From Opitutia bacterium (GTDB taxonomy: Bacteria > Verrucomicrobiota > Verrucomicrobiia > Opitutales > Opitutaceae), in NCBI GenBank assembly GCA_016217545.1, contig JACRHT010000017.1, forward strand, positions 1,178,001 through 1,242,000: a stretch of 64,000 nucleotides of DNA. The letters are read 5' to 3'. The translations under genes were made by a program, and so were the position numbers. Shown here one piece after another: positions 1 through 64,000 of this stretch (position 1 is the stretch's first letter; each line of letters starts with the position of its first letter). The notes under the pieces were generated by a model that saw only the letters and a program-made list of their open reading frames with translations, searched no databases and was not told the origin of the DNA.

Positions 1-810
1 AACGAGGCCGACTTCAAACGCACGCAGGACCTCGTCTCGCTCATCTCGTCGCGCTCACGCGGCAAGATCGCTTACTACAAGGACAGCATCCCGGTCTTCG
101 AACGCTACAACATCGAGCGCCAGATCGAGCAGACCTTCCAGCGCCGCGTCACGCTGCCCTCCGGCGGCGAAATCGTCATCGACGAGACCGAGGCCCTCAT
201 CGCCATCGACGTCAACACCGGCTCCCACAAGAGCCGCAGCGGCGACGAGAAGAACACGATCTTCCAGGTGAACATGGAAGCGGCCGCCGAAATGGCGCGC
301 CAGATCCGGCTCCGCAACATCGGCGGCCTGATCATCATGGACTTCATCGACATGAAGGAGCGCCGCCACCGCCAATCGGTCTACGACAAGATGGTGGAGC
401 TCATGTCGGAAGACAAAGCCAAGACCCACATCCTGCCCATCTCGCAGCTCGGCATCATGCAGATGACGCGCCAGCGCCAGCAGGAGTCGCTCTCGGCCAA
501 TATCTACACCGGCTGCCCGTATTGCCACGGCCGCGGCATCGTGAAGAGCGCGACTACTATGTCCGTCGAACTCCAGCGCCGCCTCTCGTCCGTCGCGCGC
601 CGTCTGCAGAATCGCAAGGACAACAAGGAGTATTCGCTCCGCGTGCACGTCCACCCGTCGATCCTCGAACGCCTCCGCGCCGAAGACGCCGACCTGCTCG
701 TGCGCATGGAGAAATTGTTCGGAGTGAAACTGGCCTTCCGCGCCGACCCGAACTACCACGTCGAGAACTTCAAAATCATCAACGCGCTCACGAACGAAGA
801 GTATCGCTGA
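1..810 (+). CDS. Ribonuclease E/G family endoribonuclease, C-terminal part
   Basis: The gene is cut by the left window edge; 269 codons are visible and it ends in TGA. RNase E/G enzymes cleave single-stranded RNA in mRNA turnover and rRNA processing. The catalytic metal-binding aspartates are visible as D70 in AIDVNTGS and D114 in IMDFIDM, each in its family context. The zinc-link motif CPYCHG (C172, C175) follows, which in RNase E joins the dimers. The protein stops about 95 residues after the zinc link, so it lacks a long degradosome scaffold and looks RNase G-like. Without the N-terminal S1 domain, RNase E and RNase G cannot be told apart by name. A strong terminator follows directly. Confidence 0.93.
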
Positions 811-842
811 GCAGTTCCCGCGAAAATCGCGTCCCCTTTCCG

Positions 843-876
843 GCGCCGGCTCCTTGCGAGCCGGCGCTTTTCTTTT
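843..876 (+). terminator. Rho-independent terminator after the RNase E/G gene
   Basis: A perfect 10-bp stem (GCGCCGGCTC with GAGCCGGCGC) closes a 5-nt loop and runs into TTTTCTTTT. It lies 33 nt after the RNase stop codon. Confidence 0.9.
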
Positions 877-943
877 GCTCGGATTGCACGCAGCACGAAT
901 CGCTGCGCCGCGCCCGAGCCGAACCCCATCGCGCTGGGCGCAC

Positions 944-2032
944 CTACTTGACCGTCAGCGGGCGCACCTGCCGCGCCAGTTCCTCGCCGAACTTCCCGGC
1001 GTGGCTCCAAACCGCGAAATGTCCGCCGTGCTCGATTCGCACGAGTTCCTTCCGCGGCGCCTGAATCGTTTGGAAATACTCCTCCGCCAGCGCCAGCGGC
1101 GTCACGTGATCTTCCGTTCCTTGAAGCAGCACCACCGGCACCGCGAACTCCACGCCGAGCGTCGCGAGGTTCGTGCTGAGGATGTCGCGATACAATTCCC
1201 AGGTCGGCACGACCGCGAACCCGCGCATGCGATTCCATTCGTCGCCGAGCGAGTAGTTCGGCACCGGCGAGAGCAGGCTGCGCTGCAGCTCGATCATCGC
1301 TGCGGAGTCAGCGGCTGCCTGATAGCGTTCGGCGCATTGGAAGAAAGCGCCCGCCTGTTTCAGGTTCGAGAAAGGCGGCTGGCCAATCGCGGTCAACTCG
1401 CGGAGCGTTCGAACATCCTGCGCCGCCTTCGCGGAAGCGAGCAGGCGCTGGTATTCCATCGCGAGGCTGCGCGGCAAATCGGCGGCCTGACCCGTGCCGA
1501 CGAAAACAGAGAACAGCTCCGGGCGGCGCTTCACCATGTTCACCCCGAGGATTGAGCCGAACGAATGCCCGAGCAGCACGATCTTCTCCTTCCCGAGCCG
1601 GCGGCGAAGATGCTCCGTAACCTCGATGCCGTCTTGGGTCATGCGTTCGATCGTCATCGTCGGCGCGATGCCGGGACCGGTGGCGCCGAGTGTCTTGCCC
1701 GCGCCACGCTCGTCCCAGAGCACGACCGTGAAATCCTTTTCCCAACTCGCGAACAGGCGCGTCACCGGAATCCACGTGCCGCCCGGCCCGCCGTGCACGC
1801 AGAGCAACACGGGGTTGTCTCGATCCTGCCCGCGAATCTGGAGCCATTGCTTGATGCCGCCGATCTCGACGTAGCCAGCTTCGTCGATGCCGCGAGCAGT
1901 CGTAATGGCGAACGCCTTCTCGTTTGCGCGCTGACGAATGGTGCGCAGAGTGAACAAGGCCGTAAGACCGAGAACGAGGATCGCCACGACGGCGATGAGG
2001 GCGAATTTGGCGAATTTGAGGAGACGACGCAT
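944..2032 (-). CDS. Alpha/beta hydrolase, proline iminopeptidase-like, membrane-anchored
   Basis: This is a 362-residue protein. An N-terminal hydrophobic segment (about residues 8-30) follows basic residues, so the enzyme is probably anchored in the membrane and faces the periplasm. The catalytic domain shows the oxyanion-hole motif VHGGPGGT, the nucleophile elbow GHSFGS, an acidic GTEDHVTP and a late His in GGHFAVW. Together these form the Ser-Asp-His triad of the S33 peptidase/hydrolase family. The HGGPGG motif is typical of prolyl aminopeptidases, but the substrate cannot be read from the sequence. The ATG start is chosen because the membrane segment follows at the usual distance. The gene runs toward the RNase terminator and has no obvious operon partner. 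Confidence 0.85.
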   Translation of the reverse strand: MRRLLKFAKFALIAVVAILVLGLTALFTLRTIRQRANEKAFAITTARGIDEAGYVEIGGIKQWLQIRGQDRDNPVLLCVHGGPGGTWIPVTRLFASWEKDFTVVLWDERGAGKTLGATGPGIAPTMTIERMTQDGIEVTEHLRRRLGKEKIVLLGHSFGSILGVNMVKRRPELFSVFVGTGQAADLPRSLAMEYQRLLASAKAAQDVRTLRELTAIGQPPFSNLKQAGAFFQCAERYQAAADSAAMIELQRSLLSPVPNYSLGDEWNRMRGFAVVPTWELYRDILSTNLATLGVEFAVPVVLLQGTEDHVTPLALAEEYFQTIQAPRKELVRIEHGGHFAVWSHAGKFGEELARQVRPLTVK

Positions 2033-2106
2033 GGAACAGTTGGGGTCGGGGATGGCGTGGGTCTCCGCGAACGCGGTGCGCCGTGGAGCGTGGAGGGGCG
2101 GAGCTA

Positions 2107-3570
2107 CTAGGACGATTTCGGTGCTATTGGCGACAACGGAGCGAGCGGCTCCGCAGCCGGGTTTGTATTCGCCGAGAGGTTGGGGACGCCGGATGCGCGC
2201 AGACTCAGCGCGAGCGCCGCGACGATGAAGGCGGTCGCGGCCGCGAATGTCGCGCGAGTGGCGAAGCCCACGGACTCCGGGCCCGGCGACGCCGCGCGCT
2301 CCGCGGCGAACGCGAACACGCCGCCCAGAAACGAGGCGCCGGTCAGGAGACCGAGGTTGCGCGAGAGGTTCAACACGCCCGCGATCAATCCGCGCTGCTC
2401 CCGTCCCGCCGCGCGCATCACCGCCGTATTGTTAGCCGTCTGAAATACCGCGTATCCCGCCGTCATCACGGCGACAGGTATCACGTAACCAATCACGCCA
2501 GACCTTTCGGGCAAAAGCGCGAGCGCGAGGCATCCGGTAGCCGCGACGCCGAGTCCTCCGATCGTCGTCTGCCGCGTGCCGATCCGATCCACCCAGCGGC
2601 CCGCCGGTCCGGCAACAAGCGCCGCCATCACCGGACCGACCGCCAGCACCAAGCCCATCGTCCCGGCGCGAACCTCGAGCGCCTGCGCGAGATAAAACGG
2701 CCCAACCACCAGTGTGGACATCATCACCGCGCCAACGAGCAGGCTCATCGTCAGACCTCCCCGCAACGCGCCGTCCCGGAGCAGCTCCATTGTCAGCCAT
2801 GGCGACGTGCTTCGTCTCTGCGTGCGCACGAATAGCGCCGCGCCCACCGCGGCGAGCGCGAGCAGGGCGAAATTGGCCGCGCCGAAACCGCTGCGCTGCC
2901 GCGTGAGGGCGAGTGCGTAAGCCGCAAGGCTCGCCGCCAGCAGCAAAGTGCCCCACGCATCGAAATCATCCCGTCGTGCCGCTCGCGCGAAACGATCGGC
3001 CGGCAGCGAGCGCACGAGCAGGATCCACGTCGCCGCCCCCAGCGGGACGCTGGCCAGGAATATCGCCCGCCAGCCAAACGCCGCGATCAACAGGCCGCCG
3101 AGCGCCGGCCCCAGCGCCGTGCCGATGGCCGACATGCTACCGAGCAATCCCATCACGCGCCCGGCTTTTTCCGTGGGTGCGAGCTCACCGATGAGTGCCA
3201 CGCTGAGCGCCATCATCGCCGCGGCGCCGATCCCTTGGAAAAACCGAAAACCGATCAACCACCCCAGCGAGGAAGCGAACGCGCACGCGCCGGCCGCGAC
3301 CGTGAACAGCGCCACGCCGGAAAGCAGCAGCCGCTTGCGTCCCACGATATCCGCCAGCCGGCCGACGCTCACGATCAGGGTCGTGATGGCCAACACGAAC
3401 GAAATGACCGTCCATTGCACCGCTTGTGTCGACGCGCCGAAAACCCGGCTCAGCGTCGGCAGCGCAACGTTGACGATGCTGGTGTTGAACGTCGACAGCA
3501 GCACGGCCAACGAGAGTCCCGCGAGAGCGGCGATGCGCGTGCGGTCGGGCGACTTGGTCGTGGAATTCAC
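2107..3570 (-). CDS. MFS drug-efflux-type transporter (DHA2/EmrB-like)
   Basis: This is a 487-residue, very hydrophobic protein with about 14 predicted membrane segments. The first helix contains STFNTSIVNVALPTL, matching the DHA2-family signature near helix 1, except that the usual Asp of that motif is Asn here. Between early helices GRLADIVGRKRLLL gives the MFS motif A loop. Such proteins are proton-driven exporters of drugs or small organics; the substrate is unknown. The start is taken as GTG at 3570, giving a normal DHA2 N-terminus. The frame stays open upstream, but that stretch is basic, low-complexity and overlaps the divergent regulator. The gene diverges from a LysR-type gene with a palindrome between them, so LysR-controlled expression is likely. 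Confidence 0.85.
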   Translation of the reverse strand: MNSTTKSPDRTRIAALAGLSLAVLLSTFNTSIVNVALPTLSRVFGASTQAVQWTVISFVLAITTLIVSVGRLADIVGRKRLLLSGVALFTVAAGACAFASSLGWLIGFRFFQGIGAAAMMALSVALIGELAPTEKAGRVMGLLGSMSAIGTALGPALGGLLIAAFGWRAIFLASVPLGAATWILLVRSLPADRFARAARRDDFDAWGTLLLAASLAAYALALTRQRSGFGAANFALLALAAVGAALFVRTQRRSTSPWLTMELLRDGALRGGLTMSLLVGAVMMSTLVVGPFYLAQALEVRAGTMGLVLAVGPVMAALVAGPAGRWVDRIGTRQTTIGGLGVAATGCLALALLPERSGVIGYVIPVAVMTAGYAVFQTANNTAVMRAAGREQRGLIAGVLNLSRNLGLLTGASFLGGVFAFAAERAASPGPESVGFATRATFAAATAFIVAALALSLRASGVPNLSANTNPAAEPLAPLSPIAPKSS

Positions 3571-3616
3571 TCCGCGAGCATAACCGAATTGCCACACCGG
3601 CGGAACGCGCGCCGGA

Positions 3617-3633
3617 TGCACTTTATGAGTGCA
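3617..3633. promoter_or_regulatory. Palindrome between divergent MFS and LysR genes, candidate operator
   Basis: TGCACT-TTATG-AGTGCA is a perfect 6-bp inverted repeat around 5 nt. It lies 47 nt from the transporter start and 38 nt from the regulator start. LysR regulators usually bind such dyads in the divergent promoter. The spacing is not the classical T-N11-A, so the assignment is an inference. Confidence 0.55.
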
Positions 3634-3670
3634 CGCGACGCCGGGCCGGCCGATAGTCACGCCGCCGTCG

Positions 3671-4573
3671 ATGACCCACCCCGACCTCAACCTGCTCGTG
3701 GCATTGGATGTGTTGCTGGACGAAGGAAACATCGCGCGGGCCGCGAAACGGCTGCGCCTGAGTCCGTCCGCCATGAGTCGCACGCTCGCGCGCCTGCGTG
3801 CGACGACCGGCGACCCGTTGCTCGTGCGCGCCGGGCGCGGACTGGTCCCCTCGCCTCGCGCGCTCGAGCTCCGCGCGCAAACCGGACCGCTGGTCGAGCA
3901 GGCCCTCCGGATGTTGAGCCCGGCGGTGAGTGCAGTTCGCCCTGACGTGCGCCGGACGTTCACGATTCGAACCAGCGACGGCTTCGTGGAGAATTTCGGC
4001 GCGGCGCTGCTGGCGGCGATCGCAGCGGAAGCGCCGGGCATCACGATTCATTTTGTCCAGAAGGTGACCCGCGACGGCGCGCTGCTCCGCGATGGCACCG
4101 TGGATTTCGAAACGGGCGTCGTCGGCGCCGATCTCAGCCCCGAGATTCGGACCGTCGCGCTCTTTCGCGATCGACTGGTCGGCGTCGTGCGCGCGAACCA
4201 CCCACTTGCCCGGGGCAGGATCACGACTCCGCGCTACCTTGCCGCCCGGCACATCCTCGTCTCGCGCGGCGAGAAGGAAAAGGGCCCGGTCGACGCGGAT
4301 CTCGCTGCGCTCGGACTGGAGCGCCGCATCGGAACGATCCTCACCGGTTTCGCCGCCGCGCTCACGCTCACCCGATCCACCGATCTCGTCGCGACAGTGC
4401 CGGAGCGCCACACGGCCGCTCTGCGCGCCGGGCTGCACACCTTCGCGCTACCATTCCGCACCCGACCGCTGACTGTCTCACTACTCTGGCATCCACGCAT
4501 GGACGCAGATCCTGCGCACCGCTGGCTGCGCGAGAAAATCCGCGACGTGTGCGCTTCAGCTCCAGCGAAGTAG
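3671..4573 (+). CDS. LysR-family transcriptional regulator
   Basis: This is a 300-residue protein. Residues 1-60 form a winged helix-turn-helix (LNLLVALDVLLDEGNIARAA, then RLRLSPSAMSRTLARLRA), with the recognition helix in SPSAMSRTLARL. The rest is a periplasmic-binding-like co-inducer domain of normal LysR length. The start is set at the ATG at 3671, which places the HTH at the usual position; an ATG 42 nt upstream would add a non-conserved tail and run into the candidate operator. By family habit it senses a small molecule and activates or represses the divergent MFS transporter. The ligand is unknown. Confidence 0.88.
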   Translation: MTHPDLNLLVALDVLLDEGNIARAAKRLRLSPSAMSRTLARLRATTGDPLLVRAGRGLVPSPRALELRAQTGPLVEQALRMLSPAVSAVRPDVRRTFTIRTSDGFVENFGAALLAAIAAEAPGITIHFVQKVTRDGALLRDGTVDFETGVVGADLSPEIRTVALFRDRLVGVVRANHPLARGRITTPRYLAARHILVSRGEKEKGPVDADLAALGLERRIGTILTGFAAALTLTRSTDLVATVPERHTAALRAGLHTFALPFRTRPLTVSLLWHPRMDADPAHRWLREKIRDVCASAPAK

Positions 4574-4977
4574 CGCAACCGCACGCGGCCTCAATGCGAC
4601 ACGCGACAGCTTCGACAACACTCCGCCGACGATACCAGGCGAAGAAATGTTCACGGAGCTGTCCGAACTCAGGCGGAAATTGGTGCTGCTCTCCGCCCCG
4701 TGTAGATTCGGGGCGCGTATTGGCTGATGCCCGCACACTCGCCGTTTCCTCGCGGGCTGGTTCCGTCCGAAAGCCGTGAAAAACAGAGGCGAGTTCTTCG
4801 TTCTTCAGCGGCGCATCGACGCAAATGCCGACCGTCAGCGTCGCAGGGAGAGCGACCCTTTCCCATCGACGCGCATGTCTCCGGGAGGCTCGCAGAGCAG
4901 GGAGTAGTTCACGTCGCTGAATCATCTTACCCGTTCACCGCAGCGCGCTCGGGCTCCGCTTGCCGCCGGCTGGATGT
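4574..4977. other. Intergenic stretch without a recognisable gene
   Basis: About 400 bases lie between the LysR gene and the end of the minus-strand rhombosortase gene. Open frames exist on both strands but have no recognisable protein features, no convincing starts and skewed composition. No terminator hairpin, tRNA or repeat was seen. It may hold a decayed gene. Confidence 0.4.
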
Positions 4978-5580
4978 TCAGGACGTCTGCCGTCGCGACC
5001 GTTGCACGCACACGGCAGCGATCCACGCCACGAGGGCATACGCCACCGCAGCCAGGTGCGCGCTGGTGGCGACCTTGACGTTGGCGTCGTCGAATTCGAT
5101 GAAGCCGCCACCGCGGCCGCCTTTCCAAATTTCGTAACCCAGCTCGACGACGTAGATGAGCACGATCGCGGGCCAGAACCAGTCGCGGAGATCGCCTTTC
5201 CAGCCGCGCGCCGCCAGGAGCAGCAACAAGCCGAGGTTCAGCGCGCTCAAACCGGCGTAGCGAACCATCGTCGGATCGAACCAGTATAGCACCGCGCAAA
5301 TCACCGGCGGCATCGCGAGCAGGCCGATCCAGCTGTCGCGGGGAAATTCCCGGCCCAGCGTCCAGCCGATGATCAACAACAACCCGCCATCGGCCACGAA
5401 GTGGGGCCAGCCGAAGTGCACGATCTGCGCGGTCCAGATGCGCCACAATTCGCCGTGCGCCACCGCGGTGCGGTCGTAGATCAGCACCTCGCGCCACGCC
5501 GGCACGAGCTGCACGACGAGGGCGCAAAGAAAAGCCGCCGTGTAGAACCACGGCGGCGTCCCGATGCGGCGCAGAAGCAT
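4978..5580 (-). CDS. Rhombosortase-like rhomboid intramembrane serine protease
   Basis: This is a 200-residue protein with about six membrane helices. Features matching the rhombosortase branch of rhomboid proteases are an HFGWPHFVADGG segment after helix 2, a serine in YAGLSALNLG and a histidine in TSAHLAAVAY. The Ser and His would form the catalytic dyad within the membrane. Rhombosortases clip proteins that carry a GlyGly-CTERM tail. The second gene upstream on this strand encodes such a candidate substrate, and the gap to the preceding gene is only 39 nt, so they are probably co-transcribed. ATG at 5580 is preferred over an in-frame GTG at 5613. The residue usually following the Ser motif (SGxxHG) differs here (SALNLG), so activity is inferred. 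Confidence 0.68.
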   Translation of the reverse strand: MLLRRIGTPPWFYTAAFLCALVVQLVPAWREVLIYDRTAVAHGELWRIWTAQIVHFGWPHFVADGGLLLIIGWTLGREFPRDSWIGLLAMPPVICAVLYWFDPTMVRYAGLSALNLGLLLLLAARGWKGDLRDWFWPAIVLIYVVELGYEIWKGGRGGGFIEFDDANVKVATSAHLAAVAYALVAWIAAVCVQRSRRQTS

Positions 5581-5619
5581 AAGTGCGTGTCCCGAACCGG
5601 CCAAATTCGCCACCGCGGC

Positions 5620-6102
5620 CTATCTTTCAGATTCCGGGGGACCGAAAGGAGGTTCGTCGGGCGGAGGTTCGTTGGGCGGAGAAGGCGGATTTTCGTAATC
5701 AGGATCGTAGAACAGATCATCGCGAGCAATGCTGCCGTCGGCGTTTCTCTCGATGACCTGATACCACCAAGTCCGCTCGCCGTTCGCGCCAAGATTCGCT
5801 AAAGTAACAGAGGTTGATGGCAAGAGTTTCACCCAACCGTCAGTGAACACCCACGGTTCCCATTCGAGGCCAGGGCACCAGAATATCTCTCGCGCAACGA
5901 TGGAGTCCACATAGGCAGTGCCGGATAGAGCGATCACACGCCAGTCGCTCAACGTTACACCCTCGGCATCCAGCGCTGTCAGCCGTGTGTTTACCGACAG
6001 ATAATGACGCTGCTGACCGACAGAGGCAAACGCCATGTGCGCCAAACCAAATCCCACAAATAGGGCAACGCACCGGCCCAAATCCCAAGTTCGCGTCTTC
6101 AT
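5620..6102 (-). CDS. Small exported protein with proline-rich tail, unknown function
   Basis: This is a 160-residue protein that I do not recognise. A basic start and a hydrophobic segment (about residues 9-27) ending before ASVGQQ suggest a signal peptide. The middle is rich in Trp and Val, and the last 20 residues are Pro/Glu-rich (PSPPNEPPPDEPPFGPP). ATG at 6102 is chosen because the only upstream in-frame start is a TTG. It lies between the matrixin-like protease (12 nt away) and the rhombosortase-like gene (39 nt away) on one strand. Base composition is visibly lower in GC than its neighbours, which may mean later acquisition. Confidence 0.6.
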   Translation of the reverse strand: MKTRTWDLGRCVALFVGFGLAHMAFASVGQQRHYLSVNTRLTALDAEGVTLSDWRVIALSGTAYVDSIVAREIFWCPGLEWEPWVFTDGWVKLLPSTSVTLANLGANGERTWWYQVIERNADGSIARDDLFYDPDYENPPSPPNEPPPDEPPFGPPESER

Positions 6103-6114
6103 AATTGCACCCAA

Positions 6115-7854
6115 TCAGGGCTTATTCGATGCCTGCAAACCAACTGTTCGCACCGCGTTTGTAACGAGGAGCAAAGCGATGATAACACCAAACCAAGCAC
6201 TCGGCGCACCGCCGCCACCACCGCCGCCGCCCGAGGAGGGCGCGGGCGCAAGCGTATTCACGGTGAGCGTGGCGGCACTGCTCGTGACCGAGCCGGCGCT
6301 ATTGGTGACCGTCACAGTGTAGCTGCCGGCGTCGGCCGTGGTGGCACTCGAGATCGTGTAGGTCGCGCTGGTGGCGCCGTTGATCGCGGTGCTGTTCTTC
6401 AACCATTGATATGTCGGGGCGGGCGTGCCAGTGGCCGTGACGCTGAAGCTCGCGCTGCCGCCGGTGGTGACCGTGGCGCTTTGCGGTTGGGCGGTGATCG
6501 TCGGTGCTGTGGCCGCGGGATTCACGGTGAGCGTGGCGGCATTGCTCGTGACGGAGCCAGCGCTGTTCGTGACTGTCACGGTGTAGCTGCCGGCGTCGCC
6601 CGATTGCACGTTGGTGAGGTTCAGAGTGGCGCTCGTCGCGCCGCTAATCGCAGTGCTCCCTTTGAGCCATTGATAAGTAGGCGCGGGATTGCCGGTCGCG
6701 GTGACACTGAAACTGGCATTGCCGCCCGCAGTGACCGTGACGGCTTGCGGCTGTGAGGTGATGGTGGGCGCAACCGCGGTGTTGGATGGCGAGAAAGTGA
6801 GGTTCAGGCTCACGTTGCCCCACTCGCCGTTCCAGCCGTCGGCCGCGAAGTAGTAGGTCGTGCCGCCGACGACGTTGAAGGTGATCGTGCTGGTGCGGAT
6901 GACGCCCGACTGCACGTCGTCATTGCTCGCAAGCTGCGTCAGCGCGCTCACGGAGGTGCCAGTGTAGGCGCCGAGGAGCGTGTCGAAATTGCTGCCGGCG
7001 GTCGTGACGGTAAGCGAACCGGACGCGGTGGCGTTCCATTTCCACCAGACGGAGGAGCCACCGGCCTCATTGGGCGCGTGGTTGGGTTCGCCGGTTTCCT
7101 TTGTGGCGTAATTGTTGGCTCCCGTGACCGTGACGGCGTTGTTGGTCAGCGTGAGGGCGAGGGCATTGGCGAAGTTGTCGTTGGCGGGGCGGTTCACTGA
7201 AGTGGACGTGCCGTAGAGTGACTGCGCGCCGGCGACGTCGTCGCTTTGCTGCGTGTCGATGTTGCTAACGTGGCTGTTCATGACCGCCGAAACGGTCTGC
7301 ACCGGACTCGCCTCGTCGGGGTGGTCGAGACCGAGGACGTGGCCGAGTTCGTGGATCGCAACGCGCCGGAAATCGATGGTCGTGCCCTGACGGTTGCCCC
7401 TATAAGAATCCCAAGTGCGGGCATTGTTGAACACGATATCGGATTCCAACCGGCGATACGTGCCATCGCCCTGCACCGCGGTGGACCGATAGGAGGTCGT
7501 GATCGCGATGGTATCAGTTCCGAACGCCTCACCGTAGACGTCCGCAGCGAAGAAGCTTTGATTGTAGCCGTCGCCCTTTTGGGTCGGAGCGCCTTCGGCC
7601 TCGATGTTGCCGGAGAGCTGCACGCTGCCGATCACGGCATTCCATGATTTCTCCGCTTCCAGGAAGCTCGTGCTGAAATTCGTGCCGTCCTGCAAGGTTC
7701 GGCTCGTGCCCACTTTCACGTCGAAGAACACCGTGCCCGGGGTCCACTTCACCGTGCGACCGTTGTCGGTGATGAGGACGTAAGCGCTCGCGCTCGCAGC
7801 GAACGCAAGCAGCCCAAGCAGGACGAAGAAGCGAAGACGCAGATTACTTTGCAC
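6115..7854 (-). CDS. Secreted matrixin-like metalloprotease with two Ig-like domains and a GlyGly-CTERM-like tail
   Basis: This is a 579-residue protein with a signal peptide (residues 1-24, ending ASASA). The protease domain (about 25-215) has the zinc site HELGHVLGLDH and a downstream Met-turn (SAVMNSH), typical of metzincins such as matrixins. A beta-rich domain follows (about 220-355). Two near-identical Ig-like repeats of about 85 residues come next, each starting near a QPQ-VTV strand. The C-terminus is SSGGGGGGGGAPSAWFG, then one hydrophobic helix, then an Arg and a short polar end. That is the layout of GlyGly-CTERM sorting tails, which rhombosortase cleaves after T2SS export. It overlaps the preceding gene by 11 nt and lies in one run with the rhombosortase-like gene. 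Confidence 0.85.
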   Translation of the reverse strand: MQSNLRLRFFVLLGLLAFAASASAYVLITDNGRTVKWTPGTVFFDVKVGTSRTLQDGTNFSTSFLEAEKSWNAVIGSVQLSGNIEAEGAPTQKGDGYNQSFFAADVYGEAFGTDTIAITTSYRSTAVQGDGTYRRLESDIVFNNARTWDSYRGNRQGTTIDFRRVAIHELGHVLGLDHPDEASPVQTVSAVMNSHVSNIDTQQSDDVAGAQSLYGTSTSVNRPANDNFANALALTLTNNAVTVTGANNYATKETGEPNHAPNEAGGSSVWWKWNATASGSLTVTTAGSNFDTLLGAYTGTSVSALTQLASNDDVQSGVIRTSTITFNVVGGTTYYFAADGWNGEWGNVSLNLTFSPSNTAVAPTITSQPQAVTVTAGGNASFSVTATGNPAPTYQWLKGSTAISGATSATLNLTNVQSGDAGSYTVTVTNSAGSVTSNAATLTVNPAATAPTITAQPQSATVTTGGSASFSVTATGTPAPTYQWLKNSTAINGATSATYTISSATTADAGSYTVTVTNSAGSVTSSAATLTVNTLAPAPSSGGGGGGGGAPSAWFGVIIALLLVTNAVRTVGLQASNKP

Positions 7855-8467
7855 GGCTCAGCCCTCCTTCCTTCCCGGCCGCACGTGCTTCCCGCACGCT
7901 CTGGATAAACTCTGCCGGCGTCAGTGCGTCATCAGCCGTGCGGAGCCGGCTGAGCATCATGGCTGTCTTGCCTCCCGCGAGGGGAAGCCCGACTTCGGCA
8001 GTCGATGAGAGCGGGACGCTATTAGCGCGGGCGATGTATTCGCGTCCGAGCTTCTTGTCGAACTTCACCGGGTAGATGCCGTGCATGACTCCCTTGAGCG
8101 GGTAGAAGTTGGTGCCGTTGCCCTTCACAAAGAGGATATGCTCATCGCCGACCGTGAACGCCGGCACGCCCTCCACCCGAAGCTCGCGTCCATCGGAAGT
8201 CTGGCCGCCGAGCACGCGGAGCACTACTTTCGCCGGAGGGGTGCCGGCGACCACGTCGCGCACCTCGACCTCTACATGCGTGAACGGCACTTCGCGGCCC
8301 TCGCGCACGACGATCTCATTTCGGAGACTCTTGATGCGACCACGCACGACATAGTCAGAGTCGGCCGCGAGGTCGGCGAAATCCGGCGGCACGACCGTGG
8401 TGGCACGCGACACGCCGACTACCGTCAACACGGCCGCGCACAGGAGCAAGGTTCGCAGGGAACGCAT
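7844..8467 (-). CDS. Secreted protein paired with a matrixin-type protease, unknown function
   Basis: This is a 207-residue protein. Residues 1-22 form a signal peptide (MRSLRTLLLCAAVLTVVG). The mature part begins TTVVPPDFADLAADSDYVV and is beta-rich. It resembles small exported proteins often found directly beside matrixin-family proteases in bacterial genomes; this recollection is not a verified match. The 11-nt overlap with the protease gene supports translational coupling and a joint role, for example as inhibitor, chaperone or co-substrate. The frame stays open far upstream, but the ATG at 8467 is the only start giving a signal peptide. No Shine-Dalgarno sequence is visible. Confidence 0.65.
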   Translation of the reverse strand: MRSLRTLLLCAAVLTVVGVSRATTVVPPDFADLAADSDYVVRGRIKSLRNEIVVREGREVPFTHVEVEVRDVVAGTPPAKVVLRVLGGQTSDGRELRVEGVPAFTVGDEHILFVKGNGTNFYPLKGVMHGIYPVKFDKKLGREYIARANSVPLSSTAEVGLPLAGGKTAMMLSRLRTADDALTPAEFIQSVREARAAGKEGGLSRAK

Positions 8468-8779
8468 GGGGAATAAGGAGCCGGCTCGGCGTGCGCTTGC
8501 GCGCTTCCAGACCGGGTTTTTTAGGACAGGGTAACAGGTATTCACTTGGAAGTGACTCGCGCGTCGAGTCGCCGGGCCCGAAGACGAAATAACCGCATGT
8601 TTTTGTCCGCCGCAAGCGCAGGTTGTTCCTCGTTGGCCGTCGGTCGGGACGAGTCGCTCATTCTCCGGGATGGACGCGGGCCTTGCCTTCGACGCGACCG
8701 CCGTTTCAACTCTTCGCCTGCAACTTTTCGACGTGGGCCACGTCACACGACTAATCTCCGCCGCCACGCGGCACCCCGC
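8468..8779. other. Divergent intergenic region between the protease run and gspD
   Basis: About 310 bases must hold the promoters for the leftward protease/rhombosortase run and for rightward gspD. I see no clear -35/-10 pair, terminator or operator palindrome. The gspD frame stays open here but shows no secretion signal until the ATG at 8780. Confidence 0.5.
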
Positions 8780-10798
8780 ATGAAGCAACTTCTCTCCCGC
8801 CTCGCCGCTGGCGCGCTCACCCTGAGCGTCGCCCTTTCGTCGCTCCCGGCGCAACCCGCCCCGACCGTCCCGGCGCCCGCGAACCTCCCCGCCACCGGCA
8901 ACGTCGGGCCGATCGATCTCCGCGAGGAAAGCATCGACCAAGTCATCGCCCTCGTCGAGCGGCTCACCGGCAAGACTGTCCTGCGCCCGCAGGCACTCCC
9001 AGCCGCCACCATCACGGTGCATCTCAAAGAGAGCGTCACGCGTGAAGAAGCCATCCGCGCGCTCGAAACGCTGCTCGCCCTCAACGGCGTGGCCCTCACC
9101 CCGATGGATGCCCACTACATCAAGGTGACAGCCCTCAACATGGCCAAATCCGAGGCGCCGGAACTGATCGAAGGCTCCACCCTCGCCCTCCCGCCCAGTG
9201 GCCGCCTCGCCGCGAAAATCTTCCAGCTCTCCTTCCTCCGCGTCGCCGAGTTCATGCCGCAGATCGCCGGCCTGCTCTCGCCCAACACCGGCAGCCCGCC
9301 CGTCATCTTCGAAAAAGCCAACGCCGCGCTCATCACCGATTCGATCAGCAACCTCCAGCGCATCGAAACGCTCCTGAACCGCCTCGATCAGCCCGCGCTC
9401 ACCGGTCTCACGCCGAAGTTCTACACGTTGCAATACGCCAAGGCCTCCGACGTCGTGAACAAGATGCGCACCATCCTCTCGGGCGCGCTCCAGTCGCAAA
9501 TCGGCACCGCCACCAGTTACAACGCCGACGACCGCACCAATCAGGTCATCGTCATCTCCGACCCGCGCCAGGTCGCCTTCTTCGACGACCTCATCGCCAA
9601 GCTCGACGTCAAATCCGACCCGAACACCCGCAACGAGGTCATCTACCTCAAGCACGCCACCGCCAAGGACGTCGCTCAAATTCTCTCGCAGCTCGTCACC
9701 GGCCAGAACAACGCCGCCCGCGCCCAGGAATCCGGCCGGCCCAACGTCGTCACCGCGGCGCCCGTTCCCGCCCCCGGCGGCGCACCTGCGCCCGCCGCGA
9801 CCATCGTCAACGTCGCCGGCGCGCCCAATCTCCTCGAGCCGTCCAACCAGTTCAGCGCGCTCCTCACCATCCTCGCCGAAGAGCGCACCAACGCCATCGT
9901 CGTCTCCGGCACCGTCGATGACATCCGCCTCATCAACGACCTCGTTGCAAAGATCGACCTCCTCCTCGCCCAAGTCCGCATCGAGGTCGTCATCGCCGAA
10001 GTCACGCTCGGCGACGAGGCCACCTCCGGCATCAGCGCCCTCGGCCTGAAAATCGACAAGGACAAGCTCGTTGGAGGCTCCTTCGCGATGGCCGGCGCGT
10101 CCAGCAGCGCCGTCACGGGCACGCGCCAGCCGACCGGCGACGTCGACCTCGCCGCCGAAATCGCGCTCACCTCCACGCCGCGCAAGAGCAACGCCACCAT
10201 CCTCTCCGTGCCGAACATCATCACGACACACAACAAGGAGGGCAAAATCTTCGTCGGCGAACAGCGACCCACCATCAGCAGCTACCTCAACGACTCCACG
10301 GGCACGAACACATCCAACTCCGGCTATCGCTCCACCGTTTCCTACAAGGACATCGGCATCGAACTCACCGTGAAGCCGCTCATCGGCACCGACGGTTCCG
10401 TGCAGCTCGAGATCAAGCAGGAGGTGAATGACATCCTCGGCGAGATCACCATCGACGGCAACCAGCAGCCCCGCATCGGCCGCCGCTCGACCAATTCCTT
10501 CGTCTCCGTCAAGAGCGGCGACATCGTCGTTCTCGGCGGCCTGCAGCGCACGACAAAATCCAAGAGCACCTCGCGCCTCGGCCCCATTCCGTTCCTCGGT
10601 GACCTGCTCGGGACCCGGAAGCGCGAGGACACGCGCACCGACCTCGTGTTTTTCCTCCGTCCCACCGTTCTCAACAACACCGCGTCCGACAACGCCCCGG
10701 CGCTCCAGCAGATCGACAAGCTGCCCAAGAAGGATCGCGACCCCATCCGCGAAGCCATCGGCCAGCCCCTGCCGGACCCGAAGAAGAAATCCCGCTGA
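8780..10798 (+). CDS. gspD: Type II secretion system secretin GspD
   Basis: This is a 672-residue outer-membrane secretin, the exit channel of the T2SS. The order is: signal peptide (1-25), Pro/Ala linker, N0-like domain (about 40-115, containing VIALVERLTGKTV), N1-N3 modules (about 200-390, with FYTLQYAKASDVVNKM and the repeat-like VIYLKHATAKDVAQILSQL), and the C-terminal secretin domain (about 450-640). The latter contains VGEQRPTISS and the near-terminal signature GDIVVLGGLQ. The ATG at 8780 gives a clean signal peptide; the upstream open frame does not. A pair of palindromes separates it from gspE. No pilotin gene is seen nearby. Confidence 0.93.
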   Translation: MKQLLSRLAAGALTLSVALSSLPAQPAPTVPAPANLPATGNVGPIDLREESIDQVIALVERLTGKTVLRPQALPAATITVHLKESVTREEAIRALETLLALNGVALTPMDAHYIKVTALNMAKSEAPELIEGSTLALPPSGRLAAKIFQLSFLRVAEFMPQIAGLLSPNTGSPPVIFEKANAALITDSISNLQRIETLLNRLDQPALTGLTPKFYTLQYAKASDVVNKMRTILSGALQSQIGTATSYNADDRTNQVIVISDPRQVAFFDDLIAKLDVKSDPNTRNEVIYLKHATAKDVAQILSQLVTGQNNAARAQESGRPNVVTAAPVPAPGGAPAPAATIVNVAGAPNLLEPSNQFSALLTILAEERTNAIVVSGTVDDIRLINDLVAKIDLLLAQVRIEVVIAEVTLGDEATSGISALGLKIDKDKLVGGSFAMAGASSSAVTGTRQPTGDVDLAAEIALTSTPRKSNATILSVPNIITTHNKEGKIFVGEQRPTISSYLNDSTGTNTSNSGYRSTVSYKDIGIELTVKPLIGTDGSVQLEIKQEVNDILGEITIDGNQQPRIGRRSTNSFVSVKSGDIVVLGGLQRTTKSKSTSRLGPIPFLGDLLGTRKREDTRTDLVFFLRPTVLNNTASDNAPALQQIDKLPKKDRDPIREAIGQPLPDPKKKSR

Positions 10799-10835
10799 CC
10801 ATGTCCGCGACCACGGTTTCGCCGTCTTCGAGGTG

Positions 10836-10910
10836 GAGCGCATTGACCTCAATGCGCTCAAACGCCCGCCCGCTTCGCCCGTCCTCGAACGCGTTGGGGT
10901 CAACGCGTTC
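10836..10910. repeat. Two perfect palindromes between gspD and gspE (REP-like pair)
   Basis: The first hairpin pairs GAGCGCATTGA (10836-10846) with TCAATGCGCTC (10849-10859). The second pairs GAACGCGTTG (10887-10896) with CAACGCGTTC (10901-10910). The outer edges are also related: GGTGGAGCGCATTGACC at 10832 matches, as reverse complement and with few mismatches, the sequence ending at 10915. This looks like two inverted copies of one repeat, as in BIME elements. No T-tract follows, so it is not a simple terminator. It could still tune gspD/gspE mRNA levels. Confidence 0.75.
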
Positions 10911-10919
10911 CACCTGACC

Positions 10920-12617
10920 ATGGCCGCGCCCACTCTCTCCACGCCCGATTTCCTGCGCGACTGGCCCGACGCGGACCAGCTGCGCCAACTCCGCGAAGCT
11001 CCCCGCGCCGAGCGCCAGGAGCTCCTCGCCGTCTTCCGCAACCTCTCGCCCGGCGCCGTCCTCCCATTCATCGCCGAGCAGACAAACCTGCCCGTCGTCG
11101 CCACCCTTGCGGCCGACGCCGATGCCATCGCCACTCTCCCCGCGCGCCTCGTGCACGACTATCAAGTCCTGCCCGTCAGCGTCGGCGCGCCGGCCAAGAA
11201 CGGCGACGGCCCGCTCCACCTCGCCACCTCGTGGCCACCCGACGACGACGTCCGCGACTGGGTCGCCGTCTTCACGCCGCGCCGCGTGCAATGGCACCTC
11301 GCCGCCGCCGACCGCCTCCGTCAGCTCATCATCGAGAACTACGGCGTCGGCGCCGGCTCCATCGAGGACACCGACGAGCCCGACACCTTCGCCTCCGGCG
11401 CCGCACTCAACATCGAAGCCGACGCCGATGCCGCCGTCGTGCGCTTCGTCCGCGACATCATCGCCCAAGCCATCGAGGACGGCGCGACCGACATCCATTT
11501 CGAACCGCAGGAAGGCCAGCTCCGCATCCGCTACCGCGTCGACGGCCTCCTCGTCCCCGTGCCCGTCCCGGAAAACCTGCTGCGCTACCAGGACGCCATC
11601 ATCTCGCGCCTGAAGATCATGGCGCGTCTCAACATCTCCGAGAAACGCCTCCCGCAGGACGGCCGCATCAACTTCAAAGCCGGCGACAACGTCCTCGATA
11701 TCCGCGTCTCGACCATCCCGACCATCTACGCCGAGTCCGTCTCGCTCCGCCTCCTCAACCAAAAGAAGGAAGCCTACACGATGGACCGCCTCGGCATGGA
11801 TGAGTCCGAGCAGGCCATCATCACCAAGGTCCTCGATTACCCGCACGGCATCATCCTCGTCACCGGCCCGACCGGCTCCGGCAAATCGACTTCGCTCAAC
11901 GCGTTTCTGCGCAAGATCAACTCAACCGACCTCCGCATCGTCACCGTCGAGGACCCGATCGAATACGAAGTCCCCGGCTCAAACCAGATGCAGGTCCGCC
12001 CCGAAATCGGCCTCACCTTCGCCAGCGCGCTGCGCCACGTGCTCCGCCAGGACCCCGACGTCATCATGGTCGGCGAAATTCGCGACCGCGAAACCGCCGA
12101 CATCGCCATCCGCGCCTCGCTCACCGGTCACTTGGTTTTCTCGACGTTGCACACGAACGACGCCCCCGGCGCCATCACGCGCCTCATCGACATGGGCATC
12201 GAGCCGTTCCTCGTCGCGTCGTCGATCGAACTCGTCATCGCCCAACGCCTCGTGCGGCGCCTCTGCCCCGACTGCGCCACCAAGGAGCCGATCAGCCAGA
12301 TGAAGCTCCGCGACACCCTCGCGATTCTCGGCCTCGAAGCCTCGCTCGCCGAGGGCGTCACGCATGTCCCCAAGCCCTGCGGTTGCGAACGCTGCCGCAA
12401 CACCGGCTACCGCGGCCGCATCGGTCTCTTCGAGATTCTCAAGCCCGACGAATCGCTCCACGACCTTATCGTCCACCGCGAATCGACGCGCGCCCTCGCC
12501 AAAGTCGCCCGCGACCACGGCATGCGCACGCTGCAACAATCCGGCTGGGCCAAGGTCCTCGCCGGCCACACGACACTCGAGGAAGTCCTCCGCGTCATCA
12601 CGGTGGCGGAAAAGTGA
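10920..12617 (+). CDS. gspE: Type II secretion system ATPase GspE
   Basis: This is a 565-residue cytoplasmic ATPase that drives pseudopilus assembly. An N-terminal GspE/PilB-type domain covers about residues 1-150. The ATPase core follows, with Walker A GPTGSGKST, an Asp-box region (VTVEDPIEYEVPG) and Walker B LRQDPDVIMVGEIRDRETA. A His-box region (GHLVFSTLHTNDAPG) comes next. The tetracysteine zinc site is complete: CPDC followed by CGCERC about 45 residues later, as in GspE rather than PilT. ATG at 10920 is used; it sits just after the palindrome pair, with no visible Shine-Dalgarno sequence. It belongs with gspD and gspF in one plus-strand group. Confidence 0.94.
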   Translation: MAAPTLSTPDFLRDWPDADQLRQLREAPRAERQELLAVFRNLSPGAVLPFIAEQTNLPVVATLAADADAIATLPARLVHDYQVLPVSVGAPAKNGDGPLHLATSWPPDDDVRDWVAVFTPRRVQWHLAAADRLRQLIIENYGVGAGSIEDTDEPDTFASGAALNIEADADAAVVRFVRDIIAQAIEDGATDIHFEPQEGQLRIRYRVDGLLVPVPVPENLLRYQDAIISRLKIMARLNISEKRLPQDGRINFKAGDNVLDIRVSTIPTIYAESVSLRLLNQKKEAYTMDRLGMDESEQAIITKVLDYPHGIILVTGPTGSGKSTSLNAFLRKINSTDLRIVTVEDPIEYEVPGSNQMQVRPEIGLTFASALRHVLRQDPDVIMVGEIRDRETADIAIRASLTGHLVFSTLHTNDAPGAITRLIDMGIEPFLVASSIELVIAQRLVRRLCPDCATKEPISQMKLRDTLAILGLEASLAEGVTHVPKPCGCERCRNTGYRGRIGLFEILKPDESLHDLIVHRESTRALAKVARDHGMRTLQQSGWAKVLAGHTTLEEVLRVITVAEK

Positions 12618-12620
12618 GAA

Positions 12621-12711
12621 GCAAAGTCCAGAGCCCAGAGTCTAGAGTCCCGAGCCGACGATCTCTCAGCGCCATATCCGCTACTCTCAGCTCTAGACTC
12701 TCAGCTCTCAG
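12621..12711. repeat. Period-7 repeat arrays in inverted orientation before gspF
   Basis: From 12621 to 12655 five consecutive 7-mers read GCAAAGT, CCAGAGC, CCAGAGT, CTAGAGT, CCCGAGC. From 12663 to 12711 seven 7-mers run in phase, four of them CTCTCAG or CTCTAGA. The two arrays are roughly reverse complements: AGAGTCTAGAG at 12637 pairs with CTCTAGACTCT at 12691. The array ends 16 nt before the gspF start codon. Confidence 0.8.
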
Positions 12712-12727
12712 CTAAGCCGCCGCCGCC

Positions 12728-13987
12728 ATGCCCCGCTTCACCTACACCGCCCGCTCCGGCACCGGCCAGACCGTCGAGGCCACACTCGACGCTCCCAGCC
12801 GCAAGGACGCGGCGCGCCTCCTCGCAGCCCGCGGCCTGCGCCCGATCAGCCTGAACGAACTCGGCGGCGCCCCCACGGCGGCGGCGAAAAAATCCCCGAC
12901 CGTCTCGGACGCCCTCCCCAAGCTCTTCGCCGAACGCAGCGCGCATCGCCAGTTCAGCGAGGATCTCCAGCTGCCGTTTTTCCAGGCGCTCTCGGACCTG
13001 ATCGGCAGCGGCCTCCCCGCCGGCGAAGCCGTGCGCCTGCTCAGCCAGCGCCTGCAGGAGCCGCAGCTCCGCGGGCTCTGCGCCGCGTTGTGGGAACGCC
13101 TCAGCGAAGGCCTGCCGCTCTCGCAAGCGATGGAGTCGCTCCCCGGCACGTTCACCACGCACGCTGTCAACCTCATCGCCGCCGGCGAAGCGACGGGCAA
13201 TCTCCGCGAAGTGCTCCAGCGCCTCGTGCAGCACTACACCGCACAACGCGAGATGCGCCGCACCCTGACCGCCGCCCTCGCCTACCCCGTGTTCATCTGC
13301 ACGATCGCGGTCGGCGTCATCATTTTCTTCATCTTCTTCCTGCTGCCGCGCCTGCAGACGCTGCTCAATTCGCTCGGCGGCAAAATGCCGTGGGCCACGC
13401 GCCTGCTCATCGGCATGTCGGACTTCCTGCTGCACTACGGCATCATCGCGCTTGTCGGCGCCGTGCTGACCATCGTGTTTTTCTGGCGCTGGCGCAAAAC
13501 GGCCAAAGGCCGTGCCGCCACCGACGCGTGGGTCCTGCGCGCGCCGTTCGCCGGCCGCTTCGTCTCGGCGGCGACGATCCACAACTTCGCCTCCACGCTC
13601 GCCGTGCTGCTCGAGAACGGCGTCACGACCGCCGAGGCGCTGCGCATGACCGAGCGCACGATCGCCAACCGCTCGCTCCAAGCCGCGTTCCGCGACGCCA
13701 CCAGCCGCGTGCTCGAGGGCGAAAGCCTCTCCCAGTCGCTGGCCAAGACGCAGTGCTTCCCGCCGCTCGTGATCGACCGCCTCGCCGTCGGTGAGAGCAC
13801 CGGCCAGCTCGCGCCCAGCCTGCGCAACATCGCCGCCTCGTATCAGGACGATCTCTCGCGCCAAGTGAACCTGTTGACGCAAGTGATCTCGACCGGCGTG
13901 CTGCTCGTCGCGTTCACCTTCGTCGCCTTCATCGCCTACGCGATCGTCTCCGCCGTCTTCTCCGTCAGCGCGAGCTTCAAGTTCTAG
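12728..13987 (+). CDS. gspF: Type II secretion system inner-membrane platform protein GspF
   Basis: This is a 419-residue protein. A cytoplasmic N-terminus (MPRFTYTARSGTGQTVEATL) and two T2SSF helical bundles (about residues 75-195 and 280-400) alternate with three membrane segments near 185-215, 235-255 and 385-415. This is the standard GspF/PilC layout. GspF links the GspE ATPase to the pseudopilus in the inner membrane. The ATG at 12728 gives the conserved start. It is separated from gspE by a 110-nt spacer filled with period-7 repeats, so co-transcription is likely but not tight. Confidence 0.93.
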   Translation: MPRFTYTARSGTGQTVEATLDAPSRKDAARLLAARGLRPISLNELGGAPTAAAKKSPTVSDALPKLFAERSAHRQFSEDLQLPFFQALSDLIGSGLPAGEAVRLLSQRLQEPQLRGLCAALWERLSEGLPLSQAMESLPGTFTTHAVNLIAAGEATGNLREVLQRLVQHYTAQREMRRTLTAALAYPVFICTIAVGVIIFFIFFLLPRLQTLLNSLGGKMPWATRLLIGMSDFLLHYGIIALVGAVLTIVFFWRWRKTAKGRAATDAWVLRAPFAGRFVSAATIHNFASTLAVLLENGVTTAEALRMTERTIANRSLQAAFRDATSRVLEGESLSQSLAKTQCFPPLVIDRLAVGESTGQLAPSLRNIAASYQDDLSRQVNLLTQVISTGVLLVAFTFVAFIAYAIVSAVFSVSASFKF

Positions 13988-14058
13988 GGGCCTTCCCTGT
14001 CCATCCGGTGTCCGGGGCCAGCCGGTTCGTTCGTCGTGATTTTATATCCTCCACGCCC

Positions 14059-14535
14059 ATGTCGAAAATCACCCCCTGCCTCTGGTTCAACGGCGACGCC
14101 GAAGCGGCCGCCAACTTCTACGTCTCGCTCCTGCCCGGCTCGCGCATCGATCGCGTGTTTCGCTCGCCGCTCGACTGGCCGAGCGGCAAGGCGGGCGACG
14201 TCCTCACGGTCGAGTTCACCCTCGGCGGCCAGCCTTACCTCGCGCTGAACGGCGGTGACAACTTCAAGTTCACCCCCGCCGTCTCCTTCCAGATTCACAC
14301 CGCCGACCAGGCCGAAACTGACCGCCTGTGGGCCGCGATCCTCGCCAACGGAGGCCGCGAGATGGGCTGTAGCTGGATCACCGACCGCTGGGGCCTCGCG
14401 TGGCAAATCGTGCCGCGCCGCCTCACCGAGCTCATGCAAGACCCGGACCCCGCGCGCGCCCAACGCGCGATGGCTGCGATGATGGAAATGGTGAAAATCG
14501 ACGTCGCCGCGCTCGAACGCGCGGTCGGCCCGTAA
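14059..14535 (+). CDS. PhnB-like VOC-superfamily protein
   Basis: This is a 158-residue protein with the N-terminal motif ITPCLWFNGDAEAAANFYVS, followed by LALNGG and a late WGLAWQIVPRRL. This pattern marks the PhnB/3-demethylubiquinone methyltransferase-like branch of the glyoxalase/VOC fold. These are small cytoplasmic dimers, mostly of unknown substrate. The start is the ATG at 14059, since VOC proteins begin close to this motif. It has no functional link to the flanking secretion genes. Confidence 0.85.
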   Translation: MSKITPCLWFNGDAEAAANFYVSLLPGSRIDRVFRSPLDWPSGKAGDVLTVEFTLGGQPYLALNGGDNFKFTPAVSFQIHTADQAETDRLWAAILANGGREMGCSWITDRWGLAWQIVPRRLTELMQDPDPARAQRAMAAMMEMVKIDVAALERAVGP

Positions 14536-14673
14536 GGGGCGGCCGCCATCCGCGGCACCGGAGATTGACCGATCGGACCTGGACGCCTAACTGTCGGGCG
14601 CCCCGCCCGTCGCCGCACCACGCACGCGACCCCCGCGTGCCGCGACGGACGTCGCTCACACGACACCCACGCC

Positions 14674-15105
14674 ATGAACCCCACGGTCCGCAACATCCTC
14701 GCCGTGATCGCCGGCCTCGTCGCCGGCGGTCTGGCCAACACCCTCCTCATCACCGTCGGTCCGCACGTCTTCCCGCCGCCCGCGGGCATGGACGTCAACA
14801 ACGTCGAAAGCATCCGTGCCCACGCCCACGAACTGCAGCCCGCGCATTTCGTGTTCCCGTTCCTCGCGCACGCCATGAACGCTTTTGTCGGCGGCCTCGT
14901 CGCCTACGTCGTCGCTGCGAGCCGGCGCGCCGTCTTCGCGTGGGCCATGGGCGGCCTTTCCCTCTGCGGCGGCATCGCGGCGGCGGTCATGATTCCGGCC
15001 CCCGCGTGGTTCGTCGCGCTCGACCTGATTGTCGCCTACCTGCCGATGGCGTGGCTGGCGATCAAGCTCGGCGAAAAGCTGACGGCAAAACCCGCCGCTG
15101 CCTGA
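14674..15105 (+). CDS. Small integral membrane protein, unknown
   Basis: This is a 143-residue protein with four likely membrane helices (about residues 8-30, 60-82, 88-108 and 112-132). The first loop holds a Pro-rich turn (GPHVFPPPAGMD) and an HAHELQPAHF stretch that faces outside or sits in the loop. I do not recognise a family with a known role. The length and layout fit the many small four-helix proteins of unknown function. It ends shortly before a convergent minus-strand gene. Confidence 0.55.
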   Translation: MNPTVRNILAVIAGLVAGGLANTLLITVGPHVFPPPAGMDVNNVESIRAHAHELQPAHFVFPFLAHAMNAFVGGLVAYVVAASRRAVFAWAMGGLSLCGGIAAAVMIPAPAWFVALDLIVAYLPMAWLAIKLGEKLTAKPAAA

Positions 15106-15157
15106 GTGTCTGGTCCCGCGCGGACTGCGCGCGGCGCCCATCGACCGCGGCGCGAGA

Positions 15158-15424
15158 TCAGCTGCTCCGCGCCGCGCGCTGGATTTCGTCGCGCCGGCGC
15201 CGGCCCGCCTCCATCCGGAGTTCCTCCGGGGACGGACGATTCGGCGCGACCAACAGGTAGATCAATGCGCCGATTCCGCTGACCAAGATGACCACGAGCA
15301 CCCACACGATCCGCATCGTCGGATCGAGTCGCTCGTTCTTGATCGCGGAGATCAGCGCATAGAGCCAGAGCGCAAAGAGCGCGAGCAACGCACCGATGCC
15401 GAAAATACCGCCGAGAACATTCAT
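15158..15424 (-). CDS. PLDc_N-type two-helix membrane protein
   Basis: This is an 88-residue protein. Two hydrophobic helices (about 3-27 and 42-62) flank a short basic loop, AIKNERLDPTMRIVWVLVV, matching the phospholipase D N-terminal membrane domain that also occurs alone. The C-terminus is charged and ends in RRRRDEIQRAARSS. The role of stand-alone copies is unknown. It is likely an inner-membrane protein. Confidence 0.65.
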   Translation of the reverse strand: MNVLGGIFGIGALLALFALWLYALISAIKNERLDPTMRIVWVLVVILVSGIGALIYLLVAPNRPSPEELRMEAGRRRRDEIQRAARSS

Positions 15425-15531
15425 GTGATTTGAGGAGTTTCGTGGCCCTTGCGGCTAGACAATCGGACCCGAAATTCCGCGCAACGGCGAATTCGCCCGC
15501 GCAAACGCGCGCCACGCGCCAGGTCGCGGCG

Positions 15532-17148
15532 CTACTTTGCGGACGCGTCGATCTTCGCCGACGCCGCGCGCTCGGCCGTGAGGCGCGCTTTGCGGTCCGC
15601 GATTTTCTTCAGCAACAGCGCACCACCGATCGCCGCCGCGCCGAGGACCGTCGGCGAACCACCGCCACCGCCGCCGCCACCACCCGACGAGCCAGAGCCT
15701 CCGGTTGACCCGCTGGAACCCGTGCCGCCCGTCCCGCCGGTCTGCGCGCTGCTCGTCATCAGGCCGAGCGAGAGGCGATTGCCGAAACGGCTGCTGAACG
15801 CCGGCAGCACGTAATCCATGTCGCCGTTGCCGACGCCGAACCAACTCAGCAGGTCGCGCGCGTATTCGTCGACTGAGACGCCGGGAATGAGCCGGCCTTG
15901 GCCGGTGTCGATGGAGGCGCGTTGCTGCAAATCGGGATAGTAGCCCTGCTCGGGATTGCCGGCGACGCGGCCGCCCGCCACCGAACCGCCCATGACGAAG
16001 TGGTTGCCGCCCCACGCGTGGTCCGAGCCGTTGCCGTTCGACGTGAGCGTGCGGGCGAAGTCCGACGCGGAGAAGAGCGTGACCTTGTTTTGCAAACCAA
16101 GCTCTCCGAGCGCGGTGTAGAAGAAGCCGACCGCCTGGCTCACGGTGCGCAGGAGCGTCAGCTGGTTGTTGATGAGCTCGTCGTGGTGATCCCAGCCGCC
16201 GATCTGCACGAAGAACACCTGTCGCTTCGCGCCGAGCTTGCCGGCGACGGAGGCGATCTTCGCGATCATCGCGAGATTGTTGGCGAGCGTGTTGCCGCTC
16301 GGGACGGCGGTGGCGAGCGTCACGCCGGTGAGCGCGCCGGAGAATTCGTAGTAAGCGTCGATCGCAGCGGCCGAGTTGCCGCCGTAGGACTGGTCGAACA
16401 GGCTGCTGTATTGCGCTTCGAGCAGGCTGTCCGCGGCGGCCGTGCGCAGGGCGGTCAGGCTGTTCGTCGCAGTGGGACTGTAACCGGTGAGCGCCGTGGC
16501 GCCGGCGGAGCTGACGGTGTAGCCGAAGGTGCGCTCGCCGGTGAGGAAGGTGTTTTGCCCCGAGAGCGAGATCATCATCGAGACGAGGCTCGCGGAATTG
16601 AGCGACTTGATGATGTCGCCGGCGCGGCCGCCCCAGCCGATGGCGGTGCGCTGGTCGGGCATGCACGTCTGCCACTGCTTCACCTGGTCGGCGTGCGAGT
16701 AGAGCGAGATGGGGCGATACTTGTTGGCCTTGTAGTCGGCGAGCGTCGTGGGGCGGACGAGCGAGCCGACGTTCGAGACGAAGGAGAGTTTGCCCTGCGT
16801 GAAGAGGTCGCGCACCTCGGTCATCGACGGGTGGATGCCGAGCGTGCGGCCGCCGAGGTTCGACGGCGTGATCTCGAGCAACGTGTCCTTCGCGAGCGCG
16901 AGGTTGCCGCGGACCGTGGAGTAGGCGGCGTATTCCGCCGCCGTGGTCGGCACGAGCATGTTGAACGAGTCGTTGCCGCCGGCGAGGAAGAGGCAGACGA
17001 GCGCCTTGTAGTCGCTCGGCGCGGTCTGTGCGGCGAGCGAATTGGCGAGGCGGAGCGAGAGCAGCGTGGAGAGGACGGCCGTGCCCTTCACGCCAGCGCA
17101 GCTGGCTTGGCCGAGGAACTGGCGACGGGTGATCGAGGGAGCGCTCAT
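15532..17148 (-). CDS. DUF1501 family protein with Tat signal and Gly-rich membrane tail
   Basis: This is a 538-residue protein. The N-terminus ITRRQFLGQASCAG is a twin-arginine signal followed by a hydrophobic stretch, so it is exported folded. The body matches DUF1501 (sulfatase-like), including VCLFLAGGNDSFNML and VQIGGWDHHDEL, in which the His/Asp cluster suggests a metal site. The C-terminus has GSSGGGGGGGGGSP, one helix, then a basic tail about 25 residues long, resembling a GlyGly-CTERM signal. Its ATG overlaps the stop of the upstream DUF1800 gene (ATGA), so the two are translationally coupled. The DUF1800/DUF1501 pair is common in Verrucomicrobiota and Planctomycetota, with no settled function. 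Confidence 0.85.
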   Translation of the reverse strand: MSAPSITRRQFLGQASCAGVKGTAVLSTLLSLRLANSLAAQTAPSDYKALVCLFLAGGNDSFNMLVPTTAAEYAAYSTVRGNLALAKDTLLEITPSNLGGRTLGIHPSMTEVRDLFTQGKLSFVSNVGSLVRPTTLADYKANKYRPISLYSHADQVKQWQTCMPDQRTAIGWGGRAGDIIKSLNSASLVSMMISLSGQNTFLTGERTFGYTVSSAGATALTGYSPTATNSLTALRTAAADSLLEAQYSSLFDQSYGGNSAAAIDAYYEFSGALTGVTLATAVPSGNTLANNLAMIAKIASVAGKLGAKRQVFFVQIGGWDHHDELINNQLTLLRTVSQAVGFFYTALGELGLQNKVTLFSASDFARTLTSNGNGSDHAWGGNHFVMGGSVAGGRVAGNPEQGYYPDLQQRASIDTGQGRLIPGVSVDEYARDLLSWFGVGNGDMDYVLPAFSSRFGNRLSLGLMTSSAQTGGTGGTGSSGSTGGSGSSGGGGGGGGGSPTVLGAAAIGGALLLKKIADRKARLTAERAASAKIDASAK

Positions 17149-18851
17149 TTGAGGACGGCGAACTCCGGCGAGAGCGCGATGAGGTAGTAAGCGAGCCGCG
17201 CGCGCTCGCGGTTGAGGGTGCTGCCACTCGGAACCATGCCGGCGGTGATGCCGTTCACCGCAGTGAGGATTTTCGTGCGGTTGTCGGCGCTGAGCGTGCC
17301 GCGCGTGAGCAACAGGTCGAGGTTGTCGATCAGCGATCCCGGCGTGGCGGCGAGCGTCTCCTGCGCGGAGAGGTCGAGGCGCATATTGCCCGTGCCGCTA
17401 TAGATGAGGGTGTAGACGGCGTTGGGGAACGCGATCGCCGTGACGGCATTGAGGATTTGGAACTCGGGGCCGACGAGGCGTGCGTTCTGGATCACGCCGG
17501 GCGGCTCGTAGTCGGGCGAGTAGAAGTTGAACACGGAAGGCGCGCCGAGGGGAAACTGGCCCATCGAGGACTCGCTAAACGCGCCAAGGTCGTAGGGGAT
17601 GACGGTCGTGCCGGCGCTGATCGTGAACTTGCCGGCGCGGAGCAGCTGCGTGAGGCGGAGGAATGGCTCCTGGAGTTTGCCGTGCTCGGCGTCGGTGAGC
17701 ATCGAGAGGCTGCGCGCTTCGCTGTCGAGCAGGATGGCTTTCACGACGGCGAGCAGGTCGCCGCGGACGCCGGAGCCGTTGTTGGCGAAAGTGGAGGCGA
17801 CGCGTGCAACGTAGCCGTCGCTGGGATTCGCCGACACGAGCCGCTGGATCAGCAGTCGCGAGATGAACGGCGCGCAACTCGGGTGCTCGATCAGGTTGTC
17901 GAGGGCGTCGCTGACGTCGGTGAGGCCGGGCTGGTTGGCGGGCAGGTTGGGTTTGCGGGCGCCGGCGTAGGCGAGGAGCGTCTTGGCGGCGGTGTCGTGC
18001 TGCGCCTCCCACATGCGCATCGGGCTGATGTAGTCGGCGGTCGCGGTCGGAAAATCCGTGCGGCCGGTGCCCGTGCCGGTGTTGTTCGTGCTCTCGTCGG
18101 TGAAGCCGGTGAAGACGCGCGCGAACTCCGTGATGTTGTCGTTGGTGTAGGTTTCGAGGGGGCGGCCGGTGCTGTCGGTGATGTAGGTGCCGTTGGAGTT
18201 GAGCTGATAGAGGCCGATGCTGAAAAGCTGCATGACCTCGCGCGCGTAGTTCTCGTCGGGGCGCGTGCCGCTCGCGGTGTTGGCTTTGCGGTTTTTGTAG
18301 TGGCTCAGGTAACGGCCCATCATGGGCGAGCGCGTGACGTCGGTGAGGAGCGTCTTGAAATTGCCCAGCGCGTTGCGCGCGAGCATGTCCCACCACGCGG
18401 ACGAGCCGTCGCTGGCGTTGGCGATGTTCGTGTCGGCATCGGAGACGACGACGATCTGGCTGAGGGCGTAGGCGATGCGTTGGCGGAGCTGATCCTGGCC
18501 GGTGAGCATCACCTGCGTGCGGGCGCGGCGGTTGTGGTTTCTGTCGCTCGTGGTGATCGAGCCGGCGGCGCGGGCGGCGGCGAGGATATCCATCGCCTTC
18601 GTCTGCGGCTTGCCCGCCTGCGCGTCGATCCACGCCGAGTAGTTGTAGCCCATCTGCCGGAGCTCGGCGATGGAGTCGCTCGTGGGGCCGAAGGTCGCCT
18701 GGACGAGGAAGCGCGCCGCCTGTTCGTCGGCGCTTAGCGCGGTATCCGGCGAGACGGCGGCGCGGCCGACGGCGAAAACGCCGACCAGAAGCAGCACGCC
18801 GCACAGCGCACGAGGGGCCCGAATCACGCGCGGCATCTTTCGCGCCGGCAC
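17145..18851 (-). CDS. DUF1800 family exported protein
   Basis: This is a 568-residue protein with an N-terminal signal-like segment after several basic residues (about residues 12-32). The family signature is visible as AARFLVQATFGPT near residue 45, and RPDENYAREVMQLFSIGLYQ mid-protein, with conserved NYAREVMQLF. DUF1800 proteins are exported, of unknown activity, and usually precede a DUF1501 gene as here. The start could be five codons later (ATG at 18836). The gene lies 66 nt after gspM on the same strand, so it may be read with the T2SS operon and its product may be a secreted cargo. Confidence 0.85.
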   Translation of the reverse strand: MPARKMPRVIRAPRALCGVLLLVGVFAVGRAAVSPDTALSADEQAARFLVQATFGPTSDSIAELRQMGYNYSAWIDAQAGKPQTKAMDILAAARAAGSITTSDRNHNRRARTQVMLTGQDQLRQRIAYALSQIVVVSDADTNIANASDGSSAWWDMLARNALGNFKTLLTDVTRSPMMGRYLSHYKNRKANTASGTRPDENYAREVMQLFSIGLYQLNSNGTYITDSTGRPLETYTNDNITEFARVFTGFTDESTNNTGTGTGRTDFPTATADYISPMRMWEAQHDTAAKTLLAYAGARKPNLPANQPGLTDVSDALDNLIEHPSCAPFISRLLIQRLVSANPSDGYVARVASTFANNGSGVRGDLLAVVKAILLDSEARSLSMLTDAEHGKLQEPFLRLTQLLRAGKFTISAGTTVIPYDLGAFSESSMGQFPLGAPSVFNFYSPDYEPPGVIQNARLVGPEFQILNAVTAIAFPNAVYTLIYSGTGNMRLDLSAQETLAATPGSLIDNLDLLLTRGTLSADNRTKILTAVNGITAGMVPSGSTLNRERARLAYYLIALSPEFAVLK

Positions 18852-18917
18852 TCCCGACTCAAGCCCGGAACCGGCCGACGTGAGAATTTAACATCTCGTG
18901 ACGGTCCGGCGGCCGCC

Positions 18918-19439
18918 TCAGCGCTGCAATTCGGCCGCGGTGACGCGAAAGGTGGCGTTGAGCGTGCCGGGCGCGGCGCGGTCGGCTTGGAGCGAAACCT
19001 GTTCGAGTCCGACATAGGGCGAGCGCGCCGAGAGCGCTTCGTAGAACTTCACCAACGCGCCGAGTTCGGCGCGGCGGAAGGTCACCTGCGCGGTGTGGAA
19101 GGCGAACTGCGTCGTGCGCTCACTGCGCTGGCCGGACACTTCCGGGGTCAGGCCGGCCTGCGACGCGAGCGCGCTCATCTCGGCAACGAGGCGCGTGCCG
19201 TTGAGGGTCTTTGCCGGGTCGAGCTGCGCCGTGGCCTTGGCGGCGCGCGCTTCGATGTCGGCGCGGTTCTTGAGCCAGAGCTGTTGCTCCTCGCCCGAGG
19301 CGCGGAGCGAACGCCAGTCCGCGACCCGCGTGCGGGCGCGGCCGGTGGCGCTGAGCAGCCACGCGATGGCGACGAGCGAAACGAACGTCACGAGCAGCGC
19401 CTTCTCGCGCAAATTTCGGGTGAAGAAAAAGCGTTTCAC
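18918..19439 (-). CDS. gspM: T2SS assembly protein GspM-like
   Basis: This is a 173-residue bitopic protein. A basic N-terminus (MKRFFFTRNLREKALL) is followed by one membrane helix (about 15-32), then a coiled-coil stretch (about 40-85) and a small ferredoxin-like C-terminal domain, as in GspM. GspM binds GspL and supports the ATPase platform. Identity rests mainly on layout and position after gspL. The start is a GTG whose last two bases belong to the gspL stop (GTGA), showing tight coupling. Confidence 0.75.
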   Translation of the reverse strand: MKRFFFTRNLREKALLVTFVSLVAIAWLLSATGRARTRVADWRSLRASGEEQQLWLKNRADIEARAAKATAQLDPAKTLNGTRLVAEMSALASQAGLTPEVSGQRSERTTQFAFHTAQVTFRRAELGALVKFYEALSARSPYVGLEQVSLQADRAAPGTLNATFRVTAAELQR

Positions 19440-20578
19440 TTCGCACCTCCCGTGCCGGTGACGGCCGCGAGCGAGCCATCCTTGAACGTCGCGACGACAC
19501 GGAAGGTCGTCACGCCCTCGATCAGCCGGATATTCGAGACCTCCAACGTCGCGACCTGCGGCAGCGCGCGGGCGGACGACTCGAACGTGCCGACGTTGTC
19601 GGCGTTGGCCGACTGGCCCTCGATCTCAATCGTGTCGCGGCCGTTGGTGACCGAGCGGGAGAACACCACGCCGCCGGGCCGGACGGTGTTGAGCACGGCC
19701 AGCATTTCCATCGCGCGGAGGCGGCGCTGCGCCATCTCCTCGATGCGCGTGCCGAGTGTCTGGGCGGTCTGGATTTTCTCCACGTCGGGCGCGAGGATGC
19801 GTTGCGCCTCGCGTTGCTGGTTGAGCAGCACGCCGCCGAGAAAAGCACCGAGTTCGAGCACGGCCGCGAAGGCGATGCACCCGACGGTCACCTGCAACAC
19901 GCGCCAGAGGAACCGGTCACGCTGCTGCGTGGCGCGGCGGTCGGCAAGGACCGCCTTGTCGCGCACGTCCATCGCCTGCACGGCGGATTCCTCGAAACGC
20001 GTGGTCAGCGTGCCGCCGTTGCGCCGGGCGACCGCGAACTCCGACGCGTCCTTGCGCGGGACGACCGAGATCGGGCCAACGAATTCCTCGACCGCGCCGA
20101 GTTCGCCGAGCCGGGCTTTGGCCTCGTCGAGCAAGCGGTCGCGTTCCGCGGACTCGGTCGCGGGCTCGACCTTGCGCGCGAGCACAAGCGCGGGCAGCGA
20201 GCCGTTGCCATCCCACGTCGCCACGATCAGCGAATTGCCGTCGCTCCAGGCGCGGACCGCTTTGCCGGTCGGCGCATCGCCGAGCAGCGCGATGAAGGCC
20301 GGCAGCACCGCCGTGGCACCGTCCCAACCCTCGGCGGCGAACAACCGGCGATGGGTCGCGAACGCGAGCGCACTGGCACCGTCTGCCGCGGGCAGAAAGC
20401 CGTAGTAAAGCTGGCCGACGGCGAAGGGGGCGTGGGTCTCGAGCGCGAGTTCCACCTGCTCGGCGGCGGGCGAGGCGGCATCGAGCGGCACGCGACGCAC
20501 GAAGAACGCCTCCGGCGGCAGCACGACGATCTCGTCGAGCGCGGCGGCGGGCGCAGTTGTTTCGGTGGGGGTCGGCAT
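19436..20578 (-). CDS. gspL: T2SS inner-membrane protein GspL-like
   Basis: This is a 380-residue protein. The N-terminal 220 residues form a cytoplasmic domain with an actin-like feel (ALETHAPFAVGQLYYGFL, VLPAFIALLGDAP). One membrane helix follows (about 232-256, TVGCIAFAAVLELGAFLGG), then a periplasmic coiled coil and a ferredoxin-like domain. This is the GspL layout. GspL links GspE to the membrane platform. No ATP-binding motif is obvious. It lies 1 nt after gspK and overlaps gspM. Sequence similarity within the family is always low, so the name depends on topology and neighbours. Confidence 0.78.
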   Translation of the reverse strand: MPTPTETTAPAAALDEIVVLPPEAFFVRRVPLDAASPAAEQVELALETHAPFAVGQLYYGFLPAADGASALAFATHRRLFAAEGWDGATAVLPAFIALLGDAPTGKAVRAWSDGNSLIVATWDGNGSLPALVLARKVEPATESAERDRLLDEAKARLGELGAVEEFVGPISVVPRKDASEFAVARRNGGTLTTRFEESAVQAMDVRDKAVLADRRATQQRDRFLWRVLQVTVGCIAFAAVLELGAFLGGVLLNQQREAQRILAPDVEKIQTAQTLGTRIEEMAQRRLRAMEMLAVLNTVRPGGVVFSRSVTNGRDTIEIEGQSANADNVGTFESSARALPQVATLEVSNIRLIEGVTTFRVVATFKDGSLAAVTGTGGAK

Positions 20579-20579
20579 G

Positions 20580-21746
20580 TCAGCTCGTGGGACTCGCTTC
20601 GGGCGCGGTTGGTTCGCTGTTCTCCTTAATTTCGAGCACGGTGAAGGGGTAGTTCAAGGCTTTACGCTCAGGCGGCGGGGCGGTTTCGACGCCACCCGGC
20701 TTGGTCGCCTCGTTGCGGCGCTGGGGAGCGGAGGCGTTGGCTCCGGCGGAAACCACCGCGCTCAGCCGGTAAACCACCTGGCCCTGCCGGACCTCGACGT
20801 TGATGCGCAGCGCCTCGATGTTGGTGCCATAGTGGTCGCCGGTGACGCTCGCGCCCATGATGGTGTTGGCTTCGGTGATGGAACGGAAGACGCCGGTCTC
20901 GCCCTTCGGTTTCGGGCGGGCGCGGTAATCCTGCAACGACTGCACCTCGGAGCTGCCGAGGCCGAGCGCGGTGAGGACGCCGGCGCGCGCGGCGTTGAGG
21001 TTCACGCGGCGGAACGAGAGCAACGACACCTCCTGCCGAAACGCGTCGAAGACCGGCGTGGGCCGGCCGGCCTCGTCGAAGAAGACGTGTTCGTTGAGTT
21101 CAACCGCGGCGAGTTCGCCCCAAGACCGGAGCGCGCGGTGCGCGGGCTGGTAGGCCGGTGTCGCGGCGCCGTAGTCGGGCACGTCCATATCGACTGCGGC
21201 ATCCTTCGGCGCGTCATGCGCCCACGCGTGCAGCACGTGGCTGAGGCGTTCCGCCTGGTTGCGCTCCACGCCGGCGAATTCGAGCATCGTCTGGATCTCG
21301 GTCTCGCCGGCGTTGGGCAGCGAGAGCTTGGCCGACTCGTCCTCGAACGACACCGCGACCTCGCGACCGGCAGCGGGCGTGAAACCGGTGTCGGTGAGCG
21401 GATCCTCCCATCCTTCAGCGGGGCTGCGCAAGGCGCCGTCGACCGCGCGGAAATCGGCCAGCACGGCGAGCGCGGTCTCGAGCGCGGAATAAGCGTCGGC
21501 GCGCAGGCTCTTCATGTTCGCCGAGCGCGCATCGGCGAGCAGCTCGGTGCCGCTCCGGCGGATGAACGCCGTAAGGAGAAACGCCGCGAGCAGCACGGTG
21601 ACGAGCACGAGCACGATGACGGCACCGCGCTGGCGCGCACGCGCGCCAGAGGGACCAAGTTCCAAGTGGCCAAGGGACAGATTGCCGGAGGCGCGGCGAT
21701 CCGCGCCCGGACTTCTGCGGGCTTCGTGACACTTGATACTTGGCAT
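20580..21746 (-). CDS. gspK: T2SS minor pseudopilin GspK
   Basis: This is a 388-residue protein, far longer than the other pseudopilins, as expected for GspK, which caps the pseudopilus tip. The hydrophobic helix follows RQRG (AVIVLVLVTVLLAAFLLTAF), so the prepilin cut is after Gly41. The large alpha domain contains the SAM-like helix-hairpin region RVNLNAARAGVLTALGLG. The ATG at 21746 is favoured by a GAGGTGA ribosome site 8 nt upstream; a GTG at 21758 is the alternative. The 41-residue leader is unusually long. It is encoded by period-7 repeats and their core, so the original start may have been displaced. Confidence 0.88.
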   Translation of the reverse strand: MPSIKCHEARRSPGADRRASGNLSLGHLELGPSGARARQRGAVIVLVLVTVLLAAFLLTAFIRRSGTELLADARSANMKSLRADAYSALETALAVLADFRAVDGALRSPAEGWEDPLTDTGFTPAAGREVAVSFEDESAKLSLPNAGETEIQTMLEFAGVERNQAERLSHVLHAWAHDAPKDAAVDMDVPDYGAATPAYQPAHRALRSWGELAAVELNEHVFFDEAGRPTPVFDAFRQEVSLLSFRRVNLNAARAGVLTALGLGSSEVQSLQDYRARPKPKGETGVFRSITEANTIMGASVTGDHYGTNIEALRINVEVRQGQVVYRLSAVVSAGANASAPQRRNEATKPGGVETAPPPERKALNYPFTVLEIKENSEPTAPEASPTS

Positions 21747-21756
21747 TTGGAACTTC
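21655..21756. repeat. Inverted period-7 repeat arrays at the start of gspK
   Basis: On the plus strand three 7-mers run CCAAGTT, CCAAGTG, GCCAAGG (21655-21675). Read on the minus strand from 21756 to 21722, five 7-mers run GAAGTTC, CAAATGC, CAAGTAT, CAAGTGT, CACGAAG. The two arrays face each other around a core of about 46 nt. They include the gspK start codon and most of the leader coding sequence. Confidence 0.75.
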
Positions 21757-21761
21757 ACCTC
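21755..21761 (-). promoter_or_regulatory. Ribosome binding site for gspK
   Basis: GAGGTGA on the minus strand lies 8 nt before the ATG at 21746 and overlaps the gspJ stop region. Clear Shine-Dalgarno sequences are rare in this window, so this one decides the start. Confidence 0.6.
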
Positions 21762-22488
21762 AGTAATGCGGCAACGCCCCCGGCGCGGGCGGCAGGGTGA
21801 CGGTGGTTTCCGTTTTCATGGTGCCGTGCGCGAAGCCGAGGCGCAGGCGTTGCGGCATGCGCCAACGGCCCTGATTGTCGCGCTGTAGCTGATCGTAGAC
21901 GCGCCAGAAATTGCCGTCGCCCTCGAGGTATTCGTATTTCAGCTCGGCGCCGAAGGGCGAGAGGATGAACGCGCGCGGCGCGGCGTCGTCGAAGTCCTTT
22001 TCGAGGCGCGATTGCCAGTAGAGCACGAATCCCTTGTTGGACTGCTGCGCGAGTCCGCACACAACGTCGGGCAGCGGCGCGGTTTTCCACGGCAGGCGCG
22101 GACTGCCCTCGGCCAGTTCGTAGGAAACGAGCGTCATGCGCCGGCCGTCGTCGAGCCGCACCTCGCGGCCGAAGATTGGCGTGTCGGTCTGCAGCGGCGG
22201 CAGCGCGGCGGTGCGGAGCATCGTCTCGACCTCGCGCGTGACGGCGCGCACGTGCTGATCGAAGAGGCGGCGTTCGGCGCCGGCGCCCCAGATTTCCGCC
22301 ATCGAGAACACGAAGAAGTTCAGCGCGAGCAGCAGGCCGCCGAGCAACGCGGCCGCGAGCAGCGTCTCGATGAGAGTGAAGGCGCGGGAACGCGTGAGGT
22401 GGGCGTCGCCGTCCCGGCGACGGCAATCCTCGGCGCCGTCGGGACGACGGCGCCCACCCTCGCGACGCGGGCCGAGACTTGCGTTCAT
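21760..22488 (-). CDS. gspJ: T2SS minor pseudopilin GspJ
   Basis: This is a 242-residue prepilin. The cleavage region is SRA-FTLIETLLAAALLGG, with Phe37 as the first mature residue and Glu5 of the mature protein present. The mature part is GspJ-like in size and holds a hydrophilic beta domain. The start is set by the ATGA overlap with gspI. The leader is 36 residues long and very basic. Residues 11-30 are encoded by a palindromic repeat, and no alternative start exists between the repeat and the cleavage site. GspJ joins GspI and GspK in the pseudopilus tip complex. Confidence 0.87.
   Translation of the reverse strand: MNASLGPRREGGRRRPDGAEDCRRRDGDAHLTRSRAFTLIETLLAAALLGGLLLALNFFVFSMAEIWGAGAERRLFDQHVRAVTREVETMLRTAALPPLQTDTPIFGREVRLDDGRRMTLVSYELAEGSPRLPWKTAPLPDVVCGLAQQSNKGFVLYWQSRLEKDFDDAAPRAFILSPFGAELKYEYLEGDGNFWRVYDQLQRDNQGRWRMPQRLRLGFAHGTMKTETTVTLPPAPGALPHY
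22398..22458. repeat. Palindromic repeat inside the gspJ leader coding sequence
   Basis: A 61-nt imperfect inverted repeat starts GGTGGGCGTCGCCGTCCCG and ends with a near-complement ending CGACGGCGCCCACC. It encodes about 20 residues (GGRRRPDGAEDC then RRRDGDAH) of the GspJ leader and keeps the frame open. Confidence 0.75.
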
Positions 22489-22934
22489 CGCGCGATCGTC
22501 TCCTTGGCCTTCTCGCGGGCGGCGCGCCAGTCGGAGCGGAGTTGCTCGCGGCGTTGCGGGTCGCTCCACGTCGGCCGGAGAACCATGAGGGTCTCGGTGG
22601 CCTCTTCCTCGCTCTTCATGGTGCCACCGCTCGTGCGGGTCGTGAGCGTGACCTTGAAGAGATCGGGCACGGCGACCTCCTCGACTTTGGCTTCCCAGCG
22701 CAGGCGGCGATCGTCGGGCAACGACATGTCCCCGCCCTTCTCGATTTTCTCGCGTTCGGGCTCGTTGAGCACGGTGTCGCGCAGGAAATCCATCGAAGAG
22801 CCGCCGGACGCGCGCTGGGCGATGGCGGCGTGCGCGCCGAGGGTGTTGGCGTAGGCGGCGCCGAGCACGATCGCGGCGATCGCGAGGATGGCGAGGCCGA
22901 CCAGCACTTCGACGAGGGTAAAGGCGCGGCGCAT
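22485..22934 (-). CDS. gspI: T2SS minor pseudopilin GspI
   Basis: This is a 149-residue prepilin with a very short leader, MRRA, then FTLVEVLVGLAILAIAAIVL. Cleavage after Ala4 leaves Phe1 and Glu5, as required for pseudopilin assembly. The C-terminal domain is small and mixed, in line with GspI, which starts the tip complex. It begins one base after the gspH stop and overlaps gspJ by ATGA. The residue before the cut is Ala rather than the usual Gly. Confidence 0.85.
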   Translation of the reverse strand: MRRAFTLVEVLVGLAILAIAAIVLGAAYANTLGAHAAIAQRASGGSSMDFLRDTVLNEPEREKIEKGGDMSLPDDRRLRWEAKVEEVAVPDLFKVTLTTRTSGGTMKSEEEATETLMVLRPTWSDPQRREQLRSDWRAAREKAKETIAR

Positions 22935-22935
22935 C

Positions 22936-23436
22936 TCAGGTCTTGGTCGGGGCCGGGCTCAGCGCGCACGTCCACGGATCGACGATGAGCACGCGCGGCT
23001 TGGCGTCGGCGCCGGCCCGGAGGCGCAGGCGGAAGGGCTGGCAGGTGCCGTCGGGGAAAAAGCGCACGCGCTTCAACGGTTCCTGATTCTCGGTGAGTTC
23101 GCCGCCAAGGAGAATGCTGCCGCCAGCCTCCATGGGGAGGAGATCGAGGACGACGCCGACCGGCAGGACATCGCTGCGCGCGCCGCTCTCGCCCCAGAGG
23201 AGCTGGCGCTTCTCGGCGTCGTAGGCGAGCTCGGTGGCGCGGCCGGACTCGAGGGCGATGGTGCGCGCGGCGAGGACGGCTTCGCTGGCGATCTGGTCGG
23301 GCCCGCGCTCGTCCATCTGCGCGAGCATCGAGTTCACCCCGGGAATGAAGATCGCCGCGAACAGCGCGATGAGCGCGAGGACGAGCAGAACCTCGACGAG
23401 GGTGAAGGCGCGAACGTGGGCGTTACCGCGTGGCAT
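22936..23436 (-). CDS. gspH: T2SS minor pseudopilin GspH
   Basis: This is a 166-residue prepilin. The leader MPRGNAHVRA is followed by FTLVEVLLVLALIALFAAIF, again with Ala before the cut and Glu5 present. The rest is a GspH/FimT-like beta domain with a Gly-rich middle. ATG at 23436 gives a normal leader of 10 residues; the open frame upstream is basic and overlaps the spacer after gspG. It sits between gspG and gspI, the standard gene order. Confidence 0.83.
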   Translation of the reverse strand: MPRGNAHVRAFTLVEVLLVLALIALFAAIFIPGVNSMLAQMDERGPDQIASEAVLAARTIALESGRATELAYDAEKRQLLWGESGARSDVLPVGVVLDLLPMEAGGSILLGGELTENQEPLKRVRFFPDGTCQPFRLRLRAGADAKPRVLIVDPWTCALSPAPTKT

Positions 23437-23483
23437 GCGATGGACTGGCAACGGCGCGCCTCCCGGCCCTGAGGCGCGGGCGG

Positions 23484-23912
23484 TCACCAATTGCCGATGT
23501 CGTCCTCGGTGCCGTCGGCGTGATCGGGTCCGACGGAATAGAGGTCGAAGCTGCCCTTGTTCTTGGTGCCGGGAAACCGGTAGCGATATTGCTCGCCCCA
23601 CGGATCGGCCGGGAGCTTGCCGTTCGGCGCGTCGGCGTAGGGGCCCCGCCAGCGATCGGCCTTGTTGGCCGGGGCGGCGAGAAGCGCGGCGAGGCCTTCG
23701 GTGGTCGAGGGGTAATCGCCGACGTCGATCTTGTAGCGGGTGAGCGAGGTCTTGAGCGCGTCGCGGACGAAGATCTTGGCCACGGACTCCTGGCTGCCGC
23801 CGAGGATTTTGTCGGCATTCGTCACCGCGAGGCCGACGAGCAGGCCCACGATGGCGAGGGCGAGGAGGATTTCGACGAGCGTGAACGCGGCGCGAGCTTT
23901 TCGCAGATTCAT
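23484..23912 (-). CDS. gspG: T2SS major pseudopilin GspG
   Basis: This is a 142-residue prepilin. The leader MNLRKARAA is followed by FTLVEILLALAIVGLLVGLA. The mature domain carries the GspG hallmarks DYPSTTEGLAALLAAP, RWRGPYAD and LPADPWGEQYRYRFPG, with late acidic residues (DLYSVGPDHADGTEDD) that form the calcium site in this family. It is the main subunit of the pseudopilus piston. Ala replaces the usual Gly before the cut. It follows the GspC-like gene by 7 nt. Confidence 0.93.
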   Translation of the reverse strand: MNLRKARAAFTLVEILLALAIVGLLVGLAVTNADKILGGSQESVAKIFVRDALKTSLTRYKIDVGDYPSTTEGLAALLAAPANKADRWRGPYADAPNGKLPADPWGEQYRYRFPGTKNKGSFDLYSVGPDHADGTEDDIGNW

Positions 23913-23919
23913 GGGGAGA

Positions 23920-24486
23920 TTAGCGGGGCGGTTGAGTGGGCTGAGGCGTCGGAGGAGGTTGCTGCTGGGCTTGCTGGCGCAAGGCGCGGCGGCGGCGGAT
24001 TTCCTCGGCGACCTGGGCGAGGCGCTGGGCCTCGGTGGCGCCGGGAGCAGTCGGGGCGGCGGCGGGCATCGCGATCGGTTGCGGCGACTGGCCGGGTTGC
24101 GGCTGGGCCACCACCTGCGGCGGCGGCATGGCCATGGCCGTGATCCGGGCGGTGCGGAGCTTCAGGCTCATGCTGCGCCCTTGGTAATCGAGCGTCACCG
24201 TCTCGCTGTCCGCATCGTAATTTTTGACGACGAACGGGCGACCGGACTCGTTGAGGGACACCCACTCGGCGCGGCGCGAGGCGGTGTCGGCGATGCTGAA
24301 GAAGCGCTCGCCGCGATCCACGAAGGTGCCGCGAAACTCCAGCGGACCCGCCGCCGCGGCCGCTTGTCCGGCGGGCGTGGCGGTGCCGAAGGGCGAATTC
24401 TGCACCAAGTTCTGCAGCGACGGCGCGGCCGGTGTCTGCGCCAGCGCGGGCAGAGCGAGTAACGCGAGGAGGAAGAGCGGTCGCAT
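23920..24486 (-). CDS. Exported Pro/Gln-rich protein, possible GspC-type component
   Basis: This is a 188-residue protein with a signal peptide (MRPLFLLALLALPALAQ). The middle region (about 50-115) contains LEFRGTFVDRGERFFSIAD and VTLDYQGRSMSLKL. This resembles the short homology-region domain of GspC and PilP, a small beta domain that docks on the secretin. The C-terminus is rich in Pro, Gln and Arg. It is the first gene of the gspG-M run and the only GspC candidate here, but it lacks a clear N-terminal transmembrane anchor beyond the signal. I infer a periplasmic T2SS part from position and this weak resemblance. Confidence 0.55.
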   Translation of the reverse strand: MRPLFLLALLALPALAQTPAAPSLQNLVQNSPFGTATPAGQAAAAAGPLEFRGTFVDRGERFFSIADTASRRAEWVSLNESGRPFVVKNYDADSETVTLDYQGRSMSLKLRTARITAMAMPPPQVVAQPQPGQSPQPIAMPAAAPTAPGATEAQRLAQVAEEIRRRRALRQQAQQQPPPTPQPTQPPR

Positions 24487-24714
24487 GCGGGGAATCGTTC
24501 GACTACGTTGGGCGGGTTTTGTGCCGGGGCAATGCCGAAGCGGTGACGCGCGGAACGGGAGAAAAGTTGCGGGCGCGACCGAGATTGGTCGCTGCACGGG
24601 ATACGCGGCGCTCGTCGCGCGGGCGCGGCTCGACTCCGCGATCGAGCGCTCATCCCCCGCCGGTGGCGCTTCATCCCGCGTTTGGAGGGCGCGGGCTACC
24701 GGCCTAGGCGGCCC

Positions 24715-25704
24715 TCACCACGCGTAGCCGAGCGAGGAGGTCAGGCGGGAATCGGAGCGATAATTCGGATCGGGGACCGAGTGGTCGTAGTCGACTTCGT
24801 AGCGGAGGTTGAGCGAAACGCGCTCGGTCATGCGCGACTGGAGGGCGGCGTTGAACTTCACGCGGAAATTCCCATCGGAAGGCGCGCCGGTGAAGGTGGA
24901 ACGGCCGCCGCGCGCGGACATGTTGGGCGAGTCGGCGAGGAAGACGGTGGCTTCCTGGGTGAACTTGAAGCGCTTGTCCCACTGGAGCGTGTAGTCCTGG
25001 AACGCCGAGCCGAGGAGCGCGGTGTAGTCCTCGAAGTCGTCGCGCGAGAGGCGTTGGAGCACGGCGCCGAGGCCGACGTTCACCTGCTGCTTCGGTGCGT
25101 CGAGGATCTTGTAGCCGCCGCCGAGCTGTTGCTCGACGCTGTAGTTGATCTGCTTGAGATCGTCGGAGGAATAGGTGGTGAGCGACTGCGTGAAGAGGCG
25201 CTTGCTGAAGTCGTGACGCCAGCGGAAATCGGCGAGCTGGCGGTCGGCGGTGACGACGCCGTTGGCCTCGGAGCGGAGGGCGCTCGCGGTGGCGCGGTAG
25301 CTGTTGGAGCGGTTGTCGTGGCCCTCGATCTGGAAGCGCGCGGTGAGATCGCGCTTCGTCTTGGCGCCGTCCTGTGTCGAGTAGCCGAGTTCGATCTGGC
25401 GCGTCCATTTCGGGATCACCTTGTCGTTGCGCGCGGCCGGCGTGCCGGCGGGCGCGGTGGGCACCTTGGCGATCGCGGCGGCGGTGACGGGGCTGGCCGT
25501 GGGCGCGAGTGCGGAGCGCGGGATCCTCAACGTGCCGAGCTGGGCGTGCTGGATTTCGAGCTCGTCGGCCGACTCGCGCACGAGCGTGCCGGTGAGGCGG
25601 TCGCCGTTGGCCAGCACCCAGCTGGCCGCGCGGGCTGGAAGCACGAGGACGAACGTGAGCAGGAAGAGAGAGACGAGGCGTTGGAGATTTTCCCGGGCGG
25701 TCAT
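24715..25704 (-). CDS. DUF481 outer-membrane beta-barrel protein
   Basis: This is a 329-residue protein with a signal peptide (about 1-27, ending ARA). A short domain near the start (SWVLANGDRLTGTLVRESAD) resembles the SH3-like strand pair often found before DUF481. The remainder alternates polar and aromatic residues in beta strands and ends SSLGYAW, with a terminal aromatic residue suited to outer-membrane assembly. DUF481 proteins are salt- or stress-induced barrels of unknown transport role. ATG at 25704 is chosen for the signal peptide. The upstream spacer holds no recognisable signal. Confidence 0.8.
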   Translation of the reverse strand: MTARENLQRLVSLFLLTFVLVLPARAASWVLANGDRLTGTLVRESADELEIQHAQLGTLRIPRSALAPTASPVTAAAIAKVPTAPAGTPAARNDKVIPKWTRQIELGYSTQDGAKTKRDLTARFQIEGHDNRSNSYRATASALRSEANGVVTADRQLADFRWRHDFSKRLFTQSLTTYSSDDLKQINYSVEQQLGGGYKILDAPKQQVNVGLGAVLQRLSRDDFEDYTALLGSAFQDYTLQWDKRFKFTQEATVFLADSPNMSARGGRSTFTGAPSDGNFRVKFNAALQSRMTERVSLNLRYEVDYDHSVPDPNYRSDSRLTSSLGYAW

Positions 25705-25841
25705 GCAGCGAAAAAGATAAAGCTGCGCGTTGGACCCCGCACGGGCCAAGGCGTTCGAATTTTTCTGGGGCTCATCGCCGACGATGCGGCGCGGCAGGAC
25801 GAGCGCGACGTTTTCTACGACGTCGCGCTCTTTCCGAAAAT

Positions 25842-27068
25842 TCAGGCGATCTTGCGGCGACGGCCGGACTTCTGGCCGGTCGTCACGAGCAGTTCCTGAA
25901 ACCAGCGCGTGCGCAGGTCGAAGTGTTTGCCGCCCTTGACGCGGTTGAACTCGATCGGACGGAGGTGGCCGTTAGCTTCCTCGTCCTCGCCGATGAGGCC
26001 GGACTCGCCGCGGAGCGCGCACTCGACGGCGTGCTCGACGCAGCGGGCGATGAGCACGAGGTCGGCGTCGTTGGCGGCGGCGGAGCGGGCGAAATAGCCG
26101 GACTTCTGCACGAGCACCTTCTCGGCGCCGATCATCGTGGCGAAGCGTTTGCCGAACCAGGAGCCGACGTTGATCTTGTCGAGTTTCACATGGCCGAAGG
26201 GGTCACGCTCGATCGACTCGCCGCGCGCGGTCATCTCGGCGATGACGGTCTCGACGCAGGCGCCTTCGGAGACGAAGAGGTTCACGTTGCCGAGGCGGTC
26301 CATGACGGCGCGGAGGCGGTCGGACTCGGCGTGGAGATCGAACTCCATCTCGGGCAGGTAAACGCCGTGGACGCTCCAACGCTCCTCGTGCAGGCCGAGG
26401 CCGGGGAGGAAGCGGCCGCCCTCGACAAAGCGGAGGTATTCGCGCGTGGTCGCGGCCGTGAGCCAGCCGGAGTGGCGGCCCATGATTTCGTGGACGATGA
26501 GCATGCGCGAGCTGGCGCCGTGCTCGCTGACGACATTCTGGAAGAAACGGGCGCCCTGCTCCGCCGCGGTGAGCGCGCCGAGGGATTGGCGGATGGGGAC
26601 GATGTCGTTGTCGATCGTCTTGGGCAGGCCGACGACAGTGAGCTTGTAACCGTTTTTCTTCAGGTAGGCGGCGAGGTCCGCGGCGGCGGTGTTGGTGTCG
26701 TCGCCGCCGATGGTGTGGAGGATGTCGACCTTGTCCTTCTTGAGCTGCTTGGCGGCGACGGCGCGCGGGTCCTGGCCGGGTTTGACGAGACCGCGTTTGA
26801 CGCAGTCGTCGACGTTGGTGAGGCGCACGCGGGAGTTGCCGATGGGGCTGCCGCCGTAGCGGCGGAGGATGCCGGCCTGCGCACGCATGTCGTCGGTGAC
26901 GAGGATGGAGTCGCCCAAGAGGAGGCCCTTGTAGCCGGAGCGGTAGCAGATGATCTCAATCTCCGGCGCGGCGGCGGTGTATTGGAGGATGAGTTCACCG
27001 ACGGCGGCGCTCAAACAGGGAGCGAGACCACCGGCAGTGAGGATGGCGACTTTGCGTGGCTTCTTCAT
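25842..27068 (-). CDS. pfp: Pyrophosphate-dependent 6-phosphofructokinase
   Basis: This is a 408-residue enzyme that phosphorylates fructose 6-phosphate, reversibly when pyrophosphate is the donor. The nucleotide-site loop is GGDDTNTAAADL; the second Asp in GGDD is the residue that favours PPi over ATP (ATP enzymes have GGDG). PKTIDNDIVP is the matching catalytic motif, with Lys as in PPi enzymes. MGRHSGWLTAA forms part of the sugar site. The start ATG at 27068 gives KKPRKVAILTAGGLAPCL, the usual N-terminus. It stands alone on the minus strand. Confidence 0.93.
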   Translation of the reverse strand: MKKPRKVAILTAGGLAPCLSAAVGELILQYTAAAPEIEIICYRSGYKGLLLGDSILVTDDMRAQAGILRRYGGSPIGNSRVRLTNVDDCVKRGLVKPGQDPRAVAAKQLKKDKVDILHTIGGDDTNTAAADLAAYLKKNGYKLTVVGLPKTIDNDIVPIRQSLGALTAAEQGARFFQNVVSEHGASSRMLIVHEIMGRHSGWLTAATTREYLRFVEGGRFLPGLGLHEERWSVHGVYLPEMEFDLHAESDRLRAVMDRLGNVNLFVSEGACVETVIAEMTARGESIERDPFGHVKLDKINVGSWFGKRFATMIGAEKVLVQKSGYFARSAAANDADLVLIARCVEHAVECALRGESGLIGEDEEANGHLRPIEFNRVKGGKHFDLRTRWFQELLVTTGQKSGRRRKIA

Positions 27069-27219
27069 GGGGAAAAGGTTTACCCAAAAGCATTCGGGCG
27101 CGGTGGCGCCAGAAAGATTTCGTGGAATTTTCGTGCGTGGCAGGGGAATAATTTCACGGCTCGCCGCCCGCCCGGCAATGCGGCGGCGACGCAACGTCGT
27201 CCGCAGAGTGTCATAGCGC

Positions 27220-27257
27220 CCAAATGCAAAACCGGCCGCACTTGCGCGCGGCCGGTT
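27220..27257 (-). terminator. Rho-independent terminator after the porin gene
   Basis: On the minus strand AACCGGCCGC pairs with GCGGCCGGTT (27230-27239 with 27248-27257), followed by TTGCATTTG. It lies 30 nt past the porin stop codon. Confidence 0.8.
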
Positions 27258-27287
27258 CCCATTCTGCTATGCGTTCCTGTTTCTGGA

Positions 27288-28019
27288 TCAGAACACGACG
27301 GTGACGCCGAGCGTGACCCAAACATTCTTGGACGGCGAAGCGATGTCGCCGGTCGTATCGGTCCAGTGGACGCCGAGTTTGGCGGTCGCGTTGTCCTGGA
27401 GCTTGATGCTGACCGCGGCGTCGAGGCCGTAGTATTTGTAAGTGTAGCCGGCGGTGCCCGGGAGGTCGGCGTCGCCGTCGCCGATGTCGTTGTAGCCGTA
27501 ATAGGCGCCGACATCGAACGAGCCCTTGCTCATCGGCACGCTGTAGCCGAGGTCGGCTTGCAGCGTGTTGGAGTCGAACTTGAAGTCGTGGAAGACGGTG
27601 AACTTGCCGCTGAGCGGGCCGACCGGCGCGGCGAAGGCGATGGAGCCCTCATAGGACTTCTTGGCTTCGCTCAGGCTCGGACGCGCGGACGGGTAGTAAT
27701 AATAGGTGCCGCCGAGCGTGACGGAGGCGTTGTTCTCGAGGGAGAACGTGTAGCCGCCGAAGAAGTCGTATTCCTTGCCCTGCGCCCAGGCGGCCGCCTT
27801 GTCGCCGAGCGCCTGGCTGGACCAGATGCCGCCGGAGAAAGCGCCTTGCGTGTAGGTGACGGACGGCTGGAGGGCCGAGTCCTGGTTTTTCACGCCGCGG
27901 AAGAAGTAGCGCGTCGTGTAGGTCACGTCGGACGTGATCGAGTAGGAGGACTTGGCTTCCTCGGCGGAAAGGCCGGCAGCGGCAATGAGCGCGAGCGCGG
28001 CGAGCAGGGTTTTTCTCAT
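27288..28019 (-). CDS. TorF-like putative outer-membrane porin
   Basis: This is a 243-residue protein with a signal peptide (MRKTLLAALALIAAAGLSA). The mature start contains SITSDVTYTTRYFFRGV, the typical opening of the TorF family (TIGR02001-type), followed by alternating beta strands and a C-terminal VVF ending in Phe for outer-membrane insertion. Its role is probably passive uptake of small solutes. It has its own terminator and a free upstream region of about 210 nt without a clear promoter. Confidence 0.82.
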   Translation of the reverse strand: MRKTLLAALALIAAAGLSAEEAKSSYSITSDVTYTTRYFFRGVKNQDSALQPSVTYTQGAFSGGIWSSQALGDKAAAWAQGKEYDFFGGYTFSLENNASVTLGGTYYYYPSARPSLSEAKKSYEGSIAFAAPVGPLSGKFTVFHDFKFDSNTLQADLGYSVPMSKGSFDVGAYYGYNDIGDGDADLPGTAGYTYKYYGLDAAVSIKLQDNATAKLGVHWTDTTGDIASPSKNVWVTLGVTVVF

Positions 28020-28172
28020 GATGGTGTTTGCGGTGTGTTGGGTTTGCGTGGTCGACGGCGCATAGGGTGTGCGACGTCTCGCAGGGACCTAAGCATCGTT
28101 CCGGCCAACTTTGCTCTATGACAAAAACATGACACGGAGGCAAGCGGGCGGCCGACGCGGCCCAGTCACCCG

Positions 28173-28204
28173 CAAAACAAAACCCGCGGCGCGGGCCGCG
28201 GGTT
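28173..28204 (-). terminator. Rho-independent terminator after gltB
   Basis: On the minus strand AACCCGCGG pairs with CCGCGGGTT (28196-28204 with 28181-28189), followed by TTGTTTTGC. It starts about 30 nt beyond the gltB stop codon. Confidence 0.88.
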
Positions 28205-28232
28205 GGGAAGCAAAACGGGGTGCCAGGCGCGC

Positions 28233-31200
28233 TCAGCCGAGCGCGGCTTCGTGCTCGGCGAAGACTTGCACGGGCTCGTAGCGGTAGAACTGCTTGGGCG
28301 CGTCGGGCGTCGGCGCGTTCGGCACGACTTTCCAGAATAGCTTCACGCTCTCGCGCCACTGCTCGAGGATGCGCTGCGCGTGCGGCGAACCGGTCGAGGC
28401 AGCGTGGTCGCTGATGAGCTTGCGGAGCGATTCGGCCTCGTCGTCGTTCGTCAGGCGTTCGAGCGTGACCATCTGGTTGTTGTAGCGCTTGGGCAGCGTA
28501 TCGAGCTTGTCGTAGACGAAGGCGAGACCGCCGCTCATGCCGGCGCCGAAGTTCAGGCCGGTGCGGCCGAGCACGACAACCGTGCCGCGCGTCATGTATT
28601 CGCAGCCGTGGTCGCCCACGCCCTCGACGACGGCGATCGCGCCGGAATTGCGGACGGCGAAGCGCTCGCCCGCCCACCCCGCCGCGAAGAGCAAGCCGCC
28701 CGTCGCGCCGTAGAGGCAGGTGTTGCCGATGAGGACGTTGGTTTCCCAAGCGAAGATCTCGTCGCTGCGCGGACGGATGACGATTTCGCCGCCGCTCATG
28801 CCCTTGCCGACGTAGTCGTTGCCCTCGCCGGTGAGCGTGAGGCGCACGCCGGGGACGAGGAACGTGCCGAAGCTCTGGCCGGCGGTGCCGTTGAACTTCA
28901 AGTCGATCGTGCGCGGCGCGAGCGGGCTGGAGCTGCCGCGCAGGTAGGCGATCTGGCCCGAGAGGTGCGTGCCGAGGCAGCGCGATTCGTTGGTGACCTT
29001 GTAGGTGCCGCTGAAACGGCCCGCGCGGCCGGCGACGACGTGGCGCGCTTCCTGGATGATGAATTCGTCGAGCGAACCCTCGGAGCCGAAGCGCTCGTTG
29101 CGCTCGCGCGTGTGGAAGCGATCGAGCTGGCCGGTCGGGTCGACGTTGTGGAGCACGCCGGAGAGATTGATGAAACGCGTCTTCGGGTTCGCCGGGTCGT
29201 CGATCTGCTCGAGCAGCTCGGGGCGGCCGATGACGTCGTTGAGCGTGTGCGCGCCGAGGCGGGCGAGGTAGTGGCGGACTTCCTCGGCGACGGCGTTGAA
29301 GTAGGCGATGACGTTCTCGGGCTTGCCGCGAAACTTCGCGCGCAGGTCGTCGCGCTGCGTGGCGACGCCGACCGGGCACGTGTTGAGATGGCAGACGCGG
29401 AACATCGCGCAACCGGCCGCGATGAGCGCGGCGGTGCCGAAGTTGAACTCCTCAGCGCCGAGGATGGCGGCGATGACGATATCGCGGCCGGTCTTCATGC
29501 CGCCGTCGGTGCGCAGCGTCACGCGATTGCGAAGGCCGTTCATCATCAGAACCTGGTGCGCCTCGGCGAGGCCGAGGACCCAGTCGGAGCCGGCGTTCTT
29601 GATCGAGCCGAGCGGCGAGGCGCCCGTGCCACCTTCGTGGCCGGAGATAAGGACGACGTCCGCGTAAGCCTTGGCGACGCCGGCGGCGATCGTGCCGACG
29701 CCGGAGGACGAGACGAGCTTCACGCAGACCTTGGCGCGCGGATTCACTTCCTTGAGGTCGAGAATCAGCTGCGCGAGGTCCTCGATGGAATAGATGTCGT
29801 GGTGCGGCGGCGGCGAGATGAGCGTGACGCCGGGGACGGAGAAGCGGAGCTTCGCGATGAGCGGCGAGACCTTGTGGCCGGGCAACTGGCCGCCTTCGCC
29901 GGGCTTCGCGCCCTGCGCCATCTTGATTTCGATTTCGCGCGCGTTGGCGAGGTATTCGGCGGTGACGCCGAAGCGGCCGGACGCGACTTGCTTGATCGCG
30001 CTGTTGGCGCTGTCGCCGTTTTCGCGGAGGCCGAAGCGCTCGGGGTCCTCACCGCCCTCGCCCGAGTTCGACTTGCCGCCGATGCGGTTCATGGCGATGG
30101 CGAGCGTCTCGTGGGCTTCGGGCGAGAGCGCGCCGAGCGACATGCCGGCCGTGGTGAAACGGCGGCGGATGTCCTCGATGGATTCGACTTCCTCGAGCGG
30201 CAGGCCGCCGGCGGGGAAACGGATCTTGAGCAGGTCCTTGATCGTGACCGGCGGATGCTCGTCGGAAGTTTGCGAGAAGACCTTGTAGTCCTCGGGCGCG
30301 GCGCCCTTGAGGAATTTGTGCATGCCGGCGACGACCTTCGGATTCCAGCCGTGGAACTCGCCGTCACCCTTCTTGTTGACCTTGTAGTAGCCGTCGTTCG
30401 GCAACTCGGTCGCGGGCGCGGGCGTGGCTTCCGCCTCGGAGGCGGCGTTGTTCATGCGCGGGAAGGCGCGCTCGTGGCGGCGCAACACTTCGTCGGCGAT
30501 CTGGCGATAGCCGATGCCGCCGATCGGCGAGGGCGTGCCGCCGAAGCACTCCTCGATGACTTTGCCGCCGATGCCGATGGCTTCGAAAATTTGCGCGCCG
30601 CGGTAGCTGGCGAGCGTGCTGATGCCCATGCGGGCGAGGACCTTCAAGAGGCCGGCCTCGAGCGCCTTCTTGTAGTTCTTCTCGGCGTCGGCCGGCTTCG
30701 CGGGCGTCGCGAGCTTCCCTTGCGTGGCGAGTTCGCGGACGGTCGCGAGCGCGAGGTAAGGATTGATGGCGTTGGCGCCGTAGCCGCTGAGGCAGGCGAT
30801 GTGGTGGACGTCGCGCGCCTCGCCGGTCTCGGCAACGATGTCGCACTTCAGGCGCAGGCCGCCACGGATGAGGCGGTGCTGCACGGCGCCGACGGCGAGG
30901 AGCATCGGGATCGCGGCCTTGTCGGGCGCGAGGCCCTTATCGGACAGGATGATGATCTTCGCGCCTTGGTTTTCCACGGCGTTGAACGCGCGGTGCGCGA
31001 GGTCGTGCACCGCGTTGGCCAGCGCGTCGGGTCCGGCGTTGGCGTCGAAGAGGACGGAGAGACGGACAACAGCGTTGCGGAACAGCGGCACCGCGTAGAG
31101 CGCTTCGAGTTCGTGATCGAAGATCAGCGGTGAATCCAGCGTGAGCACGCCGGTCGGCGACAGGCCGGTGTCGAACAAGCTCAGGCGCGGGCCGAGGGCG

Positions 31201-32840
31201 GCGCCGAGCGACATGACGGACTTCTCGCGGATGGAATCGATGGGCGGATTCGTGACCTGCGCGAAGAGCTGCTTGAAGTAGCTGTAGAGGAGCTTCGGGC
31301 GGCGCGAGAGGACGGCGAGCGGCGTGTCGTCGCCCATCGAGCCGGTGGGCTCGACGCCGACGGCGAGCGAGCCGAGCACGAGTTCGAGCTCCTCGGTGTC
31401 GTAGCCGAACGCGAGTTGCTGCTGGAGCACCGAGGCCGTGTAGGCGGCGGGCGGCGTGATGACTTCGTTCTCCGGCGAGGTCGCGGCGAACTTCTGGAGA
31501 TTGATCAGGTGGCGCGAGCACCAGTCGCGGAAGACGGGCTTCTCGGCGACTTCCTTCTTGATGTCCTCGTCCATCAGCAGGCGCTGGCGCTCGAGGTCGA
31601 CCGCGATCATGCGGCCGGGCCCGAGACGACCGGACATGACGACCTGGCCGGGGAGGTTCGGCACGAGGCCGGTTTCCGAGGCGAGGAGGATGTGGCCGTC
31701 GTCGTAGAGCTTGAAGCGCGCGGGGCGCAGGCCGTTGCGGTCGAGCGTGGCGCCGACGATCTTGCCGTCGGAGAACACGAGCGCGGCGGGACCGTCCCAC
31801 GGCTCCATGAAGAGCGAGTGGTATTGGAAGAAGCCGCGGGCGTCTTCGCTGAGGCGCGGGTTCTGTTCCCACGCGAGCGGCGCCATCATCATCATCGAGT
31901 GCAGCGCGGAGCGTCCGCCGAGCGCGAGCACTTGGAGGACGTTGTCGAACGACGCGGAGTCAGACATGCCCGGTTGCACGATCGGGTGCAGATCGGCGAA
32001 GCGCCCGCCCCACACGCCGCCGGCCATCGCCTTCTCGCGCGCCTGCATGCGCACGCGGTTGCCGCGGATGGTGTTGATCTCGCCGTTGTGCGCCATGAGG
32101 CGGAACGGCTGCGCGAGGTGCCACGTCGGGAACGTGTTGGTCGAGTAGCGCTGGTGGAAGATCGTGAATGCCGTCGTGTAGCGCGTGTCGCGCAGGTCGG
32201 GGAAGAAGCGGCGGACCTCGGGCGCGTTGAGCAGGCCCTTGTAGACGATCGTGCGCGACGAGCACGAGCAGACGTAGAAGCCGTCGAGGCGCGCCTCGTT
32301 GCAGCGGCGTTCGGCCATCTTCTGCGCGAGGTAAAGGTGGCGCTCAAAATCGTCGTCGCTCGAATCGTCGAGGCGCGCGATGATCGCCTGCAGCACCATC
32401 GGGCGCGTGTCGGCGGCCTTGCGACCGAGGATCGAGTAGTCGGTGGGCACATCGCGCCACGCGACGAAGCCGAGGCCCTCCTCCTTCACCGCTTCGATGA
32501 AAATCTTTTTGATCTGCGCCTGCGCGAGGTCGTTTTCGCGCGGGAGAAACAGCTGCGCGATGGCGAGATCCTTGTCCTTCGGCAGCACGCTGACCTTCTG
32601 CGCGACGAGGTGCGCGCGGATGAGTTCGTAGGGCAGCTGCGTCATGATGCCGGCGCCGTCGCCGGTGGAGGAGTCGGCGTCGATTGCGCCGCGGTGCGCG
32701 AGGGCTTTGAGTGCGGTCAACCCGTGCTTCAGAACGTCGTGAGTCCGGTGGCCGTCGGTGCGCGCAATGAAGCCGACACCGCAGGCGTCGTGTTCAAACG
32801 CCGGATCGTAGAGGGGCGAAGGGATACCGCAGGAATGCAT
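28233..32840 (-). CDS. gltB: Glutamate synthase large subunit
   Basis: This is a 1535-residue enzyme that transfers the glutamine amide to 2-oxoglutarate, giving two glutamates. Residues 1-19 are a propeptide; Cys20 in EHDACGVGFIARTDG becomes the N-terminal nucleophile of the glutaminase domain (about 20-420). A central domain follows, then the FMN synthase domain (about 830-1220) with GKSNSGEGGEDPERFG and the iron-sulfur motif CAMFRVCHLNTCPVG. The C-terminal beta-helix contains repeated Gly motifs (GEGNDYVGKGMSGGE). ATG at 32840 has an AAGGG site five bases upstream. No gltD small subunit is adjacent. Confidence 0.96.
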   Translation of the reverse strand: MHSCGIPSPLYDPAFEHDACGVGFIARTDGHRTHDVLKHGLTALKALAHRGAIDADSSTGDGAGIMTQLPYELIRAHLVAQKVSVLPKDKDLAIAQLFLPRENDLAQAQIKKIFIEAVKEEGLGFVAWRDVPTDYSILGRKAADTRPMVLQAIIARLDDSSDDDFERHLYLAQKMAERRCNEARLDGFYVCSCSSRTIVYKGLLNAPEVRRFFPDLRDTRYTTAFTIFHQRYSTNTFPTWHLAQPFRLMAHNGEINTIRGNRVRMQAREKAMAGGVWGGRFADLHPIVQPGMSDSASFDNVLQVLALGGRSALHSMMMMAPLAWEQNPRLSEDARGFFQYHSLFMEPWDGPAALVFSDGKIVGATLDRNGLRPARFKLYDDGHILLASETGLVPNLPGQVVMSGRLGPGRMIAVDLERQRLLMDEDIKKEVAEKPVFRDWCSRHLINLQKFAATSPENEVITPPAAYTASVLQQQLAFGYDTEELELVLGSLAVGVEPTGSMGDDTPLAVLSRRPKLLYSYFKQLFAQVTNPPIDSIREKSVMSLGAALGPRLSLFDTGLSPTGVLTLDSPLIFDHELEALYAVPLFRNAVVRLSVLFDANAGPDALANAVHDLAHRAFNAVENQGAKIIILSDKGLAPDKAAIPMLLAVGAVQHRLIRGGLRLKCDIVAETGEARDVHHIACLSGYGANAINPYLALATVRELATQGKLATPAKPADAEKNYKKALEAGLLKVLARMGISTLASYRGAQIFEAIGIGGKVIEECFGGTPSPIGGIGYRQIADEVLRRHERAFPRMNNAASEAEATPAPATELPNDGYYKVNKKGDGEFHGWNPKVVAGMHKFLKGAAPEDYKVFSQTSDEHPPVTIKDLLKIRFPAGGLPLEEVESIEDIRRRFTTAGMSLGALSPEAHETLAIAMNRIGGKSNSGEGGEDPERFGLRENGDSANSAIKQVASGRFGVTAEYLANAREIEIKMAQGAKPGEGGQLPGHKVSPLIAKLRFSVPGVTLISPPPHHDIYSIEDLAQLILDLKEVNPRAKVCVKLVSSSGVGTIAAGVAKAYADVVLISGHEGGTGASPLGSIKNAGSDWVLGLAEAHQVLMMNGLRNRVTLRTDGGMKTGRDIVIAAILGAEEFNFGTAALIAAGCAMFRVCHLNTCPVGVATQRDDLRAKFRGKPENVIAYFNAVAEEVRHYLARLGAHTLNDVIGRPELLEQIDDPANPKTRFINLSGVLHNVDPTGQLDRFHTRERNERFGSEGSLDEFIIQEARHVVAGRAGRFSGTYKVTNESRCLGTHLSGQIAYLRGSSSPLAPRTIDLKFNGTAGQSFGTFLVPGVRLTLTGEGNDYVGKGMSGGEIVIRPRSDEIFAWETNVLIGNTCLYGATGGLLFAAGWAGERFAVRNSGAIAVVEGVGDHGCEYMTRGTVVVLGRTGLNFGAGMSGGLAFVYDKLDTLPKRYNNQMVTLERLTNDDEAESLRKLISDHAASTGSPHAQRILEQWRESVKLFWKVVPNAPTPDAPKQFYRYEPVQVFAEHEAALG

Positions 32841-33006
32841 GGCAACCCTTTTGGTAGCACCTCTAATGCCCCTGCAAACGCTACGTTGTGGCATATCCGG
32901 ACTATTAGCCGCGGAAAATTTCGGCGGCGAGCGCGGAGGCGCACGGACATTCCCCCGAGGAGAACGCGGGTTGTGCATAAGCGAATCGCCGTGCAGCCTC
33001 GCCCGC

Positions 33007-33390
33007 GTGCCCGACGACACCGACCCGCCGCGGAAAAACTACGGCTTCAAACCGAAGGAATTCGAGCGCGTGAACGCGCCGCGGCCGGAGCCCGGTGAAA
33101 AGCCCGATGCGCCGGCGGCGAACGACGTGTTCGCGATCCAACGCGAGTTGCGCGAACGCGAGATCGCCGCGGGCGGCGACGAACTCGCCCCACCCGCTCG
33201 CCCGGTGCGCAGCCGCCGCAAGCGCGACTACTGGCTGCTCACGCTCGTCTTCAACGGCGTCCTCGTCCCGCTCACGATTTGGGGCTATCGCACGCAAAAC
33301 GCCGTCCTCTTCGTCTACGGCATCGCCGCGCTCGCCCTCGTGAACGTCGCCCTCGCGTGGGTGCTGTGGGTGCTGATGGACAACTACTGA
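33007..33390 (+). CDS. Small two-helix membrane protein, unknown
   Basis: This is a 127-residue protein that I do not recognise. The N-terminal 75 residues are hydrophilic and charged (NYGFKPKEFERVNAPRPEPG, then FAIQRELRERE). Two membrane helices follow (about 79-97 and 100-122), separated by a short loop, ending in DNY. GTG at 33007 is proposed as the start because the upstream open frame overlaps the gltB promoter region and has odd composition. It diverges from gltB. Confidence 0.55.
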   Translation: MPDDTDPPRKNYGFKPKEFERVNAPRPEPGEKPDAPAANDVFAIQRELREREIAAGGDELAPPARPVRSRRKRDYWLLTLVFNGVLVPLTIWGYRTQNAVLFVYGIAALALVNVALAWVLWVLMDNY

Positions 33391-33426
33391 GCCCGCGGCC
33401 CTACCCTCGTCCGCGACAACACTCGA

Positions 33427-34080
33427 TTACGGGGGGACCGGCAGTGCCGGTTCAGCCAGCAATCGCACCGCGGAAAAGTGCCCGGACGCTGGCGGCTTCA
33501 GCGGCTGCTCGACAATGAACTTCATCGGCCAGACCAACTGGCCCACCGGTTCGTAGAAACCTTCGCGAACAGTCACATCTCCGAAGTGATTCGAGCGAAT
33601 GCGTCCGTCGCTCGGATCGAGTTCCACCTCGAACGCCTCCTGACCGGCCGGTTTAATCCGGATCCGCGTGAGATTGATCCACTCCGCCCGCGTCGCGGGA
33701 TCGCGGAGCAGACGGAAGAAATGATACGCGGCATGCTCACGCAACCGATCGGCCACACCAGCGTCGCGCTCCGGGTTTCCCTTCGCGGCCCGGCGCCAAC
33801 CTGTCGCGCCGTCCCACCAGGACTCCTCGTTCGTCAGCATATCGCGGGACCACACATGGCCGCTCTCGAGATCGAGGCGATACAGCACCTCGCCGACGCG
33901 TGTGCCACCGCTGAACCGGGTCAGGCGATAGGTCATCGTCCGCACTTCACGCAACGGCGCCCAGCCGCCGAAACTCGTCGCCAGCGCGTCGAGCGGGGCC
34001 GGCCGGGTGCCTGCCAGCGCAGAGGCCGCTGCGAGCAGCAGCGCCCCGGCGAAAACAATCCAAGCGCCGTAACGCGTCAT
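33427..34080 (-). CDS. Exported protein of unknown function downstream of pheA
   Basis: This is a 217-residue protein with a signal peptide (about 1-23, ending ALA). The mature part has a YRLTRFSGGTRVGEVLYRLD strand pair and an NLTRIRIKPAGQEAFEVELD segment, and looks beta-rich, a little like lipoprotein-localisation or outer-membrane-associated folds. No family is recognised. It begins 8 nt after the pheA stop, so it is probably the last gene of the aroF-pheA transcript, although a role in Phe synthesis is not suggested by its export signal. Confidence 0.55.
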   Translation of the reverse strand: MTRYGAWIVFAGALLLAAASALAGTRPAPLDALATSFGGWAPLREVRTMTYRLTRFSGGTRVGEVLYRLDLESGHVWSRDMLTNEESWWDGATGWRRAAKGNPERDAGVADRLREHAAYHFFRLLRDPATRAEWINLTRIRIKPAGQEAFEVELDPSDGRIRSNHFGDVTVREGFYEPVGQLVWPMKFIVEQPLKPPASGHFSAVRLLAEPALPVPP

Positions 34081-34088
34081 TTCGGGTC

Positions 34089-35171
34089 TTAGACGGCTTT
34101 CGCCGCCGGGTAGCTGCCGAGCCATTTGACGAGCGGGCACTGCTTCCGCAGATCGCCGAGCGCGGCTTGCATCGCGGGCTCTTCGTAGTGGCCGGAGACG
34201 TCGAGGAAGAAGATGTAGTCCCACGGACGCAGGCGGCTCGGGCGCGACTCGATGCGCGTGAGGTTGAGCTTCCGCTTGTGGAACGGCGTCAACGCCCGCA
34301 GCAACGCGCCGGGCTCATGCCGGAGTGAAACGAGGAGACTCGTCTTGTCGTGGCCGTGGCCGACCACGCCCGACGGCTCGCGACCGAGGATGCCGAAGCG
34401 CGAGGTGTTGTTCTTCTGATCCTGGATGCGCTGCGCGACCGCGGGCACGCCGTAGCGTTCGCCGGCGAGGCGCGGACCGACGGCGGCGGCGCCCTTCTCC
34501 TTCGCGGCGCGCTGCACGCCGAGCGCGGTGCTGTCGACATCGACGAGCTGCGCGTGCGGCAGGTGCCGCTGGAGCCAGCGGCGACATTGGGCGAGCGCTT
34601 GGTCTTTCGAGTAGACGCGGGTGATCTTCTCCAACGGCTCGCGCGAGAGGAGCGTGTGTTCGATCTCGAGCTGGAGTTCCGCGACGATCTTCAGCGGCGT
34701 CTCGACGAACAGGTCGAGCGAATCGCGCACGGTGCCCTCGGTGGAATTCTCGATCGGCACGACGCCGTAGTCGGCCTCGCCCTTTTCCACCGCGGTGAAC
34801 ACGTCGGCGAGCGACGGCATCGGGCGGTAGTCGACGCTGCGGCCGAATTTCTTCAAAGCCGCGGCGTGGGTGTAGGTCGCCTCGGGTCCGAGGTAGGCGA
34901 TGACGAGCGGCTTTTCCAACGCGAGCGCGGCGGACATGATCTCGCGGTAGATGGCTTGGAGCGCGGCGGGTTTGAGCACGCCGCCCTTGTTGGTGGCGGC
35001 GACGCGGCGGAGCACGTCGGCCTCGCGCTCGGCCACATAGATGCGACCGCGAGCGCCGCGTTTCACTTCGCCGATGCGTTGGGCGAGACGGAGGCGATCG
35101 TTGAGGAGCTTCACGACACGCTCGTCGATGGTGTCAATGCGCGTGCGGATGGCGGCGAGTTCTTTTTTCAT
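34089..35171 (-). CDS. pheA: Bifunctional chorismate mutase/prephenate dehydratase
   Basis: This is a 360-residue enzyme making phenylpyruvate from chorismate. Residues 1-90 are an AroQ chorismate mutase (IRTRIDTIDERVVKLLNDRL, then GEVKRG). Residues 93-275 are prephenate dehydratase with YLGPEATYTHAAA, PIENSTEGTVRDSLDLF and the catalytic NNTSRFGILGRE. Residues 285-355 are an ACT domain with GALLRAL and ESRPS, the phenylalanine-binding motifs, so end-product inhibition is expected. Its ATG overlaps the aroF stop (ATGA). The pair lies behind a Phe-rich leader peptide and terminator. Confidence 0.95.
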   Translation of the reverse strand: MKKELAAIRTRIDTIDERVVKLLNDRLRLAQRIGEVKRGARGRIYVAEREADVLRRVAATNKGGVLKPAALQAIYREIMSAALALEKPLVIAYLGPEATYTHAAALKKFGRSVDYRPMPSLADVFTAVEKGEADYGVVPIENSTEGTVRDSLDLFVETPLKIVAELQLEIEHTLLSREPLEKITRVYSKDQALAQCRRWLQRHLPHAQLVDVDSTALGVQRAAKEKGAAAVGPRLAGERYGVPAVAQRIQDQKNNTSRFGILGREPSGVVGHGHDKTSLLVSLRHEPGALLRALTPFHKRKLNLTRIESRPSRLRPWDYIFFLDVSGHYEEPAMQAALGDLRKQCPLVKWLGSYPAAKAV

Positions 35172-36220
35172 GCGCGGGCGGCGGCGGGTTGGGGACGCAG
35201 CGAAGCGTGGAGAGCGCGGCAGCGTTTGACCAGCTCGGCAAGCGCCGAGGGTGTCACGGCCTGCTTCGGGTCGTCGCCGATGCCGTGCGACGGGCTGACG
35301 TGAGCCTCGATGCAGAGGCCGTCGCAGCCGTAGGCGACCGCGGCGAGCGCGGCGGCCGGGACGTAGGAGGCCTTGCCGACCGAGTGCGACGGGTCGACGA
35401 CGACCGGCGCCCAAGTCTTTTCCTTGAGGAGCGGTGTGATCGATTCGTCGGGCTGATTGCGGTAACCCTCGAGCTGCGGCTGCGTGCCGCGCGGACAGAG
35501 AATGACGTTCGGATTGCCGAAAGCCGCGATGTATTCGGCAGCGGAAATGAACTCCGCGAGCGGGCCGCTGTGGATGCTGCGCTTGAGCATCACGGCGGTC
35601 TGGCGGCCGGCGATGGCGCGGCCGACCTGGCGGAGGAGCGAGTAGTTGAGGGCGTTGCGCGCGCCGATTTGGAGCACGTGCACGCCGGCATCGAGGGCGA
35701 GATTGATGTGCTCGAGTTCCATTACCTCGGTGACGACGGGTAGGCCGGTGCGGCGCGAGGCGTCCATGAGGATTTCAAGCGAGCGCGCGTCGCCCTGGAA
35801 GCTGTAGGGATTCGTGCGCGGCTTCCACACACCGCCGCGGAGCGCGTCGGCGCCGGCCTCCTTCACGGCCTGCGAAGTCTCGAGGTAGTAGTTGGGATTT
35901 TTCGGATCGATCGTGCACTGGCCGGCGATGATGAGCAGTTCCTCGCCCAGCGTAACGTTGCCGATTTTCAGGCGGTGATTCGCGAGATCGGAGCGCCGGT
36001 CCATGAGCTTGAACGGCGACTGGATGCGGTCGATGCGCTCGACGTAGTCGAGGCCCTCGAGGCGCGCGATCATGAGGTCATCGCGCTCGTCGCCGACGAT
36101 GGCGTAGATGGAGCGCACGGCGCCGATGATCGGCTGAATCTTGCAGCCGAACTCGGCGACGATGGTCGTGACTTCGTTGAGCTGTTCGGGCGTGAGGCGA
36201 TTGGCTTTGGGGAGGATCAT
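35168..36220 (-). CDS. aroF: 3-deoxy-7-phosphoheptulonate synthase, type I-beta, with N-terminal ACT-like domain
   Basis: This is a 350-residue enzyme catalysing the first shikimate-pathway step, joining phosphoenolpyruvate and erythrose 4-phosphate. Residues 1-75 form a ferredoxin-like regulatory domain (VTTIVAEFGCKIQPIIGAV), as in Thermotoga-type enzymes. The barrel holds GGVWKPRTNPYSFQG, LQIGARNALNYSLLRQVG, MLKRSIHSG and VVDPSHSVGK. The metal-binding loop reads AGQCTIDP where most members have AGPCSVE; Cys is kept but Pro is Gln. It overlaps pheA and is the first gene after the attenuator, so both transcription and the ACT-like domain could respond to aromatic amino acids. Confidence 0.94.
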   Translation of the reverse strand: MILPKANRLTPEQLNEVTTIVAEFGCKIQPIIGAVRSIYAIVGDERDDLMIARLEGLDYVERIDRIQSPFKLMDRRSDLANHRLKIGNVTLGEELLIIAGQCTIDPKNPNYYLETSQAVKEAGADALRGGVWKPRTNPYSFQGDARSLEILMDASRRTGLPVVTEVMELEHINLALDAGVHVLQIGARNALNYSLLRQVGRAIAGRQTAVMLKRSIHSGPLAEFISAAEYIAAFGNPNVILCPRGTQPQLEGYRNQPDESITPLLKEKTWAPVVVDPSHSVGKASYVPAAALAAVAYGCDGLCIEAHVSPSHGIGDDPKQAVTPSALAELVKRCRALHASLRPQPAAARA

Positions 36221-36248
36221 GGGAGCGAGTGTGAGGGAGTCGGTGGTG

Positions 36249-36284
36249 GAAAAACAAAAGAGCCGCCCGGGATTGGGCGGCTCT
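36249..36284 (-). terminator. Attenuator terminator (3:4 stem) before aroF
   Basis: On the minus strand AGAGCCGCCC (36275-36284) pairs with GGGCGGCTCT (36259-36268) around a 6-nt loop and is followed by TTTGTTTTT. It ends only 28 nt before the aroF start codon, so it must be regulated or aroF-pheA would not be expressed from upstream. Confidence 0.88.
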
Positions 36285-36332
36285 GGTGCTTAAATCTGGT
36301 GAGTCAGTTTATGCTTCGGAGTCAGCCGCCCA
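36274..36332 (-). promoter_or_regulatory. Antiterminator (2:3) pairing of the Phe attenuator
   Basis: On the minus strand TGGGCGGCT (36324-36332), at the end of the leader peptide ORF, is perfectly complementary to AGCCGCCCA (36274-36282), which is the 5' arm of the terminator. The two stems exclude each other. An upstream GCCC, just after the F15-F16 codons, can pair with GGGC of segment 2 (1:2 stem). This is the four-segment layout of ribosome-mediated attenuation. Confidence 0.8.
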
Positions 36333-36393
36333 TGGTTCGCGGGGCAAAAAAGCCGGCGAACGCAAAAAAGCTATAGGCAAACGACTGAAGCAT
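36322..36393 (-). CDS. pheL: Phenylalanine leader peptide of the aroF-pheA attenuator
   Basis: This is a 23-residue ORF with six Phe codons and one Tyr codon (F5, Y7, F9, F10, F12, F15, F16); the core reads SFFAFAGFFAP. Its TGA lies inside antiterminator segment 2, so a ribosome that reaches the stop masks segment 2 and lets the terminator form. A ribosome stalled for lack of Phe-tRNA would cover the upstream segment and allow the antiterminator. The gene lies 38 nt before the terminator and about 100 nt before aroF. No Shine-Dalgarno sequence is visible; a TTGACA at 36426-36431 (minus strand) may be a -35 box but lacks a good -10. The symbol follows E. coli usage by analogy. Confidence 0.82.
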   Translation of the reverse strand: MLQSFAYSFFAFAGFFAPRTMGG

Positions 36394-36485
36394 GTGCGCA
36401 GAGGAGTGGCGGCGGGCGCGCGAGGTGTCAACGACGGGGTTTTCGGCGCGATGTCATATATCGGCCGCACCGCACTCTTTGCGGT

Positions 36486-36896
36486 CTATCGGGTGCGCAC
36501 TTGAAGACCGCTGATAGAAACGATTCCGACCTCCTTCTCCGATTCCCCCGCCAAAACTCGAACAACGTCTTCATCTTGTTTCACGCGCAGAGACTCGCCC
36601 CACCAGGGCCGCAATCGCACGGCTTCCACCCATTCTTCTCTATCCCTCACATAGAAGGAGAGCATGCAGCTCTCCACGCCGGAGGTGAAGGCTCGTTCCA
36701 CCACAAGTAGTTCATGCTTTTGCCACGAGAATAGGCGGACGCTGTATCCGCCGAAGCTTTCTTTTTCGGCCCACTTCTCCAACTCAACACGACTAGCGAA
36801 GCGGCGCTCTTCGCCAATGCCTCGCCTCTCGGCCAAACCAAGACTGGCTGCGGAGATCACCATCAACAGAGCGATCGAAAGACGCAGCGCTTTCAT
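36486..36896 (-). CDS. Small exported protein, unknown
   Basis: This is a 136-residue protein with a signal peptide (about 1-22, MKALRLSIALLMVISAASLG). The mature part is small and charged, containing KWAEKESFGGYSVRLFSWQ and SCMLSFYVRDREEW. I recognise no family. Base composition is clearly lower in GC than in the flanking genes, a hint of separate origin. It lies 6 nt before the glgA stop codon on the same strand, and upstream of the Phe leader region. Confidence 0.6.
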   Translation of the reverse strand: MKALRLSIALLMVISAASLGLAERRGIGEERRFASRVELEKWAEKESFGGYSVRLFSWQKHELLVVERAFTSGVESCMLSFYVRDREEWVEAVRLRPWWGESLRVKQDEDVVRVLAGESEKEVGIVSISGLQVRTR

Positions 36897-36902
36897 CTCG
36901 CC

Positions 36903-38375
36903 TCACTCCTCCAGCGCCACGCCCGTCCGCGCCTCGATCGCCCAGCGGTAACACTCCACGTATTTCGGCGCACTCGCGGCCCACGAAAAATCCTGCGCCA
37001 TCGCACGCAGCTGCATGGCGCGAAACTCCTCGCGCCGGTCGTAGTAAGTCGCGCACGCGCGGCCGATCGCCTGGTAGAGCGCGGCCGAGTTCGCTTCGCG
37101 GAAAAGGAAACCCGTGCCGCGATTCGAGCCTTCGTCGTAGTTCACCACCGTGTCCACGAGGCCGCCGGTCGCGCGCACGATCGGCAACGTGCCGTAGCGC
37201 ATCGCATACATCTGGGTGAGACCGCACGGCTCCGAACGGCTCGGCATCACAAAGAGATCGCTGCCCGCCTGCACGAGACGCGCGAGCTTCGGGTCGAAGC
37301 CGATGAACGCCCCGATCTTGCCCGGATAGCGCGCCGCCGCCGCACGGAACATCGCTTCGGTCCGCTCGTCGCCGCTGCCCACGATGGCAAACTGCACGTG
37401 CATGCGCTCGACGATGTGCCCGATCGATTCGGCGAGCAGGTCGAGACCCTTCTGATGCGCGAGACGCGCGACGACGCCGTAGACGGCGACATGCGCGTCG
37501 GGATTGAGGCCGAGCCGTTCCTGCAACGCCGCCTTGCACGCCGCTTTGCCGGCGAGATCGGCGGCGGAGAAATTCGCGGGCAGCGCCTTGTCGGTCGCAG
37601 GATCCCACGCGGCGGCATCGATGCCGTTGAGGATGCCAATCACATCCGCCGAGCGGAAACGCAGCACGCTATCCAGTCCGAAGCCACCTTCGCGCGTCCG
37701 GATTTCCTGCGCGTAGGTCGGACTCACCGTCGTGATCTTCGACGAGTGATAGAGCCCGCCCTTCATCATGTTCACCTGGCCGTGGCTCTCGAGCGAGTCG
37801 GCACGATACTCGCTCATTGGCAGCCGAGAAAACTCCACGAGTCCGCGCGGCGCGAGGCCCTGATGCTCGAGGTTGTGCACCGTGAAAACCGTCGCGATTT
37901 TCCCGAGCGGTCCGTCGCGCAGCGTCGTGTTCAGCATCACGGGCAGCAGGCCCGTCGTCCAATCGTGCGCATGGATCACGTCCGGGATCCAGTCGAGCTG
38001 CTCGCACAGCGCGAGCACCGCGCGACAGAAGAACGCGAAGCGAAACGGATTGTCGCTCGACTCGCTGTAGACCTCCGGGCGGCCGAAATACCAATCGTGC
38101 TCGATGAAATAGGCCGGCACCGCGGTCCCCGGCAGCGTCGTTTCCCACGTGCGCGCCCAACGCGCCTCGGGACCGACATCGACGCCGAGCGGCTCCTCGC
38201 GCGTCGTCCATTCACCGACGCGTTTCGTCGTGGCGTAGAGCGGGCACATGACCCGCGCATCGTGGCCGAGCGCCGCGATGTCTTTCGGCAGCGCGCCGAC
38301 CATGTCGGCGAGACCGCCCACTTTGACGAAAGGTTCAACCTCGGGGGTGACGAACAGGACTTTCAGCCGGCGCAT
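36903..38375 (-). CDS. glgA: Glycogen synthase (ADP-glucose type)
   Basis: This is a 490-residue GT5 enzyme that extends alpha-1,4-glucan from ADP-glucose. The N-terminal ADP-glucose loop is KVGGLADMVGALP, and EHDWYFGRPEVY and HAHDWTTGLLP lie in the GT5 domain. The C-terminal GT1 domain shows GVVARLAHQKGLDLL and SRSEPCGLTQMYAMRYGTLP with GGLVDTV. ATG at 38375 gives the usual MRRLKVLFVTPEV start; the longer frame begins with TTG. No other glycogen genes are adjacent. Confidence 0.95.
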   Translation of the reverse strand: MRRLKVLFVTPEVEPFVKVGGLADMVGALPKDIAALGHDARVMCPLYATTKRVGEWTTREEPLGVDVGPEARWARTWETTLPGTAVPAYFIEHDWYFGRPEVYSESSDNPFRFAFFCRAVLALCEQLDWIPDVIHAHDWTTGLLPVMLNTTLRDGPLGKIATVFTVHNLEHQGLAPRGLVEFSRLPMSEYRADSLESHGQVNMMKGGLYHSSKITTVSPTYAQEIRTREGGFGLDSVLRFRSADVIGILNGIDAAAWDPATDKALPANFSAADLAGKAACKAALQERLGLNPDAHVAVYGVVARLAHQKGLDLLAESIGHIVERMHVQFAIVGSGDERTEAMFRAAAARYPGKIGAFIGFDPKLARLVQAGSDLFVMPSRSEPCGLTQMYAMRYGTLPIVRATGGLVDTVVNYDEGSNRGTGFLFREANSAALYQAIGRACATYYDRREEFRAMQLRAMAQDFSWAASAPKYVECYRWAIEARTGVALEE

Positions 38376-38502
38376 AGGAACGCCACTCAGCCCCAACGCC
38401 CGGCCCGTGCCGAGTCAAAATTAGACGCCTTCCCCCTCGCCCAAACACGCGCGCCCGGCCAACACCTCCCCGGCAACCTCGCGTCCGCGCCCGTCGCACA
38501 CG

Positions 38503-39645
38503 CTAGACCTTCGCGCGCGCACGCGCCTGCCGCAGCAATTCCGCCCACGGCGAACGCTCGCCGCATGCCCGCGCCGCCGCCGCGCGACCGCAAAGCGAAC
38601 CCACGATGTTGCCCGTGCCGCTGTAGCCGCCCAGCGCCCAGACTTTCGGGCGCACCTCCTCGAGCAGCGGCAAACCATCGATCGTGTAACCCACCGACGC
38701 CGCCCAGCGGTGCGTCACGGGAGCATTCACGCCGAGATGCCCGCGCAGGAACCGCTCGATCTTTTCCTGAATGAAGTCCGTGGGATCCGCCGATTGCGTC
38801 CATTCCTCCTCCAGCGCGTGATCGCGAAACCCGCCGAGCGCGATCGAACCGTCCGCGAGCTGCTGCCAATACTCGTAGCCGTAACGCCAGTAGACCGCCC
38901 GCGGAAAACTCACCTCGCGCGTCGGCGCCGTGGCCAGCATCTGCAGCCGAGCCGTGCGCACGCGCGACGCCAGCTCCGGGAAAATCCGCTCCAGCCGCCC
39001 ATCCACGGCGACGATCACCGTGTCCGCCACGACCGCGCCCACATCGGACACGACCTGCCCCGGCACGAGCTTCTTCAACGGCGAGCGCTCGAACAAACGC
39101 ACGCCCTGCTCGCGCAACCGCCGCGCAACCGCCCGCACCCGCGCGAGCGGCTGAAACACGCCGTCCGTCGGCAACAACAACCCCTCGCCCTCCGGCCCGC
39201 GATACCACTCGACTCGAAACCCGTCGGCCTGCAACGCCGCCAGATGCGCGCGGCAATCCTCCCCTTCCGCCGGACTCGCCGCGATCCGCAGCGAGCCGTT
39301 CAATTTGAACACACCGGGCAACGCCGCCGCCTGCCGCTGGATTTCCTCCGCCGTCGCGCGATAAATGCCCGCCGCAACCTCGCGCCCGAACTGCGCGACG
39401 GTGTCGTGATAAAACTTCGCCAGTCCCGCCAGCACGAAGCCGCCGTTGCGCCCCGCCGCACCCGCGCCCGCGCCACGCGCGTCGATCCCGACCGCATCCA
39501 CACCCCGCGCGCGCAACTCCTCCAGCGCCGCCAGCCCCGAGCCACCGAGGCCGACCACGCACACATCCGCCCGCACCACGCCCGCAAGCTGCGGCAGCGG
39601 TTCCCACGGCGCATCGTCCCAGATCGGCCTGTTCACGCGCCGCAT
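38503..39645 (-). CDS. FAD-dependent amine/amino-acid oxidase of the DAO family
   Basis: This is a 380-residue protein. The Rossmann motif is VVGLGGSGLAALEELRARG with an acidic end of the second strand (IDARG). AAGRNGGFVLAGL is the FAD contact typical of PuuB-like gamma-glutamylputrescine oxidases and related DAO proteins. The C-terminal GGYSGTGNIVGSLCG closes the FAD site. It probably oxidises an amine or amino acid with oxygen or another acceptor; the substrate is unknown. A 21-bp sequence 42 nt upstream also occurs, in the same orientation, upstream of kynureninase. This suggests shared control and perhaps a role in breakdown of Trp-derived compounds. Confidence 0.83.
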   Translation of the reverse strand: MRRVNRPIWDDAPWEPLPQLAGVVRADVCVVGLGGSGLAALEELRARGVDAVGIDARGAGAGAAGRNGGFVLAGLAKFYHDTVAQFGREVAAGIYRATAEEIQRQAAALPGVFKLNGSLRIAASPAEGEDCRAHLAALQADGFRVEWYRGPEGEGLLLPTDGVFQPLARVRAVARRLREQGVRLFERSPLKKLVPGQVVSDVGAVVADTVIVAVDGRLERIFPELASRVRTARLQMLATAPTREVSFPRAVYWRYGYEYWQQLADGSIALGGFRDHALEEEWTQSADPTDFIQEKIERFLRGHLGVNAPVTHRWAASVGYTIDGLPLLEEVRPKVWALGGYSGTGNIVGSLCGRAAAARACGERSPWAELLRQARARAKV

Positions 39646-39687
39646 GCTGCCGCCCTCGCCTCGGTTTTCAAGCCCCGCGCCAATCGA

Positions 39688-39708
39688 GCCAATGTTCCTA
39701 TTAAGCAA
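39688..39708 (-). promoter_or_regulatory. 21-bp element, copy upstream of the FAD oxidase
   Basis: Read on the minus strand it is TTGCTTAATAGGAACATTGG plus C. It is an exact copy of the element before kynU and lies 42 nt before the oxidase start. It includes TTAATA/TAATAG, usable as a -10 box. It also overlaps the stop codon of the small HTH gene. Confidence 0.7.
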
Positions 39709-40066
39709 TTTTGTTCCGACGCTTCCGGTCCTGCCGCACCAACCAGAACAGCAGCAGCAACGTGCGCTCCGCATCCGGCATCGCGCTCCGACGGGTGAAA
39801 AACTGGGTGATGCGCCCGCGATGCAAGCCGAGCTCATAGGCGAGCAGCGCCTTCGCGCCCCGCCGCCGCAGGAGCGGTCGCACCATCTCGACCAGCGCGA
39901 GCCAGTGCGGCGTTTCCACGCCGGGCCGCAGCGTGGCGTTCCGCCGCGCCGGCCGCCGCGGCACGGCATGGCGTCGCAACTCGCGCGCGAGTTCGACGGC
40001 GGCGATTTCGATCAACGAAAGGAGCGGATCGAGGTGGCGAAGGCGGGCGGGACCAGAGTAGAGCAT
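39701..40066 (-). CDS. Small helix-turn-helix protein between oxidase and kynureninase, putative regulator
   Basis: This is a 121-residue basic protein. The C-terminal half (about 70-110), GAKALLAYELGLHRGRITQF followed by FTRRSAMPDAERTLL, has the spacing of a Cro/XRE-like HTH, with GLHRGRITQF as recognition helix. The N-terminal half is Arg-rich. I know no named family. The gene is enclosed by a perfect 21-bp inverted repeat: one copy lies 2 nt before its ATG and the other covers its stop. Since the same sequence stands before both outward-facing genes, I infer a local regulator of these genes. The alternative is a small mobile element with terminal repeats, but no target-site duplication is visible. 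Confidence 0.68.
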   Translation of the reverse strand: MLYSGPARLRHLDPLLSLIEIAAVELARELRRHAVPRRPARRNATLRPGVETPHWLALVEMVRPLLRRRGAKALLAYELGLHRGRITQFFTRRSAMPDAERTLLLLFWLVRQDRKRRNKIA

Positions 40067-40068
40067 AG

Positions 40069-40089
40069 TTGCTTAATAGGAACATTGGC
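40069..40089 (+). promoter_or_regulatory. 21-bp element, copy upstream of kynU
   Basis: TTGCTTAATAGGAACATTGG plus C on the plus strand, 33 nt before the kynU start and immediately upstream (in the opposite sense) of the HTH gene start. It is identical to the copy at 39688-39708. Confidence 0.7.
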
Positions 40090-40122
40090 CGCGAAGGGAG
40101 CTTTCGCGTTTGCTCCGAAAGG

Positions 40123-41424
40123 ATGGATTCCAAGGCTTGCGCGATGCCGTTTGCCGCCCTCCGGGACCACGCCGCTGCGTTGGATCGCGCCGATCCGCTC
40201 GCACGCTTGCGGGCAGAGTTTCACCTGCCGGCGGGACAAATCTACCTCGACGGCAATTCGCTCGGGCTGCTCTCGCGTCCTGCGGAAGCCGCCGCGCGCC
40301 GCGTGCTCGATGAGTGGCGCACGCTCGGCATCGGCGCCTGGACGGACGCCACGCCGCCGTGGGTTTCACTGTGCGAGACGATCGCGACGCAGCTCGCCCC
40401 GCTCGTCGGCGCGGCACCGGACGAGCTCTGCGTGACGAGTTCAACCACCGGCAATCTCCATCAGTTGCTCGCGACGCTTTTCGACCCCGCCGCCACGCGT
40501 CGCGTCATCCTCGGTGACGAACTGAATTTCCCTTCCGATGCGCACGCGATCGCCAGTCACCTCCGCCTGCGCGGCCTCGATCCCGCGACGCACTACCGCG
40601 AGGTGCGCAGCCGCGACGGGCGCACGCTGAACGAGGACGACATCATCGCCGCGTTCGCCCCGGACGTGCAGATCGCGGTGCTGCCCTCGGTGCTGTTCAC
40701 GAGCGGCCAACGGCTCGATCTCGCGCGCCTCACCCGCGAAGCACACGCGCGCGGCATCGTGATCGGGTTCGACTGCTCGCACTCGATCGGCGCCGTGCCG
40801 CACGTGTTCGATGCCGACGGCGTCGATTTCGCGTTCTGGTGTTCCTACAAGTATCTCAACGCCGGCCCCGGCGCGGTCGGCGGCCTTTACCTCCATCGCC
40901 GCCACCACACGCGCGCGCCCGGCCTCGCCGGCTGGTGGGGCGTGGCGCTCGGCCGGCGCTTCGCCATGTCGCACACGCACGAGGCCGCCCTCGGCGCCGC
41001 GGCGCTGCACGTGGGCACGCCGCCCATCCTGAGCGTGGCGCCGTTGCAGGGAGCGCTCGGACTCTTCGCTGCCGCCGGCGGCATCGCTCCCCTGCGGGCA
41101 AAATCCCTCGCGCTCACCTCGTGGCTCATCGAACTCGCCGATGCGCACCTCGCGCCGCTCGGCTTCACCGTCGTGACACCCCGCGATCCCGCGCACCGCG
41201 GCGGCCACGTGTCGCTCGCCCATCCGGAGGCCTGGCGCATTTGCCAGGCGTTGAAGGCGGCCGGCGTGGTGCCGGATTTCCGTCCGCCCGACGTCGTCCG
41301 GCTCGCACCGACCGCGCTCTATAATTCCTACAGCGACTGCGTTGCCACCATCGAACGGCTCCACCACATCGCCGTCACCCGCAGCTACGAAACCTTTCCC
41401 GCGCACCGCGGCAGCGTCACATGA
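40123..41424 (+). CDS. kynU: Kynureninase
   Basis: This is a 433-residue PLP enzyme that splits kynurenine into anthranilate and alanine. The N-terminal FHLPAGQIYLDGNSLGLL is the family opening. SSTTGNLHQLLATLF binds the cofactor phosphate, GFDCSHSIGAVPH contains the Asp pairing with the PLP ring, and FWCSYKYLNAGPGAVGG holds the Schiff-base Lys. HVGTPPILSVAPLQGAL lies near the substrate site. ATG at 40123 is chosen; an ATG at 40144 with AAGG six bases upstream is possible. Its stop overlaps the kynB start. No tryptophan dioxygenase gene is in the window. Confidence 0.95.
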   Translation: MDSKACAMPFAALRDHAAALDRADPLARLRAEFHLPAGQIYLDGNSLGLLSRPAEAAARRVLDEWRTLGIGAWTDATPPWVSLCETIATQLAPLVGAAPDELCVTSSTTGNLHQLLATLFDPAATRRVILGDELNFPSDAHAIASHLRLRGLDPATHYREVRSRDGRTLNEDDIIAAFAPDVQIAVLPSVLFTSGQRLDLARLTREAHARGIVIGFDCSHSIGAVPHVFDADGVDFAFWCSYKYLNAGPGAVGGLYLHRRHHTRAPGLAGWWGVALGRRFAMSHTHEAALGAAALHVGTPPILSVAPLQGALGLFAAAGGIAPLRAKSLALTSWLIELADAHLAPLGFTVVTPRDPAHRGGHVSLAHPEAWRICQALKAAGVVPDFRPPDVVRLAPTALYNSYSDCVATIERLHHIAVTRSYETFPAHRGSVT

Positions 41425-42041
41425 AACTGATCGATATCTCCCGCCCGATCCACAACGGCATGGTCGTCTGGCCCGGCGACACCGCGACCGAGTTCTCCTT
41501 CGCCGCCACCAAGGCCGGCGGCTACTCGGCCAACGTCGGCCGCCTCGTCACGAGCATGCACGCCGGCACGCACGTCGACGCACCGTATCACTTCGCCGAT
41601 GCCGGCGCGAAGATCGACGAAGTCGCGCTCGACGCCTACGTCGGACCGGCGCGCGTGATCGACGCCCGCGGGCGCGACGTGCTCACGCCGGAACTCTTCG
41701 CGCCGTTCGACTGGACCGCGACGCCCCGCGCGCTCATTCGCACCGATTGCTGGCAAAACCCCGCCGAGTTTCCGCCCGGCTGGCCGCGCTACGCGCCGGA
41801 GTTGCCGGCCTGGCTCGGCGCGCATGGCGTGCGGCTCATCGGCATGGATTTCCCGTCCGTCGATCAGCCCACGAGCAAGGACCTGCTCACGCACCACGCG
41901 CTCGAAGCGGCCCGCGTGCTCATCCTCGAAAACCTCGACCTGCGCGAAGCGGAGCCTGGCGTCTACGAACTCATCGCGCTGCCGCTGAAAGTGCGCGGCG
42001 GCGACGGCTCGCCCGTGCGCGCAGTGCTGCGGCGCGATTGA
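41421..42041 (+). CDS. kynB: Kynurenine formamidase / cyclase-family hydrolase
   Basis: This is a 206-residue protein of the bacterial kynurenine formamidase family, which hydrolyses N-formylkynurenine. The metal-binding motif is complete: SMHAGTHVDAPYHF (HxGTHxDxPxH). Other matches are the start LIDISRPIHNGMVVWPGD, the TDCW segment and MDFPSVDQPTSKDLLTHHAL with its late His. The ATGA overlap with kynU shows co-transcription and supports the Trp-degradation assignment over other cyclase-family roles. Confidence 0.93.
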   Translation: MKLIDISRPIHNGMVVWPGDTATEFSFAATKAGGYSANVGRLVTSMHAGTHVDAPYHFADAGAKIDEVALDAYVGPARVIDARGRDVLTPELFAPFDWTATPRALIRTDCWQNPAEFPPGWPRYAPELPAWLGAHGVRLIGMDFPSVDQPTSKDLLTHHALEAARVLILENLDLREAEPGVYELIALPLKVRGGDGSPVRAVLRRD

Positions 42042-42083
42042 CGCGCCCGCCACCACCCGAGCGTCCGCCGGGCGGCGTCCCGC

Positions 42084-42884
42084 TCACCGTGCGCCGAAAA
42101 ATTCCCAGCAGAGCACGGCCGCTGCCGCGGACACGTTGAGCGACTCGACCGTTTCGGCGCCGGGGATTTTCACGAGTCGATCGCACGCCGCCGCGACGCC
42201 CGGCGCGATGCCTTTTTCCTCGTTGCCGAGCACGATGGCCGGCGGACGCGGCAAGCCGCGGTCGCGCACTTCGCGCGGCGACAGTTGCGTGCCGCGCAAG
42301 CTCGTGCCGATGAGGTAGTGGCTGCGCTTCAACGTCGCGCAAAAATCCGCCAGCGACGGCACGCGATAGAACTCCACGAACTCCATGCCGCCCTCGGCCA
42401 CGCGATACGCCGCCTCGCTCGGGACCGCCTGGCCGGGTGCATCGGGAATCACGATCGCGCGCACGCCGAAATACGCCGCGCTGCGCACGATCGCGCCGAG
42501 ATTGTTGGCGTTGCTCACGCGATCGAGGAGCAAGAGCGGCGTCTTCGCCTTCGCCCACGCGGTGAGCACATCGGGCGTCACGCGCCGCAACGGCCGCGCC
42601 GCGATCACCGCGACGATGCCGCCATGATGCACGGTGCCGGCGACCTTCTCGAGTTCCTCGGGCGGCACCTGGCGGTAGACGCGCTTGTTCTGCGCGAGGT
42701 AGGAGCACATCTCGCCCGCGCGCTTGCCCGTCTGGGCATCGAAGAACAACCGCAACACGTCGGCCGGGTGTTGCGCGAACAGCGCGGACACGGCCTGCCA
42801 GCCGCAGACGTTGAGTTCGGTGGGTTTCGCAGGAGCGGAATGTGGCGCGCGCACGACGCAGCGCACCGCGCCGCCGCCCGCCAT
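42084..42884 (-). CDS. SpoU/TrmH-family RNA 2'-O-methyltransferase (RlmB-like)
   Basis: This is a 266-residue SPOUT methylase. Motif 1 is VSNANNLGAIVRSAAYFG, motif 2 IVLGNEEKGI, and motif 3 ESLNVSAAAAVLCWEFF, forming the knotted SAM site. An N-terminal substrate-binding domain (about 20-100, ELNVCGWQAVSALFAQHP) is of the RlmB/TrmH group. The target is probably a guanosine or other residue of 23S rRNA or a tRNA; the exact site cannot be read. It converges on kynB. Confidence 0.88.
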   Translation of the reverse strand: MAGGGAVRCVVRAPHSAPAKPTELNVCGWQAVSALFAQHPADVLRLFFDAQTGKRAGEMCSYLAQNKRVYRQVPPEELEKVAGTVHHGGIVAVIAARPLRRVTPDVLTAWAKAKTPLLLLDRVSNANNLGAIVRSAAYFGVRAIVIPDAPGQAVPSEAAYRVAEGGMEFVEFYRVPSLADFCATLKRSHYLIGTSLRGTQLSPREVRDRGLPRPPAIVLGNEEKGIAPGVAAACDRLVKIPGAETVESLNVSAAAAVLCWEFFGAR

Positions 42885-42979
42885 GCAAGCCCGGAGACCG
42901 GCGCCCGAGCGGCTACGCAGGACCGCGTATACCCAAACCGGCCGCGCTGCCCTAGGATTCGCGCGGATCCCGATCCCAC

Positions 42980-43537
42980 ATGCACAACACCCTCTCCGAT
43001 TGGATGAGCTGGGAAAGCGGCGTCGACCTCGTCGCCTGCACCGCCCCCACGCTCGCGCAACCCAACGTCATCGTTCACGTCGCCCGCCTCGTCCACACGC
43101 CCCGGGGCAGCGCCGCTGCGGGCATGGTTTTTTTCCAACCCGACCCGACCACCGCGCCCACCGTGATGGGCTTCGTCTCCACCGACGTGCAAGTCGGCGC
43201 CTATTTCGGCCCGAAAATTTTCGCCGGCACGCCATTCGAAGCCGCGCCGGTGCTCGCCGCCGAGATCGCGATCGACGTCACCGCCGACTCCGTCGGCGCC
43301 TTGGTGCGCGTCGGCGGCCACGAACTCCGCACGCGCCTCGCGCAACTTTCCGCGCCCACGCTCGTGCACCGCGCCCCCGCGCCGATGACGCCGTTCTGGC
43401 AACAAGGCGTCGAACGCGCCGCCGCGTCCGCGCAACTCTGGGTCGACGGCCGTGAGGTGCCGCTGTTCATCCCGCCCGGCGGCATCACCGGCGGTCCGGC
43501 CGCCGTCTCCGCGCCGTGCGGCCTCTACGCGCGCTGA
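42980..43537 (+). CDS. Conserved-looking cytoplasmic protein, unknown
   Basis: This is a 185-residue protein without signal peptide or membrane segment. It begins HNTLSDWMSWESGVDLVAC and has several beta strands (VMGFVSTDVQVGAYFGPKIF) and a Pro/Gly-rich end. I recognise no domain. It is the first gene of a plus-strand run of seven unrecognised genes with short spacers. Confidence 0.5.
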   Translation: MHNTLSDWMSWESGVDLVACTAPTLAQPNVIVHVARLVHTPRGSAAAGMVFFQPDPTTAPTVMGFVSTDVQVGAYFGPKIFAGTPFEAAPVLAAEIAIDVTADSVGALVRVGGHELRTRLAQLSAPTLVHRAPAPMTPFWQQGVERAAASAQLWVDGREVPLFIPPGGITGGPAAVSAPCGLYAR

Positions 43538-43553
43538 CCGCGCCGTTCCCTCC

Positions 43554-43904
43554 ATGAGCGAACCCCTCTGGCAACCGCGCAGCGATCGCGCTGCGCGGCT
43601 TCTCGGCTTAGGCTTCTTCGTCGGCGGCGCCGGCCTGCTGTGGATGCAGGCGAGATCCATCGCCTCCGCCGTCGCCGAGGAGCGCGCCGTCACGTATTTC
43701 CACGCCGCCATCGCGCTCGGCATCCTCGGCCTCGCGCTCGGCACATTCTGGATGCTGCGCGGGCTCGCCGGCTACACCGCCGTCCGCGCCCTGCAGCAAA
43801 ATCGCCGCGCGCTGCGCTGGGCCGGCGTCGCGGCCGCCGTCGTTCTCGGCGCCGTTTTTCTCGCGCTCCACTCCTGGCTCCAAGCCCACGGCTACACCGA
43901 CTGA
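43554..43904 (+). CDS. Small three-helix membrane protein, unknown
   Basis: This is a 116-residue protein with three membrane helices (about 13-33, 46-66 and 85-106). The loops carry Arg clusters (LQQNRRALRW), placing them in the cytoplasm. No family is recognised. ATG at 43554 lies 16 nt after the previous stop, so it probably shares its transcript. Confidence 0.55.
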   Translation: MSEPLWQPRSDRAARLLGLGFFVGGAGLLWMQARSIASAVAEERAVTYFHAAIALGILGLALGTFWMLRGLAGYTAVRALQQNRRALRWAGVAAAVVLGAVFLALHSWLQAHGYTD

Positions 43905-43932
43905 TCCACACACCCCTTTCCTTCCCTCGCCC

Positions 43933-44577
43933 ATGAAACTCCGCCTCCTCGCCCTCTTCGCCATCCTCCTTGCCGCCGCCGCTCGCCTCGTCGCTGAAGA
44001 CACTCCCGCCACTCCGGCCGCCACCCCATCGCCGGCCGCCGCGTTCAAGCTCTTCGGTCCGCAATCGCGTCTCGTCTACAAACTCAGCACCGGCGGCACG
44101 CTGCTCGTCGCCTTCGATCCGTCGTCCACTCCGGACGGCCCGATCAAGTTCCGCTACGTCTTTTCCGATCTCGGCCCCGTCGGTCTCATCACGATGTCGA
44201 AGGACGCCGTCGCCTCCGCCACCGCGCTGCACAACTACTTCGAAGCGGGCGAGCACACGCTCACCGACAAGACTTCCGTCTGGGTTTCGCAAAAAGTCTT
44301 CGCCGACGCCAAAGCCGGCCAACCCGTCGAGCTCGACCTCGGCCAAGACGGCAAAATCACCTTCAAGCTCGACCCCGAAGGCGCCGGCGTGATGCCGCTC
44401 TCCATCGACTACGGCTGCATCCCCGACAGTAACGACACCATCGGCGGCATCAACACGATCCTGCTCAAGTCGGCCGACGGCGAGAAATTCATCCGCCTCT
44501 TCGACAACGAAAAGATGCCGCTGATCGTCGACATGGACACCGGCAGCTTCCGCGTCCGCCTCTCGCTGCACCTCTGA
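43933..44577 (+). CDS. Exported protein, unknown
   Basis: This is a 214-residue protein with a signal peptide (MKLRLLALFAILLAAAARL) and a Thr/Pro/Ala linker. The mature part is beta-rich (SRLVYKLSTGGTLLVAFDP, then VWVSQKVFADAKAGQPVELD). It has a single mid-late Cys and no recognised catalytic motif. It sits 12 nt before the long helical exported protein. Confidence 0.55.
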   Translation: MKLRLLALFAILLAAAARLVAEDTPATPAATPSPAAAFKLFGPQSRLVYKLSTGGTLLVAFDPSSTPDGPIKFRYVFSDLGPVGLITMSKDAVASATALHNYFEAGEHTLTDKTSVWVSQKVFADAKAGQPVELDLGQDGKITFKLDPEGAGVMPLSIDYGCIPDSNDTIGGINTILLKSADGEKFIRLFDNEKMPLIVDMDTGSFRVRLSLHL

Positions 44578-44589
44578 TTCGAGCGTCCG

Positions 44590-47490
44590 ATGCATCGTCT
44601 CCTGGCCGCGACCATCGCTTCTTCATTCTGGCTCGCCGTGGTCGCCCACGCCGACGAGCCGCCGGCGGAGCTGCACTTCAGCGGCGAACCCATCGGCTCC
44701 GAGTATCCGCTCGCCCACGGCATCGCCGCCGACGCCGCCGATCTCCTCGCTGCCGACAAATCGCTGCGCCCGCCCGACGCCGAAGCCTCCGCGCTGCAAA
44801 AGGGCCAACTCGTCCGCGCCTACGCCGAGGCGGCCCGCACCGAGGACTCGACCGACGCCAATCTCCGCGCGCAATCGCAGGCTCGTCGCGCGCTCATCCT
44901 CGCGCGCCTCAGCGCGGTGAACTTCGCCGCCGAACTCGCCAACGAAGCGCTCGCCAACGCCACCGTGCGCGGCGAAGTCGCCCTCGCCCGCGCCTGGATG
45001 CTCTGGCACACCGGCGATCTCGCCGGCGCCGACCGCGAGGCCGCCCGCGCCACCGGCGCGCCCGCGTGGGCGCTCGCCGAGTGGAAAGCGCACCGCGCGA
45101 AATTCGCGCCCGCCCTCGCGAAGTTCCAAGCCGCGAAGGAACCCGACGATCCCTACTCCACCGACTTCCTCGCTTACGCCGAACTCGCCGCCACCGCCCG
45201 CGCCTACCCTCTCGCCGACGGCCTGTATTTCCGCGCGGTCAACAACCTCCAGCAGCAGTTCAGCGCCGAGAAAAATTTCCCGCCCGCCAATCTCCAGCGC
45301 GCGCGCCGCGGTTTCCGCGACCTCGTCCGCGCCCTCCTCGGCGACGCCGCGCGCGAGCCCGGCGCCGCGCGCCTCGCCGCCCTCCTCGTCGCCACCGCGC
45401 GCGAAGTCTGTGCCACGCCCGCCGCGCGCGCCGATTGGGAAAACTATTTCTCGCTCCTCGCCGACGTCCGCGCGCACCAGCCGACCTTCGACTTCGCCCA
45501 CTACGATCTCCACGGCGACCTCGCGCGCGCCGAGAAGGAAGCCGGCCTCGATCTCGCCTGGCGCGAGAAACTCCAGCCGCTCCTCGCCGACCCGCGCCTG
45601 CGTTTCGCCTCGCGCGTCCATCAAGCTCTCGCGCGCCTAGAAGCCCACGCTGGCGCCGCGCTGCTGAACGAGCCGCTCGACGCGACCTTCTCCCCTGCGC
45701 AACTCGCCACGCTCCAAGCCTACGCCGATCTCGTCGCCGCCGAGGACGCCGTCCTCGCCCAGCTCCACCGAGCGCTTCCCGCCGGCCGCGACGCCGTGCC
45801 TCGCGACCGCGACTACGTTGTCGCCGTCGCCAAGCTCCGCTTCCGCCGCGCGCTCCTCGCGAACGACTTCGCCGCCGCCCGCGAGCAGCTGGCGAAGCTT
45901 GAGCAGTTCCCCGACACCGCCCCCGCGATCTCGCTCGACGCCTACCGCGCGCGCATCGTCGCGCTCGAACGCGGACCGTTTCTCACCGCCTACGCGCAGA
46001 TCCTCCGCTACCCGCCGACCGACGTCCCCGAGAAACACCTCGAAGCCGCCCTCGCCGCCAGCGATGACATCGACGATCAGCTCACCGAGCGCCACGGCGA
46101 AGCCTACCTCTTCGATCCTGATCTCCCCGCCGACAGCATCGCGCTCGTGCAGCGCCTCTGCCACCTCCGCATCGTGACCGCGTTGAGCACCGGCCACGTG
46201 CTCTCTGCCGAGCGCGCCCTTGCGGACCTCCAACTCTGGTGCGACCCCAAGAAACACCCCGCCTTCGCGCCGTTGCCCGATCTCATCGCCGCCGTCACCG
46301 ACGCGCCCGCGCAGGAAGAAAAACTCACCGCCGACGAGCAGCGCATCTGGACCTCCCTCAAATCCGGCCGCGCCGATCCCTCGTTTCCCGTTCTGCTCCG
46401 CGCCGCCATCGCGACCGACGATCTCCGCTGGTCGCCGCATTTGCTCCTGCCGCTCGCGCACTGGCGCCTCGGCCAGAACGACCTCGCCCTCGCCGCCATC
46501 GCGCGCACGAAGGAGCTCGTCCGCCACAATCGCGCCACGCTCACCACCCTCGACGCGCTCGTCGCCAACAACGACCCTGCGACCTTCGTCCGCCGCCACC
46601 TCACCGAGCTGAAAAACACTCCCGCGCCCGAGCGCCGCGCCAAAGCCGCCGCCGTGCGCAAGGACCTCGACTCGCTCCTCCGCAATCTCGCGACCTACCA
46701 CTGCGGCGGCCAGCGCCTCGAATTGAAGAAGCTCCCGCCCGACGCCGTGCGCGCCTACGCCTTCATCGTCGCCGGCTACATCCAGTGCCGCCTCGTCGAG
46801 ATCCGCCTGCGCGACGCCGTGGATCTGCTCGGCACGCTCGAAACGCTGAAAGTCCCCGAGGCCATCGCCCTCGCGCAACCGGCCGTCGAAGGCTTCGCCT
46901 TCACCCACGATCTGCCCGACGAGCCCACGCGCGCCGCCTGGCGCCGCCTGCTCGAACCCGGCTCGATTTCCACCGCCGAACTCAGAACCGCCCTCGAGCA
47001 ATTCAAGCCCGCCTTCGAAGCCGGCTCGGTCACCGCCGGCATGGGCGCCGTCCTCGCCCCCTACCGCGGCCGCAATTACCAGCAGGCCCGCTCCAACCTC
47101 GCCATGTTGCAGCGCCTCTACGGCCGCGTCCGCGCCGTGTCCGCGCAACTCGGCCAGCTCAGCCGCCTGCTTAATGCGACCGACGAGCCGCCCGCCCTCG
47201 ATTTCAACGAAAGCATCGACTCCCTCCTCGAGCGCCGCCGCAACCTCCACCAGATCTCCGTCAACTACAAGGACGCCAACTTCGACGCCCTCGCCGAGGC
47301 CTACAACAGCGGCTACTCCAGCCCGCAACTCCGCCACCTCGAAGCGCTCTGCCGCGACGTCGATGCCGTCACCGCGCAGATCGAAGCCGCCGAAGCCCGC
47401 CAACGCGCCGAGCGCAACCAAGTCCGCCAGCACCAGGACGCCGTCAGCCAAGACGTCTATGCCGCGCTCCGCCGCCTCATGGCGCTCTGA
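44590..47490 (+). CDS. Large exported alpha-helical repeat protein, unknown
   Basis: This is a 966-residue protein with a signal peptide (about 1-21). The rest is Ala/Leu/Arg-rich helices, many with TPR-like spacing (for example ARRALILARLSAVNFAAELA and DLAGADREAARATGAPAWAL). A long C-terminal helix ends in a charged coiled coil (AAEARQRAERNQVRQHQDAV). It is probably a periplasmic scaffold. No known family is recognised, and composition bias limits comparison. It is followed by a second protein of the same style. Confidence 0.6.
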   Translation: MHRLLAATIASSFWLAVVAHADEPPAELHFSGEPIGSEYPLAHGIAADAADLLAADKSLRPPDAEASALQKGQLVRAYAEAARTEDSTDANLRAQSQARRALILARLSAVNFAAELANEALANATVRGEVALARAWMLWHTGDLAGADREAARATGAPAWALAEWKAHRAKFAPALAKFQAAKEPDDPYSTDFLAYAELAATARAYPLADGLYFRAVNNLQQQFSAEKNFPPANLQRARRGFRDLVRALLGDAAREPGAARLAALLVATAREVCATPAARADWENYFSLLADVRAHQPTFDFAHYDLHGDLARAEKEAGLDLAWREKLQPLLADPRLRFASRVHQALARLEAHAGAALLNEPLDATFSPAQLATLQAYADLVAAEDAVLAQLHRALPAGRDAVPRDRDYVVAVAKLRFRRALLANDFAAAREQLAKLEQFPDTAPAISLDAYRARIVALERGPFLTAYAQILRYPPTDVPEKHLEAALAASDDIDDQLTERHGEAYLFDPDLPADSIALVQRLCHLRIVTALSTGHVLSAERALADLQLWCDPKKHPAFAPLPDLIAAVTDAPAQEEKLTADEQRIWTSLKSGRADPSFPVLLRAAIATDDLRWSPHLLLPLAHWRLGQNDLALAAIARTKELVRHNRATLTTLDALVANNDPATFVRRHLTELKNTPAPERRAKAAAVRKDLDSLLRNLATYHCGGQRLELKKLPPDAVRAYAFIVAGYIQCRLVEIRLRDAVDLLGTLETLKVPEAIALAQPAVEGFAFTHDLPDEPTRAAWRRLLEPGSISTAELRTALEQFKPAFEAGSVTAGMGAVLAPYRGRNYQQARSNLAMLQRLYGRVRAVSAQLGQLSRLLNATDEPPALDFNESIDSLLERRRNLHQISVNYKDANFDALAEAYNSGYSSPQLRHLEALCRDVDAVTAQIEAAEARQRAERNQVRQHQDAVSQDVYAALRRLMAL

Positions 47491-47500
47491 GTCCTTGAAG

Positions 47501-47520
47501 GGACGACCTCCGTGTCGTCC
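47501..47520. repeat. Short palindrome between two helical-protein genes
   Basis: GGACGAC and GTCGTCC enclose a 6-nt loop (CTCCGT). No T-tract follows. It lies 10 nt after one stop codon and 33 nt before the next start, and may be a short REP-like unit. Confidence 0.55.
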
Positions 47521-47553
47521 GCCCACACCGCCCCCCTCCCGCACTTCCCCTTC

Positions 47554-48972
47554 ATGCGCCTCCTCGTCCTCACGCTCCTCGTCTCGTTCGCTCTCGCCGC
47601 CCGCGCCGCGCTTCCGCTACCCGATACACCGACGGTCACCGACCTCGACGAATTTCAACTCAGCTGCCAGAGCCAGCAGGCCACCATCGGTCTGATGGAG
47701 AGCACCGGCCAAAAGGAAAAAGCCGCCGAGCTCCGCGCCCGCCTCTGGGAAAGTTACGACGCCGAACTCTTCGCGCGCCGCTGCCAGCTCGCCGACCTCA
47801 GCCTCGCCGCGCTCAATCCCTTCATCGCCCCCGAAGACCGCAAAGCCGCCGCCGATTCCCTCGGTGCCACCGTCGCGCAGATCGCGCGACTCTCCACGTT
47901 CCACTCGCCCGACGCCGGCGAACGCGCCCGCCACCTCGAGCTCGCCGGCCAGCGCCCCACCGACGCCCAACGCGAACGCGCCGACACGCACGCCACGCTC
48001 AAAAAAATCCGCGAGCAACTCGCCCGCGAAACCCTCGCCCACCCCGAAGTCGCGAATCTCCTCCGCGATCTCGTCGCCCAACTCACCCGCACCGCCGCCG
48101 CCAAACAGCCCCTCGGTGAGATCCTCACCCAAGTCCGCGCGCTCCCGTCCTCCGGCGACGCCTACCAGAATCTCACGCAAAAATTCGCCGAGCTCGACGT
48201 GATCGAAGCGCTCTTCCACCGCACCGGCGAATCGCTCGCCCTCGAAGCCACGCTCACCGCTCTCATCGCCGCCGATCCCGCCAACGCCACGTTCTGGCTC
48301 GCCCGCGCGCGCGCCCGCGCCCAGCTCGGCTGGCGCGCCGGCGCCACGCTCGACCTCACCGTCGCCGTCAACATCCAGCGCGACGTGCCCGGCGCCGACG
48401 CGCTCACCAAACGCCTCAAGGAAACACCCGTCTCCGTCGCCGCCGTTTGCCAGGAGTGGGTCGACTCCGACACCGCCACCGAAGTCATGCGCCAGCACCG
48501 CATGGCGCAGATGGGCGACTTGCCCATCACCGAGCTCGCCCCCGCCCTCGAACGCACCGCCCGCGCCGCCGTCCGCAACCGCGCCCGCCGTCTCTACGCC
48601 ACGAGCTTCATGAACAAACCCGAGCTGCGCGCCCGCGCCCTCCCGCTGATCGCCGAGGGCAACCCCGTGCCGCCGCTCCTCTTCCCGTTCGTCGGCCCCG
48701 AGCTCGGTCAGCAATACGAAGCCGAACTCGCCGCCGCCGGCAACGACCGCGCCAAACACTTCGCCGTCCATCAGCGCTACGCCGGCATTTTAGGCGTCAC
48801 CGAAGGTTTCTGGCACAAACAGATCTCGCTCCTCCTCGTCCTCCGCGAAAACACCGCCGCGCTCGCCGCCACCGACATTGCCGGCGCGATGTTCGCCGAA
48901 GCCGAGTGGGTCAAGGAAGCCCGCGCCAAAGCCGACCCCGTCAAGCCGCTCCCCGAGGCCGAGAAAAAATAA
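47554..48972 (+). CDS. Exported helical protein, unknown
   Basis: This is a 472-residue protein with a signal peptide (MRLLVLTLLVSFALAARA). It is mostly Ala-rich helices, with a TPR-like hint (LTALIAADPANATFWLARAR, then RAQLGWRAGATLDLT). It resembles the preceding 966-residue protein in composition but not by visible alignment. ATG at 47554 is selected for the signal peptide; an ATG 42 nt earlier is the alternative. Confidence 0.58.
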   Translation: MRLLVLTLLVSFALAARAALPLPDTPTVTDLDEFQLSCQSQQATIGLMESTGQKEKAAELRARLWESYDAELFARRCQLADLSLAALNPFIAPEDRKAAADSLGATVAQIARLSTFHSPDAGERARHLELAGQRPTDAQRERADTHATLKKIREQLARETLAHPEVANLLRDLVAQLTRTAAAKQPLGEILTQVRALPSSGDAYQNLTQKFAELDVIEALFHRTGESLALEATLTALIAADPANATFWLARARARAQLGWRAGATLDLTVAVNIQRDVPGADALTKRLKETPVSVAAVCQEWVDSDTATEVMRQHRMAQMGDLPITELAPALERTARAAVRNRARRLYATSFMNKPELRARALPLIAEGNPVPPLLFPFVGPELGQQYEAELAAAGNDRAKHFAVHQRYAGILGVTEGFWHKQISLLLVLRENTAALAATDIAGAMFAEAEWVKEARAKADPVKPLPEAEKK

Positions 48973-48979
48973 CCCGCCT

Positions 48980-49063
48980 CAGTCCCCCGTCCTCCGTTTT
49001 CAGTCCTCCGTCCTCCGCTGTCCTGCCTTCCGCGTTCCGCCTTCGATCTTCCGCACTCTCCAC
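48980..49063. repeat. Twelve consecutive 7-mers (degenerate period-7 array)
   Basis: The run reads CAGTCCC, CCGTCCT, CCGTTTT, CAGTCCT, CCGTCCT, CCGCTGT, CCTGCCT, TCCGCGT, TCCGCCT, TCGATCT, TCCGCAC, TCTCCAC. It fills the spacer between two genes and ends 7 nt before the ATG at 49071. Confidence 0.8.
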
Positions 49064-49070
49064 CGCCGCG

Positions 49071-49823
49071 ATGCTCCGCACTCCGTTTCAAATCGTCCTC
49101 GGCACGCACGACGCCACGCCCGTGCCCGCCGCGGCGCGCGCCCACGGCTTCACGCATCGTTTCGCCGTCGTGCAATCCACGCACGCGCCGGCCGTGACCG
49201 ACATGGTCGTCGACTCCCGCGTCGTGCTCGCCCTCGTCCGCGCGGTCGACACGCATTTCGCGACGTCTGCCTCGCTCTTCTGGGACCGCCCCGGCCGTCG
49301 CCGCCAGCGCGTCGACCTCACCGCTCTCGAAGCCCACTACCGCGACACCGCACCCGAACTCCACGATCCGATCACCGCCGCCGAATGGCGCAGCGGAAAT
49401 CGCCTCGTCGCCCTCCTGCACACGGAGACTTGGTGCAACGTCGGCGGCCCGATGCCGTATCACGACTCTCTCACTTACTCGCTCTATAGCGCCACGGACC
49501 TCGGTGCTCCGCTCCTCGCCGCCCTCCGCTCCGCCAGCCACGAGCCCACCGCGGTGATCCGCACCGTTTCGTCCGACTTGCCGCCCGCGCGCACCCGCGC
49601 GCAACAACTCGCCGACACCGGCTTCATCGCCGCCCTCGCGTGCGTCGCGCTCACCGGTTTGCTCGCCGCGGGCGCCGCCGGGCTCGAAGTCTCTCCGCGC
49701 ATCGATCCTTGGCGCGATTTCGCCGCCGAGTGGCTCGCCGGCCCGCTCGCCCTCGCGCTCGTCTACGTCGCCAGCTACCTGATCGCGCGGCGCGGACGTC
49801 ACCCGTTCACGCGCGCCCGATGA
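49071..49823 (+). CDS. Protein with two C-terminal membrane helices, unknown
   Basis: This is a 250-residue protein. The first 180 residues are soluble with no signal peptide (starting LRTPFQIVLGTHDATPVPA). Two membrane helices follow (about 185-205 and 225-243), ending in RRGRHPFTRAR. No family is recognised. The stop overlaps the start of the Imm31-like gene (ATGA), so the two are made together. This invites a toxin/immunity or effector/partner reading, but no toxin motif is visible. Confidence 0.55.
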   Translation: MLRTPFQIVLGTHDATPVPAAARAHGFTHRFAVVQSTHAPAVTDMVVDSRVVLALVRAVDTHFATSASLFWDRPGRRRQRVDLTALEAHYRDTAPELHDPITAAEWRSGNRLVALLHTETWCNVGGPMPYHDSLTYSLYSATDLGAPLLAALRSASHEPTAVIRTVSSDLPPARTRAQQLADTGFIAALACVALTGLLAAGAAGLEVSPRIDPWRDFAAEWLAGPLALALVYVASYLIARRGRHPFTRAR

Positions 49824-50098
49824 ACCCTTTTGCCTTCTACCAAGAGGTGCGTCTCGCCCGCCCGCAGCCGCACAACGCCCACCTCGCCGGCCGCACCGGC
49901 GTCATCCTCGGCATCGGCCGCGAACCCGGACAACCCGTCTGCTACGGCCTCACGATCGAAGGCGAAGACCAGATCGTCACCTGCGAGGAATCCGAACTCG
50001 AAGCCACCGGCCGCCAGTTCCGCCGCGAGGATTTCTACGACGACCGCCGGAAGTTCCGCGTCCGCGTCGACCGCGACGGCCGCGGACACCTCGCCTGA
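49820..50098 (+). CDS. Imm31-like immunity-family protein
   Basis: This is a 92-residue protein. The order FYQEVRLARPQP, then LAGRTGVILGIG, then CEESELEATGRQ and EDFYDD matches from memory the immunity protein 31 pattern (FYE-V start, G-x-x-G-x-V strand, acidic E-x-x-L-x-x-T-G, F-Y-D end). Imm31 proteins protect against polymorphic toxins, though solitary copies exist. It overlaps the membrane protein gene upstream. No toxin with a recognised nuclease or deaminase tip is next to it. Confidence 0.55.
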   Translation: MNPFAFYQEVRLARPQPHNAHLAGRTGVILGIGREPGQPVCYGLTIEGEDQIVTCEESELEATGRQFRREDFYDDRRKFRVRVDRDGRGHLA

Positions 50099-50248
50099 TT
50101 GATCGCGCGCCGATTCTCGGCGGCGGGCGTTTCCACTCCTCGGCTCGGTGAGGAGAGAATTTTCCGCGTCGTGGCATGATTGGTTCCCGGTTTCGCGCAT
50201 TAGGGGGAGCGCCTCAGCCAATTCCGGCCAACGCGCGATTACCCCGCC

Positions 50249-52117
50249 ATGTCCCAGTTCACCTACACCACGCCCGCGGACATCCACGACTTCCCCGTCG
50301 GTTCGCCGCAGGATCTCGCGTTGCGCGCGCAGTGGAACACCAACCTCACCGGCTTCACCGCCCAAGCCATCCTCGGCGATCCGTGGAACCTGCTCTACTC
50401 CGCCAACCAGACGTCCTACTTCGACACCGCCGCCGTCACCATTCCGCCCGGCACACCCGCGGTGATCATCAACTGGAACGTCTTCCCCAACCGCCTCGCC
50501 CAATACCTCGGCACCCAGTCCTCGCCCGCCAATCCCTACAACTACACCGAGCCGCAACTCCTCGCGCTCGCCGACCAAGTCGGCTCGTCCGCCGTGCCGG
50601 TGCCCGCGTTCCAGCAGATTCCCACGAATCTCTGCCCGCAGGCCGACTGGTCCGGCCCGCAACACACCTACGGCCCCTACGGCCCGCGCGGCTGGCTCGA
50701 TGAGTATTGCGAGTGGAGTGTCGCGCGCGACCCCGCCACCGGAAAGATCCGCCGCATCGATTTCACCTGCGAGAATCCCGAGTATTGGAACACGCTCTGG
50801 ATGATCGACCCGAACCGCGTCGTGGAGCTCTACAACTCCACGCTGAACTGGGACGTCCCGCCGGGCTACGGCATCACGGTCACCCTCGACGACCTTTGCC
50901 TCAAGGACCCCAAATCCGGTCAGGTCGTCACCGACCCCTCCACCGGTCGCCCGGCCTACAACCCGCTGAACAAATACAACTCGGGCCCGATCTCCACGCG
51001 CCCCGTTCATCCCGCCACCAACCCGCTCTCCTACTCCGGCGGCGCGATGCACCTCACCTCCACGCCCAACACCCTGCAGACCGAGATGCAGCTCGCCGGC
51101 GGCGCCACCGTCCTGCGCCAGTGCGGCAACAGCAACACCCAGCAACTCATCTGCTGCGCCCAATACGGCCAAGCCTACCGCAACAGCGACCCGCACATCG
51201 GCCAAGTCGTCAACCAAGCCATCAGCACCTCCGCCGTCGCCGCCCTCGCCAACCCGTCCGGCCTCTACATTCAAGTGCCCGACCTCTCCGGCTTCAGCCT
51301 GCCGCCCGATCCCCAGCTGCCGAAAGGCGCATCGGTCCAGGACTGCTGGCAGATCGTCCGCGGCGCCGAAACGCTGATCGATCCGATCACCGGCCTGCCC
51401 TACGGCCTGACCAAAAACGCCAACGGCCAGCTCGTCGGCCAAGGCGGCAACTTCGTCCTGCACGCCGTGTTTCAGATTCCCTCCGCCTGGATCGCGGCGG
51501 GCGTGAAATTCACCGTCGGCGACATCCGCGATCCCTTCGGCAACCCGATCCAATGGGGCGGCCAGATCGCCCAGCAGATGGACATGGGTCTGTGGGCCCG
51601 CGCCATCCCCGCGCAGGTCGCGCCCCTGCCGAACCCGTGCGTCATTCCGCCGCCCGCCGGCGTGAGCACCACGCCCGACGCCCCGGCCGCGCCGAACTAC
51701 GCGCAGCCGCTCCAGCTCTTTCACCAAACCGTCTGGCAGGCGCTCTACAACACCTCGGTCTCCAATCCGATGAACAGCCCGATCCCGCTCGCCAGCAACT
51801 CCACGCTCATCGCGCCGCTCGTCGCGCGCGGCGCGCAGAACGTCTCCCTGGTGCTGGTCTGCACCGCCACGCTCAACCCGCTGCCCGACGTTTCGTTCGG
51901 CACCGGCGTGACCGTGAACGCCGTGCAATCGCTCGGCGACGTGAGCTACGCCATTCCGGGCAACTCCTATCCCGGCACCAGCCAGGCTCTGCTCGTCACC
52001 GTCTCCGTCGCCGCCGACGCCGCCCTCGGCCTCCACGGCTGCACGCTCACCAACTCCGGCGATCCCGTCCAACCCGCCATGCCCGGGCTGCTCAACGTCG
52101 TCGCCTCCATCTCGTGA
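50249..52117 (+). CDS. Large protein of unknown function next to a cytochrome c-like gene
   Basis: This is a 622-residue protein without signal peptide. It is rich in Pro, Asn and aromatic residues, with long conserved-looking blocks such as GPYGPRGWLDEYCEWSVARD, FTCENPEYWNTLWMIDPNRV, YNPLNKYNSGPIST and ICCAQYGQAYRNSDPHIG. The Cys and His residues in these blocks could bind metal. I recall similar uncharacterised proteins in other phyla but know no function. It precedes an exported single-haem protein by 29 nt, suggesting a joint redox role. Confidence 0.6.
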   Translation: MSQFTYTTPADIHDFPVGSPQDLALRAQWNTNLTGFTAQAILGDPWNLLYSANQTSYFDTAAVTIPPGTPAVIINWNVFPNRLAQYLGTQSSPANPYNYTEPQLLALADQVGSSAVPVPAFQQIPTNLCPQADWSGPQHTYGPYGPRGWLDEYCEWSVARDPATGKIRRIDFTCENPEYWNTLWMIDPNRVVELYNSTLNWDVPPGYGITVTLDDLCLKDPKSGQVVTDPSTGRPAYNPLNKYNSGPISTRPVHPATNPLSYSGGAMHLTSTPNTLQTEMQLAGGATVLRQCGNSNTQQLICCAQYGQAYRNSDPHIGQVVNQAISTSAVAALANPSGLYIQVPDLSGFSLPPDPQLPKGASVQDCWQIVRGAETLIDPITGLPYGLTKNANGQLVGQGGNFVLHAVFQIPSAWIAAGVKFTVGDIRDPFGNPIQWGGQIAQQMDMGLWARAIPAQVAPLPNPCVIPPPAGVSTTPDAPAAPNYAQPLQLFHQTVWQALYNTSVSNPMNSPIPLASNSTLIAPLVARGAQNVSLVLVCTATLNPLPDVSFGTGVTVNAVQSLGDVSYAIPGNSYPGTSQALLVTVSVAADAALGLHGCTLTNSGDPVQPAMPGLLNVVASIS

Positions 52118-52146
52118 TCCACCGTTCCCCTTCGCTCCTTTCGTCC

Positions 52147-53595
52147 ATGCACTCCCATCCTTTCCTTTCTCGCGCGCGCCGACTCGCGGTCGCGTTCGCC
52201 CTCGTCGCCGCTCCCATCCTCACGCTGCGCGCCGCCGCTCCGACTTGGGACGGCACTCCCGTCGTCGAGCCGATCTTGCCCGCCGACGTGCAGCTGCCCG
52301 TCAGCCAGGCGAATTTCAACAATCTCGCGTGGCAGCAGTTCATCGCGCTCAACTGGGCGGCGGATCCGAAACACCCGGGCCAGCCCGACCTCTCCGTCCC
52401 GCCCGCGAAATTCGGCACGCCGGGCGACACGTCGCCCACGGTCTGGGAATCGTTCAAGGAATCCTCCGAGGTCTTCCGGGCCAACGGCCAGGCACCGGGC
52501 CCTTGGACCGCGAAACGCGCGCTGCCCGCGAAATTCCCCGCGGCCGTCAACGCCCTGAGCGCGACCTCCCCGCTCGGCGTCAAAGGACTCTTCGCCCTCT
52601 CCAAATTCGATGGCGCAGGCGTTCAGCGGATCGTCGGCCTCGACGGCATTCACGAAGCCGACGGCCACTGGCTCGTCTCCCAATCCGGCTACCTCGCGCT
52701 CTTCGAGAAGCGGCTCAACGAGGACGAGTTCAACTACATCGTCCAAAACAAACTCTACGACGCCACGATCCAGGAGACCTTCGCCCAAACCACCGGCATC
52801 AATCTCCCCGACGGCACGCAGGCCTTCGCCACCTACGGCACGATCGGCGCGATCGAGATCAAGGCCGCCTGGATTCAGCTCGACGACCCGAAGCTCTGGC
52901 CGCTCTTCAAGATTTCGAAAGCCTGGGTCAGTTACCCCGCCGGCGCCAAAGGCTCCACCACGCCCAAGCTGGTGACGGTCGGCCTCGTCGGCCTCCACAT
53001 CATCCACAAGACCGCGAACGCCCAGCAGTTCGTCTGGACCACCTTCGAGCACGTCAACAACGCCCCCAGCGTCGCCGACATCCGGCAGCAAACGCTCAAA
53101 GCGTGGTATACGTTCTACAATCCCGCCGTCACCACGCCCCCCAACGTGCCGCCGCCCGCGACGCCGACGCCCGACTACACCACGCCCGTGCAGGTCGTGC
53201 GCTCGATCCCGATCAGCTCCTCCACCGCCAACAACATCGCCGCGCTCAACCAAAGCGTCTGGACCACCATCGCCGCCGCGAATCCCCAGTCGGTCTTCCT
53301 CAACTACGAACTCGTGAACGTCCTCTGGCCAACCAACAACTCGCCCACCGGCGGCCCCGGCGCGCAAGTCCCGCTCACCGCCGGCAACCCCAACCCGCCG
53401 ATCACCCAGCAGCCGGTCGCCAACACCACGCTCGAAACCTACAAGCAACAACTCACCTGCCTCACCTGCCACGTCGGCGCCACCACCGCGTTGCCGCAGA
53501 ACTCGACCCTCGCCTCCGACTACTCGTTCCTGTTCGGCGAGGCCCAATCACCCGCCGGCAGCAAACCGAGCACCGCGCCCGCGCCGAGCCACTGA
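52147..53595 (+). CDS. Exported cytochrome c-type protein with one CxxCH
   Basis: This is a 482-residue protein with a signal peptide (about 1-28, ending LRA). It has NNLAWQQFIALNWAADP near residue 55 and a single haem-attachment motif CLTCH near the C-terminus (TYKQQLTCLTCHVGATT). The centre is beta-rich with IGAIEIKAAWIQLDDP. Late single CxxCH with a WQQFIALNW start fits a poorly known periplasmic cytochrome family. It ends with a strong terminator and is probably co-transcribed with the preceding unknown protein. Confidence 0.7.
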   Translation: MHSHPFLSRARRLAVAFALVAAPILTLRAAAPTWDGTPVVEPILPADVQLPVSQANFNNLAWQQFIALNWAADPKHPGQPDLSVPPAKFGTPGDTSPTVWESFKESSEVFRANGQAPGPWTAKRALPAKFPAAVNALSATSPLGVKGLFALSKFDGAGVQRIVGLDGIHEADGHWLVSQSGYLALFEKRLNEDEFNYIVQNKLYDATIQETFAQTTGINLPDGTQAFATYGTIGAIEIKAAWIQLDDPKLWPLFKISKAWVSYPAGAKGSTTPKLVTVGLVGLHIIHKTANAQQFVWTTFEHVNNAPSVADIRQQTLKAWYTFYNPAVTTPPNVPPPATPTPDYTTPVQVVRSIPISSSTANNIAALNQSVWTTIAAANPQSVFLNYELVNVLWPTNNSPTGGPGAQVPLTAGNPNPPITQQPVANTTLETYKQQLTCLTCHVGATTALPQNSTLASDYSFLFGEAQSPAGSKPSTAPAPSH

Positions 53596-53651
53596 TCCGC
53601 AACGCCCGCGTCCGCCGGCCGACCGACAGACCGCGCGGATATCTTCCCTCA

Positions 53652-53682
53652 GGGATGCGACCACCGTCGCATCCCTTTTTTA
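53652..53682 (+). terminator. Rho-independent terminator after the cytochrome c-type gene
   Basis: GGGATGCGAC and GTCGCATCCC form a perfect 10-bp stem with loop CACC, followed by TTTTTTA. It lies about 56 nt after the stop codon. Confidence 0.93.
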
Positions 53683-53706
53683 TTCGGACACCCCGGCGCG
53701 CCCCGC

Positions 53707-54690
53707 TTACTTTGCCCAGCGAGTGAAACTCTCGCGGCGCCACCCGCCGCGCTCGAGCGCTTCGCCGAAATTCGCCGGCCAGCCGTCGCGGCTGCCACCG
53801 CGCGTCCATTTCCAAAACAGCCGCTCGCGCTCCGCCCGCCGGTAGCTCGCACTCGGCGCCTGCCCGCGCAACGCCTTCGACGCATTCCGCGCGAAACTGA
53901 ACCACTCCCACCACGATCCGCCCGCGTCGGCGAGCCGGTGCGACTTCGCCGGCGCCCAATCGAGCGCGACGAGCTCCGCGCCGACATGCACGCGCTCCAC
54001 GCTCATCCACGAGAGGAAATTCGCCAGCCCCGTCGCGTTGCGCGTCCGCACGCATTCGACCGCGTGCGCCACCGGATCGCCCGCGAGCATCTCGTCCTCG
54101 CCACGATCTTCGCGCGCCTGCCACCAGCCGCACACGAACCCCGATTCGTCCTCCAACTTCGCGAGCAACTCCGCCGGCGTGCGTTCCGCCGCACGGAGCT
54201 TGAGCGCATCGCCGTTCCACACCGCCGCCTCGTCCCAACCGCTTCCGGCCGACTCCTTCCGATCCACCGCCGCGCGCGTCGCCTCGTCGCGAAACACCAC
54301 CACCACGCAACCGGCGAACTCCTCTCCGTCCTGCGCCGGCGCCCCATCCGAAGACCGCAGCGGCGTCGCCTCGTAGGGCGCAACCGCCACTCCACTCGAC
54401 GCGAGTGCCGCCGTCACCCGCACCGTCCACGTCGCTGCGCGCCCATGAAAATCCGCGCTCTCCGCCGCCGCTTCCTCGCTCCACTGCGGCCCGCGGCCGG
54501 GATTCGCCGGATCGAACGCCGCATCAAACTCCGCCATCAACGCCGCGCCTTCCGCGGCCAGATCGGGCGACAGCGCGACATTCTCGAACAACACCGCCGA
54601 GCACCACTTCGCCCGCGCCTCCGCATCGTCCGCCCAGAGGCAGACGCCCGCGCCAAACTCGAAACTCACGCGAATCCGCATGCGCTCCAT
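53707..54690 (-). CDS. Cytoplasmic protein, unknown
   Basis: This is a 327-residue protein without signal or membrane segment. It starts MERMRIRVSFEFGAGVCLWA. The interior is rich in Ala, Glu and Trp (SWWEWFSFARNASKALRG) and the C-terminus is basic with several Trp. No domain is recognised. The start may be three codons later (ATG at 54681). The longer open frame upstream crosses a repeat region and is not credible. Confidence 0.55.
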   Translation of the reverse strand: MERMRIRVSFEFGAGVCLWADDAEARAKWCSAVLFENVALSPDLAAEGAALMAEFDAAFDPANPGRGPQWSEEAAAESADFHGRAATWTVRVTAALASSGVAVAPYEATPLRSSDGAPAQDGEEFAGCVVVVFRDEATRAAVDRKESAGSGWDEAAVWNGDALKLRAAERTPAELLAKLEDESGFVCGWWQAREDRGEDEMLAGDPVAHAVECVRTRNATGLANFLSWMSVERVHVGAELVALDWAPAKSHRLADAGGSWWEWFSFARNASKALRGQAPSASYRRAERERLFWKWTRGGSRDGWPANFGEALERGGWRRESFTRWAK

Positions 54691-54736
54691 CGTGCGCCGG
54701 CTCCCCGCGCCGAAAAGCCAGAACCCGCGTCCCGCC

Positions 54737-54880
54737 CTACGCGTTCCTGCGTAGCGACTGCCTGCGGCCGCTCTCGCGAGCGAGGGTGCATGAAACGGAC
54801 CCGGCGAATTCCCCACCAGAGGCAAGCCCCCCCGCGTCGCCGCTTGCTGGTGCTCGCGCCTACGCATACCTGCGTAGGCG
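54737..54880. repeat. Two direct copies of an 18-bp near-palindrome before a PEP-CTERM gene
   Basis: CTACGCGTTCCTGCGTAG at 54737-54754 recurs as CTACGCATACCTGCGTAG at 54860-54877. The second copy extends to a perfect 10-bp stem (CGCCTACGCA with TGCGTAGGCG). They flank about 105 nt that also contains GCTCTCGCGAGC. This fills the spacer between divergent genes. Confidence 0.7.
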
Positions 54881-54931
54881 GCGGGTTTCCATTTGCCCGC
54901 AGCAGACGGTGTGGCCCATGCCATCCGGGCC

Positions 54932-55747
54932 ATGCCCAGACTCCGCTCCCTCCTGACCACCGCCGCCCTGTTAGCCAGTCTCGCATCCGTCGTGCGCGCA
55001 CAGACCACGCTGTTCTCCGAAAACTACACCAGTGGGACCACCTCGCTCACCTACGCCAACATGGCAAGCATCACGGCCCACGGCTCAGGCACCGACGCCA
55101 CGCTCGGCGAGGCGTATCGCGTGCAGGCCGGCAACGTCAGCGTGCTGCTCGCGCTTTTCCCCAGCGCCGTGACGCTCGGCGCCAGCACCGGCGACTACGT
55201 CCGTCTCAATGTCACGCTGCGCACCGAAACCGTGGAGCAGGGCTATTTCCGGCTCGGGCTCTTCGACAACGGCGGCACCGTCTGGAGCAGCGCCAACGGC
55301 GACGACACCGGCTACAACGCCGACTTCGGCGCCTCCACCGGCTCGCGCGCGGCGTGGTATGCGACCGGCGGCCCCGCCTATTATTTCTCCCTCGGCAATC
55401 CCTCCACCACGGCACCCGGCACCTCCGCGCAACGCCAGCTCAGCGTCACGACACCGGTGATGTTCCAGCTCCAGCTGACACGCACCGAGGCGGGCGCGAC
55501 TTTCGAAGTGTTCCGCGGCACGACCGGCACCGGGCCCACCACGCTCGTCTACAGCCTCGACCACACGACGCCGGAGACCGAATTCGACGAATTCGCCATC
55601 TTCTCCCAAAACGCTCGCACCTACTGGCTCGACAACCTCAGCGTCAGCACGGGCAACGTCAGCGCTGTGCCCGAGCCCTCGACCTACGGCGCCCTCGCCG
55701 GTGCGCTCGTGCTTGGCCTCGTCGCCTGGCGCCGGCGGAACACCTAG
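54932..55747 (+). CDS. Exported PEP-CTERM protein
   Basis: This is a 271-residue protein with a signal peptide (about 1-24, ending VRA) and a beta-rich body. The C-terminal sorting signal is VPEPSTYGALAGALVLGLV followed by AWRRRNT, the standard PEP-CTERM layout (VPEP, helix, Arg cluster). Such proteins are cut by an exosortase and usually end up on the cell surface or in the extracellular matrix. No exosortase is in the window. ATG at 54932 is chosen for the signal peptide. Its stop shares the four bases CTAG with the stop of the convergent gene. Confidence 0.88.
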   Translation: MPRLRSLLTTAALLASLASVVRAQTTLFSENYTSGTTSLTYANMASITAHGSGTDATLGEAYRVQAGNVSVLLALFPSAVTLGASTGDYVRLNVTLRTETVEQGYFRLGLFDNGGTVWSSANGDDTGYNADFGASTGSRAAWYATGGPAYYFSLGNPSTTAPGTSAQRQLSVTTPVMFQLQLTRTEAGATFEVFRGTTGTGPTTLVYSLDHTTPETEFDEFAIFSQNARTYWLDNLSVSTGNVSAVPEPSTYGALAGALVLGLVAWRRRNT

Positions 55748-56769
55748 CCACGCACCCCAACCTCGCCCACGAGCGTGAACTCCTCGCGGTCGTGGTAGAG
55801 ATGGCGGATGCGGAGGTTCTTCGCGCCACGCGCAAACACGCCGTCCGGCGCCCGCACCGTGCGCAGCAACGCCAGCGGATCCGTGCGGCCGAACTTGAAG
55901 ATGATCACGAAGCGCCGGCACCAGCCGCGTTGCAGCCACGGCGCGATGAGATTCTCCAACACGTGGTGCGGTTCCTCGACGAGGTCGCAGAACATCCAGT
56001 CAAATACCTCGCCGGCCGGCGGAGCGTATTTGAAAGCATCCTCGCGCCGGTGCTCGATCAGCGGATGGTCCAGCGCGCCGCCCTTGAGCGGACCGTTGTC
56101 GATCGCCACGACGCGCGCGCCGCGCTTCGCCGCGCTGTAGCTCCAACCTCCCGGCGCCGCGCCGAGATCGCACACCGTCTCGCCCGCCGTCGGCTCGCGG
56201 CCGAGCACGGCGTAGGCTTCCTCGACCTTTAGATACGAACGCGACGGCGCGAGCGGATCGTCGGCCATACGCTGCTGCCCGCCGCGCCACGCCTCGCGTC
56301 CGGCGAAGATGCGCCCGAAATCCGCGAAAAACACGAACATCCCGCGGACCTTGCCACTGCCGCGGGGCATTTCAGACGACGCGAGTTTCGCCACCCGCCG
56401 CAGCTTCTTTTCCAGCGCCTCGTGAAACGCCTTCTCGACGCCCGCCGCGCGCCGGCCGAGCCCCGGAATTTCCGCGGCCTCGCGGAACACGCACGGCCAC
56501 GCCGCGTCGATGCGCTCGCCCCGCAGGCTCTCGAGAAAATAGTCCGAGAGCTGCTGCGCGAGCGCGTTGACCGACTCGCCGCGAATCTCGCGCGGTGCGA
56601 GCAGCGTCAGCTGCGGGAAACACAGCTCGTCGATCGACTGCGGCACGGCGTCGCCGGGCAACGGCTCCGCGCCCGCCCAGCCCGGACCCGTTTCCACCAC
56701 GGTCAAACCGTCCGCCTGCAACTCGCGGGCGAGCAGCGCTTCGAAACCGTGTTGGCCGAGGAAAAGCAT
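55744..56769 (-). CDS. rlmM: RlmM-like 23S rRNA 2'-O-methyltransferase
   Basis: This is a 341-residue protein. A THUMP-like N-terminal region (about 1-165) precedes an FtsJ-type Rossmann domain with the SAM motif VCDLGAAPGGWSYSAAKRG. VVAIDNGPLK follows, and DWMFCDLVEEP contains the catalytic Asp of the K-D-K-E set. FVIIFKFGRTDP carries the late Lys. This order matches RlmM, which modifies C2498 of 23S rRNA in E. coli. Confidence 0.86.
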   Translation of the reverse strand: MLFLGQHGFEALLARELQADGLTVVETGPGWAGAEPLPGDAVPQSIDELCFPQLTLLAPREIRGESVNALAQQLSDYFLESLRGERIDAAWPCVFREAAEIPGLGRRAAGVEKAFHEALEKKLRRVAKLASSEMPRGSGKVRGMFVFFADFGRIFAGREAWRGGQQRMADDPLAPSRSYLKVEEAYAVLGREPTAGETVCDLGAAPGGWSYSAAKRGARVVAIDNGPLKGGALDHPLIEHRREDAFKYAPPAGEVFDWMFCDLVEEPHHVLENLIAPWLQRGWCRRFVIIFKFGRTDPLALLRTVRAPDGVFARGAKNLRIRHLYHDREEFTLVGEVGVRG

Positions 56770-56849
56770 CGCGCCGAGTTTCCGTCATACCCGGAGCGAG
56801 GCGACGAAAATCTCGCGTTCCGCGCCGCCGCGCGTTCACTTGACCTCCC

Positions 56850-57914
56850 ATGCGTCCGCAAACCTCCGATCTCCGCATCCGCACGGCGCGACCGCTGTTG
56901 TCGCCCGCGATCCTCGAGGAGGATCTACCGTTGAGCGAGGCGGGCGCGGCGCTGGTGCATCGCGCGCGACGCGAGATCGGCGACATCCTCGCCGGGCGCG
57001 ACGACCGTCTCGTCGTCGTCGTTGGCCCGTGCTCGATCCACGACCCCGCCGCCGCGCTCGACTACGCGAAGCAACTCAAGCCGCTCGCCGACCGTTTCGC
57101 GCGCGACCTGCTCGTGGTGATGCGCGTCTACTTTGAGAAGCCCCGCACGGTCGTCGGCTGGAAGGGCCTGATCAACGATCCGGACCTCGACGGGAGCTTC
57201 ATGGTCAACAAGGGCCTGCGCCTCGCGCGCAAGCTGCTCCTCGACGTGAACGCCGCCGGCCTGCCCATCGGCACCGAGTTCCTCGACACCACGCTCGGCC
57301 AATACTACGCGGACCTCGTCTCGTGGGCCGCGATCGGCGCGCGCACGACCGAGAGCCAGATCCACCGCGAGCTCGCGTCCGGCCTCTCGATGCCCGTCGG
57401 CTTCAAGAACCGCACCGACGGCGATCTGCAAGTCGCGGTCGACGCTATCGTCTCGGCGAGCCACCCGCACTGTTTCCCGTCGCTCACCCGCGAAGGCGCG
57501 CCCGCCGTGCTCGCCACCGCCGGCAATCCCGAAGGCCACCTCGTGCTCCGCGGCGGCAGCCGCACCGGCCCGAATTTTTCCGCCGAGCACATCGCGCAGT
57601 CCGTCGCCTTGCTGAAGAAGACCAGCGCGCTGCCGGTCGTGCTCGTGGACCTAAGCCACGGCAACAGCGGCAAACAGCACGACCGCCAGATCGCCGTCGC
57701 CGCCGACGTCGCCGGTCAAATCGCCGGCGGCAGCCGGGCGATCATCGGCGTGATGATCGAAAGCAATCTCGCCGCCGGCGCACAAAAGCACGAAGCCGGC
57801 AAGCCCCTCATCTACGGCCAGAGCATCACCGACGCGTGTCTCGGCTTCGCTGAAACGGTGCCCGTGCTGGAGCAACTGGCGGCCGCGGTGGTGGCGCGGC
57901 GCAAATACAAGTGA
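56850..57914 (+). CDS. aroG: 3-deoxy-7-phosphoheptulonate synthase, type I-alpha
   Basis: This is a 354-residue enzyme with the E. coli AroF/G/H-type layout. VVVGPCSIHDPAAALDYAKQ is the metal/PEP loop, MRVYFEKPRTVVGWKGLIND and GTEFLDTTLGQYYADLVSW follow, and GLSMPVGFKNRTDG, LRGGSRTGPNF and VDLSHGNSGK complete the active site. It is the second DAHP synthase of the window and of a different subfamily from the aroF gene at 35168-36220. No attenuator-like leader is seen upstream. The gene symbol marks the subfamily and not a proven allosteric type. Confidence 0.94.
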   Translation: MRPQTSDLRIRTARPLLSPAILEEDLPLSEAGAALVHRARREIGDILAGRDDRLVVVVGPCSIHDPAAALDYAKQLKPLADRFARDLLVVMRVYFEKPRTVVGWKGLINDPDLDGSFMVNKGLRLARKLLLDVNAAGLPIGTEFLDTTLGQYYADLVSWAAIGARTTESQIHRELASGLSMPVGFKNRTDGDLQVAVDAIVSASHPHCFPSLTREGAPAVLATAGNPEGHLVLRGGSRTGPNFSAEHIAQSVALLKKTSALPVVLVDLSHGNSGKQHDRQIAVAADVAGQIAGGSRAIIGVMIESNLAAGAQKHEAGKPLIYGQSITDACLGFAETVPVLEQLAAAVVARRKYK

Positions 57915-57957
57915 GTGCAGTATTGGCTCACGCTAAGAGCCGCAGAATGCAGCCGTG

Positions 57958-58398
57958 CTATGGCTGAGTGAACGGCGGAGGCCAGCTAAGCCTGTCTGGG
58001 ATCTCCATCGGCACGAATGGAAAGTTCCAAAACTTCCATGCGCCTCCTTCGCGCACAAAATAGGCAACAGCTTCGATGTGAATCACTCTTGTGCCGATGA
58101 CTGTGTCACATCTCACCGACGCATCGGCGAAATTGCCGTTAACGGTAAAAGTCCCAAGCCGAGCCTTTGTCATTACCCACCCCAAGGATTCTGATTGCTT
58201 TATCCAATGCTCGCGTGAGACGGCATTCCGGTAGTCAGCGGACATGCAATCAAGTATATCTCCGTATCTTTTCTGCTGAGATAGTTTCTGCAAATTCTGG
58301 AGAATGAATAAATGATCAGGCAGTGGATCGGCTTTCTCAGGCTGTGCCGACAAGCTCACGATACCTGCACAGATGAGTGCTAGAAGTGCGATTCTCAT
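57958..58398 (-). CDS. Small exported protein, unknown, of lower GC
   Basis: This is a 146-residue protein with a signal peptide (MRIALLALICAGIVSLSAQ). The mature part contains LQKLSQQKRYGDILDCMSAD and WKFWNFPFVPMEIP, with a layout reminiscent of NTF2-like/DUF4864-type small domains (helices then a curved sheet). No catalytic residues are evident. GC content is visibly lower than in the neighbours. The gene converges on the DAHP synthase gene. Confidence 0.6.
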   Translation of the reverse strand: MRIALLALICAGIVSLSAQPEKADPLPDHLFILQNLQKLSQQKRYGDILDCMSADYRNAVSREHWIKQSESLGWVMTKARLGTFTVNGNFADASVRCDTVIGTRVIHIEAVAYFVREGGAWKFWNFPFVPMEIPDRLSWPPPFTQP

Positions 58399-58521
58399 GG
58401 TTGCTAATTGTTCTGATCCGGCGAAACCCTCGCCGCAGGTGACCCGCTCGCGATGCAGCCACGCCGCACGCATCGATTCAAGGGCGAAGAACCTTTCACT
58501 CCACGGTCATCGCAGCGTGAA

Positions 58522-58597
58522 GTAGGAGCCTGCTTGCAGGCGACCGGCGCGCGCGGAGCCTTCGCCCCATTCGGGTCGCCTGTAAACCGGCTCCTGC
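58522..58597. repeat. Inverted REP-like pair upstream of the NamZ-like gene
   Basis: GTAGGAGCCTGCTTGCAGGC (58522-58541) and the reverse complement of 58578-58597 (GCAGGAGCCGGTTTACAGGC) match at 16 of 20 positions, separated by about 35 nt. The left unit also contains its own small stem (GCCTGCTTGCAGGC). The form is that of REP/BIME elements known from other bacteria. Confidence 0.75.
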
Positions 58598-58662
58598 TGG
58601 ATGGAGCCGCCCCGGCGTTTCTCCTCGCCAGCGTTTCGCGCCGCTCGCACAAAAAACGGCGC

Positions 58663-60033
58663 ATGTCCCGCCGGTCACCCGCGTTGCTTTTTCTCGGCCT
58701 CTTCCTCGCGCTCGCCGCGCTCGTCGTCGCGCCCGGCTGCGCCTCGAAGTCCGCCAAGAAACCCGCGCCGCGACCCGCGCCCGCCGCGCCGGCGCCCACT
58801 CCGCGGCCCGAAGCGCCACCCGAAAAACTCCCGCCCGTCATGCTCGGCATCGACGTGCTCGAGGCCGACGGCTTCAAGGCCATCGCGGGCAAAAAAATCG
58901 GCCTGCTCACCCACGCCGCCGGCCTGAACCGGCGCGGCGAGCCGACGTGGAGCGTGCTGCGTCGCGCGCCGCAATCGAAGCTCGTCACGCTCTTCGCCCC
59001 CGAGCACGGCCTCGACGGCACCATCGCCGCCTCGGTCAACTTCGCCGACTCGATCCACGCCCCAACTGGCGTGCCGATCTACTCCACGCACGGCAAGACG
59101 CGCAAGCCGACCAAGGCCATGCTCAAGGGCCTCGACGCCGTCGTGATCGACCTGCAGGACATCGGCTCGCGCTCCTACACGTTCGCCAGCGCGATGCTCG
59201 CGATGATGGCGGCGTGTTTCGAAAACAACATCGAAGTCATCGTGCTCGACCGGCCGAACCCGCTCGGCGGCCTGAAGGTCGACGGCCCGCCGCTCGACGC
59301 CGAGTTCAAGAGCTACGTCGGCGCCTTCCGCACGCCCTACGTGCACGGCCTAACGCTCGGCGAACTCGCGCGCATGGCCAAGGACCTGCCGCGCATGCTC
59401 TACATCCCGAACGTCATCGACACCCCCGAAGCCGCGCGCGAGAAGGGCCGGCTCACCGTCATCCCGATGCGCGGCTGGACGCGTGCGATGCGCTGGCCCG
59501 AGACCGGCCTGCGCTGGGTGCCGACCTCGCCGATGGTGCCGACCTACGAAGCGGCCGTCGGCTACGCCATGATCGGACTCGGCACGCAGGACAGCGGCTG
59601 GAAGTCCGGCATCGGCAAAGACTATCCGTTCCGCGGCATCCATTTTCCGAAGAAAACGCCCGACGAGATCATCAAGGCGATGGAAGCCTACAAAATTCCC
59701 GGCGTGAAATTCCTCAAAATGAACGGCGTCTCACGCGAGGGCAAAGTCGTGCCCGGCGTCTACGTCGAGGTGGTCGATTGGGACAAATGGCGCCCGACCG
59801 AAGTCTCGTTCTACATGCAGAAGCAGGCCGTGCTGTGGTCGAAGCTGAATCCCTACGCGAGCCTCACCGCCGCGGAGACGCGGACGTTCAACATCCACGT
59901 CGGCTCCGCCGCCTGGCTCAACGCGATCCGCACGCAAGGCGGCCGCGTCGACGTCTCGCTCTTCACCAAGAACTGGTCGGAGCGCGCCGCGACCTTCCAG
60001 CAGACGAGCCGCAAATACTGGCTCTATCAGTAA
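58663..60033 (+). CDS. NamZ-like (DUF1343) exo-beta-N-acetylmuramidase, lipoprotein
   Basis: This is a 456-residue protein. The signal peptide ends in a lipobox (VVAPGC), so Cys25 is lipidated. A Pro/Ala linker follows. The DUF1343 core shows GLLTHAAGLNRRGEPTWSVL, LFAPEHGLDG, VVIDLQDIGSRSYTFASAML, VLDRPNPLGG and LGTQDSGW. NamZ, the characterised member of this family, removes N-acetylmuramic acid from the end of muropeptides, so a cell-wall recycling role in the periplasm is likely. ATG at 58663 is fixed by the lipobox; the open frame upstream crosses the REP-like repeat. Confidence 0.88.
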   Translation: MSRRSPALLFLGLFLALAALVVAPGCASKSAKKPAPRPAPAAPAPTPRPEAPPEKLPPVMLGIDVLEADGFKAIAGKKIGLLTHAAGLNRRGEPTWSVLRRAPQSKLVTLFAPEHGLDGTIAASVNFADSIHAPTGVPIYSTHGKTRKPTKAMLKGLDAVVIDLQDIGSRSYTFASAMLAMMAACFENNIEVIVLDRPNPLGGLKVDGPPLDAEFKSYVGAFRTPYVHGLTLGELARMAKDLPRMLYIPNVIDTPEAAREKGRLTVIPMRGWTRAMRWPETGLRWVPTSPMVPTYEAAVGYAMIGLGTQDSGWKSGIGKDYPFRGIHFPKKTPDEIIKAMEAYKIPGVKFLKMNGVSREGKVVPGVYVEVVDWDKWRPTEVSFYMQKQAVLWSKLNPYASLTAAETRTFNIHVGSAAWLNAIRTQGGRVDVSLFTKNWSERAATFQQTSRKYWLYQ

Positions 60034-60113
60034 CGCGGGCACGCGTGCGGCAGCGTGGCCATTTGCGGCATTGCGCACCCACCGCTCAACCGCATGCTTC
60101 GGCGCGGCCCCTC

Positions 60114-61067
60114 ATGAAAATGCCCCTGCCCGCCCCCGTCCGCGCGCTTGTGCTCGCGTGCCTGCTGCCCGCCGCCGCGTGGGCGCAAATCACGTTCTCG
60201 TTCGACTACGCCACGTCGGAAAGCGCTTCCGCCGGCTTCAACGACGCCACATTCGGCGCGGCGCGCAAGGCCGCGCTCGAATCCGCCGCCAGCACGCTGG
60301 CCGGTTATTTCACCGGCTACCCGGCGCGCACCGTGACGATCCGCGTCAACGCCTCGCAGACCGACGGCACCGGTTTTCTCGCCAGCGCAGGCAGCCTGTA
60401 TTTCAGCACGGACAACACCTTCCAACCCGGCTTGGTGGCGTCGATGATCCAAAACGGCACCAACTTCGGCCAATCCTACCTCGGCACCGTGCAGTGGGAT
60501 TTCGGCTACAACTGGAGCTACGGCGACACCGTGGCGGGTGGCACCTACGATTTCAAAGCCGTCGCCATGCACGAGCTCACCCACGCTCTCGGCTTCGCGT
60601 CGATCATCACGGCTTCCGGCACGAGCGAGTTTGGCGGCAACACCTGGTCCACGTTCGACCAATTCCTCACCGACGCCGCGGGTAACGCGCTGATCAACTC
60701 CACCACCAAAGCCTACGAGGGCGGCTCCATTCTCACCGATGGGGTGGGCAGCGACGTCTACTTCTCCGGCGCCAACGCCATGGCCGCGAACGGCGGCCAG
60801 CGCGTGCACATCTACTCTCCGGCGAGCTACGCGGAGGGCAGCAGCCTCAGCCACCTCGACACGAATTTCTACACGTCCAACGCCTACCTCATGGAGCATG
60901 CGGTCTCCTCCGGCCTGGCCACGCGCACCCTTTCGGCCATCGAACTCGGCATCCTCGCCGACCTCGGCTACAGCGTCACCGCCGTGCCGGAACCGGCCAG
61001 CTACGCGATCGCGGCGGGCGCGCTGGCGTTGCTGCTCGCGTGGTGCCGCCGCCGCGCGGCCGCCTGA
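60114..61067 (+). CDS. PEP-CTERM metalloprotease-like protein
   Basis: This is a 317-residue protein with a signal peptide (about 1-24, ending AWA). FKAVAMHELTHALGFASII gives an HExxH zinc motif with extended HExxHxxGF, as in the NF038122-type family of PEP-CTERM proteins. LSAIELGILADLGYSV is the usual end of such domains. The C-terminus is VPEPASYAIAAGALALLLAW then an Arg cluster, a PEP-CTERM signal. A third downstream zinc ligand is not obvious, so proteolytic activity is an inference. Confidence 0.83.
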   Translation: MKMPLPAPVRALVLACLLPAAAWAQITFSFDYATSESASAGFNDATFGAARKAALESAASTLAGYFTGYPARTVTIRVNASQTDGTGFLASAGSLYFSTDNTFQPGLVASMIQNGTNFGQSYLGTVQWDFGYNWSYGDTVAGGTYDFKAVAMHELTHALGFASIITASGTSEFGGNTWSTFDQFLTDAAGNALINSTTKAYEGGSILTDGVGSDVYFSGANAMAANGGQRVHIYSPASYAEGSSLSHLDTNFYTSNAYLMEHAVSSGLATRTLSAIELGILADLGYSVTAVPEPASYAIAAGALALLLAWCRRRAAA

Positions 61068-61115
61068 GACTGCTTCCGGGTTTGCGCTGCCGGAGTCGTT
61101 GCGCTTTCAACGCGC

Positions 61116-62405
61116 ATGCTCCGCTTACCCCGCTCGATCCTCCGCGGCGCCGCGTTGGCGCTCGCGTTCGCCGGCACCTTTCTCGCGCTGCGCGCCGCCG
61201 CCCCGGACTTCGACCCCGTCGCTGAAACCGAGAAAATCATGGCGCAGTTGCCGGCCGACGCGCGCGCGAAGTCCGACGCCTATTTCGAAGGCGGCTACTG
61301 GATCCTGCTCTGGGACGTCGTCGTCACGCTCGGCCTCACCGCCCTGCTCTACCGTCTCGGCGTCTACACGAAGCTGCGCACGATCGCCGAGCGCGTGACG
61401 AAATCGCGCGTCGTCCACGGCGCCATCTTCCTCGTGCTGCTCGTGCTCATCGGTTGGATCGTGAACCTGCCTTGGGACTACTACACGGGCTTCGTCCGCG
61501 AGCATCACTACGGGCTCTCGAATCTCAGCGCCGGCGGCTGGCTCGCGGAGCGCGCGAAAGCGCTCATTCCCGGACTGATCATCGCCGTGTTCCTCGGCTC
61601 GCTGCTCTACGCCGCGATTCGCCGCTCGCCCGGCCGCTGGTGGATCCGAGCCGCGATCGCCACGCCGTTCTTCATGATTTTCCTGTTCGCGCTCGCGCCG
61701 GTCTTCATCAGCCCGCTGTTCAACAAATACACGCCGCTCACCGACGCGAAGGTCCGCGACCCGATCCTCTCGATGGCGCGCGCCAACGGCGTGCCGGTGG
61801 ACAACGTCTACCAGTTCGACGCCTCGAAGCAGTCCAAGCGCATCAGCGCGAACGTCAGCGGCGCGCTCAACACCATCCGCGTCTCGCTCAACGACAACCT
61901 CCTCAACCGCTGCACGCCCGCGCAGGTGCAGGCGGTGATGGGGCACGAGCTCGGCCACTACGTGCTCAATCACGTTTACGAACTCGTCATCTATTTCAGT
62001 CTGCTGGTCGGCGCGGGTTTCTGGTTCGTGAACTCGGCCTTCTGGTGGGTGCAACAACGCTGGGGCGAGAAATGGGGCGTGCGCGACATCACCGACTACG
62101 CCGGGCTGCCGATCATCATGGCGTGCTTCTCGGTCTTCATGCTGTTCGCCGAGCCGGTGAAAAACTCCATCATCCGCTCGAACGAGGTCGAAGCCGACAT
62201 CTACGGCCTCAACACCGCGCGCGAGCCCGACGCCTTTGCCCTCACCGCGCTGCAACTCTCCGAATACCGCAAGCTCCACCCCGGCAAATGGGAGGAGATC
62301 CTCTTCTTCGATCACCCGAGCGGCTACAACCGTATCCTCATGTCGATGCGCTGGAAAGCGGAGCACCTGGGCGAGTCCGCCGCGCCGGCGCCGAGCGTGA
62401 AGTAG
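61116..62405 (+). CDS. M48 family membrane metalloprotease (Ste24-like)
   Basis: This is a 429-residue protein with about seven membrane segments. The first is signal-like; VMGHELGHYVLNHVYEL carries the HExxH zinc site and NSIIRSNEVEADIYGLNTA the third ligand (Glu). The N-terminal DYYTGFVREHHYGLSNLS and PLFNKYTPL motifs are those of CAAX prenyl protease 1/Ste24-type enzymes. In bacteria such proteins act in membrane protein quality control. It follows the PEP-CTERM gene by 48 nt. Confidence 0.93.
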   Translation: MLRLPRSILRGAALALAFAGTFLALRAAAPDFDPVAETEKIMAQLPADARAKSDAYFEGGYWILLWDVVVTLGLTALLYRLGVYTKLRTIAERVTKSRVVHGAIFLVLLVLIGWIVNLPWDYYTGFVREHHYGLSNLSAGGWLAERAKALIPGLIIAVFLGSLLYAAIRRSPGRWWIRAAIATPFFMIFLFALAPVFISPLFNKYTPLTDAKVRDPILSMARANGVPVDNVYQFDASKQSKRISANVSGALNTIRVSLNDNLLNRCTPAQVQAVMGHELGHYVLNHVYELVIYFSLLVGAGFWFVNSAFWWVQQRWGEKWGVRDITDYAGLPIIMACFSVFMLFAEPVKNSIIRSNEVEADIYGLNTAREPDAFALTALQLSEYRKLHPGKWEEILFFDHPSGYNRILMSMRWKAEHLGESAAPAPSVK

Positions 62406-62485
62406 TCCGGCGTGAAACAACTCGCCGTCGCCCGGTCGCCCGCGTCCTCCGGGCGCGGGTGCCTCGGATGCTAACCTCCGCTGGC

Positions 62486-62557
62486 GGGCGCGGCTACCGC
62501 CGCGCCGTGCCCATCACGTTAGCCAAGCTTCCGAACGGCGCGGCAGTAGCCGCGCCC
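62486..62557. repeat. Long inverted repeat between M48 and msrB genes
   Basis: A 23-bp arm beginning GGGCGCGGCTACCGCCGCG (62486-62508) is mirrored at 62535-62557 with one mismatch around a 26-nt loop. TTTTTTT follows at 62564-62570, so it may also work as a terminator for the M48 gene. The convergent msrB gene ends 49 nt later. Confidence 0.8.
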
Positions 62558-62605
62558 TCCAGATTTTTTTGGGCGGAGCCGCGACCACTCGCGCGCGACT
62601 GCCGC

Positions 62606-63241
62606 TCACTGCGCCGTCTTCGCCGGGCTGTTCTTCACCGCCCACAGATCATACTCCGCGCGCGGCATGAATTTCAGCGACGCGCTGTTGATGCAGTAGC
62701 GCAAGCCGGTCGGCTTCGGGCCGTCATCGAACACGTGCCCGAGGTGCGAACCGCACACCGCGCAATGCGTCTCGGTGCGCACCATGCCCCAACTCGAGTC
62801 CGTCTCCTCGGCCACGAACGCCTTCTCCAGCGGTTGCCAATAGCTCGGCCAACCGGTGCCGGAGTCGAACTTGTGGCGCGAGTCGAAGAGCGGCGTTTCG
62901 CAGCCGACGCAAAAATAGACGCCGTCCGCATGGTTGTCCCAATACGCGTTCCGGAACGGCGGCTCGGTGCCCTGCTGGCGCGCGACGCGATACTGCTCGG
63001 CGGTGAGTCGCGCGCGCCACTCGGCGTCTGTGCGCTGCACCTTCGCCTTGCTCATGTCGATGACGACCTTCGACGGCAGACCGCACGCGGACTTCGCGTC
63101 GCCGGGCGGGCAATAGGCGGCTTCGGAGGCGGGAGCGTCGGGTTTCGTGGATTTCATGGTCGGGGAATTGGCGGCGAAAACGAGGGAAGCTGCGCCCGCA
63201 AGCACGGCGGCGGCGACAGCGGCGAGAACGGATTTTTTCAT
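62606..63241 (-). CDS. msrB: Exported peptide methionine-R-sulfoxide reductase
   Basis: This is a 211-residue protein with a signal peptide (about 1-24, ending VFA), so it repairs oxidised methionine in the periplasm. Zinc-binding cysteines are in [10 protein letters not shown] and [15 protein letters not shown]. The substrate pocket is [11 protein letters not shown] and the catalytic Cys is in [14 protein letters not shown] short Cys-containing N-terminal extension ([15 protein letters not shown]) is unusual and might serve as resolving or regulatory cysteines. Confidence 0.93.
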
Positions 63242-63321
63242 CGGCGGGAGGAGGCTACTCAGGGACTACGGGGAAGCAAACGCGGCGGATGCCACGCTCG
63301 TGGGAGCGGGCGCGACGCCGT

Positions 63322-64000
63322 TTATTCCACGCGGCTGCGAATCTTCCCGTCCGCAAACTCCGTCACGATCGGCTGGCCGGCCGCCACACCCTTGGCCCGC
63401 GAGATCGGCCGACCATCCTCGCCGCGCACAAGCGCGAACCCACGCTTCAACACCGACTGCGGGCTCGCCGACTCCAGACGCTTCCACAGCGCCAGCAGGC
63501 GATGCGACTCAAGTTGCACGCGCCGCTCCGGCGAAGCCGCCGCGAGACGCGCGCGGGCGTGGGCGAGCTGCTCGCGCCGCTCCTGGGTCGACTGCCGCAG
63601 GGCCGCGCCGAGGCGGTTGCCGAGGTCGTCGAGCCGCAGCTGCCGCTGCTCGATCACCGCCGTCGGCGAAAGCAGTCGCAGCCGGCTGCGCGCGTGGTCG
63701 AGGTGCTGGCGCGCGCGCTCGAGGCGCATCGCGGCGATGTCTTCGATCGCCCCGCTGGCGTTGAGCATGCGTTCGACGCACGAGAGGTGACGGCTCGAGA
63801 TCAACTCCGCCGCCGCGCTCGGCGTCTCCGCGCGCACGTCAGCCGCAAAATCACAAAGCGTGTAGTCGATCTCGTGGCCCACCGCCGAGATGATCGGCAC
63901 CGGCGACGCCGCCACGGCGCGCACGAGCGGCTCCTCGTTGAACGCCCAGAGATCTTCGATACTGCCGCCACCGCGACCGATCACGAGCAGGTCGAAGATG
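63322..64000 (-). CDS. xseA: Exodeoxyribonuclease VII large subunit, C-terminal part
   Basis: The gene is cut by the right window edge; about 226 codons are visible. [20 protein letters not shown] and [20 protein letters not shown] are hallmark XseA blocks, followed by TPSAAAELI, a long coiled-coil region and the C-terminal end [15 protein letters not shown]. The enzyme degrades single-stranded DNA with XseB. The catalytic Asp lies in the CDFAADVR block. Confidence 0.93.

Follow-up and report, generated by a model that had tools for sequence, protein, structure and literature searches.

A short open reading frame (ORF) rich in phenylalanine codons, followed by a strong terminator, lies in front of an aroF-pheA operon in a genome of the Opitutaceae, and we consider it very probable that the two work together as a ribosome-mediated attenuator that ties transcription to the supply of aromatic amino acids. 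The window, the whole stretch of 64,000 nucleotides that was analysed, carries the unit on its minus strand (Table 1). The features of a pheL/trpL-type attenuator were found here: an aromatic-rich ORF, cognate genes, a 3:4 terminator with a mutually exclusive 2:3 helix, a 1:2 helix and, in a simulation, a suitable stall geometry. What was examined, all of it in silico, is the set of elements with their geometry and conservation and the helices that exclude one another; from these we infer where transcription starts, that the leader is translated, that ribosomes stall on it and that the cell regulates the operon in this way.

Leader architecture and alternative helices

Table 1. Features of the aroF-pheA leader locus (window coordinates) and of the ilvD leaders discussed below.
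Feature	Position	Strand	Basis or remark
-35 promoter element TTGACA	36426..36431	-	exact in 36/36 analysed leaders
-10-like element CACnnnT	36402..36408	-	17 nt 3' of -35; predicts transcription start near 36395
Leader peptide ORF, 23 codons, MLQSFAYSFFAFAGFFAPRTMGG*	36322..36393	-	six Phe and one Tyr codons; no Shine-Dalgarno sequence
Segment 1, start codon to codon 7	36373..36393	-	partners are segment 2 and 36311-36317; MFE fold
Inner hairpin within the ORF, loop containing the last two Phe codons	36335..36361	-	folding
Segment 2, GGGCGGCT	36324..36331	-	end of Met codon, Gly-Gly codons, first base of stop
GAAGCAT, lower 1:2 helix	36311..36317	-	partner is AUGCUUC of the start region
Segment 3, AGAGCCGCCC	36275..36284	-	terminator 5' arm; antiterminator partner of segment 2
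Segment 4, GGGCGGCTCT	36259..36268	-	terminator 3' arm
Terminator T-run	36250..36258	-	sequence
aroF-like DAHP synthase, type I, B. subtilis-like, 350 aa	35168..36220	-	Pfam DAHP_synth_1, 4e-39
pheA, chorismate mutase-prephenate dehydratase with ACT (CM_2-PDT-ACT), 360 aa	34089..35171	-	domains
ilvD leader, own genome	G000:C17:550975-551133	-	outside the window, locus L262
Other ilvD-leader loci	L263-L276, L278, L279, L323-L351, L256		own genus and two further genera

An earlier note on this DNA had described the 23-codon ORF with its six Phe codons and one Tyr codon, a strong terminator behind it and aroF-pheA downstream, and all of this was borne out, including the coordinates of the ORF and, by their domains, the identity of the two genes. 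The terminator stem AGAGCCGCCC/GGGCGGCTCT and the T-run that follows it, TTTGTTTTT, together occupy 36284-36250 on the minus strand, and TTGACA lies 32 nt before the ORF. Two details required adjustment. The 5' arm of the terminator does pair with the end of the ORF, through the helix GGGCGGCU/AGCCGCCC, over 8 contiguous bp rather than the 9 bp claimed, and the stop codon (36324-36322, minus strand), which had been placed within segment 2 (36331-36324), contributes only its first base to it. The 1:2 helix and the hairpin inside the ORF had been overlooked. Downstream, aroF and pheA overlap by ATGA (window 35168-35171), which suggests translational coupling.

The note had also called for folding of 36240-36400, which gave -63.4 kcal/mol; the mean of 200 shuffles was -41.3 kcal/mol, none of them was as low, and z was -5.9. 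Both of the exclusive stems, 2:3 and 3:4, were recovered by folding, as the note had proposed. Taken alone, the 1:2 helix reached -36.6 kcal/mol (z -5.1), the terminator -25.3, the 8-bp antiterminator 2:3 -20.2 and the inner hairpin -14.3 kcal/mol. The 1:2 helix also pairs the start codon (AUGCUUC/GAAGCAU, window 36373-36393), so that free leader RNA would hide its own start.

These helices were compared on an alignment of 33 leaders, A2, from which the divergent L030, L038 and L150 were left out and L123 is absent. Paired cells made up 96% for the terminator, 87% for the 1:2 core, 62% for the inner hairpin and 58% for the start-codon helix. Changes on both sides occurred in 13 of 33 base pairs, as against 8.8 in shuffled alignments (2 of 500 as high), and the count of further pair types was not above that of the shuffles (160/500). 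The antiterminator 2:3 was paired in 90.9% of cells and slid controls in 25-58%; no covariation was found in this helix, which hardly varies, and 280 of 500 shuffles paired equally well. Within the inner hairpin, 6 of 10 pairs had changes on both sides, and by eye the hairpin stays around the last aromatic codons while its register shifts between lineages.

Synonymous recoding with local codon usage was applied to 36 leaders, the windows of L117 and L131 being misplaced because an aromatic residue lies behind segment 2. At p<0.05, recoding weakened the 1:2 helix in 4/36 leaders and 2:3 in none, the latter because GC-rich Gly codons yield GGCGGC anyway. The inner hairpin was more stable than its synonymous recodings at p<0.05 in 8/36 leaders and at p<0.5 in 33/36, and we suggest that it may serve as an RNA polymerase pause hairpin. 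The linker between ORF and terminator (window 36285-36312) is conserved in part of the leaders, with the word TAAACTG in 13/36 and CCAGA in 20/36, and this conservation goes beyond what a plain attenuation model requires.

To follow the stall geometry, a ribosome was placed on each of the 36 leaders codon by codon, with its edge assumed to lie 11 nt past the A-site codon. In these simulations at least one aromatic codon permitted 2:3 in 36/36 leaders, every aromatic codon up to codon 20 did so in 33/36, and a ribosome on the stop codon abolished 2:3 in all 36. The last aromatic codon (up to codon 20) fell 1-3 codons before the last 2:3-permitting position in 35/36. As modelled, the leader geometry is what an attenuator needs.

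We propose that RNA polymerase would begin transcription no more than about 2 nt from the leader start codon and that a ribosome would load straight onto the 5' end of the RNA. When charged tRNA-Phe or tRNA-Tyr is scarce, the ribosome would stall at the aromatic codons (codons 5-16) and open the 1:2 and inner hairpins, leaving segment 2 free for segment 3; the resulting 2:3 helix would block the terminator, and aroF-pheA would be transcribed. When charged tRNAs are plentiful, a ribosome at the stop codon would cover segment 2 and allow 3:4 to form, and transcription would stop near 36250 to give an RNA of about 145 nt. If the leader were not translated, 1:2 would form and lead to termination.

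Conservation, promoter spacing and control codons in relatives

The search for DAHP synthase covered 95 relatives first and 252 genomes of the family next, together with contigs named Opitutaceae, Opitutae/Opitutia, Opitutus, Candidatus Didemnitutus, Lacunisphaera, Opitutales, Verrucomicrobia and, in one case, Acidobacteria. The 159 loci yielded 127 distinct upstream regions, and setting aside 3 that were too short left 124. The device precedes DAHP synthase in 37 of these 124 distinct loci with enough upstream DNA and is absent in 87, so DAHP synthase does not need it. A first pass considered aromatic-rich ORFs only and picked 20 loci by their peptide; a second allowed TTGACA no more than one mismatch and a distance of 27-37 nt to the start codon, and gave 40 raw matches, of which 36 were kept. 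The four dropped by eye (L040, L072, L102, L132) each have one mismatch in TTGACA. L123 was added after reading further upstream, and counts out of 36 leave it out.

A GC-rich terminator with a T-run was present in 36/36 leaders examined. When the 84 loci missed by the scan were searched for perfect stems with a T-run, there were two matches, L123 and L029, and the latter was rejected as a leader since its hairpin is a different one right at the gene start. In 51 of the 84 missed plus 4 rejected loci, aroF is preceded at 34-252 nt by the end of a gene that has GDxTYG[DN]F as a motif; one such gene, in L018, encodes an RNA pseudouridylate synthase. On a tree of 91 DAHP synthases the device was gained or lost at least 8 times, compared with about 27 for shuffled labels. 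The DAHP synthase of L126 is 78% identical to the window's and has no leader; its contig is labelled Acidobacteria bacterium SCN 69-37, which may reflect transfer, a wrong bin or a wrong name.

At E<=0.001, a covariance model built from 33 leaders, R1, picked out 65 genomes among the 252 of the family, some through the ilvD leader described below. At E<=1.3e-12 it gave 49 matches in 49 of these genomes. The gene context could be read for all of them but those of G274 and G182, and each of these 47 sits upstream of DAHP synthase and on its strand, at a distance of 14 to about 370 nt. Across 387 genomes of the phylum 26 matched, and every match better than 1e-6 was in the leader's own family, those outside it being weaker; the filters applied at this scale discard weak matches and may have hidden distant versions.

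TTGACA stands 30, 31 or 32 nt from the start codon in 35/36 leaders and 35 nt away in L038. Twenty of the 36 had been chosen by peptide alone before any promoter was inspected, and TTGACA was exact in 20/20; the other 16 came from the scan that demanded TTGACA with at most one mismatch. The -10-like CACnnnT occupies positions 18-24 after the -35 element, with C in 35, A in 33, C in 28 and T in 31 of 36. There is a C at position 30 in 32/36 leaders and a weak preference just before the -10-like element, and the spacer to the start codon is otherwise variable. A sigma-70 promoter scan made no call for the leader promoter in the window because its -10 is far from TATAAT.

Start codons are ATG in 23 leaders and GTG in 13. 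No Shine-Dalgarno-like 4-mer (AGGA, GGAG, GAGG or AAGG) was found at -20 to -5 in any of the 36, where 3.2 would be expected. The same search upheld the earlier note's remark that the window's leader has no Shine-Dalgarno sequence. If the conserved T of CACnnnT is taken as -7, transcription would start 0-2 nt before the start codon; the near-constant spacing of TTGACA together with the missing Shine-Dalgarno sequence likewise predicts a start within about 2 nt of it. Translation of the leader ORF is thus predicted, from these sequence features, to be best explained by leaderless initiation. The block from TTGACA to the terminator stays while the genes upstream differ between leader loci and include, by reading of translations, a glycogen synthase in the window's own genus and a pseudouridine synthase in L037.

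The 36 leaders comprise 963 codons, of which 274 are aromatic (187 Phe, 76 Tyr and 11 Trp), with 5-9 in each leader. TTT and TTC stand at 126:61 in the leaders and at 42:164 in the downstream genes (Fisher 2e-21, the rows being related); TTT is the slower, wobble-read Phe codon. By script, 31 of 35 leaders have their last aromatic codon five codons ahead of segment 2, and by eye 33 do, the script having matched the motif one codon early in L117 and L143, and L030 having no such motif. The exceptions are L150, with four codons, and L037, with Tyr at two and Phe-Phe at five.

Among the 34 leader loci with downstream DNA, pheA directly follows DAHP synthase in 20, whereas it is next to aroF in 1 of 55 loci without a leader and not next to it in the other 54, with the qualification that little DNA follows aroF in some loci, L135 for example, and that pheA there could be missed. 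The earlier note had named aroF-pheA loci without a leader as evidence that would count against it; just 1 of 21 aroF-pheA loci, L118, is of this kind. Trp codons occur in none of the 20 leaders with pheA downstream and in 9 of the 14 without (Fisher 4e-5), L037 and L038, also Trp-bearing, standing outside the comparison for want of downstream DNA. This association is not significant once relatedness is respected: pheA changes state once among the leader loci on the tree, and the comparison is therefore one contrast and no statistical result. Its direction makes sense because a stand-alone DAHP synthase feeds all three pathways.

The putative control codons, as read from these sequences, are thus an aromatic set, Phe and Tyr with Trp in some relatives, and of the original proposal of a Phe attenuator the Phe part stands and the restriction to Phe falls. 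The pheL-like logic put forward at the same time gains from the relatives, in which ORF, control codons, terminator, alternative helices and gene context are kept. Aligning them, as had been suggested, revealed conserved codons and stems and, over the helices tested, changes on both sides of pairs; 2:3 gave no covariation.

Related units before ilvD and elsewhere

Weak R1 matches led to a second attenuator, before ilvD, whose leader is rich in Leu, Ile and Val codons. In the window's own genome this leader reads MTSSLKLSLHLFTALIIAVVILLTPSNGRLSHN*, with TTGACC 44 nt upstream and a terminator behind; in relatives of another genus it reads MILNAALIALITVVLALLATDPNTHGRLATATSS* and similar. At L262 the gene order is ilvD, a TPP enzyme as expected for ilvB, the acetolactate synthase small subunit and ketol-acid reductoisomerase, and leuA lies further downstream, about 6 kb from the leader. 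Segment 2 is again GGGCGGCT, here read as Gly-Arg-Leu. In 16 ilvD leaders the TTGAC element lies 35-45 nt from the start codon, so short 5' UTRs are expected. A covariance model of these 16, R2, matched 39 of 252 family genomes at E<=0.001, partly as cross-matches to aroF leaders, and 33 genomes of three genera (g1, g28, g38) at E<=5e-10; the IlvD motif ANTWTEIGPCN, derived from this genome's own ilvD, is present in all of the 30 best loci. Rfam gave no match at gathering score in the ilvD loci L262, L264 and L268.

A third attenuator-like unit was seen at L002:1366-1529 (G000:C11:251248-251411, plus strand) and also in L280 and L281. It consists of TTGAC, a short ORF MMQVRSNVSLMLTPWYATSKAITRTLTGAL and a GC terminator before a gene for a 107-aa protein with a marginal DUF6538 match only (E 0.0042, 17.2 bits vs a cut-off of 27). 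Its leader has no clear amino acid bias, and the ORF of L281 ends like an ilvD leader.

A pattern of segments 2, 3 and 4 gave 11 matches in 9 of 38 genomes, compared with 3 for the same pattern written backward. The 11 were four ilvD leaders, one aroF leader, the third unit at G008:C76 and five others; the window's own leader was missed because the pattern demanded TTT one base after GGCGGC. Direct searches before other genes produced candidates that we judged to be chance. For trpE, where 29 genomes were searched and 26 loci checked for ORFs holding three or more Trp within 14 residues, the sole candidate, in L191, lies far upstream and lacks TTGACA. Immediately ahead of leuA (28 loci, contig ends having possibly shifted the scanned stretch in L201, L214 and L218) there were Leu-rich TTG ORFs without TTGACA in L208 and L210, and before pheS (15 of 23 loci scanned) one TTG ORF, in L354. 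His runs (CAYCAYCAYCAY) were too frequent among the matches listed to be informative.

Alternative readings and relation to known systems

The main rival keeps the attenuator and lets the leader be translated from a longer transcript that begins upstream of TTGACA, for instance by readthrough from the ORF at 36486-36896. The non-canonical -10, for which no sigma-70 promoter was called, and the short non-zero 5' UTRs expected of the ilvD leaders would suit it, but we regard it as unlikely: TTGACA is exact in every analysed leader and almost fixed in its distance from the start codon across a variable spacer, Shine-Dalgarno-like 4-mers are lacking from all 36, and upstream genes vary while the block from TTGACA to the terminator stays. 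The near-constant distance from the last aromatic codon to segment 2 is a requirement of attenuation in cis, and it makes very unlikely a reading in which the leader RNA, once terminated, or its peptide works in trans, alongside or replacing attenuation, even though a short, leaderless, terminated RNA would resemble rnTrpL of Sinorhizobium meliloti, with its peptide peTrpL (PMC7298713, as far as the accessible part of that paper goes), and many leaders share a conserved linker behind the ORF that attenuation does not call for.

Two further readings would make the ORF incidental, and to each we give almost no credence. Intergenic terminators are common, and this one might simply end an upstream transcript behind a chance Phe-rich ORF; yet the ORF with its control codons recurs across loci in company with segment 2 and the terminator, and the only two stems with T-runs among the 84 scan misses belong to L123, which has a leader, and L029, whose hairpin is another. 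A riboswitch, T-box or protein-binding leader that senses the amino acid would account for a structured leader with a terminator and for linker words conserved beyond the needs of the attenuator model (TAAACTG, CCAGA). However, Rfam, run on the window and four loci, returned nothing at gathering score, and it is the ORF, the control codons and their spacing, not the linker, that are kept in all lineages seen. Ribosome-mediated attenuation remains the reading that we prefer.

A broader proposal is possible but tentative when all its parts are taken jointly: Opitutaceae may possess a reprogrammable, leaderless or near-leaderless module in which one promoter layout and one GGGCGGCU/AGCCGCCC switch would serve both an aromatic version (Gly-Gly frame, aroF) and a branched-chain version (Gly-Arg-Leu frame, ilvD-B-N-C-leuA), the aromatic version acting as an OR gate for Phe/Tyr with pheA and for Phe/Tyr/Trp without it, and the hairpin in the ORF timing RNA polymerase for ribosome loading at the 5' end. 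Two such attenuators in Opitutaceae would bring Verrucomicrobiota under the leader-peptide principle and prompt one to ask whether it was invented there independently or acquired by transfer. A leaderless design would let one test how, lacking a Shine-Dalgarno sequence, a ribosome reaches RNA polymerase soon enough, and control codons that shift with operon gene content would show a sensor retuned through codon substitution.

The mechanism itself is already known, from E. coli pheL and C. glutamicum aroR. In E. coli pheL-pheA, a Phe-rich leader with segments 1-4 and a terminator precedes the chorismate mutase-prephenate dehydratase gene, and the window's leader is like it in each of these respects; here, unlike there, aroF comes first, the leader has no Shine-Dalgarno sequence, and Tyr and, in some relatives, Trp codons occur. 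Against the Rfam family RF01859 (Phe_leader) the window scored 24.8 bits (E 0.043), with only the terminator and its flanks aligned; this is below the gathering score of 55, and we therefore do not assign the leader to that family. Multivalent attenuators, in which one leader peptide has codons for several amino acids, are also known from ilvL and thrL of E. coli; they sense the branched-chain set or Thr and Ile, whereas the leaders described here carry aromatic codons. In C. glutamicum, the aroR-aroF attenuator is said to be the subject of a study by Neshat et al. 2014, and, by a published title, the ilvBNC leader peptide is reportedly synthesized in the absence of a ribosome binding site.

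Within the literature searched, three things appear to be new: the family of RNAs, the group of bacteria that carries it, and the pairing of a predicted leaderless leader with mixed aromatic codons ahead of aroF-pheA. Our search for attenuation or leader peptides in Verrucomicrobi-/Opitut- (including the accessible part of PMC8537960), with most subscription journals outside its reach, found no report, and left uncontradicted the earlier suggestion of novelty in Verrucomicrobiota. According to the available text of a 2010 survey, leader-peptide systems had, to its authors' knowledge, been unshown outside Proteobacteria and Actinobacteria before their own Firmicutes case (PMC2965389). Among Verrucomicrobiota, Akkermansia muciniphila and bacterium IMCC26134 are listed as scarce in Shine-Dalgarno sequences in the excerpt of PMC10783764. 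For the ilvD attenuator, the accessible part of PMC10272879 offers the ilvB-II, ilvB-OMG and ilvB motifs, which are predicted branched-chain-rich uORFs before ilv genes, with a terminator in ilvB-II and with one set in Leptospira and one in 'various bacterial phyla'; the type of uORF is shared, whereas ours stands before ilvD, in Opitutaceae, and had no Rfam match at gathering score.

For the leaderless start, the counterpart is S. meliloti trpL-trpE(G), where, in the text available, the 5' end of the attenuator RNA is the ATG of the leader ORF (PMC7298713); that leader has Trp codons, belongs to the Alphaproteobacteria and has a 5' end stated as known, whereas ours is predicted. The nearest known device, in the accessible parts of PMC4046766 and PMC11802643, is C. 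glutamicum aroR-aroF. There a leader peptide with Phe-Tyr-Phe precedes the DAHP synthase gene, and ribosome stalling raises transcription under Phe limitation, Tyr availability being without effect. Compared by description only, aroR and the window share a Phe/Tyr leader before a DAHP synthase gene; aroR is of Actinobacteria, has three aromatic residues named and, in those parts of the sources, no mention of pheA, whereas the leaders described here carry five to nine aromatic codons each.
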